Shown here in pieces: positions 1-64,000 of a stretch of DNA of 64,000 bases. The notes beneath the pieces are model-generated. The model ran no database searches. It had not been told where the DNA came from and saw only the letters and a program-made list of their open reading frames with translations. This DNA is from Clostridiales bacterium (lineage in GTDB: Bacteria > Bacillota_A > Clostridia > Oscillospirales > Oscillospiraceae): contig DXTB01000001.1 in NCBI GenBank assembly GCA_019410105.1, positions 186,001-250,000 on the forward strand. The letters are read 5' to 3'. A program made the position numbers and the translations under genes. Each line of letters begins with the position of its first letter. The first letter of the stretch is position 1.

Positions 1-1
1 T

Positions 2-484
2 ATTAATGAGTCTACTACATATGCTTCGGCCTTTGTGGGCGGCGATTTGACCCGGGCCGCGGCGTTAGCGGGGATTGTATCGATTGCCAACGGCGTGGGA
101 CGGGTGCTTTCTGGCCAGCTTTTTGATGTGAAGGGCTACCGGACTGCAATGCTCGGCGTCAGTGTGCTGTATCTGGCAGCTGCCGGCGCACTGACGCTGT
201 CCCTGAAAACCGGCAGTGTGCCGGTTCTGGCGGCAGCCTTTTTGCTGACAGGGTTGGGATACGGAGGTGTGCCGCCTCTGAACTCCGCCTTTACTGCACG
301 TTTTTTTGGCCGGGAGCATTATGCGGTGAATTTCAGTATTATAAATATGAATCTGATCGCCGCATCTTATCTTGGCCCTGTCTGTGGAGGCGGCAGCTAT
401 GGCGGCACATTTCTGGCCATCGCCGCTTTTGCCATTGTCGGTGCGGTGATTACCCTGCTGATCCGGAGACCGGAGCAGCACTGA
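2..484 (+). CDS. MFS transporter, C-terminal part (5' end outside window)
   Basis: The reading frame is open from base 2 to the stop at 484 with no start of its own in good context, so this is the last 160 or so residues of a longer protein. It is very hydrophobic, with about four membrane segments separated by short loops containing GRVLSGQLFD and LTGLGYGGVPPLNSAF. These resemble the second half of major facilitator carriers of the oxalate/formate antiporter type, including the small-residue-rich helices and the FFG motif followed by a Tyr-Ala-Val-Asn stretch. The CoA-transferase gene begins 21 bp downstream, so the carrier probably imports or exports an organic acid handled by that operon. 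The substrate cannot be told from the sequence. Confidence 0.8.
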   Translation: MNESTTYASAFVGGDLTRAAALAGIVSIANGVGRVLSGQLFDVKGYRTAMLGVSVLYLAAAGALTLSLKTGSVPVLAAAFLLTGLGYGGVPPLNSAFTARFFGREHYAVNFSIINMNLIAASYLGPVCGGGSYGGTFLAIAAFAIVGAVITLLIRRPEQH

Positions 485-505
485 TACCTGATAGGAGGGT
501 TTTTC

Positions 506-1840
506 ATGAGTGTTTATGAGGAATATCAGAAAAAACTTGTCACAGCGGAAGAGGCTGTGAGACTTGTTAAGGACGGCGACTGGGTGGACTATAGCCAGAC
601 CTGCTCCTTTCCCGAGGCCCTGGATGCCGCTCTGGCCGCCCGGAAGGGGCAGCTGAGGGAGATCAAGGTCCGCAACGCCATTGCCATGAAGCCTATTCAG
701 GTGGTGGAGCGGGATCCGGAGCATGAGACGTTTATTTACAATGCGTGGCACTGCTCCGGCCTGGATCGCAAGTATGTGGACAAAGGCTGGGCCTATTATT
801 CTCCAATGCTGTTTCGGGACTGCGGCTCCTATTACAGCCGGGGATACGCGCCGGTAAATGTGGCTATGATTTCCGTGGCCCCCATGGACAAGCACGGGTA
901 TTTCAGCTACGGCCTGACCAACTGCTGTATGCAGGAGATGCTGGACGCGGCGGAACACATTATTTTGGAAGTTAACGAGCATATGCCGGTCATTTACGGA
1001 TCAGAGGGGGATCACATCCACATCTCCGAGGTGGATTGTGTAGTGGAGGGCCACAAGGACATCTGCCTGGCTCCCGGCGGCAGCGCCAGCGAGATTGATA
1101 AGCAGATCGCGGCCAATATTTTCCCCTACCTCTACGACGGGATCACGCTGCAGATCGGTATCGGCGGTATGCCAAATGCCTTGGGGGGGCTTATTGCGGA
1201 ATCGGATCTTAAGGATCTGGGTATGCATACGGAGCTGATGAGCGACGGGTACCTGAAGCTCTATCAGGCGGGCAAAATCACCAATAAGAAGAAAACGCTC
1301 AATCGGGGCAAGGGCGTATTCTCCATCTGCTCCGGGTCCCGGGAACTGTATGAGTTCCTGGATCAGAACATGGACATTTTGTCCGCGCCCATGCGGTATG
1401 TGAACAATCCGGAGACCATCCGGCAACTGGATCACTTTGTGTCCATCAATGGGTGCATTGCTATGGATCTGTACGGGCAAGTTTGCTCCGAGACCTCAGG
1501 TACCCGCCATATCAGCGGAACTGGGGGGCAGCTGGACTTTGTCACCGGTGCGTACATGGCAGAGCATGGACAGGCATTTTTGGCCATGCCTTCCACTTTT
1601 ACGGATAAAGAGGGCGTAAAGCACTCCCGGATTCTACCCAAATTTACAGACGGTGATGTCATTACCACGCCACGGACTCAAGCCCCCACTATGGTTACAG
1701 AGTACGGGACAGCGCGTCTTTCCGGGTTATCCACCTGGGAGCGGGCGGAGAAGATTATCGCCATTGCCCACCCGGATTTCCGGGAGGAATTGATTGCCGC
1801 TGCACAGCAGCAGAAGATCTGGCGTAGATCGAACAAATAA
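506..1840 (+). CDS. Acetyl-CoA hydrolase/transferase family CoA-transferase (4-hydroxybutyrate or butyrate:acetate type)
   Basis: 444 residues, the usual length for family I CoA-transferases of the butyryl-CoA:acetate and 4-hydroxybutyrate CoA-transferase group. The motif LGMHTELMSDG near residues 238-248 carries the glutamate (about E243) that forms the covalent CoA-thioester in this family, and GTGGQLDFV near residue 340 matches the conserved CoA-binding loop. GIGGMPNALG near 218-227 is the other family signature. It should move CoA between acetyl-CoA or a similar donor and a carboxylic acid in the cytoplasm. AGGAGG lies 8 bp upstream of the ATG. It sits between an MFS carrier and an aspartate-dehydrogenase-like gene, so the acid may be a product of that pathway. 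The exact acid is unknown. Confidence 0.85.
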   Translation: MSVYEEYQKKLVTAEEAVRLVKDGDWVDYSQTCSFPEALDAALAARKGQLREIKVRNAIAMKPIQVVERDPEHETFIYNAWHCSGLDRKYVDKGWAYYSPMLFRDCGSYYSRGYAPVNVAMISVAPMDKHGYFSYGLTNCCMQEMLDAAEHIILEVNEHMPVIYGSEGDHIHISEVDCVVEGHKDICLAPGGSASEIDKQIAANIFPYLYDGITLQIGIGGMPNALGGLIAESDLKDLGMHTELMSDGYLKLYQAGKITNKKKTLNRGKGVFSICSGSRELYEFLDQNMDILSAPMRYVNNPETIRQLDHFVSINGCIAMDLYGQVCSETSGTRHISGTGGQLDFVTGAYMAEHGQAFLAMPSTFTDKEGVKHSRILPKFTDGDVITTPRTQAPTMVTEYGTARLSGLSTWERAEKIIAIAHPDFREELIAAAQQQKIWRRSNK

Positions 1841-1874
1841 TGACGGCTGTATCCTGTTAGAGAAGGGAGAAACC

Positions 1875-2624
1875 ATGAAGAAAGTTTGCCTTGCAGGCTG
1901 CGGCAGGCTGGGACATGTCATTGCCGACGGCCTGATGGCAGGTAAAGTGCCGGGTGCAGAGCTGACCGCTGTTCTGGTTCAAACAGCGGAGAAGCTTCAA
2001 GCGGAGCTGGGGTGCCTGGTTACAACAGATCTGCAAGACTTGCTGTCGGCAAAGCCGGCATATGTCATTGAGTCAGCGGGAAATGGAGTGGTGAGACAGA
2101 TAACCGTTCCGGTGTTGGAGGCGGGGGCGGATTTGATCGTTTTGTCTACCAGTATCTTTGGAGAGTCTGCGTTTTATGACCAGGCAAGGGCCGCAGCGAC
2201 AAGATACGGCCGACAAATTCATCTGGCCCATGGCGTCATTGGGGGATTGGATGTCGTTGAAACGGCTGCTATGATGGGGGAGGTTACTGCCGGACTGACA
2301 AAGCGGAAATTTTCAAAGGGCTCTGCCAGGAGCGACGCGGCGCTGGATGCCCTGGCGGACGAGTTTCACGCAACAGCGGCAGAAGCGATGGAGCAGTATC
2401 CGGATCAATTGAATGTGGCAATTTCTCTCGCTTTAGCCGCCGGAAATCTGGAGAGGACAGAGGTTCATGTTTCTCCAGCAGAGATGGTAGACTTCACTAT
2501 AAGGTGCGATGGCATATTCGGCGAGGCAGCCTTTTATACGCGATTGGGAGATTCGGGTCCGGATTTGGCGGCGTGGAGCGCTCTTGCAATGCTTCGCAGG
2601 CTCACATCCCCGATCGTTTTCTGA
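1875..2624 (+). CDS. Aspartate dehydrogenase-like NAD(P)-dependent enzyme
   Basis: The start is the ATG at 1875, preceded by AGAAGGGAGA; a longer frame upstream overlaps the CoA-transferase and has no family similarity. The 249-residue protein begins with a Rossmann NAD-binding motif (GCGRLGHVIADGL). It carries the L-aspartate dehydrogenase signatures ESAGNGVVRQ, the loop IVLSTSIFGE, HGVIGGLD near residue 120, and PDQLNVAISLALAAGN near residue 180. Family members interconvert aspartate and iminosuccinate/oxaloacetate with NAD(P)H, and one branch (NadX) feeds NAD synthesis. Here the neighbours are a CoA-transferase and a convergent operon for amino or dicarboxylate use, so a catabolic role on an aspartate-like substrate is more likely than NAD synthesis. 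No nadA or nadC homologue is visible in the window. Confidence 0.8.
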   Translation: MKKVCLAGCGRLGHVIADGLMAGKVPGAELTAVLVQTAEKLQAELGCLVTTDLQDLLSAKPAYVIESAGNGVVRQITVPVLEAGADLIVLSTSIFGESAFYDQARAAATRYGRQIHLAHGVIGGLDVVETAAMMGEVTAGLTKRKFSKGSARSDAALDALADEFHATAAEAMEQYPDQLNVAISLALAAGNLERTEVHVSPAEMVDFTIRCDGIFGEAAFYTRLGDSGPDLAAWSALAMLRRLTSPIVF

Positions 2625-2637
2625 TCTACATAATAAT

Positions 2638-2681
2638 AAAACACATACCGGGCTGAGCTTACTCAGCCCGGTATGTGTTTT
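2638..2681. terminator. Bidirectional intrinsic terminator between convergent operons
   Basis: A perfect 20-bp inverted repeat (2638-2657 with 2662-2681) encloses a CTTA loop. One side ends in TTTT and the other starts with AAAA, so it supplies a U-tract in both directions. It ends the plus-strand operon at 2624 and the minus-strand operon at 2707. Confidence 0.93.
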
Positions 2682-2706
2682 GTTTGGATGAAGTGCCGCG
2701 CAGCTC

Positions 2707-3432
2707 TCAGTTCTCCGCATATGGTTTCCGGCCCAATAAACCAAGACCGGGCAGGGGTGCCCGATATCCGATGCGGCGCAGGGCGTACCAGATAGTGGCT
2801 TGATTGCTGGTGAGAACAGGAAGGCCTGTGGCTTTTTCCAGGGGCTCCACCAATTCCACTGCGGAGATTCCTGTGCAACTTATAAACAGTGCGTCCGCTC
2901 CGGAGAGATCCTGCGCCAAGGCAAGCTTGTAAAATTCCTCGGGCTGGACGAAGGGAAGAACCGTGGTGTCTTCAATGCCCAACCCCTGGATGGCCGCGGT
3001 CTCATAACCTGCTGAGGCCAGGAAATTCACCTCCAGCGTATTGAGCGCATCACTGTATGGAGTTACGATGACCACCTTTTTCACGCCAAGGAAGGAGAAA
3101 GCTTTCATCAGAGCTGTACTGGTGGTGATGGCCGGGATACCGCTGACTTCCCCCATCTGGCGGATCAAGGTTTCGTCAAAGCCGGGTCCCCCCACCATGC
3201 TGCCGGTGGTGCAGGCGAATACCAGAAGATCAAAGGGAAAACCGCGGTACATGGCGGCGTAAGTCTTTACCTGATCCGACATTTGGGAAAGGCCGTTCAG
3301 TGTTACGCGCTGATAGGGAAGCGCCGCGGTAGCCAGAGCCATGCCTTCGGGCAGATATCTGTGAAAATCCATCTCTGTGGATGGCGTGATGCCTGGCCGA
3401 ATCAGACCAATTCGACCTTTATCACCATACAT
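2707..3432 (-). CDS. Asp/Glu racemase-fold protein, maleate isomerase/arylmalonate decarboxylase family (two Cys)
   Basis: 241 residues, typical for the aspartate/glutamate racemase superfamily branch that holds maleate cis-trans isomerase and arylmalonate decarboxylase. Both catalytic cysteine positions are filled: C74 in VFACTTGS and C186 in LFISCTGIS. The N-terminal RIGLIRPGITPSTEMDFHRY and C-terminal VLTSNQATIWYALRRIGY blocks also fit. Two cysteines favour isomerase or racemase chemistry over the one-Cys decarboxylase. It is the last gene of the minus-strand operon, 9 bp after a paralogue without either cysteine, and is followed by the shared terminator. The likely substrate is a dicarboxylate or 2-substituted malonate taken up by the TRAP system encoded upstream; this is inference. 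Confidence 0.82.
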   Translation of the reverse strand: MYGDKGRIGLIRPGITPSTEMDFHRYLPEGMALATAALPYQRVTLNGLSQMSDQVKTYAAMYRGFPFDLLVFACTTGSMVGGPGFDETLIRQMGEVSGIPAITTSTALMKAFSFLGVKKVVIVTPYSDALNTLEVNFLASAGYETAAIQGLGIEDTTVLPFVQPEEFYKLALAQDLSGADALFISCTGISAVELVEPLEKATGLPVLTSNQATIWYALRRIGYRAPLPGLGLLGRKPYAEN

Positions 3433-3441
3433 AAAAACACC

Positions 3442-4188
3442 TCATTTAATGTGATGATAGGGTTTTGCGTTGAAAATCCAACCTAAGGCGGGAATTGGCT
3501 GATAGCAGTCCAGATATTCCAGCGCATATAAAAGGGTAAACTGCTCAGACAAAAGAAGAGGAATTCCGAGCGCCTGTTCAACAGCCGGGATGTTATCTGG
3601 AACCTGCAGACCCGAGGCGCCGAGCAGCAGTACGTCTGAACCGGAGCGCTTCAAAGCTTCTGTGTCAACCTGCTTCCAGATGTGTGTCCACTCCAGTTCT
3701 TGAATTTCCCGAATGGACTGGCAGGCTTTCCCGTCTGGACATACAATCTGTTTACTATAAGAAATATCCACGCCTTGCCGGTGCAAAGTGGCTCTAAAAA
3801 GGAGATTCAATTCTTCCTGATATGGTGTCAGCAGGGCCAGCCGGTTGAGGTGAAACCGCTTCAACAAATTGACCAAAGCCACAAGGGAAGTAATGCAGGG
3901 AATTCCGATACGCTGCTCCACACAGTTTTGCAGCATGGCATCCCGAAAACAGCCCAGCGTCAGACTACTGGAGATCAGGATGTCCGGTTCGGCGTGGCAC
4001 AGGTCTTCCGCTGCCTGTTCCGTTTGCGGGAGCATCTCCTCCAGCGTTTTTACAGACAGCCTGTTCAGGGCGATACGGTTTGTTGCCACAGCGATCCCGG
4101 GCGGCGCAAAGCGATGATAGGTAGCTTCGATATTGACGTCAGAAGATGGAACAATCAGACCTACTGTTTTGGTATAGGGGCCTTGCAT
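3442..4188 (-). CDS. Asp/Glu racemase-fold protein lacking both catalytic cysteines
   Basis: The start is the ATG whose first base is 4188, with AGGAGA eight bases upstream; a longer frame reaches into dctM and is unlikely. The 248-residue protein has the same layout as its downstream neighbour (TKTVGLIVPSSDVNIEATYHR at the start, LSEQFTLLYALEYLD near the end). However, the first Cys position reads ILISSSLTLG and the second LLLGASGLQ, so neither catalytic cysteine is present. It may bind a related ligand without racemising it, or use different chemistry. It is a paralogue of the protein at 10137-10844, which has lost the same residues and sits by the regulator. Operon position is between dctM and the two-Cys homologue. 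Confidence 0.75.
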   Translation of the reverse strand: MQGPYTKTVGLIVPSSDVNIEATYHRFAPPGIAVATNRIALNRLSVKTLEEMLPQTEQAAEDLCHAEPDILISSSLTLGCFRDAMLQNCVEQRIGIPCITSLVALVNLLKRFHLNRLALLTPYQEELNLLFRATLHRQGVDISYSKQIVCPDGKACQSIREIQELEWTHIWKQVDTEALKRSGSDVLLLGASGLQVPDNIPAVEQALGIPLLLSEQFTLLYALEYLDCYQPIPALGWIFNAKPYHHIK

Positions 4189-4223
4189 AGCAGTTCTCCT
4201 TTTGAAAAGACAGCAGGGGGAAG

Positions 4224-5498
4224 TCAGGAACCCATCATCAAATTGGGTAGCCACAGAGAAAATTCAGGCACAAAGGCTATCAGGAGCATGCACAGGATCA
4301 GAATAATCAGATAGGGCATGGCGGCTTTTGACACATAGCCGAGACTGCGCTTGGTCATATTCATAGTCACAAACAGGTTCATGCCGAAAGGAGGTGTGAG
4401 GTAGGATACTTGGGCGGCCATGACGCAGATGATGCCAAAATGAATCGGGTCTACTCCATAGGAGGCCAGCGTGGGAGACAGGATGAGACCCAGAATGATC
4501 ATCAGCGCAACCAGCTCCATAAAGCAGCCTGCAACGAAGAAGATGCCCATGATGACTAGCAGGAACACGGTGGGAGAGGTAATGGTAGTCACGATCCAGT
4601 CGCTGATAATGGCAGGCAGGCGCTGGGTGGTGATAAACCATGTAAGAAGCTGGGAAGCAGAGATGATGAAGGTGATGCCTGCGGAATTGACCAGACTGTT
4701 TTTAAAGGCGTTGAATAAGTCCTTAAAGCTGGTGGTCCGGTAAACAAACAACTCTACCAGGATTACGTAAACAATAGAAATGGCGGCGGATTCGGTGGGA
4801 GTCGCCAGACCGCCATAGATGCTGCCCAAAATAATGACGGGATACAGCAGAGCGGGGATAGCCTTGAAGATGATTCCCTTAGCCTCGGAAAAGCTGTAGC
4901 GAATGGGCTTGCCGTACTTCTTGATAGAGCAGACCACATATGTATATACGCCCCAGGCCAGCGCCAGGATGAGGCCGGGGACTACACCGGCCATAAACTG
5001 CCGGCCGACAGAGGAGCCCAACGCCACGCACAGCGCGATCATGGGAGCACTGGGCGGGATCAGCACGCCGATAGAGCCGCCGGCGGTAATGCAGCCGATG
5101 GACATTTCATCTGGAAATTCCTGCTCCTTTAGGGAGGGGAGCATAATGCTGCCAATGGCCACAATGGTGGCAAAGGAGGAGCCGGAGATAGCGGCAAAAA
5201 ATGCACAGGCAGCAACGGCGGCGATCACGCTGCCGCCGCGCATACGGCCAAAGATGATGGTCATGACCTGGCACAGATATTTGGAAGTAGAGCCCCGGGA
5301 GGCAATGGTTCCAGAAACAATAAAGAAAGGGATTGCCAGAAGGACATAATTATTCAGGCCGCTGAACATCTGCTGGACCACAATCTGCAGCGGCGTACCG
5401 GAATAAAGAATGACGCCCAGAGTAGAGGCACCCAATACCACCATGGAGATAGGAATGCCCAGTAACAGCAGGACAAAAAACGCAACAATTACAATCAT
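4224..5498 (-). CDS. dctM: TRAP transporter large permease subunit (DctM family)
   Basis: 424 residues, the standard DctM length, with about twelve hydrophobic helices. It opens with a membrane segment ending in LGIPISMVVLGAST and includes the family blocks SGSSFATIVAIGSIMLPSL, GGSIGVLIPPSAPMI and ATPTESAAISIVYVI. DctM is the Na+ or H+ driven channel of tripartite ATP-independent periplasmic carriers for organic anions. Its start overlaps the end of dctQ by four bases, giving translational coupling. It belongs to the minus operon led by the MmgE/PrpD gene and should import the substrate of those enzymes. Confidence 0.95.
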   Translation of the reverse strand: MIVIVAFFVLLLLGIPISMVVLGASTLGVILYSGTPLQIVVQQMFSGLNNYVLLAIPFFIVSGTIASRGSTSKYLCQVMTIIFGRMRGGSVIAAVAACAFFAAISGSSFATIVAIGSIMLPSLKEQEFPDEMSIGCITAGGSIGVLIPPSAPMIALCVALGSSVGRQFMAGVVPGLILALAWGVYTYVVCSIKKYGKPIRYSFSEAKGIIFKAIPALLYPVIILGSIYGGLATPTESAAISIVYVILVELFVYRTTSFKDLFNAFKNSLVNSAGITFIISASQLLTWFITTQRLPAIISDWIVTTITSPTVFLLVIMGIFFVAGCFMELVALMIILGLILSPTLASYGVDPIHFGIICVMAAQVSYLTPPFGMNLFVTMNMTKRSLGYVSKAAMPYLIILILCMLLIAFVPEFSLWLPNLMMGS

Positions 5499-6019
5499 GT
5501 GGCGGATCCTCCTTCCTGGGTGGTTACATCAGGGAGAGCAGCCTTTCCGGCCAGTGATTTTACGTTGCAGATCACAAGGTACAGATAGCGGATGCCGGCC
5601 ACCAGCATCCCCAGTGGGATGATGAGATAAGGAACATACATGGGGATAGGCACGGAAGATGCCATAGAACCGGTGGAAATCATCCGCAGGATCTGCTGAT
5701 AGCCGTAGAAAGCTACCAAAAACGAAAGAGCGGCACAGAACAGGTTGCCGATAAACAGCACGGCGTACCGGGGCTTATTGTGAAGGGCATCAGTCACAGC
5801 GGTCATTTTGGGGTGCTGGCCTGTTTCAATGGCAATGCTGGCGCCTAGGAAGGTGCTGAATACAAAGATATAGCGGCTGAGTTCCTCCAGCCAGGCAAGA
5901 CCGCTGTCCAAAAAGGCGCGCATAAAAATGTTGACGACAATACAGATGCAGAGGAACGCCATAGGAAGTACCAGTAAGATATACTCCAATCGGCGAAACC
6001 ATTCAAGTGCTTTTTTCAT
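5495..6019 (-). CDS. dctQ: TRAP transporter small permease subunit (DctQ family)
   Basis: The start is the ATG at 6019, preceded by GGGAGG in the mRNA; the frame runs further upstream without family similarity. The 174-residue protein has four hydrophobic helices and the DctQ hallmark LAWLEELSRYIFVFSTFLGA, where the aromatic-Glu-Glu stretch follows helix 2. It forms a complex with DctM in the membrane. It is separated from dctP by 112 bp containing a GC-rich hairpin and overlaps dctM by four bases. Confidence 0.93.
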   Translation of the reverse strand: MKKALEWFRRLEYILLVLPMAFLCICIVVNIFMRAFLDSGLAWLEELSRYIFVFSTFLGASIAIETGQHPKMTAVTDALHNKPRYAVLFIGNLFCAALSFLVAFYGYQQILRMISTGSMASSVPIPMYVPYLIIPLGMLVAGIRYLYLVICNVKSLAGKAALPDVTTQEGGSAT

Positions 6020-6093
6020 GAATTGTAAGCCTCCCAATATGCGACACAGAAGTGTAAAACCGCAAAGTCTTTTGCGGCAGGGTGTTTTATAGG

Positions 6094-6120
6094 ATGGGGC
6101 GGCAGAAGTTGCCGCCCCAT
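6094..6120 (-). terminator. Intercistronic hairpin between dctP and dctQ
   Basis: An 11-bp perfect stem (6094-6104 with 6110-6120) encloses a 5-nt loop in the gap between the binding protein and the permease genes. There is no clear U-run after it on the minus strand, so partial attenuation or mRNA 3'-end protection, giving more binding protein than permease, is more likely than full termination. The second TRAP locus has a hairpin at the matching place. Confidence 0.65.
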
Positions 6121-6131
6121 TTGGTGTTGCA

Positions 6132-7202
6132 TCAGCCGCGCAGGGCGTCGATTTTGTTACAGACCAGTTCGTACACCGCGGGATCAATCTGAGGGACGTA
6201 AGTGTCGTAAACGGAGGAGGTGGCGTCCTTAAAGGCCTGGAACTCCGCATCGGTCAGCTCCGTGATCTCCACGCCGGCCTCCTCAGCGGACTGGATGGAA
6301 GCGTCCAGCTGCTCATGGATAAAGTCCAAATAACCGTCGCCCCAATTGGCCTCGGCGGTTTTGATGGCATCCTGCTGCTCAGGGGAGAGTCTGTTCCACA
6401 CCTCGGTGCTGATCAGCAGGGGATTGCTCTGGATCATGTGGTTGAGGACGGTGTGATATTTTTCCACTTCGGCAAACTTCATCTTTGTCAGCATATCGGC
6501 TCCGTTGTCCTCAGCGTCGACAACGCCCTGCTGCAGGGCAGAGTAAACCTCGGAGAAGGCCATGGTAGAGGGGACGGCACCCAGAGCTTCAAAGGTATCG
6601 ACGTAGATGGTGCCGGCCTGGATGCGGACCTTCTGACCAGCAATATCGGCGGGAGTGCGGACGGTGTGCTGGGTATTGGAGTAACCGCGGGATTCGCCAG
6701 AGGAGAATCCAATCAGGGTGATACCCTTGCTGTTCATGATCTCATTTGCTTTGGCGGTCACCTCTGGATCTCGGGCCACATTAATGAATTCATCAATATC
6801 GCTGAAGAGGAAGGGCAGGCAGAAGGCATAGAAGTCCGGCAACATGGTGGCGATCTCATTGCAGCCGACCATGGCCATCTCCAGCGTTCCGTTGGACAGA
6901 CCATCCAGCATGACGACGGCGTCACCCAGCTGAGACTGCGGATACACTTCAATGAGAACCGCACCGCCGGTGGCTTCCTTGATTTCGTCTGCCATGGTCT
7001 CAGCGGCGATCTGCAAAGAGGACGCGGGAGGCCCCACATGCCCCAGTTTCAGGGTAATGGGGTTTTCTGCGGTGGGATAGTCGGCCTCCTGGGCGGATGT
7101 ACCGGCTTCACCGGAATTTCTGGAGGAGTCGGCGCCGCCTCCGCAGGCGGCAAGAGTCAGAACCAGTGCCAGCGCGAGACAAAGTGAGACAAGCTTTTTC
7201 AT
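6132..7202 (-). CDS. dctP: TRAP transporter solute-binding protein (DctP family lipoprotein)
   Basis: 356 residues. The N-terminus is a lipoprotein signal with lipobox LTLAACGGG (Cys near residue 20), so the mature protein would be tethered outside the single membrane. The body follows the DctP pattern: LKLGHVGPPASSLQIAAETM at the start, VYPQSQLGDAVVMLDGLSNG, and the central VRIQAGTIYVDTFEALGA holding the conserved arginine that salt-bridges a substrate carboxylate. The family binds dicarboxylates, 2-oxo acids, sugar acids or amino acids. The linked enzymes favour an amino- or dicarboxylic acid here. A good GAAAGGA site precedes the ATG. Confidence 0.93.
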   Translation of the reverse strand: MKKLVSLCLALALVLTLAACGGGADSSRNSGEAGTSAQEADYPTAENPITLKLGHVGPPASSLQIAAETMADEIKEATGGAVLIEVYPQSQLGDAVVMLDGLSNGTLEMAMVGCNEIATMLPDFYAFCLPFLFSDIDEFINVARDPEVTAKANEIMNSKGITLIGFSSGESRGYSNTQHTVRTPADIAGQKVRIQAGTIYVDTFEALGAVPSTMAFSEVYSALQQGVVDAEDNGADMLTKMKFAEVEKYHTVLNHMIQSNPLLISTEVWNRLSPEQQDAIKTAEANWGDGYLDFIHEQLDASIQSAEEAGVEITELTDAEFQAFKDATSSVYDTYVPQIDPAVYELVCNKIDALRG

Positions 7203-7243
7203 GAGATTCCATCCTTTCTTTTCTATGCAGTATGCCGGAAGGC

Positions 7244-8317
7244 TTACAGGGAACCCTCCTGAAGGAACTGGTTGATCTGCTCCGCATTCATTCCAGACAT
7301 GCCCAGCTTTTCCAGTGTGCGGCCGCTGGCATAATAATCGCTGCCGTTAATGGCAGAGGCCACGGTGACAAAGGCGCGGGCCAGAGGCGCGGACAGACCC
7401 ACAGCATCGGCCAGAGAGGAAAGGAACGTGGCGCCGTTCTGGGCATCCTCGAAGATGTAACGGTCCTGCATGGTCAGGGGACCCTCCAGACTGCGGAAAC
7501 CGTTGAACTGCGGGAACTGCTCCTTGTCGGACAGCTGCTTCATAAAGCCGACAGAGGAGCGGACTGTGTAGCCAAGCTTTTCAGAGATAGCGTCCCGCTC
7601 ACTGCCCAAGGTTTCGATCACTTTCAGAACAGAGGGAGTCAGGCCCTGATCATAGAAGCAGAAGTTTTCCGTACGTTCCACAGCCCCGGTATTCAGAATG
7701 GAGCCGCCCAGGTGAACAATAATATTGGAGGCATTGAGCGTGGTCTCAAAGACGTTGACTGCGGGGATGCACTTGTAGAACTCGCCGATGACCGCGCAGA
7801 GCTTTTCGGTGTCTTTTGCAGGGAAAGCGGCGATGGTCTTGGGCTTGCCGCCGGGCATGCCGATAAAACCGGTGGCGTTGGGACGGATACGGCAGGGGAA
7901 CATGTTGCCTTCCAGTTCGCCCACCACTATATCAGCAGTGCAGTTTTGAGCCTTCATGACCTGACGCAGGATGATAGAGCCGCAGCTGCCGGCAGAGAAC
8001 AGGATGGTCTGCCCGTCTTTCAGATAGGGAACCATGGCACTGGCCAGCGCCTCGTGGCGGGTGGAGAGAGCAGTAACAAAAATAACCTCTGCTCCGGAGA
8101 CAGCCTTCTGGAAATCGCGGGTTACTTCTGCAATCTCAGCATAACCGGTGGTAGCAAGACCCGTCAGCTCGAAGCCGCCGCGAGCTTTGATGGCGGCGAT
8201 ATTTTCATCGCACCAGCCTTCCTGCTCGCACAGAGTGACCTGATGACCCAGAAGAGTCAGCTCAGCGGCAGTGCAGCAACCAGTGCCGCCCGCCCCAATG
8301 ACAGTGATTTTCCTCAT
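7244..8317 (-). CDS. NAD/NADP octopine/nopaline dehydrogenase family protein
   Basis: 357 residues. The N-terminus RKITVIGAGGTGCCTAAELTL is a Rossmann motif with the GxGxxG pattern. The middle has the family stretch EVIFVTALSTRHEALASAMVPYL and the C-terminal all-alpha domain carries NIIVHLGGSILNTGAVER. This last block matches the HP(G/A) region of opine dehydrogenases (octopine, nopaline, ketopantoate-reductase-like fold), with HLGG where HPGP-like residues are usual. Such enzymes make or cleave N-(carboxyalkyl) amino acids using NAD(P)H. Its place between dctP and the MmgE/PrpD gene points to oxidative cleavage of an opine-like or secondary-amine dicarboxylate. That substrate is inferred, not shown. 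Confidence 0.8.
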   Translation of the reverse strand: MRKITVIGAGGTGCCTAAELTLLGHQVTLCEQEGWCDENIAAIKARGGFELTGLATTGYAEIAEVTRDFQKAVSGAEVIFVTALSTRHEALASAMVPYLKDGQTILFSAGSCGSIILRQVMKAQNCTADIVVGELEGNMFPCRIRPNATGFIGMPGGKPKTIAAFPAKDTEKLCAVIGEFYKCIPAVNVFETTLNASNIIVHLGGSILNTGAVERTENFCFYDQGLTPSVLKVIETLGSERDAISEKLGYTVRSSVGFMKQLSDKEQFPQFNGFRSLEGPLTMQDRYIFEDAQNGATFLSSLADAVGLSAPLARAFVTVASAINGSDYYASGRTLEKLGMSGMNAEQINQFLQEGSL

Positions 8318-8376
8318 GACAAAACGCTTCCTTTCTTTGTTTGCTGAATAGATCTGAATGGTTGATCTGCAGGGAA

Positions 8377-9759
8377 TCAGTGGAGAATTTCGCCAATGTG
8401 GGACATGTCGTCCATGTTTTCGATATTCCGCAGGGTATCCAGAATCTCTTCGGCCCTTTCGGGGGTCAGGGCGTTGCGGGTCTGGACACGGAACCGCTCA
8501 CATACCTCATCCATAGTCATCTGGTTCTTGGGATGGCCCTTGGGATAGTTGCAGGAGCGAGTCAATACACGACCGTCTTTGCACTTGACAGTGATGGTCT
8601 TGTCCACAAAGTCGCCGTCCTGGAAGGTGTTGAAGGATACCTGAAGATCCTGCTCGTCAGAAGGGCCGGGCCTGACCTTGCTGGCCAGAGCCAGCAGTTC
8701 GGGGGCGTGCATCCGTTCGGCGGTGTACCACTGGGCGCCGGGGGTGGGATCCAGCAGCAGGGCTGCAATACAGTAGGGAATGCTGTACTGAGCCTCGATG
8801 ATCTTCTCATAGCCCTCAGGACGCAGGGTCATGCGCATCTGAGTGGGGGGATCTACAATAATTTCATCAATGTTGTCTGCGGTGATTCCGTCCTCTTTCA
8901 TAAAAGCATCCATGATATCCAATGAGGCCTGAACCCACATGTTGGTGGGCCAGTGCTTTAGGAGCGTATCCATAATCAGATAACGGGTGCCCAGATCCTT
9001 TTGGTACCATTTGATCTCCTGTGCGGAAACTAGGTGGTGCTGTCCGAAGCCGTTTTCGCCATCAAAAGCGCCGGTCATACCGTCCACTCCGTGCTCAGCC
9101 AGCATGGCGCTAAGGACGCCGTCCTGTGCGCAGAAGCCGTGCTGATAGTGATAGATGTTAGACATGGTAAAGTGGACCAGGCTGTTGGGAACAGCCATCA
9201 GAACAGCGGCAATGCCGAGGGCCTGCTCATACTGCTCAGCCGTCAGATCCATCATCTTTGCCGCGGGAGCGCAGCTGGCGAAAATCTGCCAGCTGGTCAG
9301 GCCCCATCCGATGTTAGCTTTGAACCCTCTAGGAGGTTGGATTACCATGGCGATCCGCTGGTAGACTTCAAAGCCGGCAACGATCGCAGTCAAAAAGTCT
9401 TTGCCGGATTTCCCTCTCGCCTCGGCCAGTGCCAACGCCGCAGGAACAAGGCCGGCAGAAGGATGACCGGTCCAACTGCAGTCTTCCCAGTCAATATTAT
9501 CGGAGATGATACTGTTCGCAAATACAGCACCCAATAGAGAGGTTTTTCTGCCGTCGAGCATCAAAGTGGCATCTGCCGGACCGCTGCTGTACTTTTTGGA
9601 AAAGTCCAGGACGCTTTGGGTAAAATCCATTTCTTTGCTGGCTAAAGCGGCGCCGATGGTCTGAATAGCCATTTTTTTGGCCATCTCAATGACTTCGGCG
9701 GGAATATCTTCATATTTCAGATTAACCGCAAACTGGGAAAGGGCTGCGCTGTTGTTCAT
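8377..9759 (-). CDS. MmgE/PrpD family protein
   Basis: The ATG at 9759 has AAGGAGG nine bases upstream; an upstream extension would run through the sigma-54 promoter and is rejected. The 460-residue protein matches the MmgE/PrpD family in length and in blocks DNIDWEDCSWTGHPSAGLVPAALALAEA, where the His-Pro dipeptide follows the acidic stretch, and the helical RGKSGKDFLTAIVAGFEVYQRI. Characterised members include 2-methylcitrate dehydratase, cis-aconitate decarboxylase and iminodisuccinate epimerase. The last acts on an aspartate-derived amino-dicarboxylate and would fit the aspartate-dehydrogenase-like and opine-dehydrogenase-like neighbours, but the sequence alone cannot decide. It is the first gene of the sigma-54 operon. 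Confidence 0.85.
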   Translation of the reverse strand: MNNSAALSQFAVNLKYEDIPAEVIEMAKKMAIQTIGAALASKEMDFTQSVLDFSKKYSSGPADATLMLDGRKTSLLGAVFANSIISDNIDWEDCSWTGHPSAGLVPAALALAEARGKSGKDFLTAIVAGFEVYQRIAMVIQPPRGFKANIGWGLTSWQIFASCAPAAKMMDLTAEQYEQALGIAAVLMAVPNSLVHFTMSNIYHYQHGFCAQDGVLSAMLAEHGVDGMTGAFDGENGFGQHHLVSAQEIKWYQKDLGTRYLIMDTLLKHWPTNMWVQASLDIMDAFMKEDGITADNIDEIIVDPPTQMRMTLRPEGYEKIIEAQYSIPYCIAALLLDPTPGAQWYTAERMHAPELLALASKVRPGPSDEQDLQVSFNTFQDGDFVDKTITVKCKDGRVLTRSCNYPKGHPKNQMTMDEVCERFRVQTRNALTPERAEEILDTLRNIENMDDMSHIGEILH

Positions 9760-9788
9760 GAAAACAACCTCCTTCAAATTTCCTGACT

Positions 9789-9803
9789 TGCACAACGTGT
9801 GCA
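9789..9803. promoter_or_regulatory. Palindrome in the 5' leader of the MmgE/PrpD operon
   Basis: TGCACA-ACG-TGTGCA is a perfect 6-bp inverted repeat lying between the sigma-54 promoter and the ribosome binding site of the MmgE/PrpD gene. It may be an operator or a small leader hairpin. A second AT-rich dyad (AGTTT...AAACT) lies further upstream, around 9871-9885, where an activator site would be expected. Confidence 0.45.
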
Positions 9804-9817
9804 CACTGCCCAATTTA

Positions 9818-9834
9818 AGCAAAAAATGTGCCAA
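9818..9834 (-). promoter_or_regulatory. Sigma-54 (-24/-12) promoter of the minus-strand operon
   Basis: Read on the minus strand the site is TTGGCACATTTTTTGCT. It has the invariant GG and GC exactly ten bases apart and matches the consensus TGGCAC-N5-TTGC at every key position. It is about 60 bp upstream of the MmgE/PrpD start codon and faces that gene. A sigma-54 activator gene is divergent, 1 kb away. The rest of the 377-bp gap (9760-10136) is AT-rich and non-coding, suitable for enhancer binding and looping. Confidence 0.88.
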
Positions 9835-10136
9835 TATGAATATCATGGAAACACAAAGGAAATTAGTTTATAAAAAACTAGTAATTGTGCTTAAATTCTG
9901 CCGGCAAAGATTGTGGAAAAATTCATTAAGATTTCGCTCCATGAAGCAAAAAACAGCCGAAAAACAAAAAAGAAATTTTCTTCAAACACCGTTGATGCTT
10001 AAAAGCTGTAAGAATATCAAAAACCACGTCGTTTTCAACAAAAATTTGACAAAACATATTCACCATGTTATAAAGAGTGTAAAACACTGGGAACAATCGC
10101 CGCAATAAGTATTAAGAGAGATCAGGATAGTACTAT

Positions 10137-10844
10137 ATGGGATACGAAAAACAGATAGGGATCATTGTCCCGTCATCGGGAATTGTTACGGAAATGGTGT
10201 TTCACCGATATGCGCCTGTCCACATCGGGATCTCGACTGCGCGTGTGAAATTTAACTATGTGTCCTTTTCCGGACTGAGTGATATGATGGATTTGGTCAG
10301 TGTAGCGGCTTCTGACCTTTGCTGTGTTGAGCCGAATATCATTGTTTTCAGCAGCATTATGGCCGGGGCTATCAATGGAAAGTCGATTGCCAACATTATT
10401 GAACAGTCTTCAGGAACGCCATGCATTACGGGATTTTACGCCCTTTTGGAGGCGGTGAATGCCTTGGGGGTCCGGCGGCCCCTGGTAATTTCACCGCACA
10501 TTGAGGAGCTGAATCTTGTCTTTAAGCGGAAAATGCTTCAAAACGGCGTGCATGTAGCAGAAATCCGGCGGCTTTCCCGGCTGGAGTTTGGAAGCAGCAT
10601 CCGCATGATGGAGCAAATTACTGTCGAGGATATCATCGAGTCCATGCATGATGCGGATCTTAGCCATTCTGATGCGGTGATTTTGAACGCTGCATGTATG
10701 CCGGGGATTGAACGATTGAGGGAGCTAGAGCTGCGTTTGAGAAAGCCTGTCCTTCAGGGAGATCAGGTTTCCCTTTGGAGCGCCTTGCGCGCAATTGGGG
10801 ACACTACCAGGATCCCTGAACTGGGGCGGATATTTGAGGTATAG
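10137..10844 (+). CDS. Asp/Glu racemase-fold protein without catalytic cysteines, probable partner of the adjacent regulator
   Basis: 235 residues with the arylmalonate decarboxylase/maleate isomerase layout (KQIGIIVPSSGIVTEMVFHRY at the start, LQGDQVSLWSALRAIGD near the end). Both catalytic cysteine places are changed: FSSIMAGAI at the first and ILNAACMPG at the second, where the Cys is displaced by two residues. It is thus likely to bind a ligand rather than turn it over. It ends four bases before the GTG start of the sigma-54 activator, so the two are co-translated. That activator has no sensory domain of its own. An inducer-sensing role for this protein is my inference. The ribosome binding site (AGAGAG) is weak. 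Confidence 0.72.
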   Translation: MGYEKQIGIIVPSSGIVTEMVFHRYAPVHIGISTARVKFNYVSFSGLSDMMDLVSVAASDLCCVEPNIIVFSSIMAGAINGKSIANIIEQSSGTPCITGFYALLEAVNALGVRRPLVISPHIEELNLVFKRKMLQNGVHVAEIRRLSRLEFGSSIRMMEQITVEDIIESMHDADLSHSDAVILNAACMPGIERLRELELRLRKPVLQGDQVSLWSALRAIGDTTRIPELGRIFEV

Positions 10845-10848
10845 GCCA

Positions 10849-12180
10849 GTGGAAATCAATAAGAAGTTATCCAGGCGTGAACGTGTATATCTGCAGCTTG
10901 CTGAAATGACGCAGCAGATCACGATGAATCGCATCGACCACTTTGATTTCAAGGAATACGATGCAACAGGTATTGGAAAGTGCCTAAATATCACCATGAA
11001 CAACACCTGTATGGAGTTGAATTCCCTGGTGAAAGACGGACTGGTGGTGAAGATACTTGGCCGTCCTGTTTATTTTTTTGCCAGGGAAGAGTTGGCGCAG
11101 GTTACAGGTGTCAGACTCCCCCAGTGTATCTGGGAAAACTACGCGCAGTTTAGAGAGGCACTCAATGCGCCGGAAATTGTCCAGAGGGAGGAGGGCTTTC
11201 AGACTGTTGAAACGGATGCTGCTTCCAAGGCGGCGCTGGGCACCAGTTTTTCCAGATTCGTGGGGGCGGATCAAAGTTTGAAGAAGTGTATCGATCAGGC
11301 CCGGTCCGCTATTTTATATCCCCCTAATGGACTGCATACCCTGATTATTGGTGAAACCGGCACCGGCAAGTCGTATTTTGCAGAGGCAATGTATGATTTT
11401 GCCGTGGAAACAGGAATGGTAAACAAAAACACAAAGTTTGTCATTTATAATTGTGCCAGCTATTCAGAAAACCCCCAGCTGCTTCTTTCCCAGCTCTTCG
11501 GCTACAAAAAAGGGGCCTTTACAGGGGCTGACAGGGAGTGTCCAGGTATTATTGATCAGGCCGATGGAGGGGTATTGTTTTTAGATGAAGCGCATCGTCT
11601 CTCGCCGGAGGGACAGGAAAAGATGTTTTTGCTGATTGACAAAGGAATCTTTCAGCGGCTCGGCGAAACACAGAATTATCGAAAAGCGGCTATCCGGATT
11701 ATTGCTGCTACTACAGAAGACCCCCAAAATGCACTGCTTTCTACATTTCTGCGTCGTATTGCAGTAGTCATAAATATTCCTCCGCTGGAAAAGAGAAGCT
11801 TTGATGAAAGGGTTCGGTTTGTATTTCGGTTCCTTTGGGACGAATCCCGCAATATTGGAAAGAATTTTCAGGTGGATTTGGAAGTGATTAAGGCACTGGT
11901 ACTGTATAAGTGCCCGGGAAACATCGGACAGCTGCGGGGAGATATTCGCTGCTTGTGTGCGAGCGCCTATCTTGAATATTATTACCAGAAAAAATCCGAG
12001 GGGATTTCCGTTGAACTGACACATTTGCCGGACAGCGTTGAGCGGGGGCTGTGTGATGTAAACTTTTCAGGAAATGCGTTATTTCAGCGCTATGAATTTT
12101 TCCAGCAGACCTACACAGTAATTGATGCGGAAAAGGGAGGATATGAGGAGTTAGCCCGGCTTGTGAAACGGGCGGTCTGA
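10849..12180 (+). CDS. Sigma-54-dependent transcriptional activator, LevR-like, short form
   Basis: The GTG at 10849 is chosen as start because GAGG lies nine bases upstream and it directly follows the preceding stop. An N-terminal winged-helix of LevR type (residues about 10-75, ending LVKDGLVVKILGRPVYFF) is followed by an AAA+ domain. That domain has Walker A GETGTGKS near residue 168, the sigma-54 contact loop GAFTGA near 222, and Walker B VLFLDEAH near 243. LevR-type proteins usually continue with PRD, EIIA and EIIB domains to 800-950 residues; this one stops at 443, soon after the AAA+ lid. It is either a natural minimal activator or a truncated one; the 1.9 kb that follows shows no clear PTS domains. 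It is the obvious candidate to drive the promoter at 9818-9834. Confidence 0.88.
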   Translation: MEINKKLSRRERVYLQLAEMTQQITMNRIDHFDFKEYDATGIGKCLNITMNNTCMELNSLVKDGLVVKILGRPVYFFAREELAQVTGVRLPQCIWENYAQFREALNAPEIVQREEGFQTVETDAASKAALGTSFSRFVGADQSLKKCIDQARSAILYPPNGLHTLIIGETGTGKSYFAEAMYDFAVETGMVNKNTKFVIYNCASYSENPQLLLSQLFGYKKGAFTGADRECPGIIDQADGGVLFLDEAHRLSPEGQEKMFLLIDKGIFQRLGETQNYRKAAIRIIAATTEDPQNALLSTFLRRIAVVINIPPLEKRSFDERVRFVFRFLWDESRNIGKNFQVDLEVIKALVLYKCPGNIGQLRGDIRCLCASAYLEYYYQKKSEGISVELTHLPDSVERGLCDVNFSGNALFQRYEFFQQTYTVIDAEKGGYEELARLVKRAV

Positions 12181-12858
12181 AAAAATATAAAGGAAGTTTC
12201 CCAAAGAGAAGGGGGCGTAAAGTGATATCCTGCCTTGTCAAACAGATGCTGCTTTATACGGGAGAGCAGATCGATTGATGGTCTGCCACATAATTTCACA
12301 GGGCCGACAGTGGATCTATCAGAAAGGGTTGGACAAAGGTACATAGACTTTGCGGATTTTTTGCCTGTGAGTGCAGGGAAACCGTATGTTATTGAGAAGC
12401 GGAGCGGGTGCAATTCTATTTCTGTCCGGAACACAGAACCTCCTTTTAACGGGTTTGCGAACTACGGGCGCTGCTGCTTTGGAGCGCTATATAGCTATCC
12501 CGGTGCCACAGGGCGGGGAGCGTGAAGCGACGATGCGCTGTACATCTATTCTACAGTTCTGAAGGCACTGCCTGCGATTTCATGGCAACGCTGGCGGTGT
12601 TGCCGGGGCTGTTTTTTCGGATGCTGGCATAGGCATTGACGTTACCCGTCATCAGATGTCCTCCTGCCTCTTTGCGAAAGGTTCGGCTGATGCTCGGCGC
12701 TCTTTTTTCGCTTATCGGAGTCAGGGACTATCAGCCCACAACGCTCACCCGACCGCAGAGCAGCAGTCGGCTTTATACTATAGACTATAGAAAAAGTCAT
12801 GCCGGATTAGCTTCTCTTCCACTGCAATCAGAAAAGTGACCAGATGTTCGTCAGCTAG

Positions 12859-13011
12859 AACGCAATGTCATTAAGTTAAGAGCCGGGGCGAATACCCCGG
12901 TTCTTAACTTTCACTTTTTTGGGCGTTTTTCCGCAAGTTGCACGAAATAAGTTGCTGTTTTTGCGCTCTCCTATCAGAAAACGCGTAACTCAATGAAATT
13001 GCGTTAGAACA
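12859..13011. repeat. Imperfect inverted repeat, possible insertion-element end
   Basis: GAACGCAATGTCATTAAGTT at 12859 is repeated in inverse orientation around 12987-13011 (TAACTCAATGAAATTGCGTT) with only a few changes. About 105 bp lies between, including a strong terminator hairpin. This is what a MITE or the stranded end of an insertion sequence would look like. No transposase frame is intact next to it. Confidence 0.45.
12875..12920 (+). terminator. Intrinsic terminator in the decayed region
   Basis: A 14-bp stem (12875-12888 with 12895-12908, one G-T pair) with a CGAATA loop is followed by TTTCACTTTTTT. It is a good terminator for plus-strand transcripts, perhaps of the lost gene upstream. 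Confidence 0.8.
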
Positions 13012-14117
13012 TACACTGTTTTTGCGTAATCTGGGTGGCATGATCGGATGGATTGTTCAGAGGAAGTCACTGCACTGACCCAGGTCTCAGAGCATGACAG
13101 GATGTGGTGTGGATGCACCATGGACGGCAGTGGAGGAGTGTTCTCGGCTCTGGACAGGGCGGGATGTACACGGCCCCGCTCTTTGTGGGTATCATAATAA
13201 TTTTCTTGAATCAGCGTCGGTGTCCTGGAAGAGCTTTTCTGATCTGAACGGGGCTTGACATTGTGCTCCAGGTTACTGTGACAGTGGTTTAAAGCGCCAG
13301 GGTGGAGGACTGGGATTTGTTTCGACCGCTTTGAATAGTGGCGTTCCGCACGGCTCTGTTTGGATTCACGCCCTGGCAGGCGGTGATGTTTTGGCGGAGT
13401 TTAGCTGTCAGTTCCTCTCGGGTATCGGCTCGGAGCTACCGCTGTCTTACGACTGATGACAGTGCACCCCTCCTGCCAGCTATTTTCAACTTGCGTACCA
13501 TGCCGTCCGTCACCGGATGGCTTTCTTTTTATCATGGTCGTTCTCGCCTCCGGGATTTAATTTTGAATTGGCATTGCAGGGATTGCGTGGCCTGTCAGTT
13601 CGTTGCCGCCAGCAACACAAATACCGTAGAGACAGAAAACAGCCGCGGCAGATGCGTGCGGTTAGTCGAGAAGTTCACAACTTCGGGCGGAACTGTAATG
13701 GGATCGTAAACGCGTCGATGGCCCCTTGTGAATCTCCTCCGAAAATTTTGGCTTTAGCGGGACTATGGGCAGTGTTTGTCTATTCCGGCTACCTACAAGC
13801 CCCGCTCCTGAAAGACTGCAACTCAGCGCACCGCCCGCATATTTTTCCGTGTGATGTAAGCGCCACTGTGACTCATCTGCGCCATCATCGCCGCACACAA
13901 CGGCCCACAGGCCGCTTGCCTGATGGTTTGCTTTGCCACGTGCTGCCGCGAATTCCAGCTGTTCCGGCTGGCGATGATAGTGCCGGTTTACTGCCGCCGG
14001 AATCGGCTGGAGGGTGCGGTCCAGATTCCCCATTGCTTTTTCTCCGGTCTTGTTGTCTCCGGCATGAACGCCTTTTCGCGGACATAGATTCTACCATCGA
14101 AGCAAAGGGGGATCACC

Positions 14118-15239
14118 ATGAAAAAACTCGTCGTGCTGCTGTGCGCCCTGCTGGCGCTGGGGAGCAGTGCCCAGGCGCTGGAAGTATCCGCGCCCTCGGC
14201 TCTGCTGATGGAAAAGGAGACGGGCACCGTCCTCTTCGCCAAGGACGAACATGCCAAGCTGGAGCCCGCCAGCGTCACCAAGGTCATGACGCTGCTGCTG
14301 ACCATGGAGGCCATCGACGCCGGACAGCTCCACTATGACGACGTGGTCACCGCGTCGGCCCACGCCTGCTCCATGGGCGGCAGCCAGATCTGGCTGAAGG
14401 AAAATGAGCAGATGACGGTCAGCGATATGCTGAAGGCGGTGTGCGTTGTCTCTGCCAACGACTGCGCCGTGGCGCTGGCGGAGACGGTGGCCGGCAGCGA
14501 GGAGGCCTTTGTGGAGCGAATGAACCAGCGGGCCGCGGAGTTGGGCATGGCCGATACCCACTTCTGTAATGCCACCGGCCTGCCGGCGGAGGGGCATGTC
14601 ACCTCCGCATACGACATCGCCCTTATGAGCCGGGAACTGATCCGAAACCACCCGGACATCCGCCAGTACACCACCATCTGGATGGATTCCCTGCGGGACG
14701 GGGCCTCCTCCCTGGTGAACACCAACCGCCTGATCCGCTTCTACCAGGGAGCCACCGGCCTGAAGACCGGCTCAACAGACAGTGCGCTGTACTGCCTCTC
14801 TGGTACGGCCGAGCGGGACGGCATGGAGCTGATCGCCGTCATCATGAAGGCACCAACCTCCACCCAGCGGTTTGAGGATGCCACCAATCTGCTGAACTAT
14901 GGCTTTTCCACCTACACGCTGGAGAATGTGGTGCCGGAGTCCGCCCTGCCGCCGGTGCCCGTGTCCCTGGGGACCCAGGCCACAGTGCAGCCGGTGCTGG
15001 GGGAGAACACGCACCTCCTACTGGAAAAGACCAAGGCGGGCAGCCTGCAGCAGCTGGTCACCCTGGCGGACTCTGTGGAGGCGCCGGTGGCGGCGGGCAG
15101 TCAACTGGGGACTCTCACCATCACCTCCGGGGAAGAGGTCGTGGCGGAGCTGCCCATCCTGGCAGGAGAGGAGATCCCACGGGTCACCTTCGGCCAGATG
15201 CTGGTCCAGATGCTGCGGACGGCCTTCCTCTGCGGCTGA
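14118..15239 (+). CDS. D-alanyl-D-alanine carboxypeptidase (DacF/PBP5-like, serine type)
   Basis: 373 residues with an N-terminal signal peptide ending near SSAQA. All three penicillin-binding motifs are present: SVTK (catalytic Ser52), SAN at 112-114 and KTG at 216-218. After residue 270 comes the small beta domain typical of PBP5-type enzymes, and the last 15 residues (FGQMLVQMLRTAFLCG) are hydrophobic enough for membrane anchoring. It trims the last D-Ala from peptidoglycan stem peptides outside the cell. AAAGGGGG precedes the ATG. The next gene, pgi, has its own promoter, so this is probably a single transcription unit. Confidence 0.93.
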   Translation: MKKLVVLLCALLALGSSAQALEVSAPSALLMEKETGTVLFAKDEHAKLEPASVTKVMTLLLTMEAIDAGQLHYDDVVTASAHACSMGGSQIWLKENEQMTVSDMLKAVCVVSANDCAVALAETVAGSEEAFVERMNQRAAELGMADTHFCNATGLPAEGHVTSAYDIALMSRELIRNHPDIRQYTTIWMDSLRDGASSLVNTNRLIRFYQGATGLKTGSTDSALYCLSGTAERDGMELIAVIMKAPTSTQRFEDATNLLNYGFSTYTLENVVPESALPPVPVSLGTQATVQPVLGENTHLLLEKTKAGSLQQLVTLADSVEAPVAAGSQLGTLTITSGEEVVAELPILAGEEIPRVTFGQMLVQMLRTAFLCG

Positions 15240-15295
15240 CGGCGGCGGGGGGCGCTGCGCCCCCTGAAATCCCGGCGGATTGCGACCGCTTTCCC

Positions 15296-15324
15296 TTGTG
15301 TCCCGTTTCGGAGCATGGTATAAT
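15296..15324 (+). promoter_or_regulatory. Sigma-A promoter of pgi
   Basis: TTGTGT (15296-15301), a 17-bp spacer and a perfect TATAAT (15319-15324), 42 bp before the pgi start codon. Confidence 0.82.
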
Positions 15325-15366
15325 AAAGCAACAAACCCGCGCAGCTTTACGAAAGAGAGGCCGGTC

Positions 15367-16704
15367 ATGATGCTGGATGTCAAATCGTTCCAATTACAGT
15401 CTTTTCTGCCCCTGCCCTATGAGGAGGTCCTGGCGCCGCGGCTGAAGCGGGCCCATGAGAAGCTCCAGAGCGGCAGCGGTGCCGGCGGAGAGTTCACCGG
15501 CTGGGTCCATCTGCCCCGGGACTATGACCGGGAGGAGTTCGCCCGCATCCAGGCGGCCGCGTCCCGGATCCGGGCCAACTCCCAGGCCCTGGTGGTCATC
15601 GGGATCGGCGGCTCGTACTTAGGCGCCCGGGGTGTCATCGACTGCCTGCGCTCTCCCAATTACAACCTGAAGCGCAAGGATACGCCCAACATCTACTTTG
15701 TGGGCAACGGCCTTTCCTCCGACGCCATGGGGGAGGTGCTGGACCTGGTGGCGGACGTGGATTTCTCCGTCAACGTGATCTCCAAGTCGGGCACCACCAC
15801 CGAACCCGCCGTGGCCTTCCGCTTCTTCCGGGCGGCCTTGGAGAAGAAGTACGGCCGGGAGGGTGCCCGGGAGCGGATCTACGCCACCACGGACAAGGCC
15901 CGGGGCGCCCTGAAGTCCCTGGCGGACAGCGAGGGATGGGAGACCTTCGTGGTCCCCGACGACGTGGGCGGCCGATACAGCGTGTTGACCGCCGTGGGCC
16001 TGCTGCCCATTGCCGTGGCCGGGGTGGATATCACCGCCCTGATGCAGGGAGCGGCGGAGATGATGGAGACCTGCACCGAGGCTTCCTTCCGGTGCCCTGC
16101 CTGGCGGTACGCCGCCATCCGGTACGAGCTGTACCGGGCGGGCCGGTCCATTGAGCTCTTGGCCTGCTATGACCCGGCGTTCCGGTTCATGGCGGAGTGG
16201 TGGAAGCAGCTCTTCGGCGAGAGCGAGGGCAAGGAGGGCAAGGGCCTCTTCCCCGCCAGCGTGGAGTTCACCGCGGACCTCCACTCCATGGGCCAGTACA
16301 TCCAGGAGGGCAAGCGCCTGATGTTTGAGACCGTGGTGCGCCTGGGTCCCTCCGACCGACAGCTGACAGTCCCGGCGGACGAGGCGGACGGCGACGGGCT
16401 GAACTTCCTGGCGGGCAAGTCCCTGGACTTCATCCGGGATCGGGCCATGGAGGGCACCCTGCTGGCCCACACGGAGGGCGGCGTGCCCAACCTGATCGTG
16501 GAGACCTCCGGCAGGACGCCGGCAGACCTGGGGCAGCTGATCTACTTTTTCGAGTACGCCTGCGGCCTCTCCGGCTATCTGCTGGACGTGAACCCCTTCG
16601 ATCAGCCGGGGGTGGAGGCCTACAAGAAGAATATGTTCGCCCTGCTTGGCAAGCCGGGCTATGAGGACCGGCGGGCGCAGCTGGAGAGCAAACTGGAGGG
16701 GTGA
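15367..16704 (+). CDS. pgi: Glucose-6-phosphate isomerase
   Basis: 445 residues, matching the Gram-positive form. The start is the first of two adjacent ATGs, with GAGAGG upstream. Family motifs are [19 protein letters not shown] near residue 75, the sugar-phosphate binding [17 protein letters not shown] near 140, [16 protein letters not shown] near 200, and [30 protein letters not shown] carrying the catalytic Glu near 280. It interconverts glucose-6-phosphate and fructose-6-phosphate in the cytoplasm. It has a clear promoter and stands alone between the carboxypeptidase and a small P-loop gene. Confidence 0.97.
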
Positions 16705-16864
16705 CCAGCCTCGGATTGGGCGGCATCCGTCCTGCCGCCCACTGTCAATCTCCATTATGAACAAAGTTTGAATCTTCATTTCTCCATTGTTTTTCACGCG
16801 ATCTTGTGGTATGCTTAACATACCGAATTTCCCCCAGCGACTTTAATTGACAGGAGTGATTACT

Positions 16865-17275
16865 ATGGTCAGACTGATTATGGGCGTGAAGGGCTCCGGC
16901 AAGACCAAGCAGCTCATTGAACTGATCAACAACGCGGCGAAGGACGAGCCCGGCAACGTGGTTTGCATCGAGGCTAACCGCACCATGACATACGATATCC
17001 ACTACCACATCCGCCTGATCGACGCCCAGGAGTACAATCTGGACAGCTACGAGCTCTTCCGGGGCTTCATCAGCGGCCTGTATGCGGGCAACTATGATAT
17101 CTCCCATGTGTTCATCGACAACCTGTGCAAGACCATCGGCCGGGAAGTGGACAAGGACACCGAGAATTTCCTGAACTGGCTGGACGCCTTTGGCGAGAAG
17201 AACAACATCAAGTTCACCGTCACCATCAGCGCCGACCTCTCCCTGGCTACTGACGGGATGCAGAAGTTCCTGTAA
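16865..17275 (+). CDS. Small P-loop ATPase-like protein of unknown role
   Basis: 136 residues starting at the ATG with AGGAGTGATT upstream. Residues 7-14 form a Walker A motif (GVKGSGKT). A Walker-B-like strand follows (ISHVFIDNL near residue 75). The protein is little more than the nucleotide-binding core. Similar stand-alone proteins are common in Clostridia and are often labelled twitching-motility-like, without evidence for that function. A strong terminator follows at 17303, so this is a monocistronic unit. Confidence 0.75.
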   Translation: MVRLIMGVKGSGKTKQLIELINNAAKDEPGNVVCIEANRTMTYDIHYHIRLIDAQEYNLDSYELFRGFISGLYAGNYDISHVFIDNLCKTIGREVDKDTENFLNWLDAFGEKNNIKFTVTISADLSLATDGMQKFL

Positions 17276-17302
17276 GGCTGCTGCGCTTTCCCATATACAC
17301 AG

Positions 17303-17338
17303 ACGCCGCCTCTGCCAACTGGCAGAGGCGGCGTTTTT
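17303..17338. terminator. Terminator between convergent genes
   Basis: A 14-bp perfect stem (17303-17316 with 17321-17334), AACT loop and TTTTT. It ends the P-loop gene and may also serve the SLH gene on the other strand, which stops at 17345. Confidence 0.9.
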
Positions 17339-17344
17339 CAGGTT

Positions 17345-18898
17345 TCAGATTTGCACCTGGGAGGATCCGGCGTCCAGCCCCTCCAGCAGATTGTAATTAT
17401 CATAGTCCGCCACAGAGGACAGGTCGCTGAGGCACAGCTGGTCCACGCCGAAGAAAGCAGCCATCCGGGCCCGCTCCAGGGCGGCCTCGCCGTTGAGATA
17501 CCACACCGCGGTGTCCCCGCTGCCGGAGGTGAGATAGGCGCAGGCGTAGCGGTCGGAGTAGTAATCTTTCGTCTGGGAGGCGGACAGCAGCTGCTCGATC
17601 TCGGCGGCGGAGGCCTGGCCGGTGTGCCGCCCATCCGTCCAGGCGGAGCCCGTGGTGGTCAGCAGCAGGCTGAGACAATCGGAATCCACCTGGTCCGCCA
17701 GTTCGGCCAGGGCGTAGTAGACCTCCTCCAGCGGCGCCAGGGGGGCGATGGGGAAGTCCTCGGACACGTCGCCATAGTCCGCCACCCGTACCACCAGCTT
17801 GTCGGCCGGCTCACTCAGGGCGGCATAGTCATAGCCGTTGTATGCGGCTCCCTGCCAGACGGGCGCCTCCACCATCAAATAGAGCAGCCGGTCCTCTCCC
17901 AGTTCGGCCCGCAGCGCCTCCGCCAGCGCGGTGAAATCCTTCTTCTGGGCGGAAGAGAGCTCCGCCAGGTCCAGAAACAGCCCCTCATAACCGCCGCTCT
18001 CCACCGCGGCCGCCAGTACCTCTGCGGTGTGGCTGGGGTCATCCTTCAGTGCCGAGGCGCTCCCGCCCACATGCAGCAGCGGCACGGCACCGGCGGCGGT
18101 GATGGTCTCCTGCAGGGCGGCTGCGGTCTCTGCATCGGGGGTACCGGCGAGCCGGGACTCCCCGGCGTAGATCAGCCGGGCGCCGCCCACCGCCACGGCG
18201 CCATAGCCGGTCAGGTCTGTCAGACCCTCCGCGGAATAGGCGATGCCGGTTTTCTCCGGGGCCGCGGCGTGATAGCTGTCATACAGCCGGATCAGCATGA
18301 CCGCCGCCTGCTCCCGGGTGGCAGTCTGATCCGGGGAGAAGGTGGTGGCCGCAGTGCCGTTCACCAGCCCCAGCTCATGGGCCATGGCGATATAGCCCAC
18401 GTTGGTGGTCACATCTCGGAAGGGCATGGGCAGGTCCTGGGCCAAACCGGCGATGGTGCCGTAGCCCATAGCCCGCACCAGCATGACCGCCAGCTCCTCC
18501 CGGGTGATGGGCTCCCGGGGGCGGAACGTATCCGTCTGCCGGGTGATGGCCCCGTTGGCATAGGCGGTCTCCACCGCGCTGTAATACCAGGCACTCTTGT
18601 CCTGGTTGTCCGTATAGGACCCGGCCTCCGGTGTTACCATCTCCCAGCCGAACAGGCGGCACAGGGCCACCACAAAGGCCCCCCGGGTCATGGGAGCCCC
18701 CAAGCCGAAGCGGGTGGGCGTCTGCCCCTGGAACAGGCCCAGGTCCACAGCCCGACGGATGGAGTCCGCCGCCCAGTGGCTCTCCGGCACGTCGGAAAAG
18801 CCGGTGGAGGCCGCTGCCGCGGGCGCCGGCAGCGCCGCTGTCACCAGCAGGGCGCAGAGCAGCGCGCAGGAACAGAACCATTGCAGTCGTCTTTTCAT
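17345..18898 (-). CDS. Secreted SLH-domain protein with a GH18-like C-terminal domain
   Basis: 517 residues. A signal peptide (residues 1-30, ending PAPAAAA) is followed by three S-layer homology repeats (about 32-85, 92-150, 158-210) containing FSDVPESHWAADSI, AYANGAI and ATREQAAVMLIRL. Residues 215-517 resemble the TIM-barrel of YaaH/SleL-type family 18 glycoside hydrolases: a LHVGGSAS strand, then GGYEGLFLDLAEL and later YNGYDYAALSEPADKLVVRVADYG. The expected DGxxxDxE catalytic signature reads EGLFLDLAE, so D310 is kept but the catalytic Glu place is Ala312, with Glu shifted by one. It is probably attached to the cell wall and may bind rather than cleave glycan. Confidence 0.82.
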   Translation of the reverse strand: MKRRLQWFCSCALLCALLVTAALPAPAAAASTGFSDVPESHWAADSIRRAVDLGLFQGQTPTRFGLGAPMTRGAFVVALCRLFGWEMVTPEAGSYTDNQDKSAWYYSAVETAYANGAITRQTDTFRPREPITREELAVMLVRAMGYGTIAGLAQDLPMPFRDVTTNVGYIAMAHELGLVNGTAATTFSPDQTATREQAAVMLIRLYDSYHAAAPEKTGIAYSAEGLTDLTGYGAVAVGGARLIYAGESRLAGTPDAETAAALQETITAAGAVPLLHVGGSASALKDDPSHTAEVLAAAVESGGYEGLFLDLAELSSAQKKDFTALAEALRAELGEDRLLYLMVEAPVWQGAAYNGYDYAALSEPADKLVVRVADYGDVSEDFPIAPLAPLEEVYYALAELADQVDSDCLSLLLTTTGSAWTDGRHTGQASAAEIEQLLSASQTKDYYSDRYACAYLTSGSGDTAVWYLNGEAALERARMAAFFGVDQLCLSDLSSVADYDNYNLLEGLDAGSSQVQI

Positions 18899-19037
18899 GT
18901 TGTCATTCTTCGCTCCTTTAGCGTCAGATTTCTTTCAGATTCTGGCAGAGATGCCCGGATTCGCCCTCTGTCGGTATGCCATTGTACCAGAATCTGCCGC
19001 CGCCGTCAAACGAACGGTGTCGGAACGCAGAAAAACC

Positions 19038-19066
19038 TTTACGTTTCACCCCTTGCCTGCTATAAT
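19038..19066 (+). promoter_or_regulatory. Promoter of the recJ-relA operon
   Basis: TTTACG (19038-19043), 17-bp spacer and perfect TATAAT (19061-19066), about 50 bp before the recJ start. Confidence 0.75.
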
Positions 19067-19116
19067 AATTTAGTTATGATGGCTTTTTATTACCTTTGAA
19101 AGGGAGGGAACGTGCC

Positions 19117-21216
19117 ATGAGATTCAAAAAATGGAACATCGGGACCCCGGCTGAGCGGGACGTTGCCCTCCTGCGGAGTGCCGGATACCCCTATCTCCTC
19201 TCCACGGTCCTGGCGGCCCGGGGTGTCACCACTGCCGAGGCGGCGGCCGAGGCGCTGGAGCGGGACAGGAGCCTCAGCATGTCCCCCATGCTGATGCGGG
19301 ATATGGACAAAGCCGTCGCCCGCATCCAGCGGGCGATCAGCCAGGGGGAGACCATCGCCGTGTTCGGCGACTACGACGTGGACGGCATCACTTCCACGGT
19401 TCTGCTGATGGACTATCTCAAAAGCTGCGGCGTCCGCTGCCTGCGGCATATCCCCCGCCGGATCGAGGAGGGCTATGGCCTGTCCAAGGAGGCCATCCAA
19501 GGCCTGCGGGACCAGGGCGCCACGCTGATGATCACCGTGGACTGCGGCATCACCGGCAACGAGGAGGTGGACTTCGCTGCCTCCATCGGGCTGGATGTGG
19601 TCATCACCGACCATCATGAGTGCAAGGAGGAACTGCCGCGGGCGCTGGCAGTGGTGGACCCCCACCGCAGCGACTGCCCCTATCCCTTCAAGCATCTGGC
19701 GGGAGTGGGTGTGGCGCTGAAGCTGGTGCTGGCCCTGGGAGGCGAGAGCCGGGAGGATGCCCTGTTCGCCCGGTACTGCACCCTGGCGGCCATTGGCACC
19801 ATCGCCGACGTGATGCGGATGGAGGGGGAGAACCGCACCATCGCCTTCTGCGGGCTGGAGGCCCTGCCCCACACGGACTTCGTGGGCGTCCACGCCCTGC
19901 TGAAGGAGGCGGGGCTTCTGGGCAAGCCCATCACCTCTGTCCAGATCGGCTTTGTGCTGGCCCCCCGGATCAACGCCGCCGGCCGCATGGGCGCGGCGGA
20001 TCTGGCCGCGGACCTGCTGGAGACCGATGACCCCGCCCGGGCCGAGGAGCTGGCAAAGGCTCTGTGTGACCTAAACCGGGAGCGGCAGGCGGTAGAGCAG
20101 GCCATCTGCGCCGACGCCACCGAGAAGATCGAGCGCCTCCGGGCCGAGGACCGCAGCGCCCTGGTCCTCTCCAGCGAGGACTGGCACCAGGGCGTGGTGG
20201 GGATTGTGGCCTCCCGCCTCAGCGAGAAGTACGCCTGCCCAAGCTTCATGATTCATCTGAAAGACGGCGTGGGCAAGGGTTCCTGCCGGTCCTACGGCGG
20301 GTTCAACCTGTTTTCCGCGCTGGAGTCCTGCGCCGACCTGCTGGAGGGCTTCGGCGGCCACGAGTTGGCGGCGGGCTTTACCATCTCCGAGGAGAACATC
20401 GACGCCTTCCGGGCCCGGATGAACCGGTATGTCCGCTCCGCCTCCGGCGGGGAACGGGCGGTATCCTGCCTGGACGTGGACGCGCCCATCTCCTGCCCCG
20501 GCGAGGTGACGCTGGCGGAGGTGGAGCAGCTGGACCAGCTGGAGCCCTATGGCGCGGGCAACCCCCGGCCGGTGTTCGCCCTGCTGGGCGCCACGGTGGA
20601 CGTCCTGCAGCCCGTGGGCCAGGGGAAGCACCTGAAGCTCCGCCTCTCCAAGGGCACGTGCCGGTTTGACGCCATCTTCTTCTCCATGACGGAGGAGACG
20701 TGCGGCGTGGCGGCGGGCATGCGGGTGGACGCGGCCTTTTATCTCCAGGCCAATACCTTCCGGGGCAATACCACCCTGCAGCTGCAGCTCATCGACATCC
20801 GCCCCTCCCTGACCCCCAGCCGCCATGAGGCAGCGGACCTGGACCTGCTCCACCGCCTCGTGGCGGGAGAGGGCCTCACCGGGCAGGAGCGGGCCCGGCT
20901 CCAGGCGTCCCGCAGCCAGTTCGCCGCCTTTTGGACCGTGCTGGAGCGGCAGCTCCGCCGGGGAAAGGCGGAGGAGGAGATGCTGCCCTTTCTGCGGCGG
21001 CTGTCGGCACTCTCCGGCGGGTGTGAGAGCTTCCTCCGGGCCGGCCTGGCCCTGGCCGTGTTCCAGGAGCGGGGCCTGATCGCCCTGTCCGTCCAGGGGG
21101 ACCAGGTGACGCTTTCGCTGAATCCCATCCAGGGGAAGGTGGATCTCTTCGCCTGCCCCTATCTGTCCCGCCTGCGGGAGGACGCTGCCGGCAAGAGTGG
21201 AGGTGTTGTGTCATGA
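19117..21216 (+). CDS. recJ: Single-stranded-DNA-specific exonuclease RecJ
   Basis: 699 residues from the ATG with AAAGGGAGGG upstream. The DHH phosphoesterase motifs are complete: VFGDYDVDGITSTVLLMDYL near 90, ITVDCGIT near 140, ITDHHE near 165, LAGVGVALKL and GTIADVM. The DHHA1 half carries GGHELAAGFTI near 415. An extra C-terminal region of 150-200 residues is usual for Firmicutes RecJ. It degrades ssDNA 5' to 3' in recombination and repair. The stop overlaps the relA start in an ATGA, so the two are translationally coupled, an arrangement common in Clostridia (often with apt between). Confidence 0.97.
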   Translation: MRFKKWNIGTPAERDVALLRSAGYPYLLSTVLAARGVTTAEAAAEALERDRSLSMSPMLMRDMDKAVARIQRAISQGETIAVFGDYDVDGITSTVLLMDYLKSCGVRCLRHIPRRIEEGYGLSKEAIQGLRDQGATLMITVDCGITGNEEVDFAASIGLDVVITDHHECKEELPRALAVVDPHRSDCPYPFKHLAGVGVALKLVLALGGESREDALFARYCTLAAIGTIADVMRMEGENRTIAFCGLEALPHTDFVGVHALLKEAGLLGKPITSVQIGFVLAPRINAAGRMGAADLAADLLETDDPARAEELAKALCDLNRERQAVEQAICADATEKIERLRAEDRSALVLSSEDWHQGVVGIVASRLSEKYACPSFMIHLKDGVGKGSCRSYGGFNLFSALESCADLLEGFGGHELAAGFTISEENIDAFRARMNRYVRSASGGERAVSCLDVDAPISCPGEVTLAEVEQLDQLEPYGAGNPRPVFALLGATVDVLQPVGQGKHLKLRLSKGTCRFDAIFFSMTEETCGVAAGMRVDAAFYLQANTFRGNTTLQLQLIDIRPSLTPSRHEAADLDLLHRLVAGEGLTGQERARLQASRSQFAAFWTVLERQLRRGKAEEEMLPFLRRLSALSGGCESFLRAGLALAVFQERGLIALSVQGDQVTLSLNPIQGKVDLFACPYLSRLREDAAGKSGGVVS

Positions 21217-23426
21217 CCATTCAGGAACAGTATGAGAACCTGGAAAAGACTGTCCGGGGCTACAATCCTGCGGCAGACTTCCAGCACATCCGGGCGGCCT
21301 TTGAATTTGCGGCAGAGGCCCACAAGGACCAGAAGCGCAAGAGCGGGGAGCCCTATATCATCCATCCCCTGGCGGTGGCGCAGATTGTGGCGGAGGAGCT
21401 GCGGCTGGACAGCGAGTCCATCGAGGCCGCCCTGCTCCACGACGTCATCGAGGACACCGCCGCCACCCACGAACAGGTATCCAAACTCTTTTCACCCACC
21501 ATCGCCGACCTGGTGGAAGGCGTCAGCAAGCTGACCCGCATCCAGTACGCCACCAAGGAAGACGAGCAGATGGAGAACCTGCGGAAGATGCTCATCGCCA
21601 TGAGCAAGGACATCCGGGTGATCCTCATCAAGATCTCCGACCGGCTCCACAACATGCGGACCATGGAGTACCAGTCTCCCGCCAAGCAGAAGCAGAAGTC
21701 TCTGGAGACTATGGAGATCTACGCCCCCATCGCCCACCGGCTGGGTATGCAGCGCATCAAGTGGGAGCTGGAGGACCTGTCCTTAAAATATCTGGACCCC
21801 ATTGGCTACGAGGAAATCGTCTCCAAGCTGGAGGCCAAGCACCAGGAGTACGAGGACTTCATGCGCCGCATCCAGATCCAGATCGACGACCGGCTGAAGG
21901 AGCTGGACATCGATCACATCGTCTACGGCCGGATGAAGCATCCCTACTCCATCTACCGGAAGATGTTCAACCAGAACAAGAGCCTGGACGAGATCTTCGA
22001 CCTGTTCGCCTTCCGGGTGATCGTGAACACGGTGGGGGACTGCTACAACGTTTTGGGTGTCATCCATGATCTCTACAAGCCCATTCTGGGCCGCTTCAAG
22101 GACTATATCGGTACTCCAAAGCCCAACGGATATCAGTCCCTCCACACCACGGTCATCGGCGCGGACGGCCTGCCCTTCGAGGTGCAGATCCGCACCAAGG
22201 AGATGCACGAGATCGCCGAGTACGGCGTGGCCGCCCACTGGAAATACAAGCAGAACGGCCAGGGCGCCGGCACCGAAGGGCGCTACGAGTGGGTCCGCCG
22301 TTTGCTGGAAAACCAGGAGGGCGCGGACGCAGAGGACTATATCCACTCTCTGAAGATCGATATGTTCTCCGATGAGGTGTTCGTCTTCACACCGGGCGGC
22401 GACGTGCAGAACCTTCCCGCCGGCGCCACGCCCATCGACTTTGCCTACGCCATCCACTCCGCCGTGGGCAACCGGATGGTGGGCGCCAAGGTGAACGGCC
22501 GGATCGTCACGCTGGACCATGTGCTGAAAAACGGCGACATCGTGGAGATCCTCACCTCCAAGAACGCCAAGGGTCCCAGCCGGGACTGGATGAAGATTGC
22601 CAGAAGCAGCGAGGCCCGCAGCAAGATTCGCCAGTGGTTCAAGAAGGAGAAGAAAGAGGAGAACATCGCAAACGGCCGTGCCGCCTTCGAGGCGGAGCTG
22701 AAGCACTGCGGCATCTCCATGAAGGACGTTCTCTCGCCGGAGATGCTGCCGGTGCTGTTGAAGCGGGTGTCCTACGGCTCTCTGGACGACATGTACGCCG
22801 CCATCGGCTACGGCGGCTTCACCGCCCAGAAGGCAGTGAGCCGGATCCAGGGGGAGCTGAACCGGGTGGCGAAGCTCCACCAGGCGGAAAAGGCCGCCGA
22901 GGAGCTGGCGGAGGCCAAACCGGCGGAGCCTGCCAAACAGCCCTCCGCTCCCAAGCGGGTGAAGAGCGAGCAGGGCATCATCGTGGAGGGCCTGGATAAC
23001 TGCCTGGTGAAGTTCTCCAAGTGCTGCACCCCGGTGCCGGGGGACGACATCATCGGCTTTATCACCCGAGGGTACGGCGTGTCCGTCCACCGGTGCGACT
23101 GTCCCAACGCCTCGGAGGAGAAGCGATCCCAGCCGGGGCAGGAGGGGCGCTGGATCAAGGTCTCCTGGGGCGGCGACACCAACGACAGCTATCCCACGAT
23201 TTTGGAGGTGGTGTGCAAGGACCGGCAGGGCCTGCTGCTGGACATCTCCGCTGCCCTCTCCACGACGAATACCTTTGTGCTGGGCATCAACTCCCGCAGT
23301 ACAGAGGACCAGTTTGCCATCTTCCGGCTGGAGATCCGGGTGAAGGACGGCGCCCAGCTGAAGTCCGTCATGAACAAGCTGAACCAGATCTCCGGGGTGC
23401 TGAAGGTCAACCGACCGGCGGGGTGA
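21213..23426 (+). CDS. relA: Bifunctional (p)ppGpp synthetase/hydrolase
   Basis: 737 residues with the full RelA/SpoT domain order. The N-terminal HD hydrolase has LLHDVIEDT near 78. The synthetase domain (about 240-350) has GRMKHPYSIYRKM, IFDLFAFRVIV and GTPKPNGYQSLHTTV. The TGS domain (about 390-450) contains VFVFTPGGDVQNLPAGATPIDFAYAIH. A zinc-finger/helical part carries the conserved CCTPVPGDDIIGFITRG, and an ACT domain ends the protein. The HD residues are intact, so both making and breaking of the alarmone are expected. It is coupled to recJ by a four-base overlap. Confidence 0.97.
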   Translation: MTIQEQYENLEKTVRGYNPAADFQHIRAAFEFAAEAHKDQKRKSGEPYIIHPLAVAQIVAEELRLDSESIEAALLHDVIEDTAATHEQVSKLFSPTIADLVEGVSKLTRIQYATKEDEQMENLRKMLIAMSKDIRVILIKISDRLHNMRTMEYQSPAKQKQKSLETMEIYAPIAHRLGMQRIKWELEDLSLKYLDPIGYEEIVSKLEAKHQEYEDFMRRIQIQIDDRLKELDIDHIVYGRMKHPYSIYRKMFNQNKSLDEIFDLFAFRVIVNTVGDCYNVLGVIHDLYKPILGRFKDYIGTPKPNGYQSLHTTVIGADGLPFEVQIRTKEMHEIAEYGVAAHWKYKQNGQGAGTEGRYEWVRRLLENQEGADAEDYIHSLKIDMFSDEVFVFTPGGDVQNLPAGATPIDFAYAIHSAVGNRMVGAKVNGRIVTLDHVLKNGDIVEILTSKNAKGPSRDWMKIARSSEARSKIRQWFKKEKKEENIANGRAAFEAELKHCGISMKDVLSPEMLPVLLKRVSYGSLDDMYAAIGYGGFTAQKAVSRIQGELNRVAKLHQAEKAAEELAEAKPAEPAKQPSAPKRVKSEQGIIVEGLDNCLVKFSKCCTPVPGDDIIGFITRGYGVSVHRCDCPNASEEKRSQPGQEGRWIKVSWGGDTNDSYPTILEVVCKDRQGLLLDISAALSTTNTFVLGINSRSTEDQFAIFRLEIRVKDGAQLKSVMNKLNQISGVLKVNRPAG

Positions 23427-24611
23427 GAGAGGCTTCCGCCGGGGGTGATTCGATGGCGGAAGAGCTTCCGGGGGGGATGTAGGGGCGGCGATCAACCGCC
23501 CGGAGATGATTTGGGCCGCCGAACGGCGGCCACGGGGGATTCTGCTCCCGCAGGGGGCCGCTTCCACGGGGGATGCGCCCCCCATTGTCGTCGTCGCAAA
23601 GTCCGCTCAGCTCCGTTTCCGCCTGCGGCGAAAACTGCGCCCGCTCCCTTGCTCCTCCTCTCCCCACCGCGCGGGGCGCGGCGGGGGCCCCTTTCGGTCT
23701 TGCCAAAAGAGAAATGGGCCGTGCACGGTCTAAAGAGAAAAGTGTGTGGCGCGCTGCGGTGCAGTGGCCCTCCGCGCTGACGGAGGTCGACGTATCGGTG
23801 CAAGCGCCGATTTTGGCCCGCCTTCGGGCACGCTTGGGCCTTCTGCGATTTTCCTAACTGCCGTCCCATGGCGGGAGTACCAACCTTGTCGGGGTGGTTA
23901 TCGCATGGAATTGCTTCTCTTTTCGCTGCCGCTGGCTGCCCCTCGGGGGAACTGGCGTAGCGGGCCGATAAAGGCATCGGCCCCTACGGAGATACCGTCG
24001 GCCTTGCGCATTTTGTGGGGGCCGACCTGCGTGTCGGCCCTTGCGAGGGTGACGAAGGCCACAAGCCCGGTAGGGGCGGACGCCCTTGTCCGCCCGCCAG
24101 CACAAGCCGCCACAACCGCCCAGGCAGCGCGTAGCGACTGCGCAGCTGTTGGTGGCTCTGCCGTCTTACGGATGCGGCGTGCTCCCTGCGGGCAAGCGGA
24201 ACGCGCGGAAGGAGGAGCCAGTGGAACACTGGTGACGGAAATACGGGGAGCGCCGCAGCGCGAGACAGGAAAAGAGGAGCGGTTCAAATGCGCCCGTGTC
24301 CTCCAATCCAAGACGCACTACGCCGCGGGAATCCGCCGCTAAGTCTGCACCGCACCCCGCCGCGCCCGTCGGGGGACCCTCGCAAACACGCAGGCACCCT
24401 CTCGCGCCGCCCCCCGTACAGCAACTTTGCACGCATGTGTAAAGTTGCGGCCAAAGCGCCTTTTTCTCTTATACCGGGCGCGGCGCGTTCTCTTTTTGGC
24501 GCTGACAAAAAGAGAATGGGGGCGCATCTGCACGGCCGTCAGCATGGCTGATATTCCCCGCAGAAATAGAAGCCTTCCATTTTGAGTGAACCATAGAAAG
24601 GAATCCATTGT
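23427..24611. repeat. GC-rich intergenic region with an array of small REP-like hairpins
   Basis: No gene is supported in these 1.18 kb; frames on both strands are low-complexity translations of GC-rich DNA without ribosome binding sites. Hairpins with stems starting GGGC and short loops occur at 23483-23501 (GGGCGG stem, N7), 23962-23983 (GGGCCGAT/ATCGGCCC, N6), 24019-24040 (GGGCCGAC/GTCGGCCC, N6) and 24074-24095 (GGGCGGAC/GTCCGCCC, N6). The last three are 57 and 55 bp apart. Stem bases differ in pairs that keep pairing. This looks like a repetitive extragenic palindrome family. Confidence 0.7.
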
Positions 24612-25058
24612 ATGCGTGCAGTTGTGACACGGGTGGCTGGTGCCTCCGTAACCATTGCCGGGAACGTCAACGGCCGGATCGGCCGTGGCTTCCTGGTGCT
24701 GCTGGGCGTGGGACCCAACGACACCGAGGAGACCGCCGACCGCCTGGCGGAGAAAATCTGCAACCTGCGGGTCTTTGAGGATGAAAACGGCAAAATGAAT
24801 CTGAATCTGGAGCAGACAGGCGGTGCCCTGCTGGTGGTGTCCCAGTTCACCCTGTACGCGGACACCTCCTCCCGCCGCCCCGGCTTTACCGGCGCCGCCA
24901 AGCCGGACGCGGCCATCCCCCTGTATGAGCGATTCATGGCTCACTGCAGGGAGCGGGGCTTCGACGTTCAGCATGGGGAGTTCGGCGCTGATATGCAGGT
25001 GGACTCCCGGAACGACGGCCCCGTCACCATCCTCTTCGACACAGAGCGGCCCTTATGA
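24612..25058 (+). CDS. dtd: D-aminoacyl-tRNA deacylase
   Basis: 148 residues, the standard DTD length. It begins [15 protein letters not shown], has [15 protein letters not shown] near 75-88 (family SQFTLYGD motif, with Ala for Gly) and ends with the second active-site motif [10 protein letters not shown], where the GP cis-dipeptide reads out D-amino acids. The enzyme removes D-amino acids from mischarged tRNA. GAAAGGA lies upstream. In many Firmicutes dtd lies close after relA; here they are separated by the hairpin array. The next gene overlaps it by four bases. Confidence 0.95.
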
Positions 25059-25498
25059 GGGAAGCGGCGCAGGGCGGCGGCGAAATGGCGCCGCCGGAGC
25101 TGGTGCGGACGTTCTATGAGACCGTGGTCTCCCAGCACCGTCTGGAGGACCTGCCCCGCTTCGTCGAGGAGGGCTGCGTGCTCCGCCAGGGGGAGTGGAC
25201 CACTCCCCTGGGTCCCGGCGGCATGGTGCGGCATCTGGCGGCTCTGCGGGAGACGTATCCGGATTACACGGTCCGCATCCTCCGCCAGCACTGGGCCGCG
25301 CCGTATGTCGTCTCCGAGTGTGTTATGGAGGGGACCCACCTGGGCCCTTGGCCCGGAACAGTCCCCACGGGAAAACGCCTGATCTTCACCGGCGTGAACA
25401 TCGACCGGGTGGAGGGCGGAAAGATCGTGGAGCACGGCGGCGCTGTGAACACCTTTGAGACCCTGTGGGACGCGGGCATGATCCGCCCTGCGGAGTGA
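25055..25498 (+). CDS. SnoaL/NTF2-like ester cyclase family protein
   Basis: 147 residues starting in an ATGA overlap with dtd. The pattern [22 protein letters not shown], then [23 protein letters not shown] and [22 protein letters not shown] matches the SnoaL-like branch of the NTF2 fold, a cone-shaped barrel used by small hydrolases, isomerases and cyclases. No specific substrate can be assigned. An internal ATG at residue 11 (MAPPEL) is an alternative start. Coupling to dtd suggests co-expression only. Confidence 0.75.
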
Positions 25499-25583
25499 CA
25501 GGGCATTTGTCCATTCCACACATGGGCGGGCGGGATTTCCGCCGCCTGCCTCTGATATTTTCATTTGGCAAGGGAGGTCTCCC

Positions 25584-26195
25584 ATGAAGATCAAGTGCTT
25601 GCAGGTGGGCCCCATCGGCACCAACTGCTATCTCCTCTGCGACGAGGATGCCAAGACCTGCGCCGTCATTGATTCCGGCGGGGATGGGGCGCGGATCGCC
25701 GCCGCGGTGGCGGAAACCGGCTGTGTGCCCTGCGCCATCCTGCTGACCCACGGCCACTACGACCACACCGGCGCTGTGGGAGAGCTCCAGGCCAAATGGC
25801 CGGAGACCCCGGTGTATCTGAATCGCCGGGATGTGTACGCCGATGCCTGCACCCAGCAGCTGTTCCCGCTCCTCAGCGGGGACGTGCGGGACTACGACGA
25901 GGGGGACACGGTGGCTGTGGGCGGCCTGACGGTGACCGTTCTGGCCACCCCCGGCCACAGCGAGGGGTCTGTCACCCTCCGGTGCCAAGACGCCCTCTTC
26001 TGCGGGGATACGCTCTTTGCGGGCTCCTGCGGCCGGACGGACTTCCCCGGCGGGTCCATGGAGAAGATGATGGCCTCTCTGCGGCGGCTGGGGCAGCTGG
26101 AGGGAGACCTCCGGGTCCTGCCCGGCCACATGGAGGCATCCACCCTGGACCGGGAGCGGCGCTGGAACCCCTATCTGCTCCAGGCCATGCAGTGA
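25584..26195 (+). CDS. Metallo-beta-lactamase-fold hydrolase (glyoxalase II-like)
   Basis: 203 residues with the binuclear metal motif THGHYDHTG (HxHxDH near residues 56-61), ATPGHSEGSV near 114 (second His) and LPGHM near 182. GDTLFAGSCGRTDFPGG is the usual glyoxalase-II-like stretch supplying the bridging Asp. It lacks the C-terminal glutathione-binding domain of true glyoxalase II, as do most short Firmicutes homologues. It likely hydrolyses a thioester or similar bond in the cytoplasm. AAGGGAGG precedes the ATG and hemZ begins 13 bp after it. Confidence 0.9.
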   Translation: MKIKCLQVGPIGTNCYLLCDEDAKTCAVIDSGGDGARIAAAVAETGCVPCAILLTHGHYDHTGAVGELQAKWPETPVYLNRRDVYADACTQQLFPLLSGDVRDYDEGDTVAVGGLTVTVLATPGHSEGSVTLRCQDALFCGDTLFAGSCGRTDFPGGSMEKMMASLRRLGQLEGDLRVLPGHMEASTLDRERRWNPYLLQAMQ

Positions 26196-26208
26196 GGAGG
26201 GCGCGCCC

Positions 26209-27678
26209 ATGAAACTGGTTTTCCGCGGCCATGACGAGCGGTATGTGGTGGAGCAGAGCCTGATGAATCTGTTCCCCGGGGAACTGCCTGTCTACGAGCC
26301 GATCACCCCAGGCGATGACAGCTGGGCCGTGATCTCGCTGGAGGAGACGGGGGACCTCTGCCGGGTGGCGGTCTCCCTCTGCCGGGGCGGCAAGACCACC
26401 GAGCAGACCTATCAGGAGCCCCTCTCCGGCGGCGATTTCCAGCGGGAGGGCCTCCGCCGCCACGCCGTCGGCGCCTGCTTCTTCCTGGCGGCCCGGGCGG
26501 TCACCGGCGTGACGCCCCCCTGGGGAATGCTCACCGGCGTCCGGCCCGACAAGCCGGTGACCTGGGCCCTGGAGGACGGGAAGTCCCCGGAAGAGGCCCG
26601 GGCGTATTTGGAGGAGCACTATTTCGTCACCCCCTCCCGGGCCGCCCTGGCCCTGGAGACCGGCGCCACCGCGGCCAAGGCCGCCCGGCGGCTGGAGAAG
26701 CGGGACATTGACGTGTACGTGGGCATTCCCTTCTGCCCAACCCGGTGCGCCTATTGCTCCTTTGTCAGCCAGTCGGTGGAGCGGAGCTTTGCCCTGGTGC
26801 CCCCTTATGTGGACGCCCTGTGTGGGGAGATCTCCGCCGGCGGCGAGATGGTTCGCCGGGCGGGACTGCGGGTGCGGACCTTCTACATGGGCGGCGGCAC
26901 CCCCACCACCCTGACGGCGGAGCAGATGGACCGGGTCCTCACTGCTTTCGAGACCTCCTTCGACCGTACCGCCTGTGAGGAGATCACTGTGGAGGCGGGC
27001 CGGCCGGACACCATCACGGCGGAAAAGCTGGCGGTGCTCCGCAACCACGGGGTCACTCGGGTCTCGGTGAACCCCCAGACCTTTGAAGAGAACGTGCTGC
27101 GGGCCATCGGCCGGTGCCACACGGCTGCGGACATCGACCGCGCCACGGAGCTGGTGGCCCGGTGCGGCTTCCCCCACGTGAACATGGACCTGATCGCCGG
27201 ACTCCCGGAGGATACGGCGGAGGGCTTCCGCCGCTCCCTGGACCGGTGCCTGACCTACGGCCCCGACGATATCACCGTCCACACCCTGGCGCTGAAAAAG
27301 GGCAGCCGCATCCTGACGGAGGGACTGCGGATCCCCGGCGCGGAGACGGTGGCCGAGATGCTGGATTACGCCTCTCCCACCCTCCGGACCGCCGGATACC
27401 GTCCCTACTACCTATACCGGCAGAAGTACATGTCCGGCAGCTTTGAGAACATCGGCTGGTGCCGCAGCGGCGGCGAGTGCTGGTACAACGTGGACATCAT
27501 GTCGGAGCTGTGCTCCATCCTGTCCTTCGGCGCCGCCGGGTCCACCAAGATGGTGGTGCCGGGCACCAACCAGATCCAGCGGGCGTTCAACGTGAAATAT
27601 CCCACCGAGTATATCCAGCGGCCGGAGAAGTGGCAGGCCAATCAGACCGCCTTCGCCGCCTTTTATGAAGCACTGTGA
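26209..27678 (+). CDS. hemZ: Coproporphyrinogen III oxidase-like radical SAM protein HemZ
   Basis: 489 residues. About 165 N-terminal residues specific to HemZ precede a radical SAM domain with IPFCPTRCAYCSF (CxxxCxxC, near residue 176). The HemW/HemN-like blocks FYMGGGTPTTL, VEAGRPDTIT, RVSVNPQTF and GLPEDTAEGF follow. The C-terminal part has YYLYRQKYMSGSFENIGW, seen in HemZ. HemZ is described as an oxygen-independent coproporphyrinogen dehydrogenase relative, although many anaerobes carry it without a haem pathway, so the true substrate here is uncertain. GAGGAGG lies before the ATG. The gene is packed between the MBL hydrolase and a kinase. Confidence 0.92.
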   Translation: MKLVFRGHDERYVVEQSLMNLFPGELPVYEPITPGDDSWAVISLEETGDLCRVAVSLCRGGKTTEQTYQEPLSGGDFQREGLRRHAVGACFFLAARAVTGVTPPWGMLTGVRPDKPVTWALEDGKSPEEARAYLEEHYFVTPSRAALALETGATAAKAARRLEKRDIDVYVGIPFCPTRCAYCSFVSQSVERSFALVPPYVDALCGEISAGGEMVRRAGLRVRTFYMGGGTPTTLTAEQMDRVLTAFETSFDRTACEEITVEAGRPDTITAEKLAVLRNHGVTRVSVNPQTFEENVLRAIGRCHTAADIDRATELVARCGFPHVNMDLIAGLPEDTAEGFRRSLDRCLTYGPDDITVHTLALKKGSRILTEGLRIPGAETVAEMLDYASPTLRTAGYRPYYLYRQKYMSGSFENIGWCRSGGECWYNVDIMSELCSILSFGAAGSTKMVVPGTNQIQRAFNVKYPTEYIQRPEKWQANQTAFAAFYEAL

Positions 27679-27691
27679 AAGGAGCATCGCC

Positions 27692-28624
27692 ATGGCCTAT
27701 TCCCTGAAAGAGATCAACGACGCTGTCCGCTCTGACCCCAAGGGCTTTGCGGAGGCGTGCGACGCCGCCTTTGCCAAAAAAGTGGAGACGGCGGCCCAGA
27801 AGATTGCCGATCACCGGAAGGAGTCCCGCATCATCCTGTTGTCCGGCCCCTCCGGCTCTGGCAAGACCACCACGGCATTGAAGATCGAAGAGCAGCTGGA
27901 GAAAATGGGCATCCAGACCCACACCATCTCCATGGACAACTACTTCAACACCATCGACCCGGAGACGGCGCCCCGGAACCGGGAGGGCGCCATCGACTAC
28001 GAGTCTCCCTTCTGCCTCGACATCGAGCTGCTGAACCGACACTTCTCCATGCTGGACCGGGGGGAGACCATCCACGTGCCCAAGTACGAGTTCGCCCGAC
28101 AGATGCGCTCCGACATCCTGTCTCAGCCGCTGAAGCTGGGGCCCGACGAGCTGGCTATCTTTGAGGGCATCCACGCCCTGAACGACGTGATCGTGGGAAA
28201 GAATCCCAAGGCCTTCAAGCTGTATATCGCGGCCCGGTCCAATGTGGTGGACGAGGACGGCGCCGTGGTGTTCCAGCACCCCTGGCTGCGCCTGTGCCGC
28301 CGGATCGTCCGGGACTACAAGTTCCGGGGCAGCGACGCCAACTTCACCCTGAAGATGTGGCCCAATGTCCGCCGGGGGGAAAAGCTGTATATCTCCCCCT
28401 ATAAGGAGAATGCGGACTTGATGTTCGACTCCTCCCTGCCGGATGAGGTGGCGGTGCTGAAGCCCTTCGTGGTCCCCCTGCTGGAGGCGCTGCCCCAGGG
28501 CAAGTATGAGATCGCGGACGACATCCTCCGGGGATTTGAGCGGATCGAGATCATGGAAGAGTCCAACATCGCCCCCAGCTCCCTGGTGCGGGAGTTCATC
28601 GGCGGCAGCATCTATCCCAGCTGA
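27692..28624 (+). CDS. Uridine kinase-like nucleoside kinase
   Basis: The ATG at 27692 is preferred because AAAGGAG stands in front of it, 13 bp after hemZ. 310 residues. Residues about 50-58 form a P-loop (SGPSGSGKTTTA), followed by SMDNYF with the uridine-kinase-type Asp and FEGIHALND in place of the usual EGI motif. The N-terminal 40 residues are helical and lack the TGS domain found in longer clostridial relatives. It should phosphorylate a nucleoside or a similar small molecule. It sits close to purine nucleoside phosphorylase, consistent with nucleoside salvage. Confidence 0.88.
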   Translation: MAYSLKEINDAVRSDPKGFAEACDAAFAKKVETAAQKIADHRKESRIILLSGPSGSGKTTTALKIEEQLEKMGIQTHTISMDNYFNTIDPETAPRNREGAIDYESPFCLDIELLNRHFSMLDRGETIHVPKYEFARQMRSDILSQPLKLGPDELAIFEGIHALNDVIVGKNPKAFKLYIAARSNVVDEDGAVVFQHPWLRLCRRIVRDYKFRGSDANFTLKMWPNVRRGEKLYISPYKENADLMFDSSLPDEVAVLKPFVVPLLEALPQGKYEIADDILRGFERIEIMEESNIAPSSLVREFIGGSIYPS

Positions 28625-28672
28625 GCGGGGCTGCCCCTCTGCCCCAATCTTTCTTTGGAGGTCATACAAGCC

Positions 28673-29065
28673 ATGAATGAGCGGTTGCAGGAACTGCTGG
28701 ACGCGGTGCAGCGCACTGCCTCCCAGGTGGGCGGCAGTGCGGCGGATGCCGCCTACGGCATGGGAAAGCGGGCGGGAGAGCTCCTGTCCGTGGCCAAGCT
28801 GAATATCCGGATCATGGACCTGAAGGGAGCGGTGAGCACCGCCCTGCGGGAGGTGGGGGAGATGATCTACGCCACCCACACCGGCACCCTCACGGAGTCC
28901 GAGGTACTGCTGGCAAAGCTTCAGGAGATCGACGGGCTCCGCCAGCAGATCGACCGGCTGGAGCGGGAGATCGCTCGGCTCCAGGGCGGCGCGGTGTGCC
29001 CCTTCTGCGGGGCGGCCGCCCGGAGCGGCGACGTATTCTGCCGGGAATGCGGCCAAAAGCTGTAA
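28673..29065 (+). CDS. Zinc-ribbon protein of unknown function
   Basis: 130 residues from the ATG with TTGGAGG upstream. Residues 1-100 are helical, with heptad-like Leu/Ile spacing (EIDGLRQQIDRLEREIARLQ), probably a coiled coil. The C-terminus is a zinc ribbon with CPFCGAAARSGDVFCRECG, two CxxC pairs. There is no membrane segment or catalytic motif. Such helical-plus-ribbon proteins are frequent next to housekeeping genes in Clostridia. It lies 15 bp before the phosphorylase gene, in the same operon. Confidence 0.8.
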   Translation: MNERLQELLDAVQRTASQVGGSAADAAYGMGKRAGELLSVAKLNIRIMDLKGAVSTALREVGEMIYATHTGTLTESEVLLAKLQEIDGLRQQIDRLEREIARLQGGAVCPFCGAAARSGDVFCRECGQKL

Positions 29066-29079
29066 GGAGGAAGCGTAAG

Positions 29080-29904
29080 ATGGAATATACATTCGCACAA
29101 TATCAGGAGAGCGCCCAGGCGCTGAGAGACCGCCTGGGGGCGTTCCGCCCCCGGTGCCTGCTGATCTTGGGCTCCGGCCTGGGCTCTTTGGGCAACGAAG
29201 TGGAGTCCCCCATTGCCGTCCCCTATGAGGATGTGCCCCACATGAAGCGATCCACCGCCCCGGACCACGCGGGCCGGTTCGTGTTCGGCCGCCTGGCGGG
29301 TCAGGACGTGGCGGTGATGCAGGGCCGCCTCCACACCTATGAGGGCTGGTCCTTTGAGGATGTCAGCTATCCTGTCCGGGTGCTGCGGCTGCTGGGGGCG
29401 GAAACGCTGGTAGTCACCAACGCTGCCGGCGCGGTGAACACCGCCTTCTCTGCCGGGGACATCATGCTGATTACCGACCACATCAAACTCTTCGGTGTCA
29501 GCCCCCTTTGCGGCCCCAATCTGGAGGAGTTCGGCCCCCGGTTCCCGGACATGAGCCATGTGTACACGCCCCGACTCCAGGACACCGCCCGGGAGGCCGC
29601 GGAGGAGCTGTCCATCCCCCTGCGCCAGGGCGTCTATATGTACTTCCCCGGCCCCCAGTACGAAACGCCGGCGGAGGTCCGTGCCGCCCGGGTGCTGGGC
29701 GCGGACGCCGTGGGCATGTCCACGGTGCCGGAGGCCATTGTGGCCGCCCACTGCGGCATGGATGTGCTGGGCTTCACGCTCTGCACCAATATGGGGGCCG
29801 GGGTGCTGGACCAGCCTCTTTCCTCCGACGAGGTGCTTGCCGCCGCCGCCACGGCGGGGCCCCAGTTCTCCGCCCTGGTAAAGGCGTGTCTGGCCCGGTT
29901 ATAA
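29080..29904 (+). CDS. Purine nucleoside phosphorylase (trimeric type)
   Basis: 274 residues starting at the ATG eight bases after GGAGG. It shows the trimeric PNP pattern: LILGSGLGSLGNEVE near residue 27, a phosphate-binding MQGRLHTYEGWS near 80, VTNAAGAVNTAF near 110, GVYMYFPGPQYETPAEVRA with the purine-binding Glu near 193, and VGMSTVPEAIVA followed by TNMGAG near 240. It cleaves purine nucleosides with phosphate to base and ribose-1-phosphate. The upstream kinase fits a salvage operon. Confidence 0.95.
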   Translation: MEYTFAQYQESAQALRDRLGAFRPRCLLILGSGLGSLGNEVESPIAVPYEDVPHMKRSTAPDHAGRFVFGRLAGQDVAVMQGRLHTYEGWSFEDVSYPVRVLRLLGAETLVVTNAAGAVNTAFSAGDIMLITDHIKLFGVSPLCGPNLEEFGPRFPDMSHVYTPRLQDTAREAAEELSIPLRQGVYMYFPGPQYETPAEVRAARVLGADAVGMSTVPEAIVAAHCGMDVLGFTLCTNMGAGVLDQPLSSDEVLAAAATAGPQFSALVKACLARL

Positions 29905-29986
29905 ACGGCAGCGGCAGGCCATAGGCTCATAGGGGCAGCAGATTCCGCCGCCCTAGTTCTCTGTTGTAATTTGAGGTAATCGCTTC

Positions 29987-31651
29987 ATGTCTAATCAAAA
30001 AAAGCAATCCTTCCTGGGCGGCGCCGCCATCCTGGCCGCAGCTGTCGTTGTGGTGAAATTTATCGGGTTCTTCTACAAAGTCCCCCTGAACAACATCCTG
30101 GGCGGCCCCGGCAAGACGTATTTCGACACTGCCTATAAGATTTACAATTTCCTGCTGACCTTCTCCACGGCGGGCCTGCCTCTGGCCATCTCCAAGCTGA
30201 CCAGCCAGGCCCATGCCCAGGGACGGGAGAACGAGAAGCGGAAGATCTTCCGCACCGCCATCGTGCTGTTTTTCGTCCTGGGCACGGTGGGCGCCCTGTT
30301 TATGTTCTTCCAGGCAGAGGGCTTGGCGGGGTTTCTGGAGAACAGCCTGGCGGCCCAGCCCATCCGGGCGCTGGCTCCGGCGGTGTTCTGCGTGTGCCTG
30401 CTGGCCTGCATGCGGGGCTACACCCAGGGCCAGGGCAACATGACGCCTACGGCGGTTTCCCAGGTACTGGAGGCGCTTTTGAAACTGGCTATCGGTCTGC
30501 CGCTGGCGTGGTATGTACTGCGCATCGGCATGAGCCTGGAGATGGGCGCCGCCGCGGCCATCCTGGGCGTCACGGCGGGCACGGCGGTCTCCATGCTGTT
30601 TTTGGTGGGATATTTGGCGAAGCACCGGAATCGGACACAGTCCCTGGATGTCCCCTCCGGCAGCAGCCATCTGATCCGGCAGATCCTGGCCATTGGCATC
30701 CCCATCACCCTCAGCAACTCCGCAATGAGCATCCTGAACATCATCGACACCAAGATCGTCATGGGCCAGCTGCAGAACGCCCTGCTGCTGTCGGAGGAAT
30801 CGGCCGCTGCCCTGAACGGCCAGTACAGCATGGCCATGGATATGCCCAACATGGTGGCCTCCTTCGTGTACCCGGTGACCATGAGCTTGATTCCATTCGC
30901 GGCGGCGGCTCTGGCCCGGCAGGACCATGCCGGAGCGGACCGGATCATCTCCTCCGCCTTCCGCATCATCGCCATTCTGGCCCTGCCGGCGGGCATCGGC
31001 CTCAGTGTCCTCTCCACGCCCATCATGGTCCTGGTGCTGCCGGCCCAGCGGGAGGATGCCCTGGCGGCGGGCCCCCATCTTCAGGTGCTGGGCATCGCCC
31101 TCATCTTCATCTGCCTGATGATCCTGACCAACGCTATCCTGCAGACCTACGGCAAGGAGAAGCTGCCCATCTTCACCGTGATCGTCGGCGGCATCGTCAA
31201 GATCATCATGAACTATTTCCTGGTGGGGAATCCGGACATCAACATCCACGGCGCACCCATCTCCACGCTATGCTGCTATCTGGTGATCGTGGTGCTGAAT
31301 CTGTTCTTCGTGTGGAAATACTCGCCCCAGAAGCCACGGTATCTCGAAGTTTTCGCAAAGCCCGTGGCCGCTTCCCTGCTCATGGGCGGCGCGGCCTGGG
31401 CGATCTATGGCCTGGCCAGCCGGGTGCTGGATGGGGCTTTCCTCGCCTTGGCACAGCAGATGTTTGCGGATCCGGATAAGATCCAGCTCTGGTCCGTATA
31501 TCTGGCCAACGCCGCCTGTGTCCTGCTGGGCATCCTGGCCGGCGTGATCGTCTACGGTGTGCTGGTGATCGCTCTGCGGATCCTGCGGGCGGAGGATGTG
31601 CGGTCCATTCCCCGCGGGGAAAAGCTTATTAAACTTCTGCACTTAAAATGA
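29987..31651 (+). CDS. SpoVB/MurJ-like polysaccharide flippase (MOP superfamily)
   Basis: 554 residues with about 14 hydrophobic helices. The start FLGGAAILAAAVVVVKFIGFFYKVPLNNILG and later SKLTSQAHAQG, RGYTQGQGNMTPTAVSQVLE are hallmarks of the SpoVB/YtgP branch, which flips lipid-linked cell-wall or spore-cortex precursors. In Bacillus a homologue (yabM) heads the same block yabM-yabN-yabO-yabP-yabQ-divIC-yabR, and here too mazG, rqcP, yabP, yabQ, divIC and an S1 gene follow in that order. TGAGG lies before the ATG. Role in sporulation versus vegetative wall synthesis cannot be separated by sequence. Confidence 0.9.
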   Translation: MSNQKKQSFLGGAAILAAAVVVVKFIGFFYKVPLNNILGGPGKTYFDTAYKIYNFLLTFSTAGLPLAISKLTSQAHAQGRENEKRKIFRTAIVLFFVLGTVGALFMFFQAEGLAGFLENSLAAQPIRALAPAVFCVCLLACMRGYTQGQGNMTPTAVSQVLEALLKLAIGLPLAWYVLRIGMSLEMGAAAAILGVTAGTAVSMLFLVGYLAKHRNRTQSLDVPSGSSHLIRQILAIGIPITLSNSAMSILNIIDTKIVMGQLQNALLLSEESAAALNGQYSMAMDMPNMVASFVYPVTMSLIPFAAAALARQDHAGADRIISSAFRIIAILALPAGIGLSVLSTPIMVLVLPAQREDALAAGPHLQVLGIALIFICLMILTNAILQTYGKEKLPIFTVIVGGIVKIIMNYFLVGNPDINIHGAPISTLCCYLVIVVLNLFFVWKYSPQKPRYLEVFAKPVAASLLMGGAAWAIYGLASRVLDGAFLALAQQMFADPDKIQLWSVYLANAACVLLGILAGVIVYGVLVIALRILRAEDVRSIPRGEKLIKLLHLK

Positions 31652-31753
31652 GAAACCGGGCGGCCGCGCCCCCTTCCCAAGGGGGCGATCCGCTAAAATT
31701 CCTTGAAAAATCAGGGGTTTCCCGTGAATTTTTCTTGCAAAGGCAGGCATCTT

Positions 31754-32560
31754 ATGGTAGAGTTTCAGCGTAAGGATTTTTACAGCTACGAGGATTTTCT
31801 GGAGATCATGCGGCTGCTGCGGGCTCCCGGGGGTTGCCCCTGGGACCGGGAGCAGACCCACAGCTCCATCCGCCGGAACTTCCTGGAGGAGACCTATGAG
31901 GTTCTGGACGCCATCGACCACGACGACGCCAGCGGCATGTGCGAGGAGCTGGGCGACGTGCTGATGCAGGTGGCCTTCCATGCCCAAATCGAGGCGGAGC
32001 GGGGCCGCTTCACCATGGCAAATGTGGTGGACGGCGTGGCCCGGAAGCTGGTGTACCGCCATCCCCATGTCTTTGGGGACGTGCAGGCGGATACCTCCCA
32101 GCAGGTCCTGGCCAACTGGGACGTGCTGAAGCGCCGGGAGAAGGGCCAGCGGTCCACGGCGGACGCGGTGGAGGCCGTGCCCCACACGCTGCCTGCCCTG
32201 TGGCGGGCGGAAAAGATTCAGTCCAAGACCGCCAAGGCCGGCTTTGACTGGACAAGCTCTCTCCAGGCACTGGACAAGCTGGAAGAGGAGGTCCGGGAGC
32301 TCCGGGCCGCCCTGGAGGCCGGTCAGGCCGCCGACGCGCCCCACGGCATCCGGGAGGAGCTGGGCGACACGCTGTTTATGGCCGCCAAAATCGCCCAGAT
32401 GTCGGGCGTGGACCCGGAGGACGCCCTCCACCGGGCCTGCGACAAGTTTGACCGCCGCTTCCGCGCGGTGGAAGAGGCCGCGGACAAGCCTCTGCCGGAG
32501 TGCGGTGAGGCGGAGCTGCTGGCCCTCTGGAACGATGCAAAATCCCACGATCCGTCTTAA
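31754..32560 (+). CDS. mazG: Nucleoside triphosphate pyrophosphohydrolase MazG
   Basis: Start placed at ATG 31754 (MVEFQRKDF); the ribosome binding site (AAAGGCAGG) is modest, and an earlier ATG at 31703 remains possible. 268 residues with two MazG domains. The first has LRAPGGCPWDREQTHSSIRRNFLEETYEVLDAI and EELGDVLMQVAFHA (EExxE and ExxD metal ligands). The second has KLEEEVRELRAAL and EELGDTLFMAAKIA. It hydrolyses (d)NTPs, including aberrant ones, to monophosphate and pyrophosphate. Unlike Bacillus YabN it has no N-terminal tetrapyrrole methylase domain. Confidence 0.94.
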   Translation: MVEFQRKDFYSYEDFLEIMRLLRAPGGCPWDREQTHSSIRRNFLEETYEVLDAIDHDDASGMCEELGDVLMQVAFHAQIEAERGRFTMANVVDGVARKLVYRHPHVFGDVQADTSQQVLANWDVLKRREKGQRSTADAVEAVPHTLPALWRAEKIQSKTAKAGFDWTSSLQALDKLEEEVRELRAALEAGQAADAPHGIREELGDTLFMAAKIAQMSGVDPEDALHRACDKFDRRFRAVEEAADKPLPECGEAELLALWNDAKSHDPS

Positions 32561-32636
32561 TCGCGGGCGCGCCTGCCTGCGTTAGGAATAAATCATCTAG
32601 CAAGCGCATCACACATTGTATAGGAGGATAACATCC

Positions 32637-32912
32637 ATGAACAAAGCTGAACTCATCAATTCTGTCGCCGCTTCTGCCGACGTTTCCAAGAAGGAGGCCG
32701 AGGCTGTTGTGTCCGCCACGTTTGACGCCATCACTGCCGCCCTGAAAGACGGCGACAAGGTGCAGCTGGTGGGCTTTGGATCCTTCGAGGTCAAGAAGCG
32801 TGCCGCCCGCGTGGGCCGCAACCCCAAGACCAAGGAGTCCATTGAGATCCCCGCTTCTGTAGTGCCCGTGTTCAAGGCCGGCAAGGCCCTGAAGGACGCC
32901 GTGGCGAAGTGA
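32637..32912 (+). CDS. hup: DNA-binding protein HU
   Basis: 91 residues with the complete HU/IHF pattern: [21 protein letters not shown] at the start, [27 protein letters not shown] near 45-70 and [11 protein letters not shown] at the end. TAGGAGG stands ten bases before the ATG. It bends and compacts DNA. It is inserted between mazG and rqcP, a position HU occupies in many clostridial genomes but not in Bacillus subtilis. A strong hairpin follows, so HU can be made in excess of the downstream genes. Confidence 0.97.
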
Positions 32913-32928
32913 TCTGACCCTGTGATTT

Positions 32929-32962
32929 CGGGACTGCCGGTGCTGTGGTGCCGGCAGTCCCG
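32929..32962 (+). terminator. Terminator or attenuator after HU
   Basis: A 12-bp perfect stem (32929-32940 with 32951-32962) and 10-nt loop, followed by only TTT. It lies between HU and rqcP and probably lets part of the transcripts through. Confidence 0.7.
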
Positions 32963-32986
32963 TTTCCCATGAGAAAGGAGCCGCCC

Positions 32987-33232
32987 ATGCGTTTGGATAA
33001 ATATCTCAAAGTCTCCCGCCTCATCAAGCGGCGGACTGTGGCCAACGAGGCCTGTGACAACGGCCTGGTCACCGTCAACGGCAAGCCTGCCCGGGCCTCC
33101 TACGACGTGAAGGTGGGGGACCAGATTTCCCTGCGCTTCGGCCAGCGCATCGTAACGGTGGAGGTGCTGGACGTCCAGGAGACGGTGCGCCAGGCGGACG
33201 CCGGCACGCTGTACCGGGAGATCGGCCGGTAA
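32987..33232 (+). CDS. rqcP: S4-domain RNA-binding protein RqcP (YabO)
   Basis: 81 residues, almost entirely an S4 domain: MRLDKYLKVSRLIKRRTVANEACDNGLVTVNGKPARASYDVKVGD. AAAGGAG precedes the ATG. In Bacillus YabO/RqcP works with RqcH in alanine tailing of stalled nascent chains on the 50S ribosomal subunit. Length, sequence and the yabN-yabO-yabP order support the same role. It is followed after 58 bp by yabP. Confidence 0.93.
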   Translation: MRLDKYLKVSRLIKRRTVANEACDNGLVTVNGKPARASYDVKVGDQISLRFGQRIVTVEVLDVQETVRQADAGTLYREIGR

Positions 33233-33290
33233 GGCCGGACGCATATTCTCCCCGCCCCTCCCATATAGTTGGGACAGGGAGGGACGCGGA

Positions 33291-33575
33291 ATGAACGACT
33301 ACAACAACGCCATGTCCCAGGCGGGCCACCGTCTGGAGCTGATCGGCCGGGAGCGGCTCACGGTCTCCGGAGTGGAGGACGTGGAGCGGTTCGACGAGAC
33401 CGGCATCATCATGTCCACCAGCGTGGGAACGCTGGTCATTACCGGAGAGGACCTGCACATCGGCAAGCTGTCCCTGGACGGGGGCGAGCTCCATGTGGAC
33501 GGCCGGATCGATTCCGTCTCCTATGAGGACGGCGGTCAGGAGCGGGGGGGCCTTTTCCATCGGCTGTTCGGGTGA
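33291..33575 (+). CDS. yabP: Sporulation protein YabP
   Basis: 94 residues with the YabP/YqfC fold pattern HRLELIGRERLTVSGVEDVERFDETGIIMSTSVGTLVITGEDLHIGKLSLDGGELHVDGRID. In spore formers it is made in the mother cell and is needed with YabQ for coat and cortex assembly. AGGGAGGG lies upstream and the gene is six bases before yabQ. Its presence is one of the clearer signs that the lineage is endospore-forming, though not proof that this strain sporulates. Confidence 0.93.
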   Translation: MNDYNNAMSQAGHRLELIGRERLTVSGVEDVERFDETGIIMSTSVGTLVITGEDLHIGKLSLDGGELHVDGRIDSVSYEDGGQERGGLFHRLFG

Positions 33576-33581
33576 GGCGCC

Positions 33582-34271
33582 ATGGCCCCTGCTCTCTCCC
33601 AGCCGCTCCTGCTCTTCTGTCAGGCGATCCTGCTGGGCATGGCTGCGGCGCTGCTGTATGACCTGCTGCGGGCCTTCCGCCTGCGGCTGCCCCGCCTGAC
33701 GTCAGCGCTGGACATCCTGTACTGCATGGCCGCGGGCTTGGCGGTCTTCCTCTTCATGCTCCGCCGGGCGCAGGGGCAGCTGCGGCTGTATCTGCTGCTG
33801 GGGGCGGTGGGCGGCGGTGTGCTGTTTTTCACCGCCTTCTCCCCGTTTTTGCGGCCGGTGTGGGATTTTTGGGTGGATACCCTGGCATTTTTGCTGCATC
33901 TGACCGCCATTCCCCTGCGGGGAGCGGAAAATTTGTGTAAAAAAATCGGCAGATGGGGAAAAAATCTCTTTTATTTTATTCGCAAATGTTATACAATAAA
34001 AAACACCAAGCACGGCAGAAGGCTTTACAAAGGAGGCGGGCGGCATGGCAAGAGCAGAACGGCAGCCAAAGAAGCGGTCCAGAGGAAGCGTCCTCACCAA
34101 GCTTCTGATCCTGGTGATTCTGGCGGCGATCGGACTGCAGCTGCGCAGCCTCCACAGCCAGGTGCAGGACGCCCAGGCCCAGCGGGACGCCCTGACGGCC
34201 CAGGTCCAGGCCCAGGAGCAGGAAAACGCCGCCCTGGCCGCGGACATCGCCGAGGGCGCCACCGAGGATAA
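33582..34271 (+). CDS. yabQ: Sporulation protein YabQ, with a reading frame running into divIC
   Basis: The first 145 residues match YabQ: four hydrophobic helices (LSQPLLLFCQAILLGMAAALLYDLLRAFRL, then LDILYCMAAGLAVFLFML) and the end KNLFYFIRKCYTIK. The frame then stays open for another 85 codons, 227 of whose bases overlap divIC in another frame. This tail is Gly/Pro/Arg-rich and looks like the antiphase translation of divIC rather than a domain. Either the overlap is real, or one base has been lost or gained in the A-runs near 33936-33965, which would end the protein near residue 145. YabQ is a mother-cell membrane protein needed for cortex formation. Confidence 0.85.
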   Translation: MAPALSQPLLLFCQAILLGMAAALLYDLLRAFRLRLPRLTSALDILYCMAAGLAVFLFMLRRAQGQLRLYLLLGAVGGGVLFFTAFSPFLRPVWDFWVDTLAFLLHLTAIPLRGAENLCKKIGRWGKNLFYFIRKCYTIKNTKHGRRLYKGGGRHGKSRTAAKEAVQRKRPHQASDPGDSGGDRTAAAQPPQPGAGRPGPAGRPDGPGPGPGAGKRRPGRGHRRGRHRG

Positions 34272-34344
34272 GATGAAGGAGATCGCGCAGGAAGAGCTGG
34301 GGCTGATCTCCCCCAATCAGCGTGTGTTTTCTGTGGGCAACTGA
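34045..34344 (+). CDS. divIC: Septum formation initiator DivIC/FtsB-like protein
   Basis: 99 residues: a short basic cytoplasmic start (ARAERQPKKRSR), one membrane helix (LTKLLILVILAAIG), then a coiled coil (LRSLHSQVQDAQAQRDALTAQVQAQEQEN) and the family end MKEIAQEELGLISPNQRVFSV. It bridges FtsL and the septal wall machinery outside the membrane. GGAGG lies before the ATG. The upstream yabQ frame overlaps its first three-quarters in another phase. Confidence 0.94.
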   Translation: MARAERQPKKRSRGSVLTKLLILVILAAIGLQLRSLHSQVQDAQAQRDALTAQVQAQEQENAALAADIAEGATEDKMKEIAQEELGLISPNQRVFSVGN

Positions 34345-34408
34345 CCGGAGCCGGGCGACGAGGGAGGCGGAGCGCCTCCCCCGCTTGTGCCGGGAGCCGG
34401 TCTTTTTT
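34343..34408 (+). terminator. Possible terminator after divIC
   Basis: GACCGG (34343-34348) pairs with CCGGTC (34397-34402) around an inner hairpin GGAGGCG/CGCCTCC, and TTTTTT follows. The arms are only partly complementary, so strength is uncertain. Confidence 0.55.
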
Positions 34409-34467
34409 GATACGACCCGCTTCCACGGGAGCGGGAAAACCATCCGGAAGGAGAAACAGTACACTAT

Positions 34468-34950
34468 ATGGAGCTTCAGGTAGGGAGCATTTTGGAAGGA
34501 AAGGTGACCTCCATCACCAAATTCGGCGCGTTCGTGGCCCTGGACAATGGGAAGTCCGGCCTGGTCCACATCTCCGAGATCGCCAACACGTTTGTCAACG
34601 ACGTACATGACTACCTGCAGGAGGGGCAGGCCGTCAAGGTCCTGGTGCTCTCCACGGAGAATGGAAAGGTCAATCTCTCCATCAAGCGGACGCTCCCCAG
34701 GCCGGAGCGGCCCGCCCGCAGTCCCCGGCCCAGCGGCAGCCACCCGGCGGGGGCGTCCCGTCCCGTGGCCCAGGCCCGTCCCGTGGCCCAGGCCCGGCCC
34801 GCCGCCCGGGCGCAGCAGCCGCTGCCCCCCTCCGGCGACCAGTCCTTTGAGGACAAGCTGAAGCAGTTCCTCTCCTCCTCTGAGGGGAAGATGGCCGACC
34901 TGAACCGCAGCCTGGACGGGCGGCGGGGCGGCGGCCGGCGGCGCAGATAA
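34468..34950 (+). CDS. yabR: S1 RNA-binding domain protein (YabR-like)
   Basis: 160 residues. Residues 1-75 are one S1 domain (VGSILEGKVTSITKFGAFVALDNGKSGLVHISEIAN ... VKVLVLSTENGKVNLSIKR), as in polynucleotide phosphorylase and YabR. The middle (about 80-115) is a low-complexity Pro/Ala/Arg stretch including a tandem PVAQARPVAQAR repeat. The end is an acidic helix and an Arg/Gly-rich tail (RRGGGRRRR) that should also bind RNA. GAAGGAG lies before the ATG. It follows divIC as in Bacillus. Confidence 0.92.
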   Translation: MELQVGSILEGKVTSITKFGAFVALDNGKSGLVHISEIANTFVNDVHDYLQEGQAVKVLVLSTENGKVNLSIKRTLPRPERPARSPRPSGSHPAGASRPVAQARPVAQARPAARAQQPLPPSGDQSFEDKLKQFLSSSEGKMADLNRSLDGRRGGGRRRR

Positions 34951-34956
34951 CACCAG

Positions 34957-34984
34957 GGCGCGCGGCAATGCCGCGCGCCTTTTT
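34957..34984 (+). terminator. Terminator of the yab block
   Basis: A ten-base-pair GC stem (34957-34966 with 34970-34979), AAT loop, then TTTTT. Confidence 0.9.
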
Positions 34985-34998
34985 CATGTCCGCCGGAT

Positions 34999-35063
34999 AA
35001 AAAAGGGCCGCCCAGCGGTTTCACGCTGCGCGGCCCAAGCGGGTGGGATATTGGAAAGCTTCC
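34999..35063 (-). ncRNA. Candidate small RNA with its own promoter and terminator
   Basis: On the minus strand a promoter-like pair, TTTACA (35094-35099) and TATGAT (35070-35075) with an 18-bp spacer, is followed about 30 bases later by a GC-rich hairpin (35005-35036) ending in six U (34999-35004). No minus-strand gene lies upstream that would need this terminator, and the 65-nt segment between has no start codon with a ribosome binding site. A short untranslated transcript is the simplest reading. It might alternatively be a stray terminator. The remaining gap (34951-35262) also holds the hpf promoter. Confidence 0.4.
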
Positions 35064-35181
35064 GGGATTATCATACACCCGCCCTGCATCCCTTGTAAAT
35101 AGGAGCTTTTGTCGGATCGGCTCCTCTTTTGTCGGATTGCTGCGGGCTCTGAACAATTTGTGAATTCCACCGGCTCGCCCC

Positions 35182-35210
35182 TTTTCAAATGGAAAGATTT
35201 GTGCTATATT
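35182..35210 (+). promoter_or_regulatory. Promoter of hpf
   Basis: TTTTCA, 17-bp spacer, TATATT (35205-35210), about 50 bp upstream of the hpf start. Confidence 0.6.
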
Positions 35211-35262
35211 AATAAAAAGGGGAGAGATCCCCGATTTCTCCCACACGAAAGGAGCGATCCCT

Positions 35263-35811
35263 ATGAAGTATACCTTTGCCTGCAAGAGAGTCCCGCTGAA
35301 TGATTCCATCAAGGAATATGCCCAGAAGAAGATCTCCAAGCTGGAGCGCTACTTCCGGGAGGAGGATACCACCGCGTTTGTCACTTTCTCTGTGGAGAAG
35401 GACCATCTGTGCTCGGTGGAGATCACGATCCGCGGCGGCGCCACGTTGCTGCGGGCACAGACGGAGGCTCCTGACGGAGATATGCGCGGCGCCATTGACG
35501 CCGCTGTGGGATATATCGAGCGGCAGATTCTGAAGAACAAGACCCGCCTGGCCAAGCGCCTGCGGACTGAGGGCTTCCCCCCGCCCGCCCCGGCGGACGA
35601 CTTTGAGGTGGCTGAGGAGAAGGAGTTCCCCATCGTCCGTACCAAGCGCTTCTCCGTGAAGCCCATGAGTCCGGAGGAGGCCATCCTGCAGATGAACCTG
35701 CTGGACCACAGTTTTTTCGTGTTCCGCAGCAGTGAGGATGACGGCCTATCTATCGTCTACCGCCGGAAAAATGGCGGATACGGCCTGATCGTCACGGATG
35801 AAGAGGAGTGA
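35263..35811 (+). CDS. hpf: Ribosome hibernation promoting factor, long form
   Basis: 182 residues, the long HPF type. The N-terminal ribosome-binding domain (1-100: LNDSIKEYAQKKISKLERYF, then MRGAIDAAVGYIERQILKNKTRL) is joined by a linker to the C-terminal dimerisation domain (about 123-182: IVRTKRFSVKPMSPEEAILQMNLLDHSFFVFRSSEDDGLSIVYRRKNGGYGLI). Long HPF pairs ribosomes into inactive 100S dimers in stationary phase. AAAGGAG stands before the ATG. It has its own promoter and terminator. Confidence 0.96.
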   Translation: MKYTFACKRVPLNDSIKEYAQKKISKLERYFREEDTTAFVTFSVEKDHLCSVEITIRGGATLLRAQTEAPDGDMRGAIDAAVGYIERQILKNKTRLAKRLRTEGFPPPAPADDFEVAEEKEFPIVRTKRFSVKPMSPEEAILQMNLLDHSFFVFRSSEDDGLSIVYRRKNGGYGLIVTDEEE

Positions 35812-35828
35812 CCCGTACCTGGCAGACA

Positions 35829-35861
35829 GGGCGGAGCCGCGTCAGCGGCTCCGCCCTTTTT
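35829..35861 (+). terminator. Terminator of hpf
   Basis: A 12-bp perfect stem (35829-35840 with 35845-35856), GTCA loop, then a T-run. Confidence 0.92.
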
Positions 35862-35893
35862 CGCTCCGCCCCGGAGATGGCGCGCAATGCCTC

Positions 35894-35922
35894 TTGTCCT
35901 TTTCGGCATCTTCTGCTATACT
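35894..35922 (+). promoter_or_regulatory. Promoter of the PIN-like gene
   Basis: TTGTCC (35894-35899), 17-bp spacer, TATACT (35917-35922), 55 bp before the start codon. Confidence 0.7.
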
Positions 35923-35977
35923 GATACCGGCAAATCCCCGCTATGGGTCAAAATACGAGGAAAGAAAGAACAATTTG

Positions 35978-36721
35978 ATGAAGATGATTTTTTTGGTGGA
36001 CGGCGACAACAACATTGGCACCGGGCTCCAGGGTATCGACCTGCTGACTGCCGAGGACACCGTCCTGGTCTTTTTCGGCAAGGGGCAGACCCTGGCCAAC
36101 GTGAAAAAGCTGTGCGCCGGCACAAAGGCCCAGGTGCAGTATCTGGAGAGCGTGAAGGGAGGCAAGAACTCCCTGGACTTCCAGATCATCACGGAGCTGG
36201 GCGTCCTGGTGGGAAGAGGAGAGGCGGATTTCGCCTATGTCATCAGCCAGGACAAGGGATATGAGGCCGCCATGAGCGCCCTCCACGCACGATACGCCTC
36301 CACGTTCCGGGAGGTGGCTCTGCGCCCCTCCATTCAGGACTGTCTCCAGGCGGCGTTCCTGCTGCGGGCAGGCACTCGGGAGGAGCTGGCCGCCGCCCTG
36401 GCCCGGCAGTACGGCCCCGTGCAGGGTCAGCTGGCCTATGAGCATCTGGAGGCCCTGCTCACCCCGCCTCCGGTCCAGGAGGCGGCGGCCCCCTCCCCCG
36501 CGCCGGAAAACAAGGCGGCGTCCAAGCCCGGAAAGCGGCGCAGCCGCGCGGCGGCGAAGCCGGCGGAGACCGCCGAGCCCGCCCCGGCCCAGAGCGCCCC
36601 ACAGGATGCGGAGGAGCCCGCCGGGACGGCGGAGCCTGCCACCCCGGCCGCCAGATCCCGCCGCAGCGGTGCCAGCCGCCGCCGGAAGCGGGCGGAGCGG
36701 TCCAAGGCAGAAAAAGCATGA
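35978..36721 (+). CDS. PIN/NYN-like nuclease-fold protein with a basic tail
   Basis: 247 residues from the ATG at 35978 (GAGGAAAG upstream; a TTG three bases earlier is an alternative). Residues 1-130 resemble a PIN/NYN domain with conserved acidic clusters: FLVDGDNNIGTG at the start, GGKNSLDFQIITELG near 68 and ADFAYVISQDKGYEAAM near 88. These could form a metal site for RNA cleavage. Residues 160-247 are disordered, rich in Ala, Pro, Glu and Arg, and end in a strongly basic SRRSGASRRRKRAERSK stretch suited to nucleic-acid binding. Function is unproven. It has its own promoter and terminator. Confidence 0.72.
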   Translation: MKMIFLVDGDNNIGTGLQGIDLLTAEDTVLVFFGKGQTLANVKKLCAGTKAQVQYLESVKGGKNSLDFQIITELGVLVGRGEADFAYVISQDKGYEAAMSALHARYASTFREVALRPSIQDCLQAAFLLRAGTREELAAALARQYGPVQGQLAYEHLEALLTPPPVQEAAAPSPAPENKAASKPGKRRSRAAAKPAETAEPAPAQSAPQDAEEPAGTAEPATPAARSRRSGASRRRKRAERSKAEKA

Positions 36722-36723
36722 CA

Positions 36724-36753
36724 AGAGGCCGCGCCTTTGGCGCGGCCTCTTTG
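36724..36753 (+). terminator. Terminator of the PIN-like gene
   Basis: A 12-bp perfect stem (36724-36735 with 36739-36750) with a TTT loop, then TT. Confidence 0.8.
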
Positions 36754-36773
36754 AATCCGCCACAGTGGGCAAC

Positions 36774-36804
36774 ACGGCGCCCGGCCAGACTGGCCGGGCG
36801 CCGT
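36774..36804 (-). terminator. Hairpin at the end of the Xre-type gene
   Basis: A 14-bp perfect stem (36774-36787 with 36791-36804) and 3-nt loop directly after the minus-strand gene that ends at 36808. The U-run is poor. Confidence 0.65.
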
Positions 36805-36807
36805 CTG

Positions 36808-37149
36808 TCACGTTGTCTGCTGTTCGTCCAGGGCCCGCAGCAGGGCTTCCACGGTCCGCTCCACCACCCGGACCGTCTCTTCGTCCTGGTCCCGCAGCAG
36901 ATCCATGATCCGCTGCACAGCGTCCCCGGGCGCGCCGAAGAGCACATAGTCGGCGTTCAAATCCAGCAGGCGGCACAGGCGGATAAAGTTCTCCAGCCGG
37001 GTGCCGGTGTTTCCCAGCTCCAAATCCGCAATAAAGGACACAGATAGATCGGCCCGCTCGGCAAGCACTTCTCTGCTCCAGTTGAGTCGCTCTCTGGCTT
37101 CCCGAAAGCGGCGTCCCATCTCTATTCTGTTTGGGTCACGTTTTCTCAT
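36808..37149 (-). CDS. Xre-family transcriptional regulator
   Basis: 113 residues. Residues 10-65 form a Cro/CI helix-turn-helix (MGRRFREARERLNWSREVLAERADLSVSFIADLELGNTGTRLENFIRLCRLLDLNADYVLFG). The C-terminal 45 residues are helical (QRIMDLLRDQDEETVRVVERTVEALLRAL) and may dimerise. No sensor domain is visible. The 110-bp region in front of it holds a palindrome that overlaps promoter elements, consistent with autoregulation. gap lies upstream on the same strand but is separated from it by its own terminator. Confidence 0.9.
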   Translation of the reverse strand: MRKRDPNRIEMGRRFREARERLNWSREVLAERADLSVSFIADLELGNTGTRLENFIRLCRLLDLNADYVLFGAPGDAVQRIMDLLRDQDEETVRVVERTVEALLRALDEQQTT

Positions 37150-37213
37150 AAAAGCACTGCTCCTGCTGTTTGAGAAAAGTGTACCCTATTTCCCAATAAA
37201 GAAAAATATAGTC

Positions 37214-37244
37214 TAGTACTTTATTGACAACGTACAAAGTACTA
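37214..37244. promoter_or_regulatory. Palindromic operator overlapping a promoter
   Basis: TAGTACTTT and its exact inverse AAAGTACTA are separated by 13 bases. The spacer contains a consensus TTGACA (37224-37229), with a plus-strand TAATAT 18 bp further on. On the minus strand TTGTCA/TTGTAC elements point to the Xre gene. This is a likely binding site of the adjacent repressor. Confidence 0.68.
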
Positions 37245-37253
37245 TGTTAATAT

Positions 37254-37289
37254 GAAAAAAAACAGGGCGCAGGCAGCTGCCCGCGCCCT
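37254..37289 (-). terminator. Terminator of gap
   Basis: On the minus strand AGGGCGC...GCGCCCT (37264-37289) with an inner GGCAG/CTGCC stem is followed by TGTTTTTTTT (37254-37263). It ends the gap transcript 10 bp after the stop codon. Confidence 0.88.
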
Positions 37290-37299
37290 AAAAAGCGTA

Positions 37300-38325
37300 T
37301 TACCGGCTCTGGTCCGCTGTATGCATGTAGGCCATCAGATCCAGGATCTTGTTGGTGTAGCCCCACTCGTTGTCATACCAGGCGATCAGCTTCACAAAGT
37401 TGTTGTCCAGCATGATGCCGGCGGTCTCGTCGAAGATGCAGGTCTCTGAAAACCCCGTCAGGTCGGAGGACACCACCTGGTCGTTGGTGCAGGTGATGAT
37501 GCCCTTCATGCTGTTCTGGGCGGCGTTTTCCATGGCCACGCACACATCATGATAGCTGGCAGGCTGCTTGAGGCGAGCGGTCAGGTCCACCACGGACACG
37601 TCGTTGGTGGGCACCCGGAAGCTCATGCCGGTCATTTTACCCTTCAGCTCCGGAATTACCACGCCCACCGCCTTGGCCGCGCCGGTGGTGGAGGGAATGA
37701 TGTTGCCCAGGACGCTGCGGCCGGTACGCCAGTCCCGGCCCGCCCGGGCGTCCACAGCCTTCTGCTTGGCAGTGGCGGCGTGGATGGTGGACATCAGCGC
37801 CTGCTCGATGCCGAAGGTGTCGTTGATGACCTTGGTCATGGGGGCCAGGCAGTTGGTGGTGCAGGAGGCGTTGGAGACCACGTCCATCTCCGGGGTGTAC
37901 CGCTTGTGGTTCACTCCCATGACAAAGGTGGGCGTGATGTCGTCCTTGGCCGGGGCGGAGATGATGACCTTTTTTGCCCCGTGCCGGAAGTGGGCGGAGG
38001 CCTTTTCCGTGGTGCAGTAGGCGCCTGTGGACTCGATGATGTACTCGGCGCCGCAGTCGTCCCAGGGGATGTTGGCGGCGTCGTCCTCACTGTAAACCCG
38101 GATCTTCTTGCCGTTGATAATCAGGTGACGGTCGTCCCGCTCCACCGTGCCCTGAAAGGTCTTGAACACGGAGTCGTACTTCACCTGATAGACCATGTAG
38201 TCCAGGTCCGCGTTCCGCAGGTTGATGCCGCACATCTGATAGGTGGCGCTGCCGCGCTCCACCATGATCCGCAGTGCCACGCGGCCGATCCGGCCAAATC
38301 CGTTGATTCCCACTTTGATCGCCAT
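37300..38325 (-). CDS. gap: Glyceraldehyde-3-phosphate dehydrogenase, type I
   Basis: 341 residues. The Rossmann start [18 protein letters not shown], the catalytic [17 protein letters not shown] (Cys near 155), [11 protein letters not shown] with the active-site His near 182, and [15 protein letters not shown] and [15 protein letters not shown] at the end are all present. It oxidises glyceraldehyde-3-phosphate with NAD+ and phosphate in glycolysis. GGAAGGAA lies before the ATG and a good promoter 50 bp upstream. It is monocistronic. Confidence 0.97.
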
Positions 38326-38376
38326 GTTCCCATTCCTTCCTGTATTCCGTATTCCGCCGCAGCGGATGTTGTCCTC

Positions 38377-38404
38377 ATTATACCATATTACCGGAAAATG
38401 TCAC
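38377..38404 (-). promoter_or_regulatory. Promoter of gap
   Basis: On the minus strand GTGACA (38399-38404), a 16-bp spacer and perfect TATAAT (38377-38382), 51 bp before the gap start. The 320-bp divergent gap (38326-38645) also holds the kinase-like gene promoter. Confidence 0.8.
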
Positions 38405-38528
38405 CGCAATTTTGCGTAAAATTGCGCATATAAAACGCAAGATTTGTTGTCCGTTTTGCACAGACTGGACTTCTGTTCGGCCGTGTCTGCCGGACTTCGA
38501 CAATTTTCCCCCTTTTTCGGCAAAGACC

Positions 38529-38557
38529 TTGTCTTTGCATCCCTTTTTTGCTATCCT
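38529..38557 (+). promoter_or_regulatory. Promoter of the histidine-kinase-like gene
   Basis: TTGTCT (38529-38534), 17-bp spacer, TATCCT (38552-38557). Confidence 0.65.
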
Positions 38558-38645
38558 ATTGGTGTTCGAGGCAGGCTTTTCCACGGTTTGAAAGCCCTTC
38601 CCCGTATATGCTACAAGAGAGAATCCCAGCTGAAAGGATGCGCCT

Positions 38646-39458
38646 ATGGAAGCAGAGCAATTTGACTTCTCCGTTGTGTTCCCCAACATCGCCGCCCAGT
38701 TGCGCAGCGTGTTGGGAAACCTGCACCTGGCGGCCGCCCAGCTGGCGCCTGCCATCCGGCGGGAGGGGGATCCGGCGCTGGATTCCACAGCTTCCCTGCT
38801 GGATCAGAGCTACTACCGCCTGCTGCGGCTGGTGAACAATCTGACGGCGGCGGGAGAGCTGGGGCAGGACGCGCCCCTCCCCGTCCGGGACCGGGATTTG
38901 ACGGAGACGGTCCGTGCGGTCTGTGCCGGGGCTCAGGGTCTGTTTGCGCTCAAAAAGGTCCAGCTGGAATTCCGGAGCGCTGCGGACTGCCACACCTGCG
39001 CTTTTCACCAGCCCTCCATCGAGCTGCTGCTCTACCAGTTGCTCTCCAATGCCCTGAAGTTTACCCCTGCCGGAGGCGCGGTGACCGTGGAGCTGAAATT
39101 CATCAACCGATGGGTCCGCCTGTCCGTGTCCGACACCGGCTGCGGTATCCAGGAGGACCAGATCCCCTTCCTGTTCGACCGCTACCTTCACGACGATGCG
39201 ATGGCGCCCCAGCCCCACGGCCTGGGCCTGGGACTGCCTATCTGCCAGCACATCGCAGAGCGCCACGGCGGCACCATGATTGCCGAGTCCCGGCCGGGGC
39301 AGGGGTCCCGCTTCACCTTGTCGTTGCCGGACCGGCGGTGCGGGACTGCGGACGTGTCGGACGTGAAGTTCGATTACAACGGCGGCTTCAATCCGCTCCT
39401 CCTGGCCCTGGCGGACGCCTTGCCCCCCCAGGCTTTCTCCCAGCGCCATCTGGACTGA
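38646..39458 (+). CDS. Soluble histidine-kinase-like ATPase without a recognisable phospho-acceptor His
   Basis: 270 residues, no membrane helices. Residues 120-235 form a HATPase domain: N box LLYQLLSNALKFTPAGG, G1 box VSDTGCGI, G2 box HGLGLGLPI and final GGTMIAESRPGQGSRFTLSLP. The N-terminal helical part aligns in position with a HisKA dimerisation domain, but the H-box region reads VVFPNIAAQLRSVLGNL, with no His followed by Glu/Asp. There is no adjacent response regulator. It may be an ATP-binding regulator (anti-sigma-like or a kinase subunit). The last 30 residues are not typical of kinases. A terminator follows. Confidence 0.8.
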   Translation: MEAEQFDFSVVFPNIAAQLRSVLGNLHLAAAQLAPAIRREGDPALDSTASLLDQSYYRLLRLVNNLTAAGELGQDAPLPVRDRDLTETVRAVCAGAQGLFALKKVQLEFRSAADCHTCAFHQPSIELLLYQLLSNALKFTPAGGAVTVELKFINRWVRLSVSDTGCGIQEDQIPFLFDRYLHDDAMAPQPHGLGLGLPICQHIAERHGGTMIAESRPGQGSRFTLSLPDRRCGTADVSDVKFDYNGGFNPLLLALADALPPQAFSQRHLD

Positions 39459-39487
39459 CCCTGGCTCCGGCTGGGGTCGTTTTTTTT
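39457..39487 (+). terminator. Terminator of the kinase-like gene
   Basis: GACCC (39457-39461) pairs with GGGTC (39474-39478) around further partial pairing, then CG and eight T. Confidence 0.78.
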
Positions 39488-39580
39488 CGCAGAAGCGGCT
39501 TTCCTTTTGGCCGGAAATCGGCTACAATAGCCCTATCACACGACCGGCGCTCCGTCGGCCTTTTCAGGAGGAACCCATTT

Positions 39581-40645
39581 ATGTCCCAGCGTGTATTTGT
39601 GGCCATGAGCGGCGGCGTGGACAGCGCCGCGGCGGCGCTGCTGCTGCGGCAGGCCGGCTATGATGTCACCGGCGTGACGCTGCGCCTGCATCCCTATAAG
39701 GACCGCCCGGGCCTGTGCGGCTCTGCGGATGATATCGAGACAGCCCGCGCCGTGGCCGCCGGCATGGGGATTCCCCATGTGGTGCTGGACCTGTGCGATC
39801 TGTTCCGCGAGCGGGTCATGGACCGGTTTGTGTGGGCCTACACCCACGGCCGCACACCCAATCCCTGCATTGACTGCAACCGGGAGATCAAGTTCGGTGC
39901 CCTGCTGGACTGGGCGCTGGACCAGGGCGCGGACGCCATGGCCACCGGCCATTACGCCAGAGTCCGCCTCGATACGCCCTCCGGCCGCTGGCAGCTGCTG
40001 CGGGGCGCGGATCGACGGAAGGACCAGACGTACTTCCTCTATCAGTTGACCCAGCACCAGCTGGCCCATCTGCTGCTGCCGGTGGGAGACTATGAAAAGC
40101 CTGCCCTGCGGGCCCTGGCGGCCGCCAACGGCCTGTCCAACGCCCAGAAGGCCGACAGCCAGGACATCTGCTTTGTGCCGGATGGGGACTATGTGTCGTT
40201 TTTGCGGCAGTATGGCGGCGTGGAGCCCGTCCCCGGTGACTTCCTGGACTCAGAAGGCCGTGTGCTGGGCCGCCACAGGGGAATGGAATGCTATACCATC
40301 GGCCAGCGGAAAGGGCTGGGCGTCAGCGCCAACGCGCCGCTGTACGTGCTGGGGAAGGACCCGGACCGGAATGCCGTGATCCTAGGGGAGGACAACCGCC
40401 TCTACACCCGGGAGCTGACGGCGGAGCGGGTGAACTGGCTCTCCGTACCGGAGCCGGACCGCCCCCTGTCCGTCACCGCCAAGACCCGGTACAGCCAGCG
40501 GGAAGCTGCCGCCACAGTGGAGCCGCTGCCCGGCGGCTGCATTCGCATGGTGTTCACAGAGCCTCAGCGGGCCGTCACCCCGGGGCAGGCGGTGGTGTTC
40601 TACGATGGAGATCTGGTGCTGGGCGGGGGCACCATCTGTCCGTGA
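39581..40645 (+). CDS. mnmA: tRNA-specific 2-thiouridylase MnmA
   Basis: 354 residues from the ATG at 39581, preceded by AGGAGG; the frame is open further upstream through the kinase-like gene but without similarity. Motifs: the PP-loop VFVAMSGGVDSAAAALLL, the first catalytic Cys in GRTPNPCIDCNREIKFG (near 104), ATGHYAR, KDQTYFLYQL, and the second catalytic Cys in KADSQDICFVPDGDY (near 200). It thiolates U34 of tRNA Lys, Glu and Gln with sulfur from a cysteine desulfurase. It is followed by a hairpin. A TACAAT -10 element lies at 39523. Confidence 0.96.
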   Translation: MSQRVFVAMSGGVDSAAAALLLRQAGYDVTGVTLRLHPYKDRPGLCGSADDIETARAVAAGMGIPHVVLDLCDLFRERVMDRFVWAYTHGRTPNPCIDCNREIKFGALLDWALDQGADAMATGHYARVRLDTPSGRWQLLRGADRRKDQTYFLYQLTQHQLAHLLLPVGDYEKPALRALAAANGLSNAQKADSQDICFVPDGDYVSFLRQYGGVEPVPGDFLDSEGRVLGRHRGMECYTIGQRKGLGVSANAPLYVLGKDPDRNAVILGEDNRLYTRELTAERVNWLSVPEPDRPLSVTAKTRYSQREAAATVEPLPGGCIRMVFTEPQRAVTPGQAVVFYDGDLVLGGGTICP

Positions 40646-40651
40646 CGCAAA

Positions 40652-40675
40652 AGGACGCCGCGAAAGCGGCGTCCT
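40652..40675. terminator. Hairpin terminator between mnmA and a tiny minus-strand gene
   Basis: AGGACGCCGC pairs with GCGGCGTCCT around GAAA. On the minus strand it is followed by TTTTGCG, on the plus strand by TGCAGTTCTT. It probably ends both units. Confidence 0.75.
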
Positions 40676-40682
40676 GCAGTTC

Positions 40683-40763
40683 TTATCGCTGACTGGTGGT
40701 CCAGCTGTCCTGAAAGATCAGGTCATCCACATCCCCGCCGCTGATCGTCTGGTGTCTCATCAT
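40683..40763 (-). CDS. Small protein of 26 residues, unknown function
   Basis: On the minus strand GGAGG stands seven bases before two ATG codons, and the frame runs 26 codons to TAA at 40683. The product begins MMRHQTISGGDVDDLIF and ends in DSWTTSQR: acidic in the middle, no Cys, no signal peptide. A -10-like TATACT lies 40 bp upstream and the terminator at 40652-40675 follows at once, so the unit has ribosome site, frame and terminator. I do not recognise it. It could be a regulatory peptide or a peptide precursor. Confidence 0.55.
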   Translation of the reverse strand: MMRHQTISGGDVDDLIFQDSWTTSQR

Positions 40764-40901
40764 TTTATTTCCTCCTTTGCATTTGGGTTCTCAGCCAGTA
40801 TATGCGCCTCCGGGCGGAAAATTGCACGGAAACGGGCACCTGTCTGGACTTTTTGCAGCGGGAGTTGTCGAAAAAATTTGAAAGGTTTTCCTTGCCCGTG
40901 C

Positions 40902-40930
40902 TTGACAATGACTGGAGAGTATGGTATTCT
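40902..40930 (+). promoter_or_regulatory. Promoter of the tRNA operon
   Basis: Perfect TTGACA (40902-40907), 17-bp spacer, TATTCT (40925-40930), 17 bp before tRNA-Leu. Confidence 0.88.
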
Positions 40931-40947
40931 AATCATTGCCGACAGCT

Positions 40948-41034
40948 GCCGGTGTGGTGGAATTGGTAGACACAGGGGACTTAAAATCCCCCGGTAGCGA
41001 TACTGTACCGGTTCGAGTCCGGTCACCGGCACCA
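40948..41034 (+). tRNA. tRNA-Leu (anticodon TAA), CCA encoded
   Basis: 87 nt with acceptor arms GCCGGTG/CACCGGC, anticodon loop CTTAAAA (TAA), a long variable arm as in leucine tRNAs, GTTCGAGTC in the T arm, and an encoded ACCA end. Confidence 0.97.
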
Positions 41035-41047
41035 CAGAACAGAATAT

Positions 41048-41123
<76 letters not shown>

Positions 41124-41125
41124 GA

Positions 41126-41158
41126 AAGTCCTGATTTCGCAAGAAATCAGGACTTTTT
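41126..41158 (+). terminator. Terminator of the tRNA operon (island copy)
   Basis: A 13-bp perfect stem (41126-41138 with 41143-41155), GCAA loop, T-run. It is brought by the element, because the equivalent hairpin after the second att copy differs in sequence. Confidence 0.92.
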
Positions 41159-41197
41159 CCGCACTTTTCTGTCAAATAACTTACTTGCCGTTTTTTC

Positions 41198-41220
41198 TGA
41201 CCCAAACGCTGACCCAAACG
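41198..41220. repeat. Paired TGACCCAAACG repeats, probable integrase arm sites (left end)
   Basis: Two identical 11-mers start at 41198 and 41210, 75 bp inside the att site. Similar TGACCCA pairs occur near 50018 and 50293, again close to att. This fits arm-type binding sites of the integrase. Confidence 0.65.
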
Positions 41221-41240
41221 GGAGCGGATAGCGGAAAGCA

Positions 41241-42392
41241 CTATACCGCACCAGAGAGAATGTTACCCATTGTCTTTGCCGCTTCACGCTTAGCCGAGGT
41301 CGTTACATGAGCGTAGGTGTCCAGCGTGAAGCCTGCCGAAAAATGCCCTAGCATGCCAGACACGGTCTTGATGTCCACACCGTTTTGCAGGGCCAGCGTT
41401 GCGAAGGTGTGGCGCAGGTCGTGAAAACGCACCTTCGGCAGCCCTGCCCGCTTTAGGACTCGGTGCAGCATGTGCAACACGCTGTCCGGCGACATGGGGC
41501 CTCCGGTGGGTGACGGGAACACCCATTCGCTGTTACCCGTTTTTCTTCTTTGCTGCATCAGAACGTCTATCGCGTCTGCCGACAGCGGCAGTGTGCGGTA
41601 GGCGTTTTTTGTTTTCAGCGGCATCTCAATGATTTTGCCGTCGATGCGCCCGATCTGCCGTTGAACCCGGAGGTCTCCTTTTTCCAAATCAATGTCCGAC
41701 CATTTTAATCCGAGCAACTCGCCCCGCCGCAGGCCGGTGGTCAGGTCGATGTAGTACAGGGCGAACACGCCGCTGTCTTTTGCCTCGCGGAGGAAGGATG
41801 TCAGCTGCTCAACGGGAAGCGTCTGCATTTCCTTGTGCTCCGCCTTCGGCAACGCGCAGCCATCTGCCGGATTGCGGGCGATCAGCCGCTGCTCGACTGC
41901 CAGCTTCAGGGCAGAGGAAATGATTTGATGGATGTTGCGCACTGTTTTGGCGCTCAGTCCCTTGGGCTGCTTCTGTGCTTCGATTCGCTCTACCCGCCCT
42001 TCCGCCAACAATTTCTTGTAGAACTGTTGCAGATGCAGCGTCGTCAAATCATTCAACGGGATCTTGCCGAGCTGCGGCTTGATGTGGTTTTCGATGTAGC
42101 CATGATAGGTCAGGTAGGTGGATGGGCGCATTTTGATTTTGGCATAGTTCTCATACCATACTTCTAACCAATTACCTACCGTGTAGGTCTTGGCCCGCCC
42201 GTAGTCGACGCCGACGTTTTCCTCGATTGCCTTTTTCAGCTTTTCCTTGACTTCGGCCTGCGTCTTGCCGAGAACATTCTTGATGATGGCTTTGCCGGTT
42301 TCTGGATCTCGGCCAACCGTGTACCGGCCCTCCCAGCGTCCGTCCTTTCGTTTTCTGATGTTACCCTCGCCGTTTGCTCGTCTTTTCGGCAT
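41241..42392 (-). CDS. int: Tyrosine recombinase (integrase) of the island
   Basis: 383 residues with AAAGGAGG before the ATG. A basic N-terminus with the arm-binding pattern (GEGNIRKRKDGRWEGRYTVG) is followed by a core-binding SAM-like domain (about 60-160, YTVGNWLEVWYENYAKIKMRPSTYLTY). The catalytic domain shows all key residues: Arg in TGLRRGELLGLKW (near 218), HDLRHTFATLAL (His-x-x-Arg near 322), LGHFSAGF (His) and the nucleophile Tyr in LDTYAHVT (near 361). It points toward the tRNA att site, the usual layout for Tn916-like and ICE integrases. It is closely related to the broken integrase at 50389-51485. Confidence 0.96.
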   Translation of the reverse strand: MPKRRANGEGNIRKRKDGRWEGRYTVGRDPETGKAIIKNVLGKTQAEVKEKLKKAIEENVGVDYGRAKTYTVGNWLEVWYENYAKIKMRPSTYLTYHGYIENHIKPQLGKIPLNDLTTLHLQQFYKKLLAEGRVERIEAQKQPKGLSAKTVRNIHQIISSALKLAVEQRLIARNPADGCALPKAEHKEMQTLPVEQLTSFLREAKDSGVFALYYIDLTTGLRRGELLGLKWSDIDLEKGDLRVQRQIGRIDGKIIEMPLKTKNAYRTLPLSADAIDVLMQQRRKTGNSEWVFPSPTGGPMSPDSVLHMLHRVLKRAGLPKVRFHDLRHTFATLALQNGVDIKTVSGMLGHFSAGFTLDTYAHVTTSAKREAAKTMGNILSGAV

Positions 42393-43000
42393 AAAATCAG
42401 CCTCCTTTGTAACGGCAAACCATACCGTAAACAGCAGAGGAAAGCTATCGGAAAACCGAACTGTTATCAGAAAGTTATCATTTGCGCTCCATCAAGTGGA
42501 GAGCCTAATCTTTGTCTATTGCGGCGCAAATTTTGCACTGCCGGAGGGGACGCTTCTTTGGTTACAGCGGTGCGATTTTCGGACGGTCAAGAAGCCCTTT
42601 CCATTGACTACAGCGGCGCAAAATATGTTTGCCCTGCGCTGCCGATCTTGAGAGGCGTGACTACCTTAGTTTCCTCCTAAAACGGCCACAAGGCACCACC
42701 AAAATCCTTGGGACACCTGCGTTTGCGGGAACTAAGACGCCAGCCGTTCTGAAATTTTCTTCAAAAGGCGCCACAACCGACTGCGTTGAAATCCCCGTCA
42801 ACTGCCCGCACTGCGGGCAGAAGTGGCGGCTGCGGCGGCGCTTGCGACGCCAGCCCTTTATCCTGCTTTCTTTTTCGTCCTCGAAAAAGGCTCGAAAAGC
42901 ACCGAAAGGCTCTCCACAAAACTCCCACACACCACGCTCAATCACTGACTATAAGCGCTGTTATTCTCATTCTCACAGTTCCATTTCAGTCTTGCTTTGG
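42393..43000. repeat. Non-coding stretch with a 46-bp periodic motif
   Basis: No gene is supported between the integrase start and the repeat copy at 43001. At 42516, 42562 and 42608 a motif of the form CTAYWGCGGYGCRAWWTT recurs with exactly 46-bp spacing. The same motif occurs once near 61425-61445, outside the island. The rest (42640-43000) holds small GC dyads such as CTGCCCGCAC-TGCGGGCAG, and open frames that look like chance. Confidence 0.55.
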
Positions 43001-43309
43001 ACATTCTCCCACAAACGCCGCACATTCGCTTTCACCTCCGAAAGCGGGTACGTACCTCGCCATCGCCAGCAAAATCGCACACAGCGGCTCACAGGGCGAA
43101 ACAGGGGTGCTTTGGATGGGGGCGCTATCTCTACCCTCTGACCGTTTTGCGCGGTCCGAAAACCCTGCATGGCCAGAGGGTAGAACGGCATACTTTGCCC
43201 CTTTTGGGTCTTGGCCGAGGGTGCTCCCGAAGAACGCAGAAAGCCTTCGGAACAGCGATGCGCTTATGCGCGTCGCTGTTCCGAGGCGTCGCGGCCCCGC
43301 TGGGCTGCG
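43001..43309. repeat. 0.3-kb repeat, copy A
   Basis: This segment is clearly related (roughly three-quarters identical by eye) over its whole length to 48246-48552, in the same orientation. Shared blocks include TTCGCTTTCAC, AAAGCGGGTAC, ATCGCACACAGCGGC and, at the end, GTCGCGGCCCCGCTGGGCTG. A 19-bp hairpin stem (43245-43263 with 43268-43286) lies near the right end. The two copies flank the two-component and first lipoprotein genes. Confidence 0.8.
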
Positions 43310-43404
43310 CAGACCGACACCGCCCGCTGAGCGGACTGTGCTTGCTCCGATATCTCCCAGAGTCCAACTCTGTTTGCGGCGTCCGGCGTTCCCTCTCTCT
43401 GTCT

Positions 43405-44721
43405 TTATCCCCGGAGCATGACCCTTGCGCGGAATACGCCGTCCTGATAGGTAACCGTACTCACCCCGCAGGATTTTTCTGCGATGTGACGGACGGACTG
43501 AAGTCCGACGCCGTCTCCTTTTCGCTTGGAGGACTGGAATACGCCACCTTTTTCGCGGATGACTCCGTCATAGGTGTTTTCAACCTGAATCAGTGCCAGA
43601 CTGTTGCCATGCAGATAGGCTGTCAGTTTGATTCTGCGTCGGGCAGGCGCAGTGCGCAGGCTGGCTTCCAGCGCATTTTCCAGCAGATTAGAGAGGACCA
43701 GGCACAGATCGATCTCGTCTACAGGAAGACATTCCGGCAGATCGAGCTGCACGGAAAATGGGATCTGCTCCCGCTTCGCAAGTGCGCAGTAATACCCGAC
43801 CACGCCGTCTGCCGCCCGGTTTTCACAGAAATGCAGCTCCAGACTCGGGATTCTGGAAACTGCGCTGGAAAGATAGGCTTTGATCTTTTCAAGATTCCCT
43901 TCTTCTGCAAGGGCATCGAGCTGACATAGCTGGTGGCGCAGATCGTGCCGCGCCTGTCGGGCTTCCTCAATGGCAGCATTCAGGCTTTCGTAGCGCTGCT
44001 GCTGCATGGAAAGCAGCTGGTTCCCCTGCTGCAATCTCACATTCCGGTTGATGCTGATCGCCATCAGAAGGAAGATTGCGTTGAAGAAAAGCATCAAAAA
44101 CAAAAGTGCGATGCTGATCACAAAATAGCCCTGCAAAACACGCCCGGTATAGAGCGTGTCCGCATACTTGGGGATCATAAACAGATTCAGCGCAATGAAC
44201 ACCAGCGGCAGCACCCAGAAGGAATACCAAGTCTGCGCAAAATTTTCATCCTCGACCATCCTCCGCACGCTGTGCGTCGCAGGATAATAGGCGATGACGG
44301 CAAACAGCCAGCAGATCACCTGATAGCAAATCACGGCCCGCAGACAGAACCATGGCGCAGCCTGCGCCTGCGGCAAACCGGCCAGCATAGCGGCGTTAAT
44401 TGCTCTTGAAAGGCTGTTGATACAGGCAAATACCGCACAGACGGACAACGCAATCGTTCCGGATTTCCAAAGCGAAATCCGGAGCGTTTTTATGTAGATC
44501 ACGGTTGTGAGCAAGGTCAGCCCCGCAAGCACCGGCGCAGTCGGCATGCGGCGCGCATAGCACACCACGCCTCCGGCGGCACAAAGCAGCGCAAGCAGCG
44601 GGGCAAGCCACAAAACAAGCTTTGACAGCGGCTGCTTTAAGCTAGATTTTACCGGGAAGTAGGCAAGCAGCATGCCGGGAATCACCACGCCGAGCTCCAG
44701 AATTGGACGCAGCAGCTCCAT
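43405..44721 (-). CDS. AgrC-like sensor histidine kinase (GHKL type)
   Basis: The ATG at 44721 shares its A with the stop of the response regulator gene, so translation is coupled; the frame reads on upstream inside that gene and is not used. 438 residues. Residues 1-225 hold about six or seven membrane helices and no large outer domain, as in peptide- or small-molecule-sensing AgrC relatives. After a short coiled segment comes RQARHDLRHQLCQLDAL with the phospho-acceptor His, then N box LVLSNLLENALEASL and G box KGDGVGLQSVRHIAEK. It lies downstream of its regulator in a two-gene operon. No agrD/agrB pair is visible nearby. Confidence 0.92.
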   Translation of the reverse strand: MELLRPILELGVVIPGMLLAYFPVKSSLKQPLSKLVLWLAPLLALLCAAGGVVCYARRMPTAPVLAGLTLLTTVIYIKTLRISLWKSGTIALSVCAVFACINSLSRAINAAMLAGLPQAQAAPWFCLRAVICYQVICWLFAVIAYYPATHSVRRMVEDENFAQTWYSFWVLPLVFIALNLFMIPKYADTLYTGRVLQGYFVISIALLFLMLFFNAIFLLMAISINRNVRLQQGNQLLSMQQQRYESLNAAIEEARQARHDLRHQLCQLDALAEEGNLEKIKAYLSSAVSRIPSLELHFCENRAADGVVGYYCALAKREQIPFSVQLDLPECLPVDEIDLCLVLSNLLENALEASLRTAPARRRIKLTAYLHGNSLALIQVENTYDGVIREKGGVFQSSKRKGDGVGLQSVRHIAEKSCGVSTVTYQDGVFRARVMLRG

Positions 44722-45443
44722 TATACCATACGCCCCCTTTGCAGCAAGAACTCCATAAATGCCTGCCGGGCACTTTTCAGAAGGTCCTGACTGACAAACA
44801 CGCGGCTTCCGTCCGCCATGCGGAAGGCGGAGCCTTCCAGATCCTTCGCGTGTTCCAGATTCACGATTACGCCGCGCCCGCACACAAAAAAGCGTGTGTC
44901 ATCCTTTAGTGGGGCGATGAACGTCTTGAAGGGTTGGCGTGTGGCAAGCGTCTTTTGAACCGTCGTATGGACGTAGATCAAGTGGGCGAAGTGTTCTGCG
45001 TAGACGATGTCCTGATAGCGCAGATGGATCTCGCTTCCCTCCACCTTTAGCTCCATATATTTGTCCGGCTGCGGTATGCGGGCAAGCAGCTCGTCCGTCA
45101 GCGCATCGATATCCGCTTCGGTAAAGGGCTTGACCAGATAGTGCAGCGCCCGTACCTGAAAGCCCTCCAGCGCATGGTCGGTCGAGGTCGTGGTAAAAAC
45201 CAGCAGGCAGTCCGTGTTGGTTTTCCGCAGCTTCTTTGCCGCCTCCATGCCCGTCATGCCATCCATATAAATATCCAGAAATGCGGCAGTAAAGGGCGCT
45301 TTCCTTGCCGCTTCCAGAAATGTCTCGCCGCTTTCGTATTCCAGAATATCCGCCTGCACATTTCTCCGGTGAAGCTGCTGCTCCAGCCGGTCTTTCAGCA
45401 GTGCACGTTCCGCAGCAAGATCATCCACAATCGCAATTCTCAT
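44721..45443 (-). CDS. LytTR-family response regulator
   Basis: 240 residues. The receiver domain (1-120) has the acidic pair in AIVDDLAAE, the phospho-acceptor Asp in AAFLDIYMDGMTG (near residue 57) and Lys in YLVKPF (near 107). The C-terminal LytTR DNA-binding domain runs from about 135 (LKVEGSEIHLRYQDIVYAEHFAHLIYVHT ... FFVCGRGVIVNLEHAKDL). It is the first gene of the pair, read from 45443 leftward, divergent from a receiver-like gene at 45634. Its targets are likely the island promoters, including that of the lipoprotein genes; this is inference. Confidence 0.93.
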   Translation of the reverse strand: MRIAIVDDLAAERALLKDRLEQQLHRRNVQADILEYESGETFLEAARKAPFTAAFLDIYMDGMTGMEAAKKLRKTNTDCLLVFTTTSTDHALEGFQVRALHYLVKPFTEADIDALTDELLARIPQPDKYMELKVEGSEIHLRYQDIVYAEHFAHLIYVHTTVQKTLATRQPFKTFIAPLKDDTRFFVCGRGVIVNLEHAKDLEGSAFRMADGSRVFVSQDLLKSARQAFMEFLLQRGRMV

Positions 45444-45633
45444 GCAGGGTTCTCTCCTTGTGCTTGAATTCCAAGATAATTATATCACAGCGTGTCGAGG
45501 ATGACAAAGAACCGCTGTCGGAATTCGTGCCAAAATCGCCCCTTTCGTGCTACGGCGCTTGAAAAAGCCGAATGGCCTTTTTATACTGAGTGCAAGCAAA
45601 ATGAAAAATCGGATGAAGGAAGGAGGGAAATCT

Positions 45634-45993
45634 GTGTATCGTATTGCCGTGCTGGCAGAACAGGAAGCAGAGCGGCAGCGCTACGCTGAGCAAATTACCC
45701 GGTTTTGTGAAGCGAAGGGGCTGTTTCCGCAGGTCATGCAATATGACGACCAGGAACGCTTTTTTGAAACGGCGCAGAAAGAGGCTCCAACCAATGCCGT
45801 CATTGCGCTTTCCGGAGTGGCAGGACTGAATGCAGCGGAGCATCTTCGCTCCTTATGCCCCGCGTGCCGGATGATCTGGTGCAGCGACTTGGATTTCTCC
45901 CTTCACGCCTTCCGGCTGCGAGCAGACTATTTCCTGCTGGAGCCGGTTTCCGAGGAAGCATTCCGGCGAGGACTGAATGCCTGGATTGAATAA
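45634..45993 (+). CDS. Stand-alone pseudo-receiver protein
   Basis: The GTG at 45634 is chosen because AGGAGGG lies seven bases upstream; an ATG at 45601 is an alternative. 119 residues aligning end to end with the receiver domain of the divergent LytTR regulator. Every catalytic residue is replaced: the acidic pair reads AVLAEQE, the phospho-acceptor region AVIALSGVAGL, and the lysine position LLEPVS. It has no output domain. It could act as a dominant partner or phosphorylation-independent modulator of the regulator, or be an evolutionary left-over. It precedes the lipoprotein gene by 50 bp on the same strand. Confidence 0.68.
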   Translation: MYRIAVLAEQEAERQRYAEQITRFCEAKGLFPQVMQYDDQERFFETAQKEAPTNAVIALSGVAGLNAAEHLRSLCPACRMIWCSDLDFSLHAFRLRADYFLLEPVSEEAFRRGLNAWIE

Positions 45994-46043
45994 ACGGGCA
46001 TCGAACCAAACCAAGACAACAAGCACAAAAATGGAGGATATCA

Positions 46044-48107
46044 ATGAAAAAGAAAAAGTTACAATGTTCTGTACCAACCCTTCTGCTGGCCGGTGTGTTG
46101 TGCCTGACATTGGCGGCCTGCGGTGCGAAGCAGTCTTCCGACATGCTTGCATCGGATACAGACTCCGCGGCAAGCGCCGCCCTGCCGGTAAAGGCCATGA
46201 ATGCCAAGCGTGTCGATGAAAACCCCTATATGGCAAAGAGCGACGCCAACATTCACCACGACGGCTACAATACCGACTCTACGGATGAAGTCCTGCCGCT
46301 TGGCATCTATCCGGAGATCAATGTTTCCTATGAAAAAACCAACGCGAACGCTTCGCCTGCCATTTACTTTGACAGCTACGGCCACGCAGTCGTACCGCTG
46401 CTCGGCGGCATCGCCATCCGCGATCTGAATGCCGAAGAGACGAAGACTCTTGGCTATTTCTCTCCGAAGCAACATGACGGCGGTGGTTATGTCATCCAGA
46501 GCTCCTACACGTTCCTTGACTCGGAAAACCTCATCGTCTGCCCCACCAGCAACAACCATGTGCTGATGCTGCGGGCAACCGATGAAGCAGGAAACGTCCT
46601 GCCGGAGTTTGAAAAGGTACTGGACATTGACATCAAGGCGGCAGCCGAAGCTGCGCTCGGCAAGGAGCTGACGCAGAATCTTCTTTCTGTGGTCTTTGAC
46701 TACGACGGCAACCTCTGGTTTGCAACCGGCGGCTTCCGCATCTATCCCGAGCGTGAGCAGCAGGGCGTGCTCGGCTACATCGCCCACTCGGCGATCGAGG
46801 CGATCCTGAACGGAGAGCAGGCCGACCTTTCGAAGGCCGTCTTCATCTACGGGCTGGCGCTCGGCGAGGGCGCGGAAAACGGGATTGCCGCCTCCAAGGA
46901 CGGCGCGGTCATCCTGACGAACCAGAACTGCTATCTGCTGCGTGCCAATAACGGTGTCGAGGTTGTCTGGTGCACACCGTATGAGAGCGTCGGTGCGAAG
47001 GTCAGCGGCGAGGGTGACAAGACCACCGGCGGCGGTCTTGCCTGGGGCGGCGGCTGCTCCCCGTCGCTGACGCCGGATCTTGTGATGTTCACCGACAATG
47101 CGGATCCAGTCAAGCTGCTGGCGCTCGATATGAAGACCGGTGAGATCGTTGCAAGCATGCCGGTTCTGGATGATCTGCCCGAGGGCTATCAGGTGGCGGT
47201 TGAAAACTCTGCCATCGTCTATGACGACAGTGAGGGCACCGTCAGCACGATTGTCTGCAACTGGTTCGGCGCAGGCAGCGCAGGCCTTGCCGATCCCAAC
47301 AGTGACTCTTCCATCCAGAGCTACGCCAACATCTATGACATGAACTGGCTGACAAAGGGCAACTGCATGATCGCGCCCGGCGTCGAGCGCGTGGACACCG
47401 TGAAAACCGATAGCGGCTATGAGATGAAGAGCATCTGGTCTCGAAATGACCTGAGCGATACATCGATTCTCAAGCTCTCCACCGCGACGGGCTATATCTA
47501 CGGCTATGTGCAGGATCTGGAAAGCGGCATGTGGCAGTACATCATTCTGGACTTTGCCACCGGCGAGACGGTATTCACCATGGACGTCTCCAACAAATAT
47601 GGCTACAATAACATGGCTATCGGTATGTATGCCGGAAACAGCGGCAATGCGCTCTACTGCCCGACGGGCTATCTAGAGCTGCTGTGCTTGCAGGACCGCT
47701 TTGTGTATCTTCCCGAAATGCCCTACCGCAAGGTCAATCTCGATAAGGCCGCGCGGAACGTACTGACACAGGAACAGTTTGAGCAGGACGGCGGTGACGG
47801 CACGGTCGCCAGCTGGCGCAATACTGTGACGGTCGAAAATGTTCATCCCAACACGACGGTCTCGTTCCGGATGAACAATCTTTCCGGAAGCGCCGCTGAG
47901 CTGAAGCTCTATGCCTACGGTGCAGATAGAAAGCTGGCGGAGGTCGGCAAAGAACTGTGGTCGGTCACGGATGAGACAGGCGCTGCCGTGGATACCCTGT
48001 CCGATGGCACACTGTATGAACTGCGTGTCAGCGTCGCAGACGGCGGTGCGTTCGACCTGAGCGAGGCGGAAAAGGAGATCAAAATTTCCGTTGTACTTGC
48101 GAAGTAA
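46044..48107 (+). CDS. Large lipoprotein, beta-propeller-like, unknown function
   Basis: 687 residues. The start KKKKLQCSVPTLLLAGVLCLTLAACGAK is a lipoprotein signal (Cys near 28). The mature part has recurring beta-strand blocks with GxxL/W and Asp-Gly turns, such as VVFDYDGNLWFATGG, GIAASKDGAVILTNQNCYLLRANNGVEVVW and VKLLALDMKTGEIVASMPVLDD. This pattern is seen in SMP-30/PQQ-like propellers. Residues 590-687 look like a small beta-sandwich (VTVENVHPNTTVSFRMNNLSGSAAEL). No catalytic motif is evident. TGGAGG lies before the ATG. It is probably a surface binding protein whose expression is controlled by the adjacent two-component system. Confidence 0.7.
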   Translation: MKKKKLQCSVPTLLLAGVLCLTLAACGAKQSSDMLASDTDSAASAALPVKAMNAKRVDENPYMAKSDANIHHDGYNTDSTDEVLPLGIYPEINVSYEKTNANASPAIYFDSYGHAVVPLLGGIAIRDLNAEETKTLGYFSPKQHDGGGYVIQSSYTFLDSENLIVCPTSNNHVLMLRATDEAGNVLPEFEKVLDIDIKAAAEAALGKELTQNLLSVVFDYDGNLWFATGGFRIYPEREQQGVLGYIAHSAIEAILNGEQADLSKAVFIYGLALGEGAENGIAASKDGAVILTNQNCYLLRANNGVEVVWCTPYESVGAKVSGEGDKTTGGGLAWGGGCSPSLTPDLVMFTDNADPVKLLALDMKTGEIVASMPVLDDLPEGYQVAVENSAIVYDDSEGTVSTIVCNWFGAGSAGLADPNSDSSIQSYANIYDMNWLTKGNCMIAPGVERVDTVKTDSGYEMKSIWSRNDLSDTSILKLSTATGYIYGYVQDLESGMWQYIILDFATGETVFTMDVSNKYGYNNMAIGMYAGNSGNALYCPTGYLELLCLQDRFVYLPEMPYRKVNLDKAARNVLTQEQFEQDGGDGTVASWRNTVTVENVHPNTTVSFRMNNLSGSAAELKLYAYGADRKLAEVGKELWSVTDETGAAVDTLSDGTLYELRVSVADGGAFDLSEAEKEIKISVVLAK

Positions 48108-48113
48108 AACTCA

Positions 48114-48150
48114 AGGAAGGCTCCGGTGCCAAAAGCGCCGGAGCCTTCCT
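48114..48150 (+). terminator. Terminator of the large lipoprotein gene
   Basis: A 16-bp stem (48114-48129 with 48135-48150, one G-T pair) with a CAAAA loop, seven bases after the stop. The U-run is weak. Confidence 0.75.
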
Positions 48151-48245
48151 CAACCTGTCAAAATACCACAAAATCACTTCCACGAATATCGCCAAAAAGT
48201 TACTGTTACAACGCTGTTCCAAACCGCTTTTTAGCGCATTTTTCA

Positions 48246-48552
48246 ACTTCTCGCACAAACGGCCCACGTTCGCTTTCACGGGTGAAAGCGGGTACACACT
48301 CACCTTCGCCAACAGGATCGCACACAGCGGCTTACACGGCGAAACAGGGGCGATTCAGATGGGGGCGCTATTACTACCCTCGGAGCGTTCCGCACGTTCA
48401 CAAACATCCCCGGGCCGGGTATCAGAACAGCAAACTTTGCCGCTTTGGGGGCTTGGTCAAGGGTGCTCCCAAAGAACGCAAAGAGCCTACGGGACAGCGA
48501 CGCGCATAAGCGCATCGCTGTCCCGTAGGCGTCGCGGCCCCGCTGGGCTGCG
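48246..48552. repeat. 0.3-kb repeat, copy B
   Basis: Related over its full length to 43001-43309. Its hairpin (48485-48505 with 48510-48530) has a 21-bp stem with one C-A mismatch. The central 28 bases (48494-48521) equal the reverse complement of the matching bases in copy A (43252-43279), so the hairpin tip is flipped between copies. A further partial, more divergent copy seems to follow at about 48625-48720. No gene is supported between 48108 and 48929. Confidence 0.8.
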
Positions 48553-48787
48553 TGATCCTTTTTCTTCTGTCGAAATTGTGGCTTGTATGCCATGCGCTCA
48601 GGGTCTTTCCGCGTGTGCGAGACATGGGAGGTATCACTACCCTCGGCGTGCTTTGCGTGCTGCCGAAACGCCGGACGGCCGCTTGTCAAAGCGGCTAACT
48701 TGCCGTTTTCTGAGGTCGGGTGAGCAGCGTTCCTTGCGCAGTGCCTATTTTTTTCGAATATACAGAATTTTCTGTCGGCAGTTCCAG

Positions 48788-48816
48788 TTGCAAACACTTT
48801 TGCGCTATGGTACAAT
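48788..48816 (+). promoter_or_regulatory. Promoter of the second lipoprotein gene
   Basis: TTGCAA (48788-48793), 17-bp spacer, TACAAT (48811-48816); the leader is about 110 nt. Confidence 0.7.
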
Positions 48817-48929
48817 AAATCCAAGGAATTGGAAGAATTTCAGAACAATTATGCCGTTAAATTCCCGTTTGCAATTGCAAGTTCCTCACCGGGGCCACGC
48901 CCCAAACAACAGAAAGGAAGTGCTATCCC

Positions 48930-49970
48930 ATGAAGAAACTCATCTCCTTGGCTCTGGCAGCCCTCCTGCTGCTGAACCTTGCCGCCTGTGGGGAACGCTC
49001 CGTTTCCAATCCATCAGGTTCCTCCGGCGATTCTTCATCTTCAGCCGATCCCGCCCAGCCGGATGCCTTCTCCCCCGTCACCACGGAGGCGGAAGTTCGG
49101 GCTCTCTATGGGGACGACGCAAGCCTTATCACCTCCATCGAGGCGTACCAGGGAGATTTCCTGGTGAAACTGGGAACGGACGAGGACTGCCCCAGCTTGG
49201 ACTGGGTCTACGGCCAGAGCGGCATCCGCCGTCGGATGCTGTGGCTGGATACGCCCCTGCTTCGGTGCGAGATCGAGTCCCAGGCATCCGTCCGGGTGGT
49301 CACTGGCGGGCCTAACATCTATAACGGCGTCCCCGGTTTTCCACGCGTGGAGTTGGCCACACTGTGCCTTCTCTACGATGAGCAGGGCCGCGACCGAGGC
49401 TATGATCCCTATGTTTCTCCCGGCATTGGTAGCTCTGAAATCTACTGGGCCGGGGCTGGGGAGCGCTATTCCATGGGGATGCAGGGCCGCCGGGAGGCCA
49501 TCCGTTCCGCCCAAATCGATGCAGGGGGTCTCACCGTAGCCTTTGCCCCGCTGGCGGACGGCAGCGACTTCACCGCCGCCTACTGCGAGATCCCCTATAC
49601 CGAGGTGGCTCTCTCGGAGGACGGTATGACCCTCACCGTCACCATGCACGACACCTTCCTCAACAGCGGCACCCTCTCCAAGGATGTAGACCCGGACTTT
49701 TTGAAGGAGTATGGCTCCCTCTACCCAGAGAGCTTCCCCGCTGGGGAGCTGGCGGGAAGCTGCACCCTCATCGAGAATGCGGATCTGCGTCAGGATGGGA
49801 ACAACGCCGTGTTGACCGTCACTCTGGCTGACGGTCCCATCCACGGCAGGAACTTCGGTGACGGTTATTACCGCTTTACCGCTGAGACCGGCTATACCGG
49901 CATCGCCGACATCGGTCCCTACCTTCGAGTAACCCTCAACGCCACCAACGAGCTCTTTGCAGGCAACTGA
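48930..49970 (+). CDS. Lipoprotein of unknown function
   Basis: 346 residues with AAAGGAAG upstream. Signal peptide KKLISLALAALLLLNLAACGE with the lipobox Cys at 20, then a Ser-rich linker (residues 25-45) and a mature region of mixed alpha/beta character. Blocks such as SITSIEAYQGDFLVKLGTDEDCPSLDWVYG near 70 look like a small beta domain. I do not recognise a family. Residues 190-300 could be two Ig-like strand sets (LTVAFAPLADGSDFTAAYCEIPYTEVALSEDGMTLTVTM). It has its own promoter and is the last cargo gene of the island. Confidence 0.65.
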   Translation: MKKLISLALAALLLLNLAACGERSVSNPSGSSGDSSSSADPAQPDAFSPVTTEAEVRALYGDDASLITSIEAYQGDFLVKLGTDEDCPSLDWVYGQSGIRRRMLWLDTPLLRCEIESQASVRVVTGGPNIYNGVPGFPRVELATLCLLYDEQGRDRGYDPYVSPGIGSSEIYWAGAGERYSMGMQGRREAIRSAQIDAGGLTVAFAPLADGSDFTAAYCEIPYTEVALSEDGMTLTVTMHDTFLNSGTLSKDVDPDFLKEYGSLYPESFPAGELAGSCTLIENADLRQDGNNAVLTVTLADGPIHGRNFGDGYYRFTAETGYTGIADIGPYLRVTLNATNELFAGN

Positions 49971-50149
49971 GCAGTCCATACAAGCCGTGGACAGCGTGGG
50001 TGCGGGCGCACCATGTCTGACCCAGTTTTGACCCAGAATCCGAAAAAAGCGGGCAGGGCTGGACGGAAACAATGGAAAACTCACCGAACGAATGGCGGTA
50101 AAAAGCACAAATCGGAGCCGAAATGACTCCGATTTGCCCTTGAGACTGC
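49971..50149. other. Right end of the island: TGACCCA pair and a hairpin
   Basis: TGACCCAG occurs at 50018 and 50029, likely arm-type sites of the integrase. A hairpin AAATCGGAG/CTCCGATTT (50109-50135) precedes the right att copy. No gene is supported here. Confidence 0.6.
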
Positions 50150-50194
50150 CTCATAACCCGGAGGTCGTTGGTTCAAGTCCAGCCCCCGCAACCA
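50150..50194 (+). other. attR: 45-bp direct repeat of the tRNA-fMet 3' end, copy 2
   Basis: Identical to 41079-41123. The upstream part of the tRNA is absent, so this is a duplicated 3' fragment and not a second gene. It is followed by a different but equally shaped terminator hairpin and then a second integrase, so it also acts as the left att site of the neighbouring element. Confidence 0.93.
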
Positions 50195-50195
50195 C

Positions 50196-50235
50196 AAAAC
50201 CGTCTGATTTCTTGCGAAATCAGACGGTTTTTCTT
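50196..50235 (+). terminator. Terminator hairpin after the second att copy
   Basis: A 16-bp perfect stem (50196-50211 with 50216-50231), TTGC loop, T-run. It contains the same CTGATTTC core as the first-copy hairpin, with different flanks. Confidence 0.9.
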
Positions 50236-50292
50236 CACTTTTTGTCTCCAAAAGTTTCCGGAGAAATTACGCGATTTTGCAAAATTTGCAGT

Positions 50293-50314
50293 TGACCCAA
50301 ACCGTGACCCAGAC
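50293..50314. repeat. Paired TGACCCA repeats beside the second integrase
   Basis: TGACCCAAACCG at 50293 and TGACCCAGACAG at 50305, 12 bp apart. This is the same spacing and place relative to att as the pair at 41198. Confidence 0.6.
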
Positions 50315-50388
50315 AGGGCAAAAAACGTGCCTTGGCGCAGCCCTTCTGCACCAAGGCTTTCCTGCTGTTTGGGATTATTTTTTCGCTT

Positions 50389-51485
50389 TCAGATTGCCGC
50401 CGTCAGGACTTTTTCCATAGTCCTGGCCGCCTCCTTTTGCGCCGCTGTCGTGACGTGGGCGTAGGTGTCCAGGGTGAACCCGGCGGAGTAGTGCCCCAGC
50501 ATCCCTGAGACGGTCTTGATGTCCACACCGTTCTGGAGCGCCAGCGTCGCGAAGGTGTGTCGGAGATCGTGGAACCGGACCTGGGGTAACCCCGCCCGCT
50601 TCAGCACCCCGTGGAGCTTGCGGAGGACGCTGTCCGGCGAGATCGGCCCGCCGTTTGGCGAGGGGAAGACCCAGGGGCTGTTCCCCGCTTTTTCCTCTGT
50701 TGTTTCAAAATGGCCGTCACGTCCTCCGCCAGCGGCAGCGTCCGGTAGGCGTTCTTGGTTTTCAGCGGCGCCTCCACGATCTTGCCTTCGATCCGGACCA
50801 CCTGCCGCTTCACTTGCAGCTCCCCCTTCTCCAGGTCGATGTCCGTCCACTTGAGGCCCAGCAGTTCTCCCCTTCTCAATCCGGTGGCCAGGTCCAGGTA
50901 GTACAGCTCGAAGACGCCGCTCTCACGGGCTTCCCGCAGGAAGGATGCCAGCTGCTCTACCGGCAGGGTCTTCATCTCCTTTTTCTCTACCTTCGGCAGG
51001 GCACAGCCGGCGGTGGGGTCCTTGATGATGAGCTTTTGTTCTTGTGCCAGCTTCATGGCCGACTCGAGGATCTGGTGGATGTTCCGCACGGTCTTGGGAC
51101 TAAGCCCCTTGGGCTGGTTTTTGGCCTCCAGTCTTGTCACTCTCCCTCTATTCAGCAGCTTTTTGTAGAACTTCTGTAACTCCAGAGAGGACAACTTATT
51201 CAGCGGCATGCTGCCGATATTGGGCTTGATGTGGTTCTCGATGTAGCCCCGGTAAGTCTGGTGGGATGACGGTCGGACCTTGATCTTTGCGTAGTTCTCG
51301 TACCAGACGTCCATCCACTGGCCCACGGTGTATTTGCCGGTCTTGGCCGCGTCCAGGCCCTGGGCCTCTCCGATGGCGGCTTTCAGTTTCTCCCGGACCT
51401 CCGCCTGGGTCCTGCCCAGGACGTTCGGGTAGATGGTCTTGCCGGTGTCCGGGCCGTGCCCGGCGGTGTACCGCCCCACCCAGCG
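50389..51485 (-). pseudogene. Second tyrosine integrase, broken by a frameshift and 5' truncation
   Basis: Two frames together match the intact integrase from its GRYT block to its last residues. The N-terminal part lies in the frame ending at 50601 and the catalytic end (WVFPSPNGGP, HDLRHTFATL, LGHYSAGF, LDTYAHVT) in the frame ending at 50389. The switch is at a run of five A (plus strand T 50689-50693), where six would restore the frame. Upstream of about 51485 the expected start (basic GEGNIRKR block) is missing and unrelated sequence takes its place, so the 5' end was also lost. It cannot make a normal integrase. 51486-51614 holds nothing recognisable. Confidence 0.9.
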
Positions 51486-51614
51486 AACATCTTTCTCTAT
51501 TTGCAAAACTAGAGTCTTTACTTGATTGAGAAACATCGTAAACGGTCGCATATGGAAACGCATGGATTCCAGCAATCCCAACCATAATTTCAGAAGTTAT
51601 TAGCCGAAGCACAC

Positions 51615-52286
51615 TTAAAGGCTCTCTTCCCGGCTGCGAGAAAAAGAGCCAATAGAATTAAAAATCTCCGATAGTTTGGACGGAGAAAGTATCTTAACAT
51701 GCCGATATCCCAACGAAATGATCTTTTCCTTGGCAAATCCGTTCAAAATGCGATTGGCGGAAATTCGATTGATGCCGGTTATAGCGGCTATCTGCTCATG
51801 CGTATAGGGAATGACAGGGCCGGACCGCTTGTAATACGCATAGAGCAGATAAGCCACCCGTTTACTGCTCTCCCTAAAATGGGAACAGAGAATATATTCA
51901 TGAAGCAGGATGATACGGCCAAGCATATGTGAAAACATATTTTGAAACGTCGGCATATCCTGCTTTACAAACTGAAAAAATTTTTCTGAAGAAAGCGCAT
52001 AAAAGCTGATAGGTGTGATTGCCTGCGCATCCTGAACAATCACTGAATTTGGAATGAGAGATTCCAAATATATGATGTTGTTTTCTGAAACATAAAACAG
52101 GGTAATATCCTCGCCTTCATAGCTTGTACAAAAAGCGCGGACAGTGCCCTGAGTAATATACCAGAGTTCATTAGCGGGACTCCCGCGCTCCAGCAAATAT
52201 GAGTTTTTCTCCAGGCATCGTTTGGATCCATATGACAGGAAAATGCTTTTAAAAAAGAGACTGTTATTCTCCGGCGGCTCTCCCAT
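51615..52286 (-). CDS. Crp/Fnr-family transcriptional regulator
   Basis: 223 residues. An N-terminal cyclic-nucleotide-binding-like barrel (about 20-120: LEKNSYLLERGSPANELWYITQGTVRAF) lacks the Arg-Ser pair needed for cAMP. There is no Fnr-type Cys cluster: cysteines are only at about 24, 53 and 138. A dimer helix follows (FQNMFSHMLGRIILLHEYI), then a C-terminal winged helix with YTHEQIAAITGINRISANRILNGFAKEKII. It is divergent from the TRAP/dehydrogenase operon and most likely controls it in response to a small ligand. AAAGGAG lies before the ATG. Similar regulators include CooA-, PrfA- and CprK-like proteins. Confidence 0.88.
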   Translation of the reverse strand: MGEPPENNSLFFKSIFLSYGSKRCLEKNSYLLERGSPANELWYITQGTVRAFCTSYEGEDITLFYVSENNIIYLESLIPNSVIVQDAQAITPISFYALSSEKFFQFVKQDMPTFQNMFSHMLGRIILLHEYILCSHFRESSKRVAYLLYAYYKRSGPVIPYTHEQIAAITGINRISANRILNGFAKEKIISLGYRHVKILSPSKLSEIFNSIGSFSRSREESL

Positions 52287-52339
52287 ACGGTTCTTCTCCT
52301 TTCGTTTTTACTTGATTATAAATAGTATTTTTGTGTAGT

Positions 52340-52366
52340 TTTGAATAAAATTATACAAATCAAAAC
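52340..52366. promoter_or_regulatory. Inverted repeat in the divergent Crp/TRAP promoter region
   Basis: TTTTGA-N15-TCAAAA in a very AT-rich 163-bp gap, overlapping TATAAT-like sequence on the minus strand. TTGAT/ATCAA half-sites of Crp/Fnr type also occur. A plausible operator for the adjacent regulator. Confidence 0.5.
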
Positions 52367-52449
52367 AAAAAAACGTGATAAATTAGACGAGAAATCGGCA
52401 GTGCAGCTTTTGCAATTGCCTGAAAACACACCATGAACGGAGGATACTT

Positions 52450-53502
52450 ATGAAAAAGCTCTTAGCAATGATGTTGGCTTGCATCACAGTGCTTTCGCTC
52501 ACTGCTTGCGGCGGCAATTCCAACGATGCCGGAAGCACTGGAGACTCCGGGAACGCCTCGACCAGCGGGGAAGTCATTACGCTGAAGGCCGGCATGAGCG
52601 GCAACGAAACCTCTCCTACGTATATCGCGCTTTCTGAGTTTAAGCGGCTGGTGGAGGAGCGCACCGATGGGCGGTATGTCATTGAAATCTACACCAACGA
52701 CCAGCTCTCCTCCGGCGACCAGATGAAGGCCATTGAGATGGGCATGAACAATACCATCGACATCGAAATGCACGCCGGCTCTCTGTGGGGAACCTATGCG
52801 CCTCAGATGCAGGTAGTCAGCACGCCCTTCCTCTTCTCCAGCTATGAGGACGCCGATAAGCTGGTCCTGGATCCTGAGAGCGAAGGCTATCAGCTGATCG
52901 AAGGCTGGCTGGCCGAAAAGGGCGTCCACACCCTGGGCATCCTGGAGCAAGGCTTCCGGCAGCTGTCCAACTCCAAGAAGGAGATCGTGACCCCCGAGGA
53001 TATCAAGGGTATGAAGTTCCGCGTACCTCAGACCGCCATCCTGATCGACGCGTTTGACGCGATGGGCGCCAGTGCCTCCCCCATGAGCTTCTCCGAGGTG
53101 TACACCGCTCTGCAGCAGGGCACCATTGACGGCCAGGAGAACCCGCTCAGCGCCATGGTGACCGGCAAGTTCGAGGAAGTGCAGAAATACGTCACGATGT
53201 GGAATTACTCCTATGATATCTTTGTACTCAACGCTAGTGGAAAGGTTTGGGACAGCCTGAGCGACGAGGACAAGGCGATCTTTGACGAGTGCGGCAAGGA
53301 GGCCTGCGCGGCCGAGGTGGTGGCCTCCCGCGAAGCCGACGACGGCTTCAGAAAGACCGTTGAGGACGCCGGCGTACAGATTACGAATCTGACCGCCGAG
53401 CAGCAGGCGGCCTTTAAGGAGGCCTGCGCGCCCGTGTATGAAAAGTATAAAGATGTCATTGGCGAAGATGTCTACGCCGCCTTTGGCTACGAGTTTAGCT
53501 GA
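52450..53502 (+). CDS. dctP: TRAP transporter solute-binding protein (DctP family lipoprotein)
   Basis: 350 residues with a lipoprotein signal (KKLLAMMLACITVLSLTACGG, Cys near 20). DctP blocks: LSEFKRLVEERTDGRYVIEIYTNDQLSSGDQMKAIEMG, GFRQLSNSKKEIVTPEDIKGMKFRVPQTAILIDAFDAMGASASPMSFSEVYTALQQGTIDGQENPL. The Arg in KFRVP (near residue 195) is the usual carboxylate-binding residue. It is about as distant from the first DctP (6132-7202) as typical paralogues, so a different substrate is likely. Given the dehydrogenase complex in the same operon, a 2-oxo acid, lactate-like or acetoin-like compound is reasonable. AACGGAGG stands before the ATG. Confidence 0.93.
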   Translation: MKKLLAMMLACITVLSLTACGGNSNDAGSTGDSGNASTSGEVITLKAGMSGNETSPTYIALSEFKRLVEERTDGRYVIEIYTNDQLSSGDQMKAIEMGMNNTIDIEMHAGSLWGTYAPQMQVVSTPFLFSSYEDADKLVLDPESEGYQLIEGWLAEKGVHTLGILEQGFRQLSNSKKEIVTPEDIKGMKFRVPQTAILIDAFDAMGASASPMSFSEVYTALQQGTIDGQENPLSAMVTGKFEEVQKYVTMWNYSYDIFVLNASGKVWDSLSDEDKAIFDECGKEACAAEVVASREADDGFRKTVEDAGVQITNLTAEQQAAFKEACAPVYEKYKDVIGEDVYAAFGYEFS

Positions 53503-53573
53503 TAATCCCGGCGTTTTTGGCGGAATGTTCCATCAGCTTTTTCAAGAACTCTTATGACCTGAGCCAAATCTTG

Positions 53574-53612
53574 ATGGGGCTGTTGCGAATGTGAGATTTG
53601 CGGCAGCCCCAT
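53574..53612 (+). terminator. Intercistronic hairpin between dctP and dctQ
   Basis: ATGGGGCTG (53574-53582) pairs with CAGCCCCAT (53604-53612) around a 21-nt loop. It occupies the same position as the hairpin at 6094-6120 in the first TRAP locus and has a related outer stem. Confidence 0.62.
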
Positions 53613-53665
53613 TTCCAAACACATCCAAATAAATGTGCAGCGAAAACAAAAAGGAGGAGATGTGT

Positions 53666-54157
53666 GTGAAACAACACGGTCTGAAGTACTTATGGGATCA
53701 CTTTGAGGAAACGATCGCCGCGATCATCATTTTGATCATGGCCATCATCAATTTCATGAACGTTGTGGGCAGATTTGCCCTGAAGCATTCTCTGGCTTGG
53801 GCAGACGAACTGACCCTGCTCCTGTTCCTGTGGGCCACCATGATGGGCGCCGCTATTGCCTTCAAGCGGGGGAGCCATTTCAACATGGGCCTGCTCTCGG
53901 AGTCCGGTGGAAAAACGCGGCACATCATACTGGCCGCGGCGGTTCTGCTCTTCAATGTTTTGTTCAGCGTGCTAGTCATGGTCACTGGTGTGAAGATGAT
54001 GCTCAACCAGATTTCCTTCAACGGCATTCTTCCCACGCTCCACATTCCCCAGGCGATTCAGGGAGTGGCCGTCCCCGTCGGCGCATTTTTTATGATCGTT
54101 CGCTCTGTTGAGGGCTTTTGGGAAACTCTGAAGAAAGAGAGGCAGAGTGAAGTATGA
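53666..54157 (+). CDS. dctQ: TRAP transporter small permease subunit (DctQ family)
   Basis: The GTG at 53666 is chosen because AAGGAGG ends eight bases before it; the ATG at 53660 would be only two bases away. 163 residues with four hydrophobic helices and the DctQ signature LAWADELTLLLFLWATMMGAAIAFKRGSHFNM. It overlaps dctM by four bases (ATGA). Confidence 0.93.
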   Translation: MKQHGLKYLWDHFEETIAAIIILIMAIINFMNVVGRFALKHSLAWADELTLLLFLWATMMGAAIAFKRGSHFNMGLLSESGGKTRHIILAAAVLLFNVLFSVLVMVTGVKMMLNQISFNGILPTLHIPQAIQGVAVPVGAFFMIVRSVEGFWETLKKERQSEV

Positions 54158-55428
54158 GTGGAATTTTGCTGTTCGGCTCTTTTGCCGTGCTGCTGGTGCT
54201 GGGTGTGCCCATCTGCGTTTCCCTGGGCCTGTCCTCCGTTGTGGGGCTGTTGGCCAGCGGCTTTGATCTGGGTATGCTCCCGGACACAATCTATGCCTCC
54301 GTGTGCAAGTATGCTCTTCTGGCGGTGCCCTTCTTTGTCCTGGCCGGCGCCATCATGGAGTATGCCGGCATTTCTGAAAAGCTGATCCGCTTCGCGGATA
54401 CCTGCGTGGGACACCGCAAAAGCGGCCTGATCACGGTGGTCGTGGTGACGTCCTGCTTTTTCGCAGCCATCTCTGGTTCCGGCGCGGCCGCCGTGGCTGC
54501 TCTGGGCGGAATCCTGATCCCGGCCATGGCCGATGCCAAGTACGACAAGGGGATATCCACCGTCCTGGTGAGCGCTTCCGGCGCCATCGGCATCATCATC
54601 CCTCCCAGCATCGGCTACGTGGTATACGCCTCTATCGTGAATGTCTCCGTCAGCGACCTGTTCCTGGCTGGCATCATCCCCGGCATTCTGCTGGGCATCT
54701 CCTATATCGTGGTGGCGGTGTGGATGTCCCGCGGCAATCACGAGATCATCCACCGGGGGCCCGCCAGCGGCAAGGAGAGATGGGCCGCGTTCAAGGACGC
54801 GATCTGGGGCCTGCTGATGCCCGTCATTATTCTGGGCGGCATCTACGGCGGTATCTTTACCCCGACGGAGGCTGCGGCCGTGGCCGTCATTTACGGCCTG
54901 ATTGTGGGCATTTTCATCTATCGGAAGATCACGATGAAGAACATTCTGACCGTGCTGCGGAGCGCCGCGGTCTCTTCCGCCACGGTCATGTACGTGGTCG
55001 CCTGCGCCTCTGTATTCGTCTGGATCCTGACCACCTCTCATGTGGCCACGGACCTGTCCAACGCCATGCTGGCCATCTCCGGCAACAAGGTGGTGCTGCT
55101 CCTGCTGGTGAACGTGGTCTTTCTGATCGCCGGCTGCTTCCTGGACGGCAGCTCTGCATACTACATCTTCATGCCCGTGGTACTCCCCATTTTGCAGGCC
55201 CTGAATGTGGATTTGGTGCAGGCGGGCGTGTTCATCACCGTGAACCTGGCCATCGGTCTGGTGACGCCGCCCATCGGCATCAACCTCTATGTGGGCGCGG
55301 GCATTGCGGGCGTCAGCGTCTCCAGCCTGGTGAAAAAGGTGGTCCCCTTTGTAATCGGCGGCGCCGTTATTCTGCTGTTGCTTACGTTTATCCCACAACT
55401 CTCGGTCGGAATTCTGCATCTTTTTTGA
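54154..55428 (+). CDS. dctM: TRAP transporter large permease subunit (DctM family)
   Basis: 424 residues, about twelve hydrophobic helices. Blocks: LVLGVPICVSLGLSSVVGLL, FFVLAGAIMEYAGISEKLIRFADTCVGH, ISGSGAAAVAALGGILIPAM, SGAIGIIIPPSIGYVVYA, GIFTPTEAAAVAVIYGLIVG, and TPPIGINLYVGAGI near the end. It forms the transport channel with DctQ. The dehydrogenase E1 alpha gene starts 77 bp downstream, with no terminator between. Confidence 0.95.
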   Translation: MSGILLFGSFAVLLVLGVPICVSLGLSSVVGLLASGFDLGMLPDTIYASVCKYALLAVPFFVLAGAIMEYAGISEKLIRFADTCVGHRKSGLITVVVVTSCFFAAISGSGAAAVAALGGILIPAMADAKYDKGISTVLVSASGAIGIIIPPSIGYVVYASIVNVSVSDLFLAGIIPGILLGISYIVVAVWMSRGNHEIIHRGPASGKERWAAFKDAIWGLLMPVIILGGIYGGIFTPTEAAAVAVIYGLIVGIFIYRKITMKNILTVLRSAAVSSATVMYVVACASVFVWILTTSHVATDLSNAMLAISGNKVVLLLLVNVVFLIAGCFLDGSSAYYIFMPVVLPILQALNVDLVQAGVFITVNLAIGLVTPPIGINLYVGAGIAGVSVSSLVKKVVPFVIGGAVILLLLTFIPQLSVGILHLF

Positions 55429-55505
55429 CTGAGCGCCTCTTTTGCTGAATGATATCCGATCCAATTTTAGACGGAAGAACATTTATGAAAATTGGGGAGA
55501 TTACT

Positions 55506-56471
55506 ATGAAATACGAAAACGACTTTCTGCTGAAACTGTACAAGGACCTTCTGGAGACGCGGCTGCTGGAAATCAAAATGACGGATCTCTATGCCGAGAG
55601 CCGGGTCCCCGGCCACATTCACAGCGGCACGGGCCAGGAGGCCGCCTTTGTCGGCGTGCTGGCCACGAGAAAACCCGGCGATTATTTCAAGCTCCCGCAC
55701 CGCGTCGTCAGTTCCGCGTATCTGGTCGGCGATCCGCTGGATACGTTCTTTGGCGAGATCCTGGCCAAAAAGACCGGCAACTCCGGCGGCCGCGGCGGCA
55801 TCAACCACCTGGGCAGGCTCTGCGATGGCGTCCTCGGCATGTCGGGTACCCTGGGCTGCGACGCGGCCATCCCCGTGGGCGCGGCCATGACCATTGAGGC
55901 GGAGGGCCGGGACAACGTGGCATTCTTCTTTGTGGGAGACGGCGCCACCAACCGCGGTCCCGTCTACGAGGCCATGACCCTGGCCGCGGACTGGAAGCTG
56001 CCGGTGGTCTTTGTGTGCATCAACAACGGCTTCGCCATTTCCACCCCCATTACATATGCCTCCCCCGTGCCCAACGTCATGGCCGACAAGGCGGCGGGCT
56101 TCAATATGCCCGCCGTGATCGTGGACGGCACCGACGTTCTGGACACCTACGAGGGCGCCTCCAAGATCGTGGAGGGCGTCCGCGCCGGCAACGGTCCCGC
56201 TGTGATCGAGTGCAAATGCTGCCGCTGGAGAGGCCACTTTGAGGGCGACCAGTGCGCATATCGGGATCAATCCGTTACGGAGAAGTGGATGCAGGAGCGG
56301 GACTGCGTAAAGAACTTTGAGCAGGACCTGGTCAAGCAGGGCATCTTGACGGACGAGCAGATCGGCAAAATGCGCCAGGACTTCGACCGGGAGATGGAAG
56401 AGGCCATTGCAAGAGCAGAGGCTGCTCCTGAGATGACAGCTGATGAGATCTACGATTTCCTTTATGTCTGA
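55506..56471 (+). CDS. 2-oxoacid/acetoin dehydrogenase E1 component, alpha subunit
   Basis: 321 residues from the ATG at 55506 (GGGGAG upstream; an ATG at 55485 is an alternative). It carries the thiamine diphosphate motif GDGATNRG ... CINN (about residues 144-174) and the E1 alpha start LLKLYKDLLETRLLEIKMTDLYAESRVPGHIHSGTGQEA, with LGCDAAIPVGAAM near 117. The length and the compact form match acetoin dehydrogenase AcoA and bacterial PDH E1 alpha. With the beta subunit it decarboxylates or cleaves the substrate on thiamine diphosphate. First enzyme gene after the TRAP genes. Confidence 0.92.
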   Translation: MKYENDFLLKLYKDLLETRLLEIKMTDLYAESRVPGHIHSGTGQEAAFVGVLATRKPGDYFKLPHRVVSSAYLVGDPLDTFFGEILAKKTGNSGGRGGINHLGRLCDGVLGMSGTLGCDAAIPVGAAMTIEAEGRDNVAFFFVGDGATNRGPVYEAMTLAADWKLPVVFVCINNGFAISTPITYASPVPNVMADKAAGFNMPAVIVDGTDVLDTYEGASKIVEGVRAGNGPAVIECKCCRWRGHFEGDQCAYRDQSVTEKWMQERDCVKNFEQDLVKQGILTDEQIGKMRQDFDREMEEAIARAEAAPEMTADEIYDFLYV

Positions 56472-56489
56472 TAGGGGAGGATGCGAATT

Positions 56490-57470
56490 ATGAAAGTCAC
56501 ATTTGGCAAAGCGATCACTGACGCTTTGAATGAGGAGATGCGCAGAGACAGCAAGGTCGTGCTTTACGGAGAGGATATTGCCGAGTTCGGCAACATTTTC
56601 GGCCTGACGCGGGGGATGCTGGAGGAGTACGGCCCGAAGCGGGTCCGCAATACGCCCATCACAGAGACGGCGATCATCGGCAGCGCCATCGGCGCGGCGG
56701 AGACCGGCCTTCGTCCCTGCGTGGAGCTGATGTACTCCGACTTCACGACCGTCTGCTTTGCCGAGATCTTCCACTGCGTGGCAAAGTGGAGATACATGCA
56801 CGGCCCGGAATACAAGCTGCCCCTGGTCATCCGCAACGCCTCCGGCAGCGCCAACGGCGCGGGCTCCGAGCACTCCAACTGCGTGGAGAGCCTGTTCATG
56901 CACGCCCCCGGCCTGACGGTGGTCACTCCCTCCTGCGCCTATGACGCCAAGGGCCTGCTGAAGTCCGCCATTCGTTCGGACAACCCGGTGCTGTTCTGCG
57001 AGCCGAAGCTGCTCTACCAGTCCAAGCAGGAGATCCCCGACGAGATTTATCACAGTGACTACACGATCCCCCTGGGTCAGGCGGACGTAAAGCGCCAGGG
57101 CAAGGACGTGACGTTGGTGGCAGTGGGCCTCATGGTCCCCCGGGCAATGGAAGCCGCCCAGAAGCTGGCCGCCGAAGGGATCGAGGTGGAGGTGGTGGAT
57201 CCTCGTACCATCACGCCTCTGGACAAGGATACCATCTTTGCCTCTATCCGGAAGACCCACCGGGCGGCGGTCGTAGAAGAGAGCAACAAGACCGCCGGCA
57301 TCGGCGCCGAGTTGGCCGCGCTGTTCCAGGAAGAGCTGTATGACGAACTGGATGGCCCGGTGGTCAGAATCGCCGCGCTGGATGTTCCCATGCCCTACAA
57401 CATTCCGATGGAGCACTATTCCATTCCGGACGTCAATCGGATCGTTGCGTCCATCCGCAAGATGTTCTGA
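56490..57470 (+). CDS. 2-oxoacid/acetoin dehydrogenase E1 component, beta subunit
   Basis: The ATG at 56490 has GGGGAGG at a proper distance; an ATG at 56481 is too close to it. 326 residues with VTFGKAITDALNEEMRRDSKVVLYGEDIAEFGNIFGLTRGM, the cofactor-binding Glu in VRNTPITETAIIGSAIGAAETGLRPCVELMYSDF, and GSEHSNCVESLFMHAPGLTVVTPSCAYDAKGLL. The C-terminal transketolase domain contains EVVDPRTITPLDKDTI. It completes the E1 heterotetramer. Confidence 0.93.
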   Translation: MKVTFGKAITDALNEEMRRDSKVVLYGEDIAEFGNIFGLTRGMLEEYGPKRVRNTPITETAIIGSAIGAAETGLRPCVELMYSDFTTVCFAEIFHCVAKWRYMHGPEYKLPLVIRNASGSANGAGSEHSNCVESLFMHAPGLTVVTPSCAYDAKGLLKSAIRSDNPVLFCEPKLLYQSKQEIPDEIYHSDYTIPLGQADVKRQGKDVTLVAVGLMVPRAMEAAQKLAAEGIEVEVVDPRTITPLDKDTIFASIRKTHRAAVVEESNKTAGIGAELAALFQEELYDELDGPVVRIAALDVPMPYNIPMEHYSIPDVNRIVASIRKMF

Positions 57471-57500
57471 CCGAAACGCATCATTTTGAAAAGGAGGAGC

Positions 57501-57542
57501 ATGTTAAGGCCTCCACAGAGCCTTAACAACATCAGACTATGA
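57501..57542 (+). promoter_or_regulatory. Leader mini-ORF and hairpin coupled to the E2 start
   Basis: The strong AAGGAGG (57491-57497) stands before an ATG at 57501 that encodes MLRPPQSLNNIRL and stops in TGA at 57540. That TGA overlaps the E2 ATG (57539) as ATGA. GTTAAGGC (57503-57510) pairs with GCCTTAAC (57520-57527). The loop region contains CCTCC, complementary to the ribosome site. E2 itself has no other ribosome binding site, so E2 translation probably depends on the leader and this structure. Confidence 0.6.
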
Positions 57543-59110
57543 GTGTTGAAATTGTCATGCCAAGAGCCGGTCTCACCATGGTGGAAGGCACGATCGGCAC
57601 TTGGAAAGCTGCTGAGGGTTCCCATATCAGCAAAGGCGACGTGATCATGGAATATGAAAACGAAAAGAACATGATCGACTACGAAGCCCTGACCTCCGGG
57701 ATCCTGCACATTCTTGCCCAGGAGGGCGACACGGTCAAGGTCGGTGACCCGATCGGCATCATGGCTGAGAGCCAGGCGGAATACGAAGCCCTGGTCAAGG
57801 GCGGCGCTGCGTCTGCGCCCGCGCCCGAGGCCGCGCCTGCCGCAGCCGGCTCCGTGCCTTCCGCCGGCGTCGTTGAGATTGAAATGCCCCGCGCGGGACT
57901 GACCATGGTCGAAGGCACGATCACAGAGTGGAAGGTCGCTGAGGGCACACAGGTGTCCAAGGGACAGACCGTCATGGAATATGAAAACGAGAAAAACTCC
58001 ATTGCCTACGAGATCGTGCACGGCGGGTTCCTCCACATCGTGGCGCAGGAGGGAGAAACCGTAAAGGTGGGTGCCCCCATTGCCTACGTAACGGACACCA
58101 AAGAGCAGTACGATCAGCTGGTGAGCGGCGGCGCTCCCGCGGCGGCCGCCGAGCCGGAGGAAAAGGGCTGCGCCAGAAACTGCCCCACCTGCGTCCACAG
58201 CAGCACCGTTCCGGATGCCGCCCCCGTCAAGGACCGCATCAGCGCCTCGGGCCTGGCCAAGAAGATGGCGAAGGAGGCCGGCATTGATCTGGCTGCCGTC
58301 GCGCCCACGGGCGGCCCCAACGGCCGGCGCATCGTTGCAAAGGACATCGAGGCGTATTTGAAGAACGCAAAGCCGGCAGAGGCAGTCTCCGCCGCTCCCG
58401 CCGCGGCTTCTGACGCGGATGAGGTCACGGCGATCCCCTGGGTCGGCGTGCGCAAAACCATCGCCCGCAACATGTTCAACAGCATGCAGCAGATGGCGCA
58501 GAGCACCTGTGTCTGTGAAGTCGACGCGACGGAGCTGCTGGCGCTGCGGGCAGAGCTGGTGGCGGATCAGGATATGCTTGGCTGCAAGATCACCGTAAAC
58601 GACCTTCTCTGCAAGATGCTGGGCAAGGTCCTGCCGAGACACCCTCTGGCAAACGCCACCTTTGACGGCAAAACCCTCTATACGCACAAGCACGTGCATC
58701 TCTCCGTGGCGGTGGGCGCAGAGGATGGCCTGATGGTTCCAGTGGTCAAAAACGTGGATCAGCTGAGCCTGTGCGAGATCAGCAAAAAGGTAAGAGACCT
58801 GGCCGCCCGGGCCAAGAGCAAGTCCTTGCTGCCGGACGAGCAGAGCGGCGGCACCTGCACCATCACCAACGTGGGCATGTTCCCCATCGACATCGGTACC
58901 CCGGTCATCAATCCCCCTCAGACGGTGATCTGCGGATTCGGGCGCACCGTGCGGCGGGCCGTTATCATGATGGACGACACCATCGCCCCGCGGTCCATGA
59001 TGAACGTATTCCTGACATTTGACCATCAGGTCCTGGATGGCCTGGAAGTGGGCCGGATCCTTAAGGACATCCAGTATTACATCGAGCATCCGGAGATGAT
59101 TTTGGCTTAA
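57539..59110 (+). CDS. Dihydrolipoamide acyltransferase (E2) with two lipoyl domains and a Cys-rich linker
   Basis: 523 residues. Lipoyl domain 1 (2-78) and 2 (112-188) carry lipoylation lysines K43 and K152 in YENEKN motifs. Ala/Pro linkers join them. The peripheral subunit-binding domain is at about 231-273 (ISASGLAKKMAKEAGIDLAAV). The catalytic domain (290-523) has the active-site His in FDHQVLDG (H496, D500). Between lipoyl 2 and the binding domain is CARNCPTC (C211, C215, C218), unusual for an E2. It transfers the acyl group from lipoyl to CoA. Start defined by the ATGA overlap with the leader ORF. Confidence 0.94.
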   Translation: MSVEIVMPRAGLTMVEGTIGTWKAAEGSHISKGDVIMEYENEKNMIDYEALTSGILHILAQEGDTVKVGDPIGIMAESQAEYEALVKGGAASAPAPEAAPAAAGSVPSAGVVEIEMPRAGLTMVEGTITEWKVAEGTQVSKGQTVMEYENEKNSIAYEIVHGGFLHIVAQEGETVKVGAPIAYVTDTKEQYDQLVSGGAPAAAAEPEEKGCARNCPTCVHSSTVPDAAPVKDRISASGLAKKMAKEAGIDLAAVAPTGGPNGRRIVAKDIEAYLKNAKPAEAVSAAPAAASDADEVTAIPWVGVRKTIARNMFNSMQQMAQSTCVCEVDATELLALRAELVADQDMLGCKITVNDLLCKMLGKVLPRHPLANATFDGKTLYTHKHVHLSVAVGAEDGLMVPVVKNVDQLSLCEISKKVRDLAARAKSKSLLPDEQSGGTCTITNVGMFPIDIGTPVINPPQTVICGFGRTVRRAVIMMDDTIAPRSMMNVFLTFDHQVLDGLEVGRILKDIQYYIEHPEMILA

Positions 59111-59129
59111 TCGCGGAGGAATACATATC

Positions 59130-60533
59130 ATGAAAATTGCTGTTGTTGGAGGCGGTCCCGGCGGCTATGTCGCCGCCATCCGGGCTGCCCAGTTGGGGGC
59201 AAGCGTAACGCTGGTGGAAAAGGAGCATCTCGGCGGAACCTGCCTGAATATCGGCTGCATTCCCACCAAGTGCCTGCTCCACAGCGCAGAGCTTTTGGCG
59301 GATATCAAGGAGCAGGGAAAGGCGATCGGCGTCGAGGCATCCGATGTTCGGATAAATTTCCCCCAGGTCATTCAGCACAAAAATGAGGTCTCCAAAAAGC
59401 TGACCAGCGGAATCGCAAGCCTGCTGAAAGCCAACAAGATCAAAAAAATCGACGGTGAAGCGTATTTCCTGGGCGCCAAGAACATGAGCGTTCTGAAAAA
59501 CGACGGCACCGAGGAGCCGCTGGATGCGGACGCATATATTCTGGCCACCGGCTCCGCGAACTCCGTGCCGCCCATCCCCGGCATCAAGGATAATCCCAAC
59601 TGCATCGATTCCACCGGTGCGCTGAGCCTGAAAGAACTGCCCAAGTCCATGGTGGTCATCGGCGGCGGCGTCATCGGCCTGGAGCTGGCCTGCGCCTACG
59701 CTGCTTTCGGCACTAAGGTGACCGTAGTGGAAGCCATGGACCATATGCTGCCCATGCTGGACAGCGATCTGACCAAAGTCGGCGTTGCCCACATGAAAAA
59801 AATGGGGATCAAGTTTTATCTGGAGTGCCCTGTTCAGTCTATGGCGGCTAATCCGGCGGGCGCAGAGGTCGTGTGCAGGAGCAAGGACAACCAGACGATC
59901 CGTTTCGTGGCGGAGAAGGTGCTGGTGGCTGTGGGACGCCATGCCAACACAGATTCCCTGCGTCTGGATGCAGGCGGCATCAAGCATGAAAAGGGACGCA
60001 TTTTGGTCAATGAAAAGATGGAGACCAGCGTGCCCGGCATCTATGCCATTGGCGACTGCGTGAAGGGCTACGCCCAGCTGGCCCATACAGCCAGCGCCAT
60101 GGGGGAGGTCGCCGCGGAGAATATTATGGGTCTTTCCGCCGCATACGACGAACGCACAAATCCCACCTGCGTGTACATGGAGCCGGAGGCGGCGTCCGTG
60201 GGGCTCACGGAGGAGCAGGCAAAGGCCCGCGGGATCGACTACACCGTCGGTAAATTTCCCATGTCCGCAAACGGAAAGGCACTCATTCTCAACGGCGGAG
60301 AGGGGCTTGTCAAAATCATTGCCGGAAAGCAGTACGGCGAAGTTCTTGGCATGCATATCATCGGCCCGCGGGCAACCGATCTCATCGCGGAAGGCGCCCT
60401 GGCCATCAGCGTGGAGGCCACTCTGGATGAGCTGATCTCCACCATTCACAGCCACCCGACGGTCACCGAAACCATGCGGGAGGCTGCATTGGATGCGGAG
60501 GGCCGGGCCATACACATGGTTTCGCGCCGCTAA
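59130..60533 (+). CDS. lpdA: Dihydrolipoamide dehydrogenase (E3)
   Basis: 467 residues with CGGAGGAA upstream. FAD motif VVGGGPGGYVAAIRAAQLGA, the redox disulfide GGTCLNIGCIPTK (C38, C43), NAD motif VVIGGGVIGLELACAYAAFG near 176, second FAD motif GIYAIGDCV near 300, and HSHPTVTETMREA with the catalytic His442-Glu447 pair. It reoxidises the dihydrolipoyl groups of E2 with NAD+. There is no lipoyl domain on the E3 itself. Last gene of the operon. Confidence 0.96.
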   Translation: MKIAVVGGGPGGYVAAIRAAQLGASVTLVEKEHLGGTCLNIGCIPTKCLLHSAELLADIKEQGKAIGVEASDVRINFPQVIQHKNEVSKKLTSGIASLLKANKIKKIDGEAYFLGAKNMSVLKNDGTEEPLDADAYILATGSANSVPPIPGIKDNPNCIDSTGALSLKELPKSMVVIGGGVIGLELACAYAAFGTKVTVVEAMDHMLPMLDSDLTKVGVAHMKKMGIKFYLECPVQSMAANPAGAEVVCRSKDNQTIRFVAEKVLVAVGRHANTDSLRLDAGGIKHEKGRILVNEKMETSVPGIYAIGDCVKGYAQLAHTASAMGEVAAENIMGLSAAYDERTNPTCVYMEPEAASVGLTEEQAKARGIDYTVGKFPMSANGKALILNGGEGLVKIIAGKQYGEVLGMHIIGPRATDLIAEGALAISVEATLDELISTIHSHPTVTETMREAALDAEGRAIHMVSRR

Positions 60534-60888
60534 AAAATAACAGTCTCTGTGCCCTAACAGGTCGCTTTTCCCTCTTATGCAGCAGCCGGGAGTTTTCTGC
60601 AAACACAGAAGTTTTGGATCTTGAACGGTGCGCTTTCCAATGGGGGGCACTTGTCACAAGCGGCAAATGGGCAATGGTGGGAAACGACCTCTTTCAGAAC
60701 TGCAGAAGATGCGGCATCCTTGGAGCTTCCTCTTTCAGTATCTCTCAGCGAGATCTCTTGAACTTTCAAAAGAGTTTACTGCCTGAGGGAACAGCCCCAA
60801 GTTGCGCGGATAGCACAAAAAGAGCTCCTAGTAGGAAAGATTGAGTTTTAAACGGAGAGGCATCTCACTAGCGGCACCTCTTCAGTCT
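60534..60888. other. Intergenic stretch after the E3 gene
   Basis: 355 bp without a supported gene. Short frames lack ribosome binding sites. No terminator hairpin with a U-run is obvious directly after the E3 stop; the first strong one is at 61117-61158. Confidence 0.5.
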
Positions 60889-61137
60889 TTAACTGGATGC
60901 AGTCACGGTTGCAGGAGTGAATATATCGGTTAATAATCTCATGGCTTCCGAAAAAGTAGCTGGTTTGTAACGGTAGATACATTCTGTTTTGAGGATAATA
61001 GATGAGAGATCCCCCATCATTGCATTGTCATAAGGATCTTCGCGTCTTGACATGGACGGCGCAATGCCGTATGTTTGAGTCAACTTAAAATATGCTTGCG
61101 AGGCGCATTGAACACCAGGGGCGCTGTGGAGGGGCAT
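60889..61137 (-). pseudogene. IS3-family transposase remnant (integrase-core end of OrfB)
   Basis: An 82-codon frame contains GVQCASQAYFKLTQTYGIAPSMSRREDPYDNAMMGDLSSIILKTECIYRYKPATFSEAMRLLTDIF. This follows the C-terminal part of the rve domain of IS3/IS150 OrfB proteins, where SMSRxGxPYDNA and LKTE..YR are conserved. The third catalytic residue Glu after PYDNA is replaced (AMMGD), the upstream two-thirds of the transposase is absent, and the end is unrelated. It is a fossil, not a working element. Confidence 0.82.
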
Positions 61138-61158
61138 CTCCGCAGCGCCCCTCTTTTT
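61117..61158 (+). terminator. Strong intrinsic terminator
   Basis: AGGGGCGCTG (61117-61126) pairs with CAGCGCCCCT (61143-61152), extended inward by three to four pairs, followed by CTTTTTC. It may end the long TRAP-dehydrogenase transcript 600 bp after its last gene, or be a relic with the transposase. Confidence 0.7.
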
Positions 61159-61485
61159 CTCCCGTTTTTTCTTTCGTCCTCCGCAGAGCCGTCAAATCCG
61201 GCTCTTTTCCGCTCTCAGGGGGCCGGTGGGCTGGAGCCATCTCCCGCTTCAAGGCGGGCACACAGGCCGCACACGGCTCGCGACCTCCTCAGCGCCCCAG
61301 GATGCCACCCCTCCGCCAAAGCCCCACACAGCCCCTCACAGGCGGCAAGAATTGGCTACTGCGCTCGAAGCCCTGGCGCTCAATCCCGGGTGCTTTACGC
61401 CATTCTCCGAGAGACTGCTATATTCTTTACTGCGGCGCAAATTTTGAGGGTTTCATCGCTCAAAAAATCCCATCTTCTTTACCAC
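61159..61485. other. GC-rich filler with one copy of the GCGGCGCAAATTTT motif
   Basis: No gene is supported. Open frames here lack ribosome sites. The motif near 61425-61445 (TTTACTGCGGCGCAAATTTT) matches the 46-bp periodic motif at 42516-42625. Confidence 0.5.
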
Positions 61486-62415
61486 TTATTCTCGCCGAAG
61501 CTGCTGCTTCATAACTTCAATAAACAACAGTGAAAGATGTGTCAGATAGGTATCCTTTCGATATACGGCAGCCAAATCCCAGACAAGGTCGGAAGAGTCT
61601 ATTACAAAATAAGTAACCGCACCGGGATGCTGACAGACCTTGGCTCCTTCCTCAGGCACAAATGTGCAGGCAATCCCCTGGGCGGTGAGATTGATGGCGG
61701 TTGTCAGGTTTCCAGTTTCCAGGAGGATATTTGTCTCCATGTGGTTTTTTTCAAGCATGTATCGGACTTCGTGCGTCAGGTTTTGCCCGGGTTTTGTCAG
61801 GATCAGCGGGATATGTTCCAAAAGCTCCAGAGTAGCAAGAGGATACCCTTCAAAAGTCGGACAATCCGCGAGTAAGCTACGCACATACGGGTGCTGCGTG
61901 GGCGCTGCCAGCAGAATGCGCTCCTCGCAGATGATCTCACAGGTAAGTTTGTTGTAATCCAACGTTCGGGGCAGATTCATAACAGCAAGATCAATCTTAT
62001 CATTCATTAATCCGCTCTCCAATAGAACCGACCGTCCCTCCGTCAGTTCAATATGAATATCCGGATACAGCTGATGAAAGCGAGGAAATACATCCGGCAG
62101 CAGGCAGGCACCGCGCCACAGGGCTACACCCAGCCGCAAGCGGCCGCTGGTCTGGTTCTTGATGTCCTGGAATTCCCGTCGGACATTCTCATCCAGTTTC
62201 ATAAGCTGGAGCACGTACTGATAGTAACGCTCTCCCGTGTAGGTAAGCCGCAGCGGAGACGTGCTGCGGTCAAACAGTTCCACCCCCAGATTGGCCTCCA
62301 GGCGCTTTACATATTGGCTCAGTGAAGGCTGCGAGATGTACAGCTGCTCGGCCGCCCTTGTCAGACTGCCTGCCTCCACGATAGCCGCAAAGTACTCATA
62401 ATTGCGAAATACCAT
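61486..62415 (-). CDS. LysR-family transcriptional regulator
   Basis: The ATG at 62415 has AAGGAG eight bases upstream; an upstream frame extension would cross the palindromic operator. 309 residues. The winged helix (1-65) reads VFRNYEYFAAIVEAGSLTRAAEQLYISQPSLSQYVKRLEANLGVELFDRSTSPLRLTYTG. The effector domain begins about residue 90 (SGRLRLGVALWRGACLLPDVFPRFHQLYPDIHIELTEG). It is divergent from the anion transporter gene and likely regulates it in response to the transported acid. Confidence 0.94.
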   Translation of the reverse strand: MVFRNYEYFAAIVEAGSLTRAAEQLYISQPSLSQYVKRLEANLGVELFDRSTSPLRLTYTGERYYQYVLQLMKLDENVRREFQDIKNQTSGRLRLGVALWRGACLLPDVFPRFHQLYPDIHIELTEGRSVLLESGLMNDKIDLAVMNLPRTLDYNKLTCEIICEERILLAAPTQHPYVRSLLADCPTFEGYPLATLELLEHIPLILTKPGQNLTHEVRYMLEKNHMETNILLETGNLTTAINLTAQGIACTFVPEEGAKVCQHPGAVTYFVIDSSDLVWDLAAVYRKDTYLTHLSLLFIEVMKQQLRRE

Positions 62416-62434
62416 ACCGCTGCTCCTTCCAAGA

Positions 62435-62452
62435 TATAATGTTGACATTATA
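62435..62452. promoter_or_regulatory. Palindromic operator in front of the LysR gene
   Basis: TATAATG-TTGA-CATTATA is an 18-bp dyad 20 bp upstream of the LysR start. It also contains a TATAAT-like hexamer. A likely autoregulatory site. The rest of the 242-bp divergent gap is AT-rich. Confidence 0.6.
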
Positions 62453-62657
62453 TTTTTTATATTACCTTTCGTCTTTGACGAAAGCAACGAAAATCAGTAA
62501 AATAATACGCAGAAAGCAAAATAGTGCACAATTTTTGCTGTAACCTTATCGCATATAGTCTTTCAAATTTTGATTTACAAAAGAAACGCCAATAATATTT
62601 ACTTTATGTCTGTGAATTCCCAGTATCCAAAAGAGGAGAAGAGGAAGGAGAACGTTT

Positions 62658-63929
62658 ATGAGTCCCGCAGTGATTACTCTATTGGTCCTGCTCGTTATGG
62701 TCGTGTTTTTTGTAACGGAAAAGCTTCCGGCAGCCCTAGTATCCATGCTGGGCGGCAGCGTTTTGGTGTTGTGTGGGATTATTGAACCGGCACAGTTGTT
62801 CAGCGCGTTTTCAGGCAGCACCATCGTTTTGATTGCCGCAATGATGGTGGTGGGTTCCACTCTGTTCCACACGGGCATCGCCGCAAAGATGGCGGACATT
62901 CTGGTCAAGCTCACCGGCACCTCTGAAAACGGCATTATGATCGCATTCATGCTGGTGGCGACCATTATCTCCGCCGTATGCAGCGGCGTGGCGGTCGTTG
63001 CCATGCTGCTCCCCATTGTGATCAGCGTCAGCCAGCGGGCAGGGATCTCCGTATCCCGCCAGCTGATCCCCATGTCCTTTGCCGCCAGTTTCGGCTGTAA
63101 CCTGACGCTGATGGGCGCCGCCAGCAATGTCGTCGTCAATGGCGCCCTGGAAGATCTGGGTGTTTCCTCTCTGACGTTTTTTGAGCTGGGCAAGGTGGGA
63201 ATCCCCATTTCTATTGCCGGCATGGTGTTCTTCCTGACGTTTGGCAAGCGATTTCTGACTCCCGGCGATACCTCCGACAAAGAATATCTGGAGGAGTACA
63301 CCGGCCAAAACAAGGCCGTTGCGTTCAACCCCGTCAAGGCAGGCCTGTGCCTGGTGATCATGGCTGTGCTCCTGGTGGCCATGGCGGTGGACAGCGATGC
63401 CCTGCCCATGTATCTGGTGGCTGCCCTCGCGGCGTTTGTCATGGTCCTGACCGGCTGCATCAAGCAGTCCGATGCCTATAAGGCCATCGATATGTCTACG
63501 CTCTTCATCGTGGCCGGTATGAGCGCGGTCTCCACCGGCATGAGCAAGAGCGGCGCCGGCGCGCTGATTACCGATACGGCGGTGCGTCTGCTGGGAGAGC
63601 ATCCCAACAAGCTGATCGTTCTGTTTGTGATCCTGGTTCTGGTGACAATCCTGACTAACGCCATGATGAACACCTCCTGCGCAACTCTGGTGACCCCGCT
63701 GTTTATTCCGGTGGCGCAGGCCTTCGGCATGAATACCGCCGCCGTAGCGGTCGCAATCTGCGTGGCGGCATCCTCCCCCTTCCTGACCCCCGTGGGAAGC
63801 GGCACCAATACTCTGATCGTTCGCCCCGGAAACTTGAAATTCATGGACTTCTTCCGGCCCGGTCTGGGACTTTCCATCGTGATCCTGGTCGTATCCATGA
63901 TCTTCATTCCCCTGTTCTGGCCGCTGTAA
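62658..63929 (+). CDS. SLC13/DASS-type anion transporter (citrate/dicarboxylate family)
   Basis: 423 residues, about eleven membrane helices with two internally repeated halves. Signatures: VFSAFSGSTIVLIAAMMVVGSTL-like SGSTIV loop near 53, SFAASFGCNLTLMGAASNVVVNG near 140 (SNT-type hairpin of the ArsB/NhaD and DASS group), and NAMMNTSCATLVTPLFIPVA with AASSPFLTPVGSGTNTL in the second half. Such proteins carry di- or tricarboxylates or sulfate with Na+. GAGGAAGG precedes the ATG. Divergent LysR regulator and a following dehydrogenase-like start suggest a small catabolic unit. Confidence 0.88.
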   Translation: MSPAVITLLVLLVMVVFFVTEKLPAALVSMLGGSVLVLCGIIEPAQLFSAFSGSTIVLIAAMMVVGSTLFHTGIAAKMADILVKLTGTSENGIMIAFMLVATIISAVCSGVAVVAMLLPIVISVSQRAGISVSRQLIPMSFAASFGCNLTLMGAASNVVVNGALEDLGVSSLTFFELGKVGIPISIAGMVFFLTFGKRFLTPGDTSDKEYLEEYTGQNKAVAFNPVKAGLCLVIMAVLLVAMAVDSDALPMYLVAALAAFVMVLTGCIKQSDAYKAIDMSTLFIVAGMSAVSTGMSKSGAGALITDTAVRLLGEHPNKLIVLFVILVLVTILTNAMMNTSCATLVTPLFIPVAQAFGMNTAAVAVAICVAASSPFLTPVGSGTNTLIVRPGNLKFMDFFRPGLGLSIVILVVSMIFIPLFWPL

Positions 63930-63952
63930 GCATATCAAGGAGGCAGTTAAAA

Positions 63953-64000
63953 ATGAAAGCCATTGTCGTTGACAAGGATTATGGCAGCGTGACATCTGAA
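63953..64000 (+). CDS. Start of a further gene, cut by the window end
   Basis: Only 16 codons are visible (MKAIVVDKDYGSVTSE), with AAGGAGG ten bases upstream and 23 bp after the transporter. The MKAIVV start is common in zinc-dependent medium-chain dehydrogenases, but this is too short for a firm call. Confidence 0.55.
   Translation, partial: MKAIVVDKDYGSVTSE

Follow-up and report, generated by a model that had tools for sequence, protein, structure and literature searches.

A short LevR-type sigma-54 activator and an adjoining cysteine-less AMDase-fold protein: a candidate two-gene switch beside a divergent TRAP operon

The divergent locus and its promoters

The window, which is the whole 64-kb stretch of Clostridiales DNA analysed here, contains two + strand genes with 4 bases between the stop of the first and the start of the second (Table 1). 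The first encodes an arylmalonate decarboxylase (AMDase)-fold protein without catalytic cysteines, hereafter the pseudoenzyme, and the second a sigma-54 activator whose GTG start was picked by comparison with relatives. The pair sits outside an MmgE/TRAP operon and on the opposite strand. In Oscillibacter sp. 1-3 (locus L001) the whole divergent locus is collinear with the window, and 6 bases separate the pair.

Table 1. Genes and promoters of the locus, in window positions
Feature	Position	Strand	Remarks
Acetyl-CoA hydrolase/transferase-type gene	506-1840		Other end of the locus
Aspartate-dehydrogenase-like gene	1875-2624		Other end of the locus
AMDase-fold enzyme	2707..3432	-	Both Cys intact
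Second AMDase-fold protein	3442..4188	-	Without both Cys
DctM, TRAP large permease	4224..5498	-	
DctQ, TRAP small permease	5495..6019	-	Start picked by us
DctP, TRAP substrate-binding protein	6132..7202	-	
Octopine dehydrogenase-like protein	7244..8317	-	
MmgE/PrpD family enzyme	8377..9759	-	First gene of the divergent operon
-24/-12 sigma-54-type promoter	9818..9833	-	TGGCACATTTTTTGCT; directed towards the MmgE/TRAP operon; single C-to-G difference in L001
Sigma-70-like promoter before the pair	10046..10074	+	TTGACA-N17-TATAAA; read by eye, as was its L001 counterpart
AMDase/maleate-isomerase-fold pseudoenzyme	10137..10844	+	235 aa; S73 and A185 at the catalytic Cys columns; proposed trans sensor
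PRD-less LevR/DagR-type sigma-54 activator	10849..12180	+	443 aa; DagR-like N-terminal region, AAA+ with GAFTGA, short C-terminal tail

The exact pattern TGGCAC-N5-TTGCW occurs once in the 64 kb, before MmgE, where 0.18 occurrences are expected, and at least one occurrence arose in 17 of 100 shuffles. Sites with one mismatch show no excess in the window (six found, 7.09 expected), and L001 has four where 2.45 are expected. The match alone is not significant, and the site at 9818-9833 draws its weight from where it lies and how well it is conserved: at the same place in L001, in an intergenic region that has otherwise diverged, 26 of the 27 bases of the block ATATTCATATTGGCA[C/G]ATTTTTTGCTT are identical. 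The sigma-70-like promoter before the pair is missing from our promoter scan, which requires the -10 hexamer to end in T. With a -24/-12 site before the operon and a sigma-70-like promoter before the pair, it is the catabolic operon, rather than the pair, that looks dependent on sigma-54.

Both G001 and the L001 genome encode the DNA-binding domain of a sigma-54 factor. The window and L001 intergenic regions yielded no common UAS or enhancer motif; the 13-mers common to both, allowing at most one mismatch, are the ribosome-binding site, the sigma-54 block and one further match to that block.

An AMDase-fold protein without its catalytic cysteines

The pseudoenzyme matches Pfam Amdase (PF17645) at 52.4 bits, above the cut-off of 25.9, which places it in the maleate isomerase/AMDase fold. 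It falls below the NCBIfam equivalog cut-offs for both EutA (73.4 bits, cut-off 318) and AMDase (51.7 bits, cut-off 225). Known members of this group are enzymes with catalytic cysteines, whereas here neither column holds a cysteine and the gene is encoded with a regulator. We aligned 21 rows, consisting of the window protein and 20 of 24 protein-search matches; those left out were P0121 (the same sequence), the fragments P0141 and P0143, and P0016, whose reading frame runs from pseudoenzyme into activator, probably through a frame error in a sequence of the same species. The first catalytic column is Ser73 in all 21 rows, and the second, which is Ala/Thr185, or Ala/Ser186 by profile alignment, is Cys in none. 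These counts agree with the sequence-only reading, in which the enzyme-fold protein four bases upstream of the activator had lost both catalytic cysteines. Two observations count against a clean loss, namely C187, which lies one or two residues beyond the second column in 20 of the 21 rows (absent from P0142), and a Cys at residue 72 of P0139, adjoining the first column. These residues may allow some unusual catalysis by the pseudoenzyme.

Compared with its L001 counterpart, the pseudoenzyme is 74% identical, with a dN of 0.18, a saturated dS of 2.2 and no stops; the activator has a dN of 0.15 and a dS beyond computing. Thus, the pseudoenzyme is not decaying but evolving under purifying selection. 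Mean entropy in the aligned rows is 0.30 at 41 cleft-loop positions, which we picked on secondary structure and homology rather than on coordinates, and 0.83 at the other 194; when the pattern is shifted circularly, 1 of 234 shifts equals this conservation. The low entropy of the cleft loops suggests that the ligand cleft has been retained although the catalytic residues are lost. The Asn that binds maleate in the isomerases aligns with Gly15, so the alignment does not name the ligand.

A protein of this kind could be a pathway enzyme or subunit that uses non-canonical residues, with the activator either constitutive or sensing something else. Structural relatives of the 235-aa protein are enzymes, Cys187 is nearly universal in the alignment, and related clusters carry AMDase-fold genes in tandem, all of which would fit such a role. 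However, the gene adjoins the regulator, outside the operon and across the sigma-54-type promoter from it, the operon already has a Cys-intact paralogue (2707-3432), and both catalytic columns are non-Cys throughout the alignment, and we thus regard an enzymatic role as improbable.

Within the window the nearest relative of the pseudoenzyme is the Cys-less protein of the operon, encoded at 3442-4188, with which it groups on the tree (100/97; 32% identical); it is 28% identical to the Cys-intact 2707-3432 protein. This join may be false, as long branches meet there and the 3442-4188 branch is among those flagged. The Cys-less operon protein is itself conserved in Oscillibacter sp. 1-3 (L001 3302-4051, - strand; 70% identical). 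The two operon-borne Cys-less proteins apart, both cysteines are present in all 17 AMDase-fold rows that lie with MmgE or octopine-dehydrogenase-like genes.

A short LevR-type activator and its clade

Pfam finds only Sigma54_activat (140.5 bits) and other AAA-type models in the activator, and no PRD, EIIA or EIIB. Its best NCBIfam match is DagR, at 366.8 bits where the cut-off is 1400, and the alignment spans only profile positions 2-372 of 938. The sequence-only reading likewise had the protein end after its AAA+ domain. LevR and DagR are class II enhancer-binding proteins in the classification of Francke et al. 2011 (PMC3162934, as excerpted). The window activator has the same N-terminal region and an AAA+ domain with GAFTGA, but it is without the C-terminal PRD and PTS EIIA/EIIB domains, belongs to a short clade of its own, and has no PTS beside its gene in either the window or L001. 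Among four LevR-type relatives that we scanned, PRD was found in all four and EIIA in three.

Alignment to the DagR model starts at residue 8 of the activator, and the N-terminal region is helical in the predicted model, with no Pfam HTH match. HTH_8 in particular had no Pfam match at E <= 0.001, in a scan that did find it in another activator (L063). Neither Pfam nor NCBIfam places a sensor domain in the protein, which is thus an AAA+ activator without a signal-recognition domain, as in the PspF type. The AAA+ core is followed by a lid and then a tail of roughly 60 residues. The predicted model has a mean pLDDT of 87.8 and a pTM of 0.67, with residues 110-128 below 50.

Some tail positions are conserved (12 of the 36 in 385-420 are invariant across 15 rows), and the input to the activator could therefore lie elsewhere, in this tail, in a PTS protein acting in trans or in the 3442-4188 paralogue, with the adjacent pseudoenzyme as an accessory. 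That the paralogue is the nearest relative of the pseudoenzyme in the window would fit as well, but the gaps of only 4 bases in the window and 6 in L001 favour the neighbouring gene as the partner. We consider an input elsewhere highly improbable.

The short form could also reflect a recent truncation of a full-length LevR protein, as the sequence-only reading had allowed. A protein search scored 7995 candidates of at most 775 aa, and from the best 120 of 2033 matches we took 108 (12 under 400 aa were dropped) together with 20 other sequences for a FastTree phylogeny of 128 rows. One clade (support 0.938) contains 67 activator rows of 418-456 aa and none longer, including near-copies (window with P0001, L001 with P0004); its fork from the sister rows has a support of only 0.565. 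Eleven rows of at most 480 aa fall outside this clade, and several of them seem, on inspection by eye, to be truncated within PRD-like helices. In a tree of 61 rows, 14 pair-type activators form one branch (100/100) and 19 other short activators another (100/100), and the two short branches are united (100/98) apart from full-length types. For this tree we chose 19 short rows among the best 120 of 2033 matches; one of them, P0094, groups with the full-length proteins, and its end resembles a cut PRD. Searching downstream with tblastn (window 11900-14500 and L001 11800-13000; 17 long LevR-type queries, two of them identical) gave no remnant of a LevR C terminus better than E 0.1. The uniform clade and the absence of a remnant rule out, within these searches, a recent truncation or pseudogene, and the short activator is, on its phylogeny, an old and uniform type. 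About 2 kb past the activator (12181-14117) are without an obvious gene.

Six-frame searches of genomes, made without a length limit, returned mostly long proteins. In 300 family genomes there were eight matches in seven genomes, all in frames of at least 775 aa and 35-47% identical to the window activator, and no short activator at E <= 1e-40. Searches with P0049 gave matches in 5 of 400 and 4 of 222 genomes, and besides those in the genome of L001 itself they were frames of 775-958 aa, 45-49% identical to the query. Another search covered 391 genomes, of which 28 yielded 47 matches, 46 of these in frames of at least 665 aa. A short frame of 461 aa (G385, L063) was rejected as a comparison, as the next frame has PRD/EIIA-like sequence beside a mannose-type PTS; these frames (7471-8775 and 8896-10281, - strand) are a split LevR-like gene. 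The LevR-type activators of 418-456 aa without PRD form an unnamed family, mostly from metagenomes, and include P0049, which is named Intestinimonas butyriciproducens.

Recurrence of the pair and the proposed switch

Beyond Oscillibacter sp. 1-3, contigs of 33600, 25965, 56574 and 14631 are each the longest for one activator match and one pseudoenzyme match; linkage on these four is inferred from equal contig sizes, the contigs themselves being unseen. Thus, the same adjacent pair, which the sequence-only reading suggested seeking in other genomes, recurs, and its concern that the pair might not be conserved elsewhere is answered by the divergent locus of L001. A scan of genome contigs confirmed at least one pair locus among the 597 stretches listed, and the pseudoenzyme was found in none of 60 relatives. 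Of 81 genomes of the genus, P0049 matched two at E <= 1e-40, those of Oscillibacter sp. 1-3 and of L085, and each of them has a short activator. The pair is rare, so independent cases are few, and it is seen in DNA at two loci. Viral contigs yielded no relative of the pseudoenzyme and seven activator loci, the best of which (L092) has PRD-like sequence after its AAA+ part and the rest of which are weak; a plasmid search returned 207 records, all below 60% identity. A mirror-tree comparison gave a correlation of 0.77 over six presumed pairs, with 19 of 720 permutations as high, and shared descent alone would yield such a correlation.

The other short branch is represented in DNA by L085, whose activator is 434 aa long and terminates at a stop codon of its own, 16 bases short of the contig end. 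Divergent from it, at about 100 bp, is an AMDase-fold gene in which only the second Cys remains, and beyond this gene lie an octopine-dehydrogenase-like gene and then an amino-acid permease. Thus, an AMDase-fold gene adjoins the activator in both branches seen in DNA. A common pathway could account for these neighbourhoods without any sensor role, and the L085 neighbour, with one Cys kept, may simply be an enzyme. A protein search with it gave three proteins, none on a contig sized like that of a listed short activator, a weak comparison since the contig of L085 itself is absent among the best 120 of 2033 activator matches. One-mismatch -24/-12 sites in L085 number two where 0.81 are expected, which is not significant. 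A sigma-54-like site before its octopine-dehydrogenase-like gene (8255-8269, - strand) was set aside as a lead only, as it overlaps one arm of an inverted repeat, itself a possible terminator.

We think it fairly likely that the pseudoenzyme is a ligand sensor acting in trans, holding the AAA+ motor inactive until ligand binds. The pair would then be a two-gene sigma-54 switch, in which an activator from a LevR-type clade without the PTS-sensing C-terminal half would retain a putative N-terminal DNA-binding region and its AAA+ motor. The pseudoenzyme would bind a small acid, perhaps a substrate of the divergent TRAP/MmgE/octopine-dehydrogenase-like operon or an intermediate in its pathway. When ligand-free it would contact the motor and keep it inactive, as PspA does to PspF, and ligand binding would free the motor to open the promoter at 9818-9833. 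Truncated LevR forms can be competent by default. If the bare motor here is so too, the activator would need a partner, and the pseudoenzyme is the natural candidate because it is set close to the activator, is conserved in its cleft and lies outside the target operon. The suggestion of the sequence-only reading that an inactive enzyme fold serves as a sensor in trans is favoured by the recurrence of the pair, the age and uniformity of the short activator, the purifying selection on the pseudoenzyme and the -24/-12 site common to both loci.

The pseudoenzyme could instead be a sensor that acts as a ligand-dependent co-activator, and recurrence, lost cysteines and cleft conservation would be the same under either sign of control. 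Positive control in trans exists, as RtcA and RtcB are needed in trans for RtcR activation according to the relevant passages of PMC9650030. However, the same source, as far as excerpted, gives RtcR without its sensor domain as constitutively active in vitro, which by analogy with this other type of activator suggests that a bare motor needs restraint. We therefore judge co-activation rather unlikely, and continue with a ligand-relieved inhibitor as the preferred reading.

Control in trans of sensor-less sigma-54 activators is already known, as with PspF and PspA, and the view in the sequence-only reading of a wholly new type of sigma-54 pair narrows to this: a LevR-type activator with a dead-enzyme partner would be new. 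Francke et al. 2011 (PMC3162934, as excerpted) place PspF and HrpRS in class Ic, and their trans partners, PspA and HrpV respectively, are named in the excerpts of PMC9650030. Like them the window activator is without a sensory domain and is here proposed to have a trans partner; unlike them its putative DNA-binding region is N-terminal, it has no HTH_8 match, and the partner has an enzyme fold. The output of RtcR likewise depends on enzymes acting in trans, but in the account excerpted from PMC9650030 RtcR retains a CARF sensor domain, and RtcAB, encoded within the target operon, are enzymatically active. Nie et al. 2019 (PMC6615313), in its relevant passages, counts 490 activators in 57 Clostridiales species, of which 431 have an N-terminal regulatory domain, 48 have PRD and 11, like PspF, are without an N-terminal regulatory domain. 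A LevR-type activator without PTS domains is not named in the parts of PMC3162934 and PMC6615313 considered here, and we found no literature on such a pseudoenzyme-activator pair in the open-licence literature under a few wordings.

More tentatively, the arrangement might be clade-wide, with LevR-type activators having dropped their built-in PTS sensor and recruited AMDase-fold proteins from the catabolic pathway as separable sensors of metabolites; at this locus the 3442-4188 protein could feed back by competing for ligand or activator. The gene neighbourhoods of short-clade activators seen here are those of the window and two others. If the proposed switch holds, a catabolic enzyme fold has become a sensor of metabolites, detachable from the sigma-54 motor that it serves, and LevR-type activators can trade built-in PTS control for a partner protein. 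It would also offer a handle on the signals of the short-activator family and on the MmgE/octopine-dehydrogenase-like pathway apparently controlled here.

We know of no name for the pathway of the MmgE/PrpD, octopine-dehydrogenase-like and AMDase-fold genes. Around AMDase-fold matches, these genes, with the AMDase-fold genes often in tandem, occur together in 10 of 13 stretches (L071-L073, L075-L079, L081 and L082), two of them with TRAP genes; the 13 stretches come from 9 of 300 genomes searched. Near one such cluster, L081 carries a 667-aa sigma-54 activator of another type (14602-16605, - strand) instead of a short LevR-type one.
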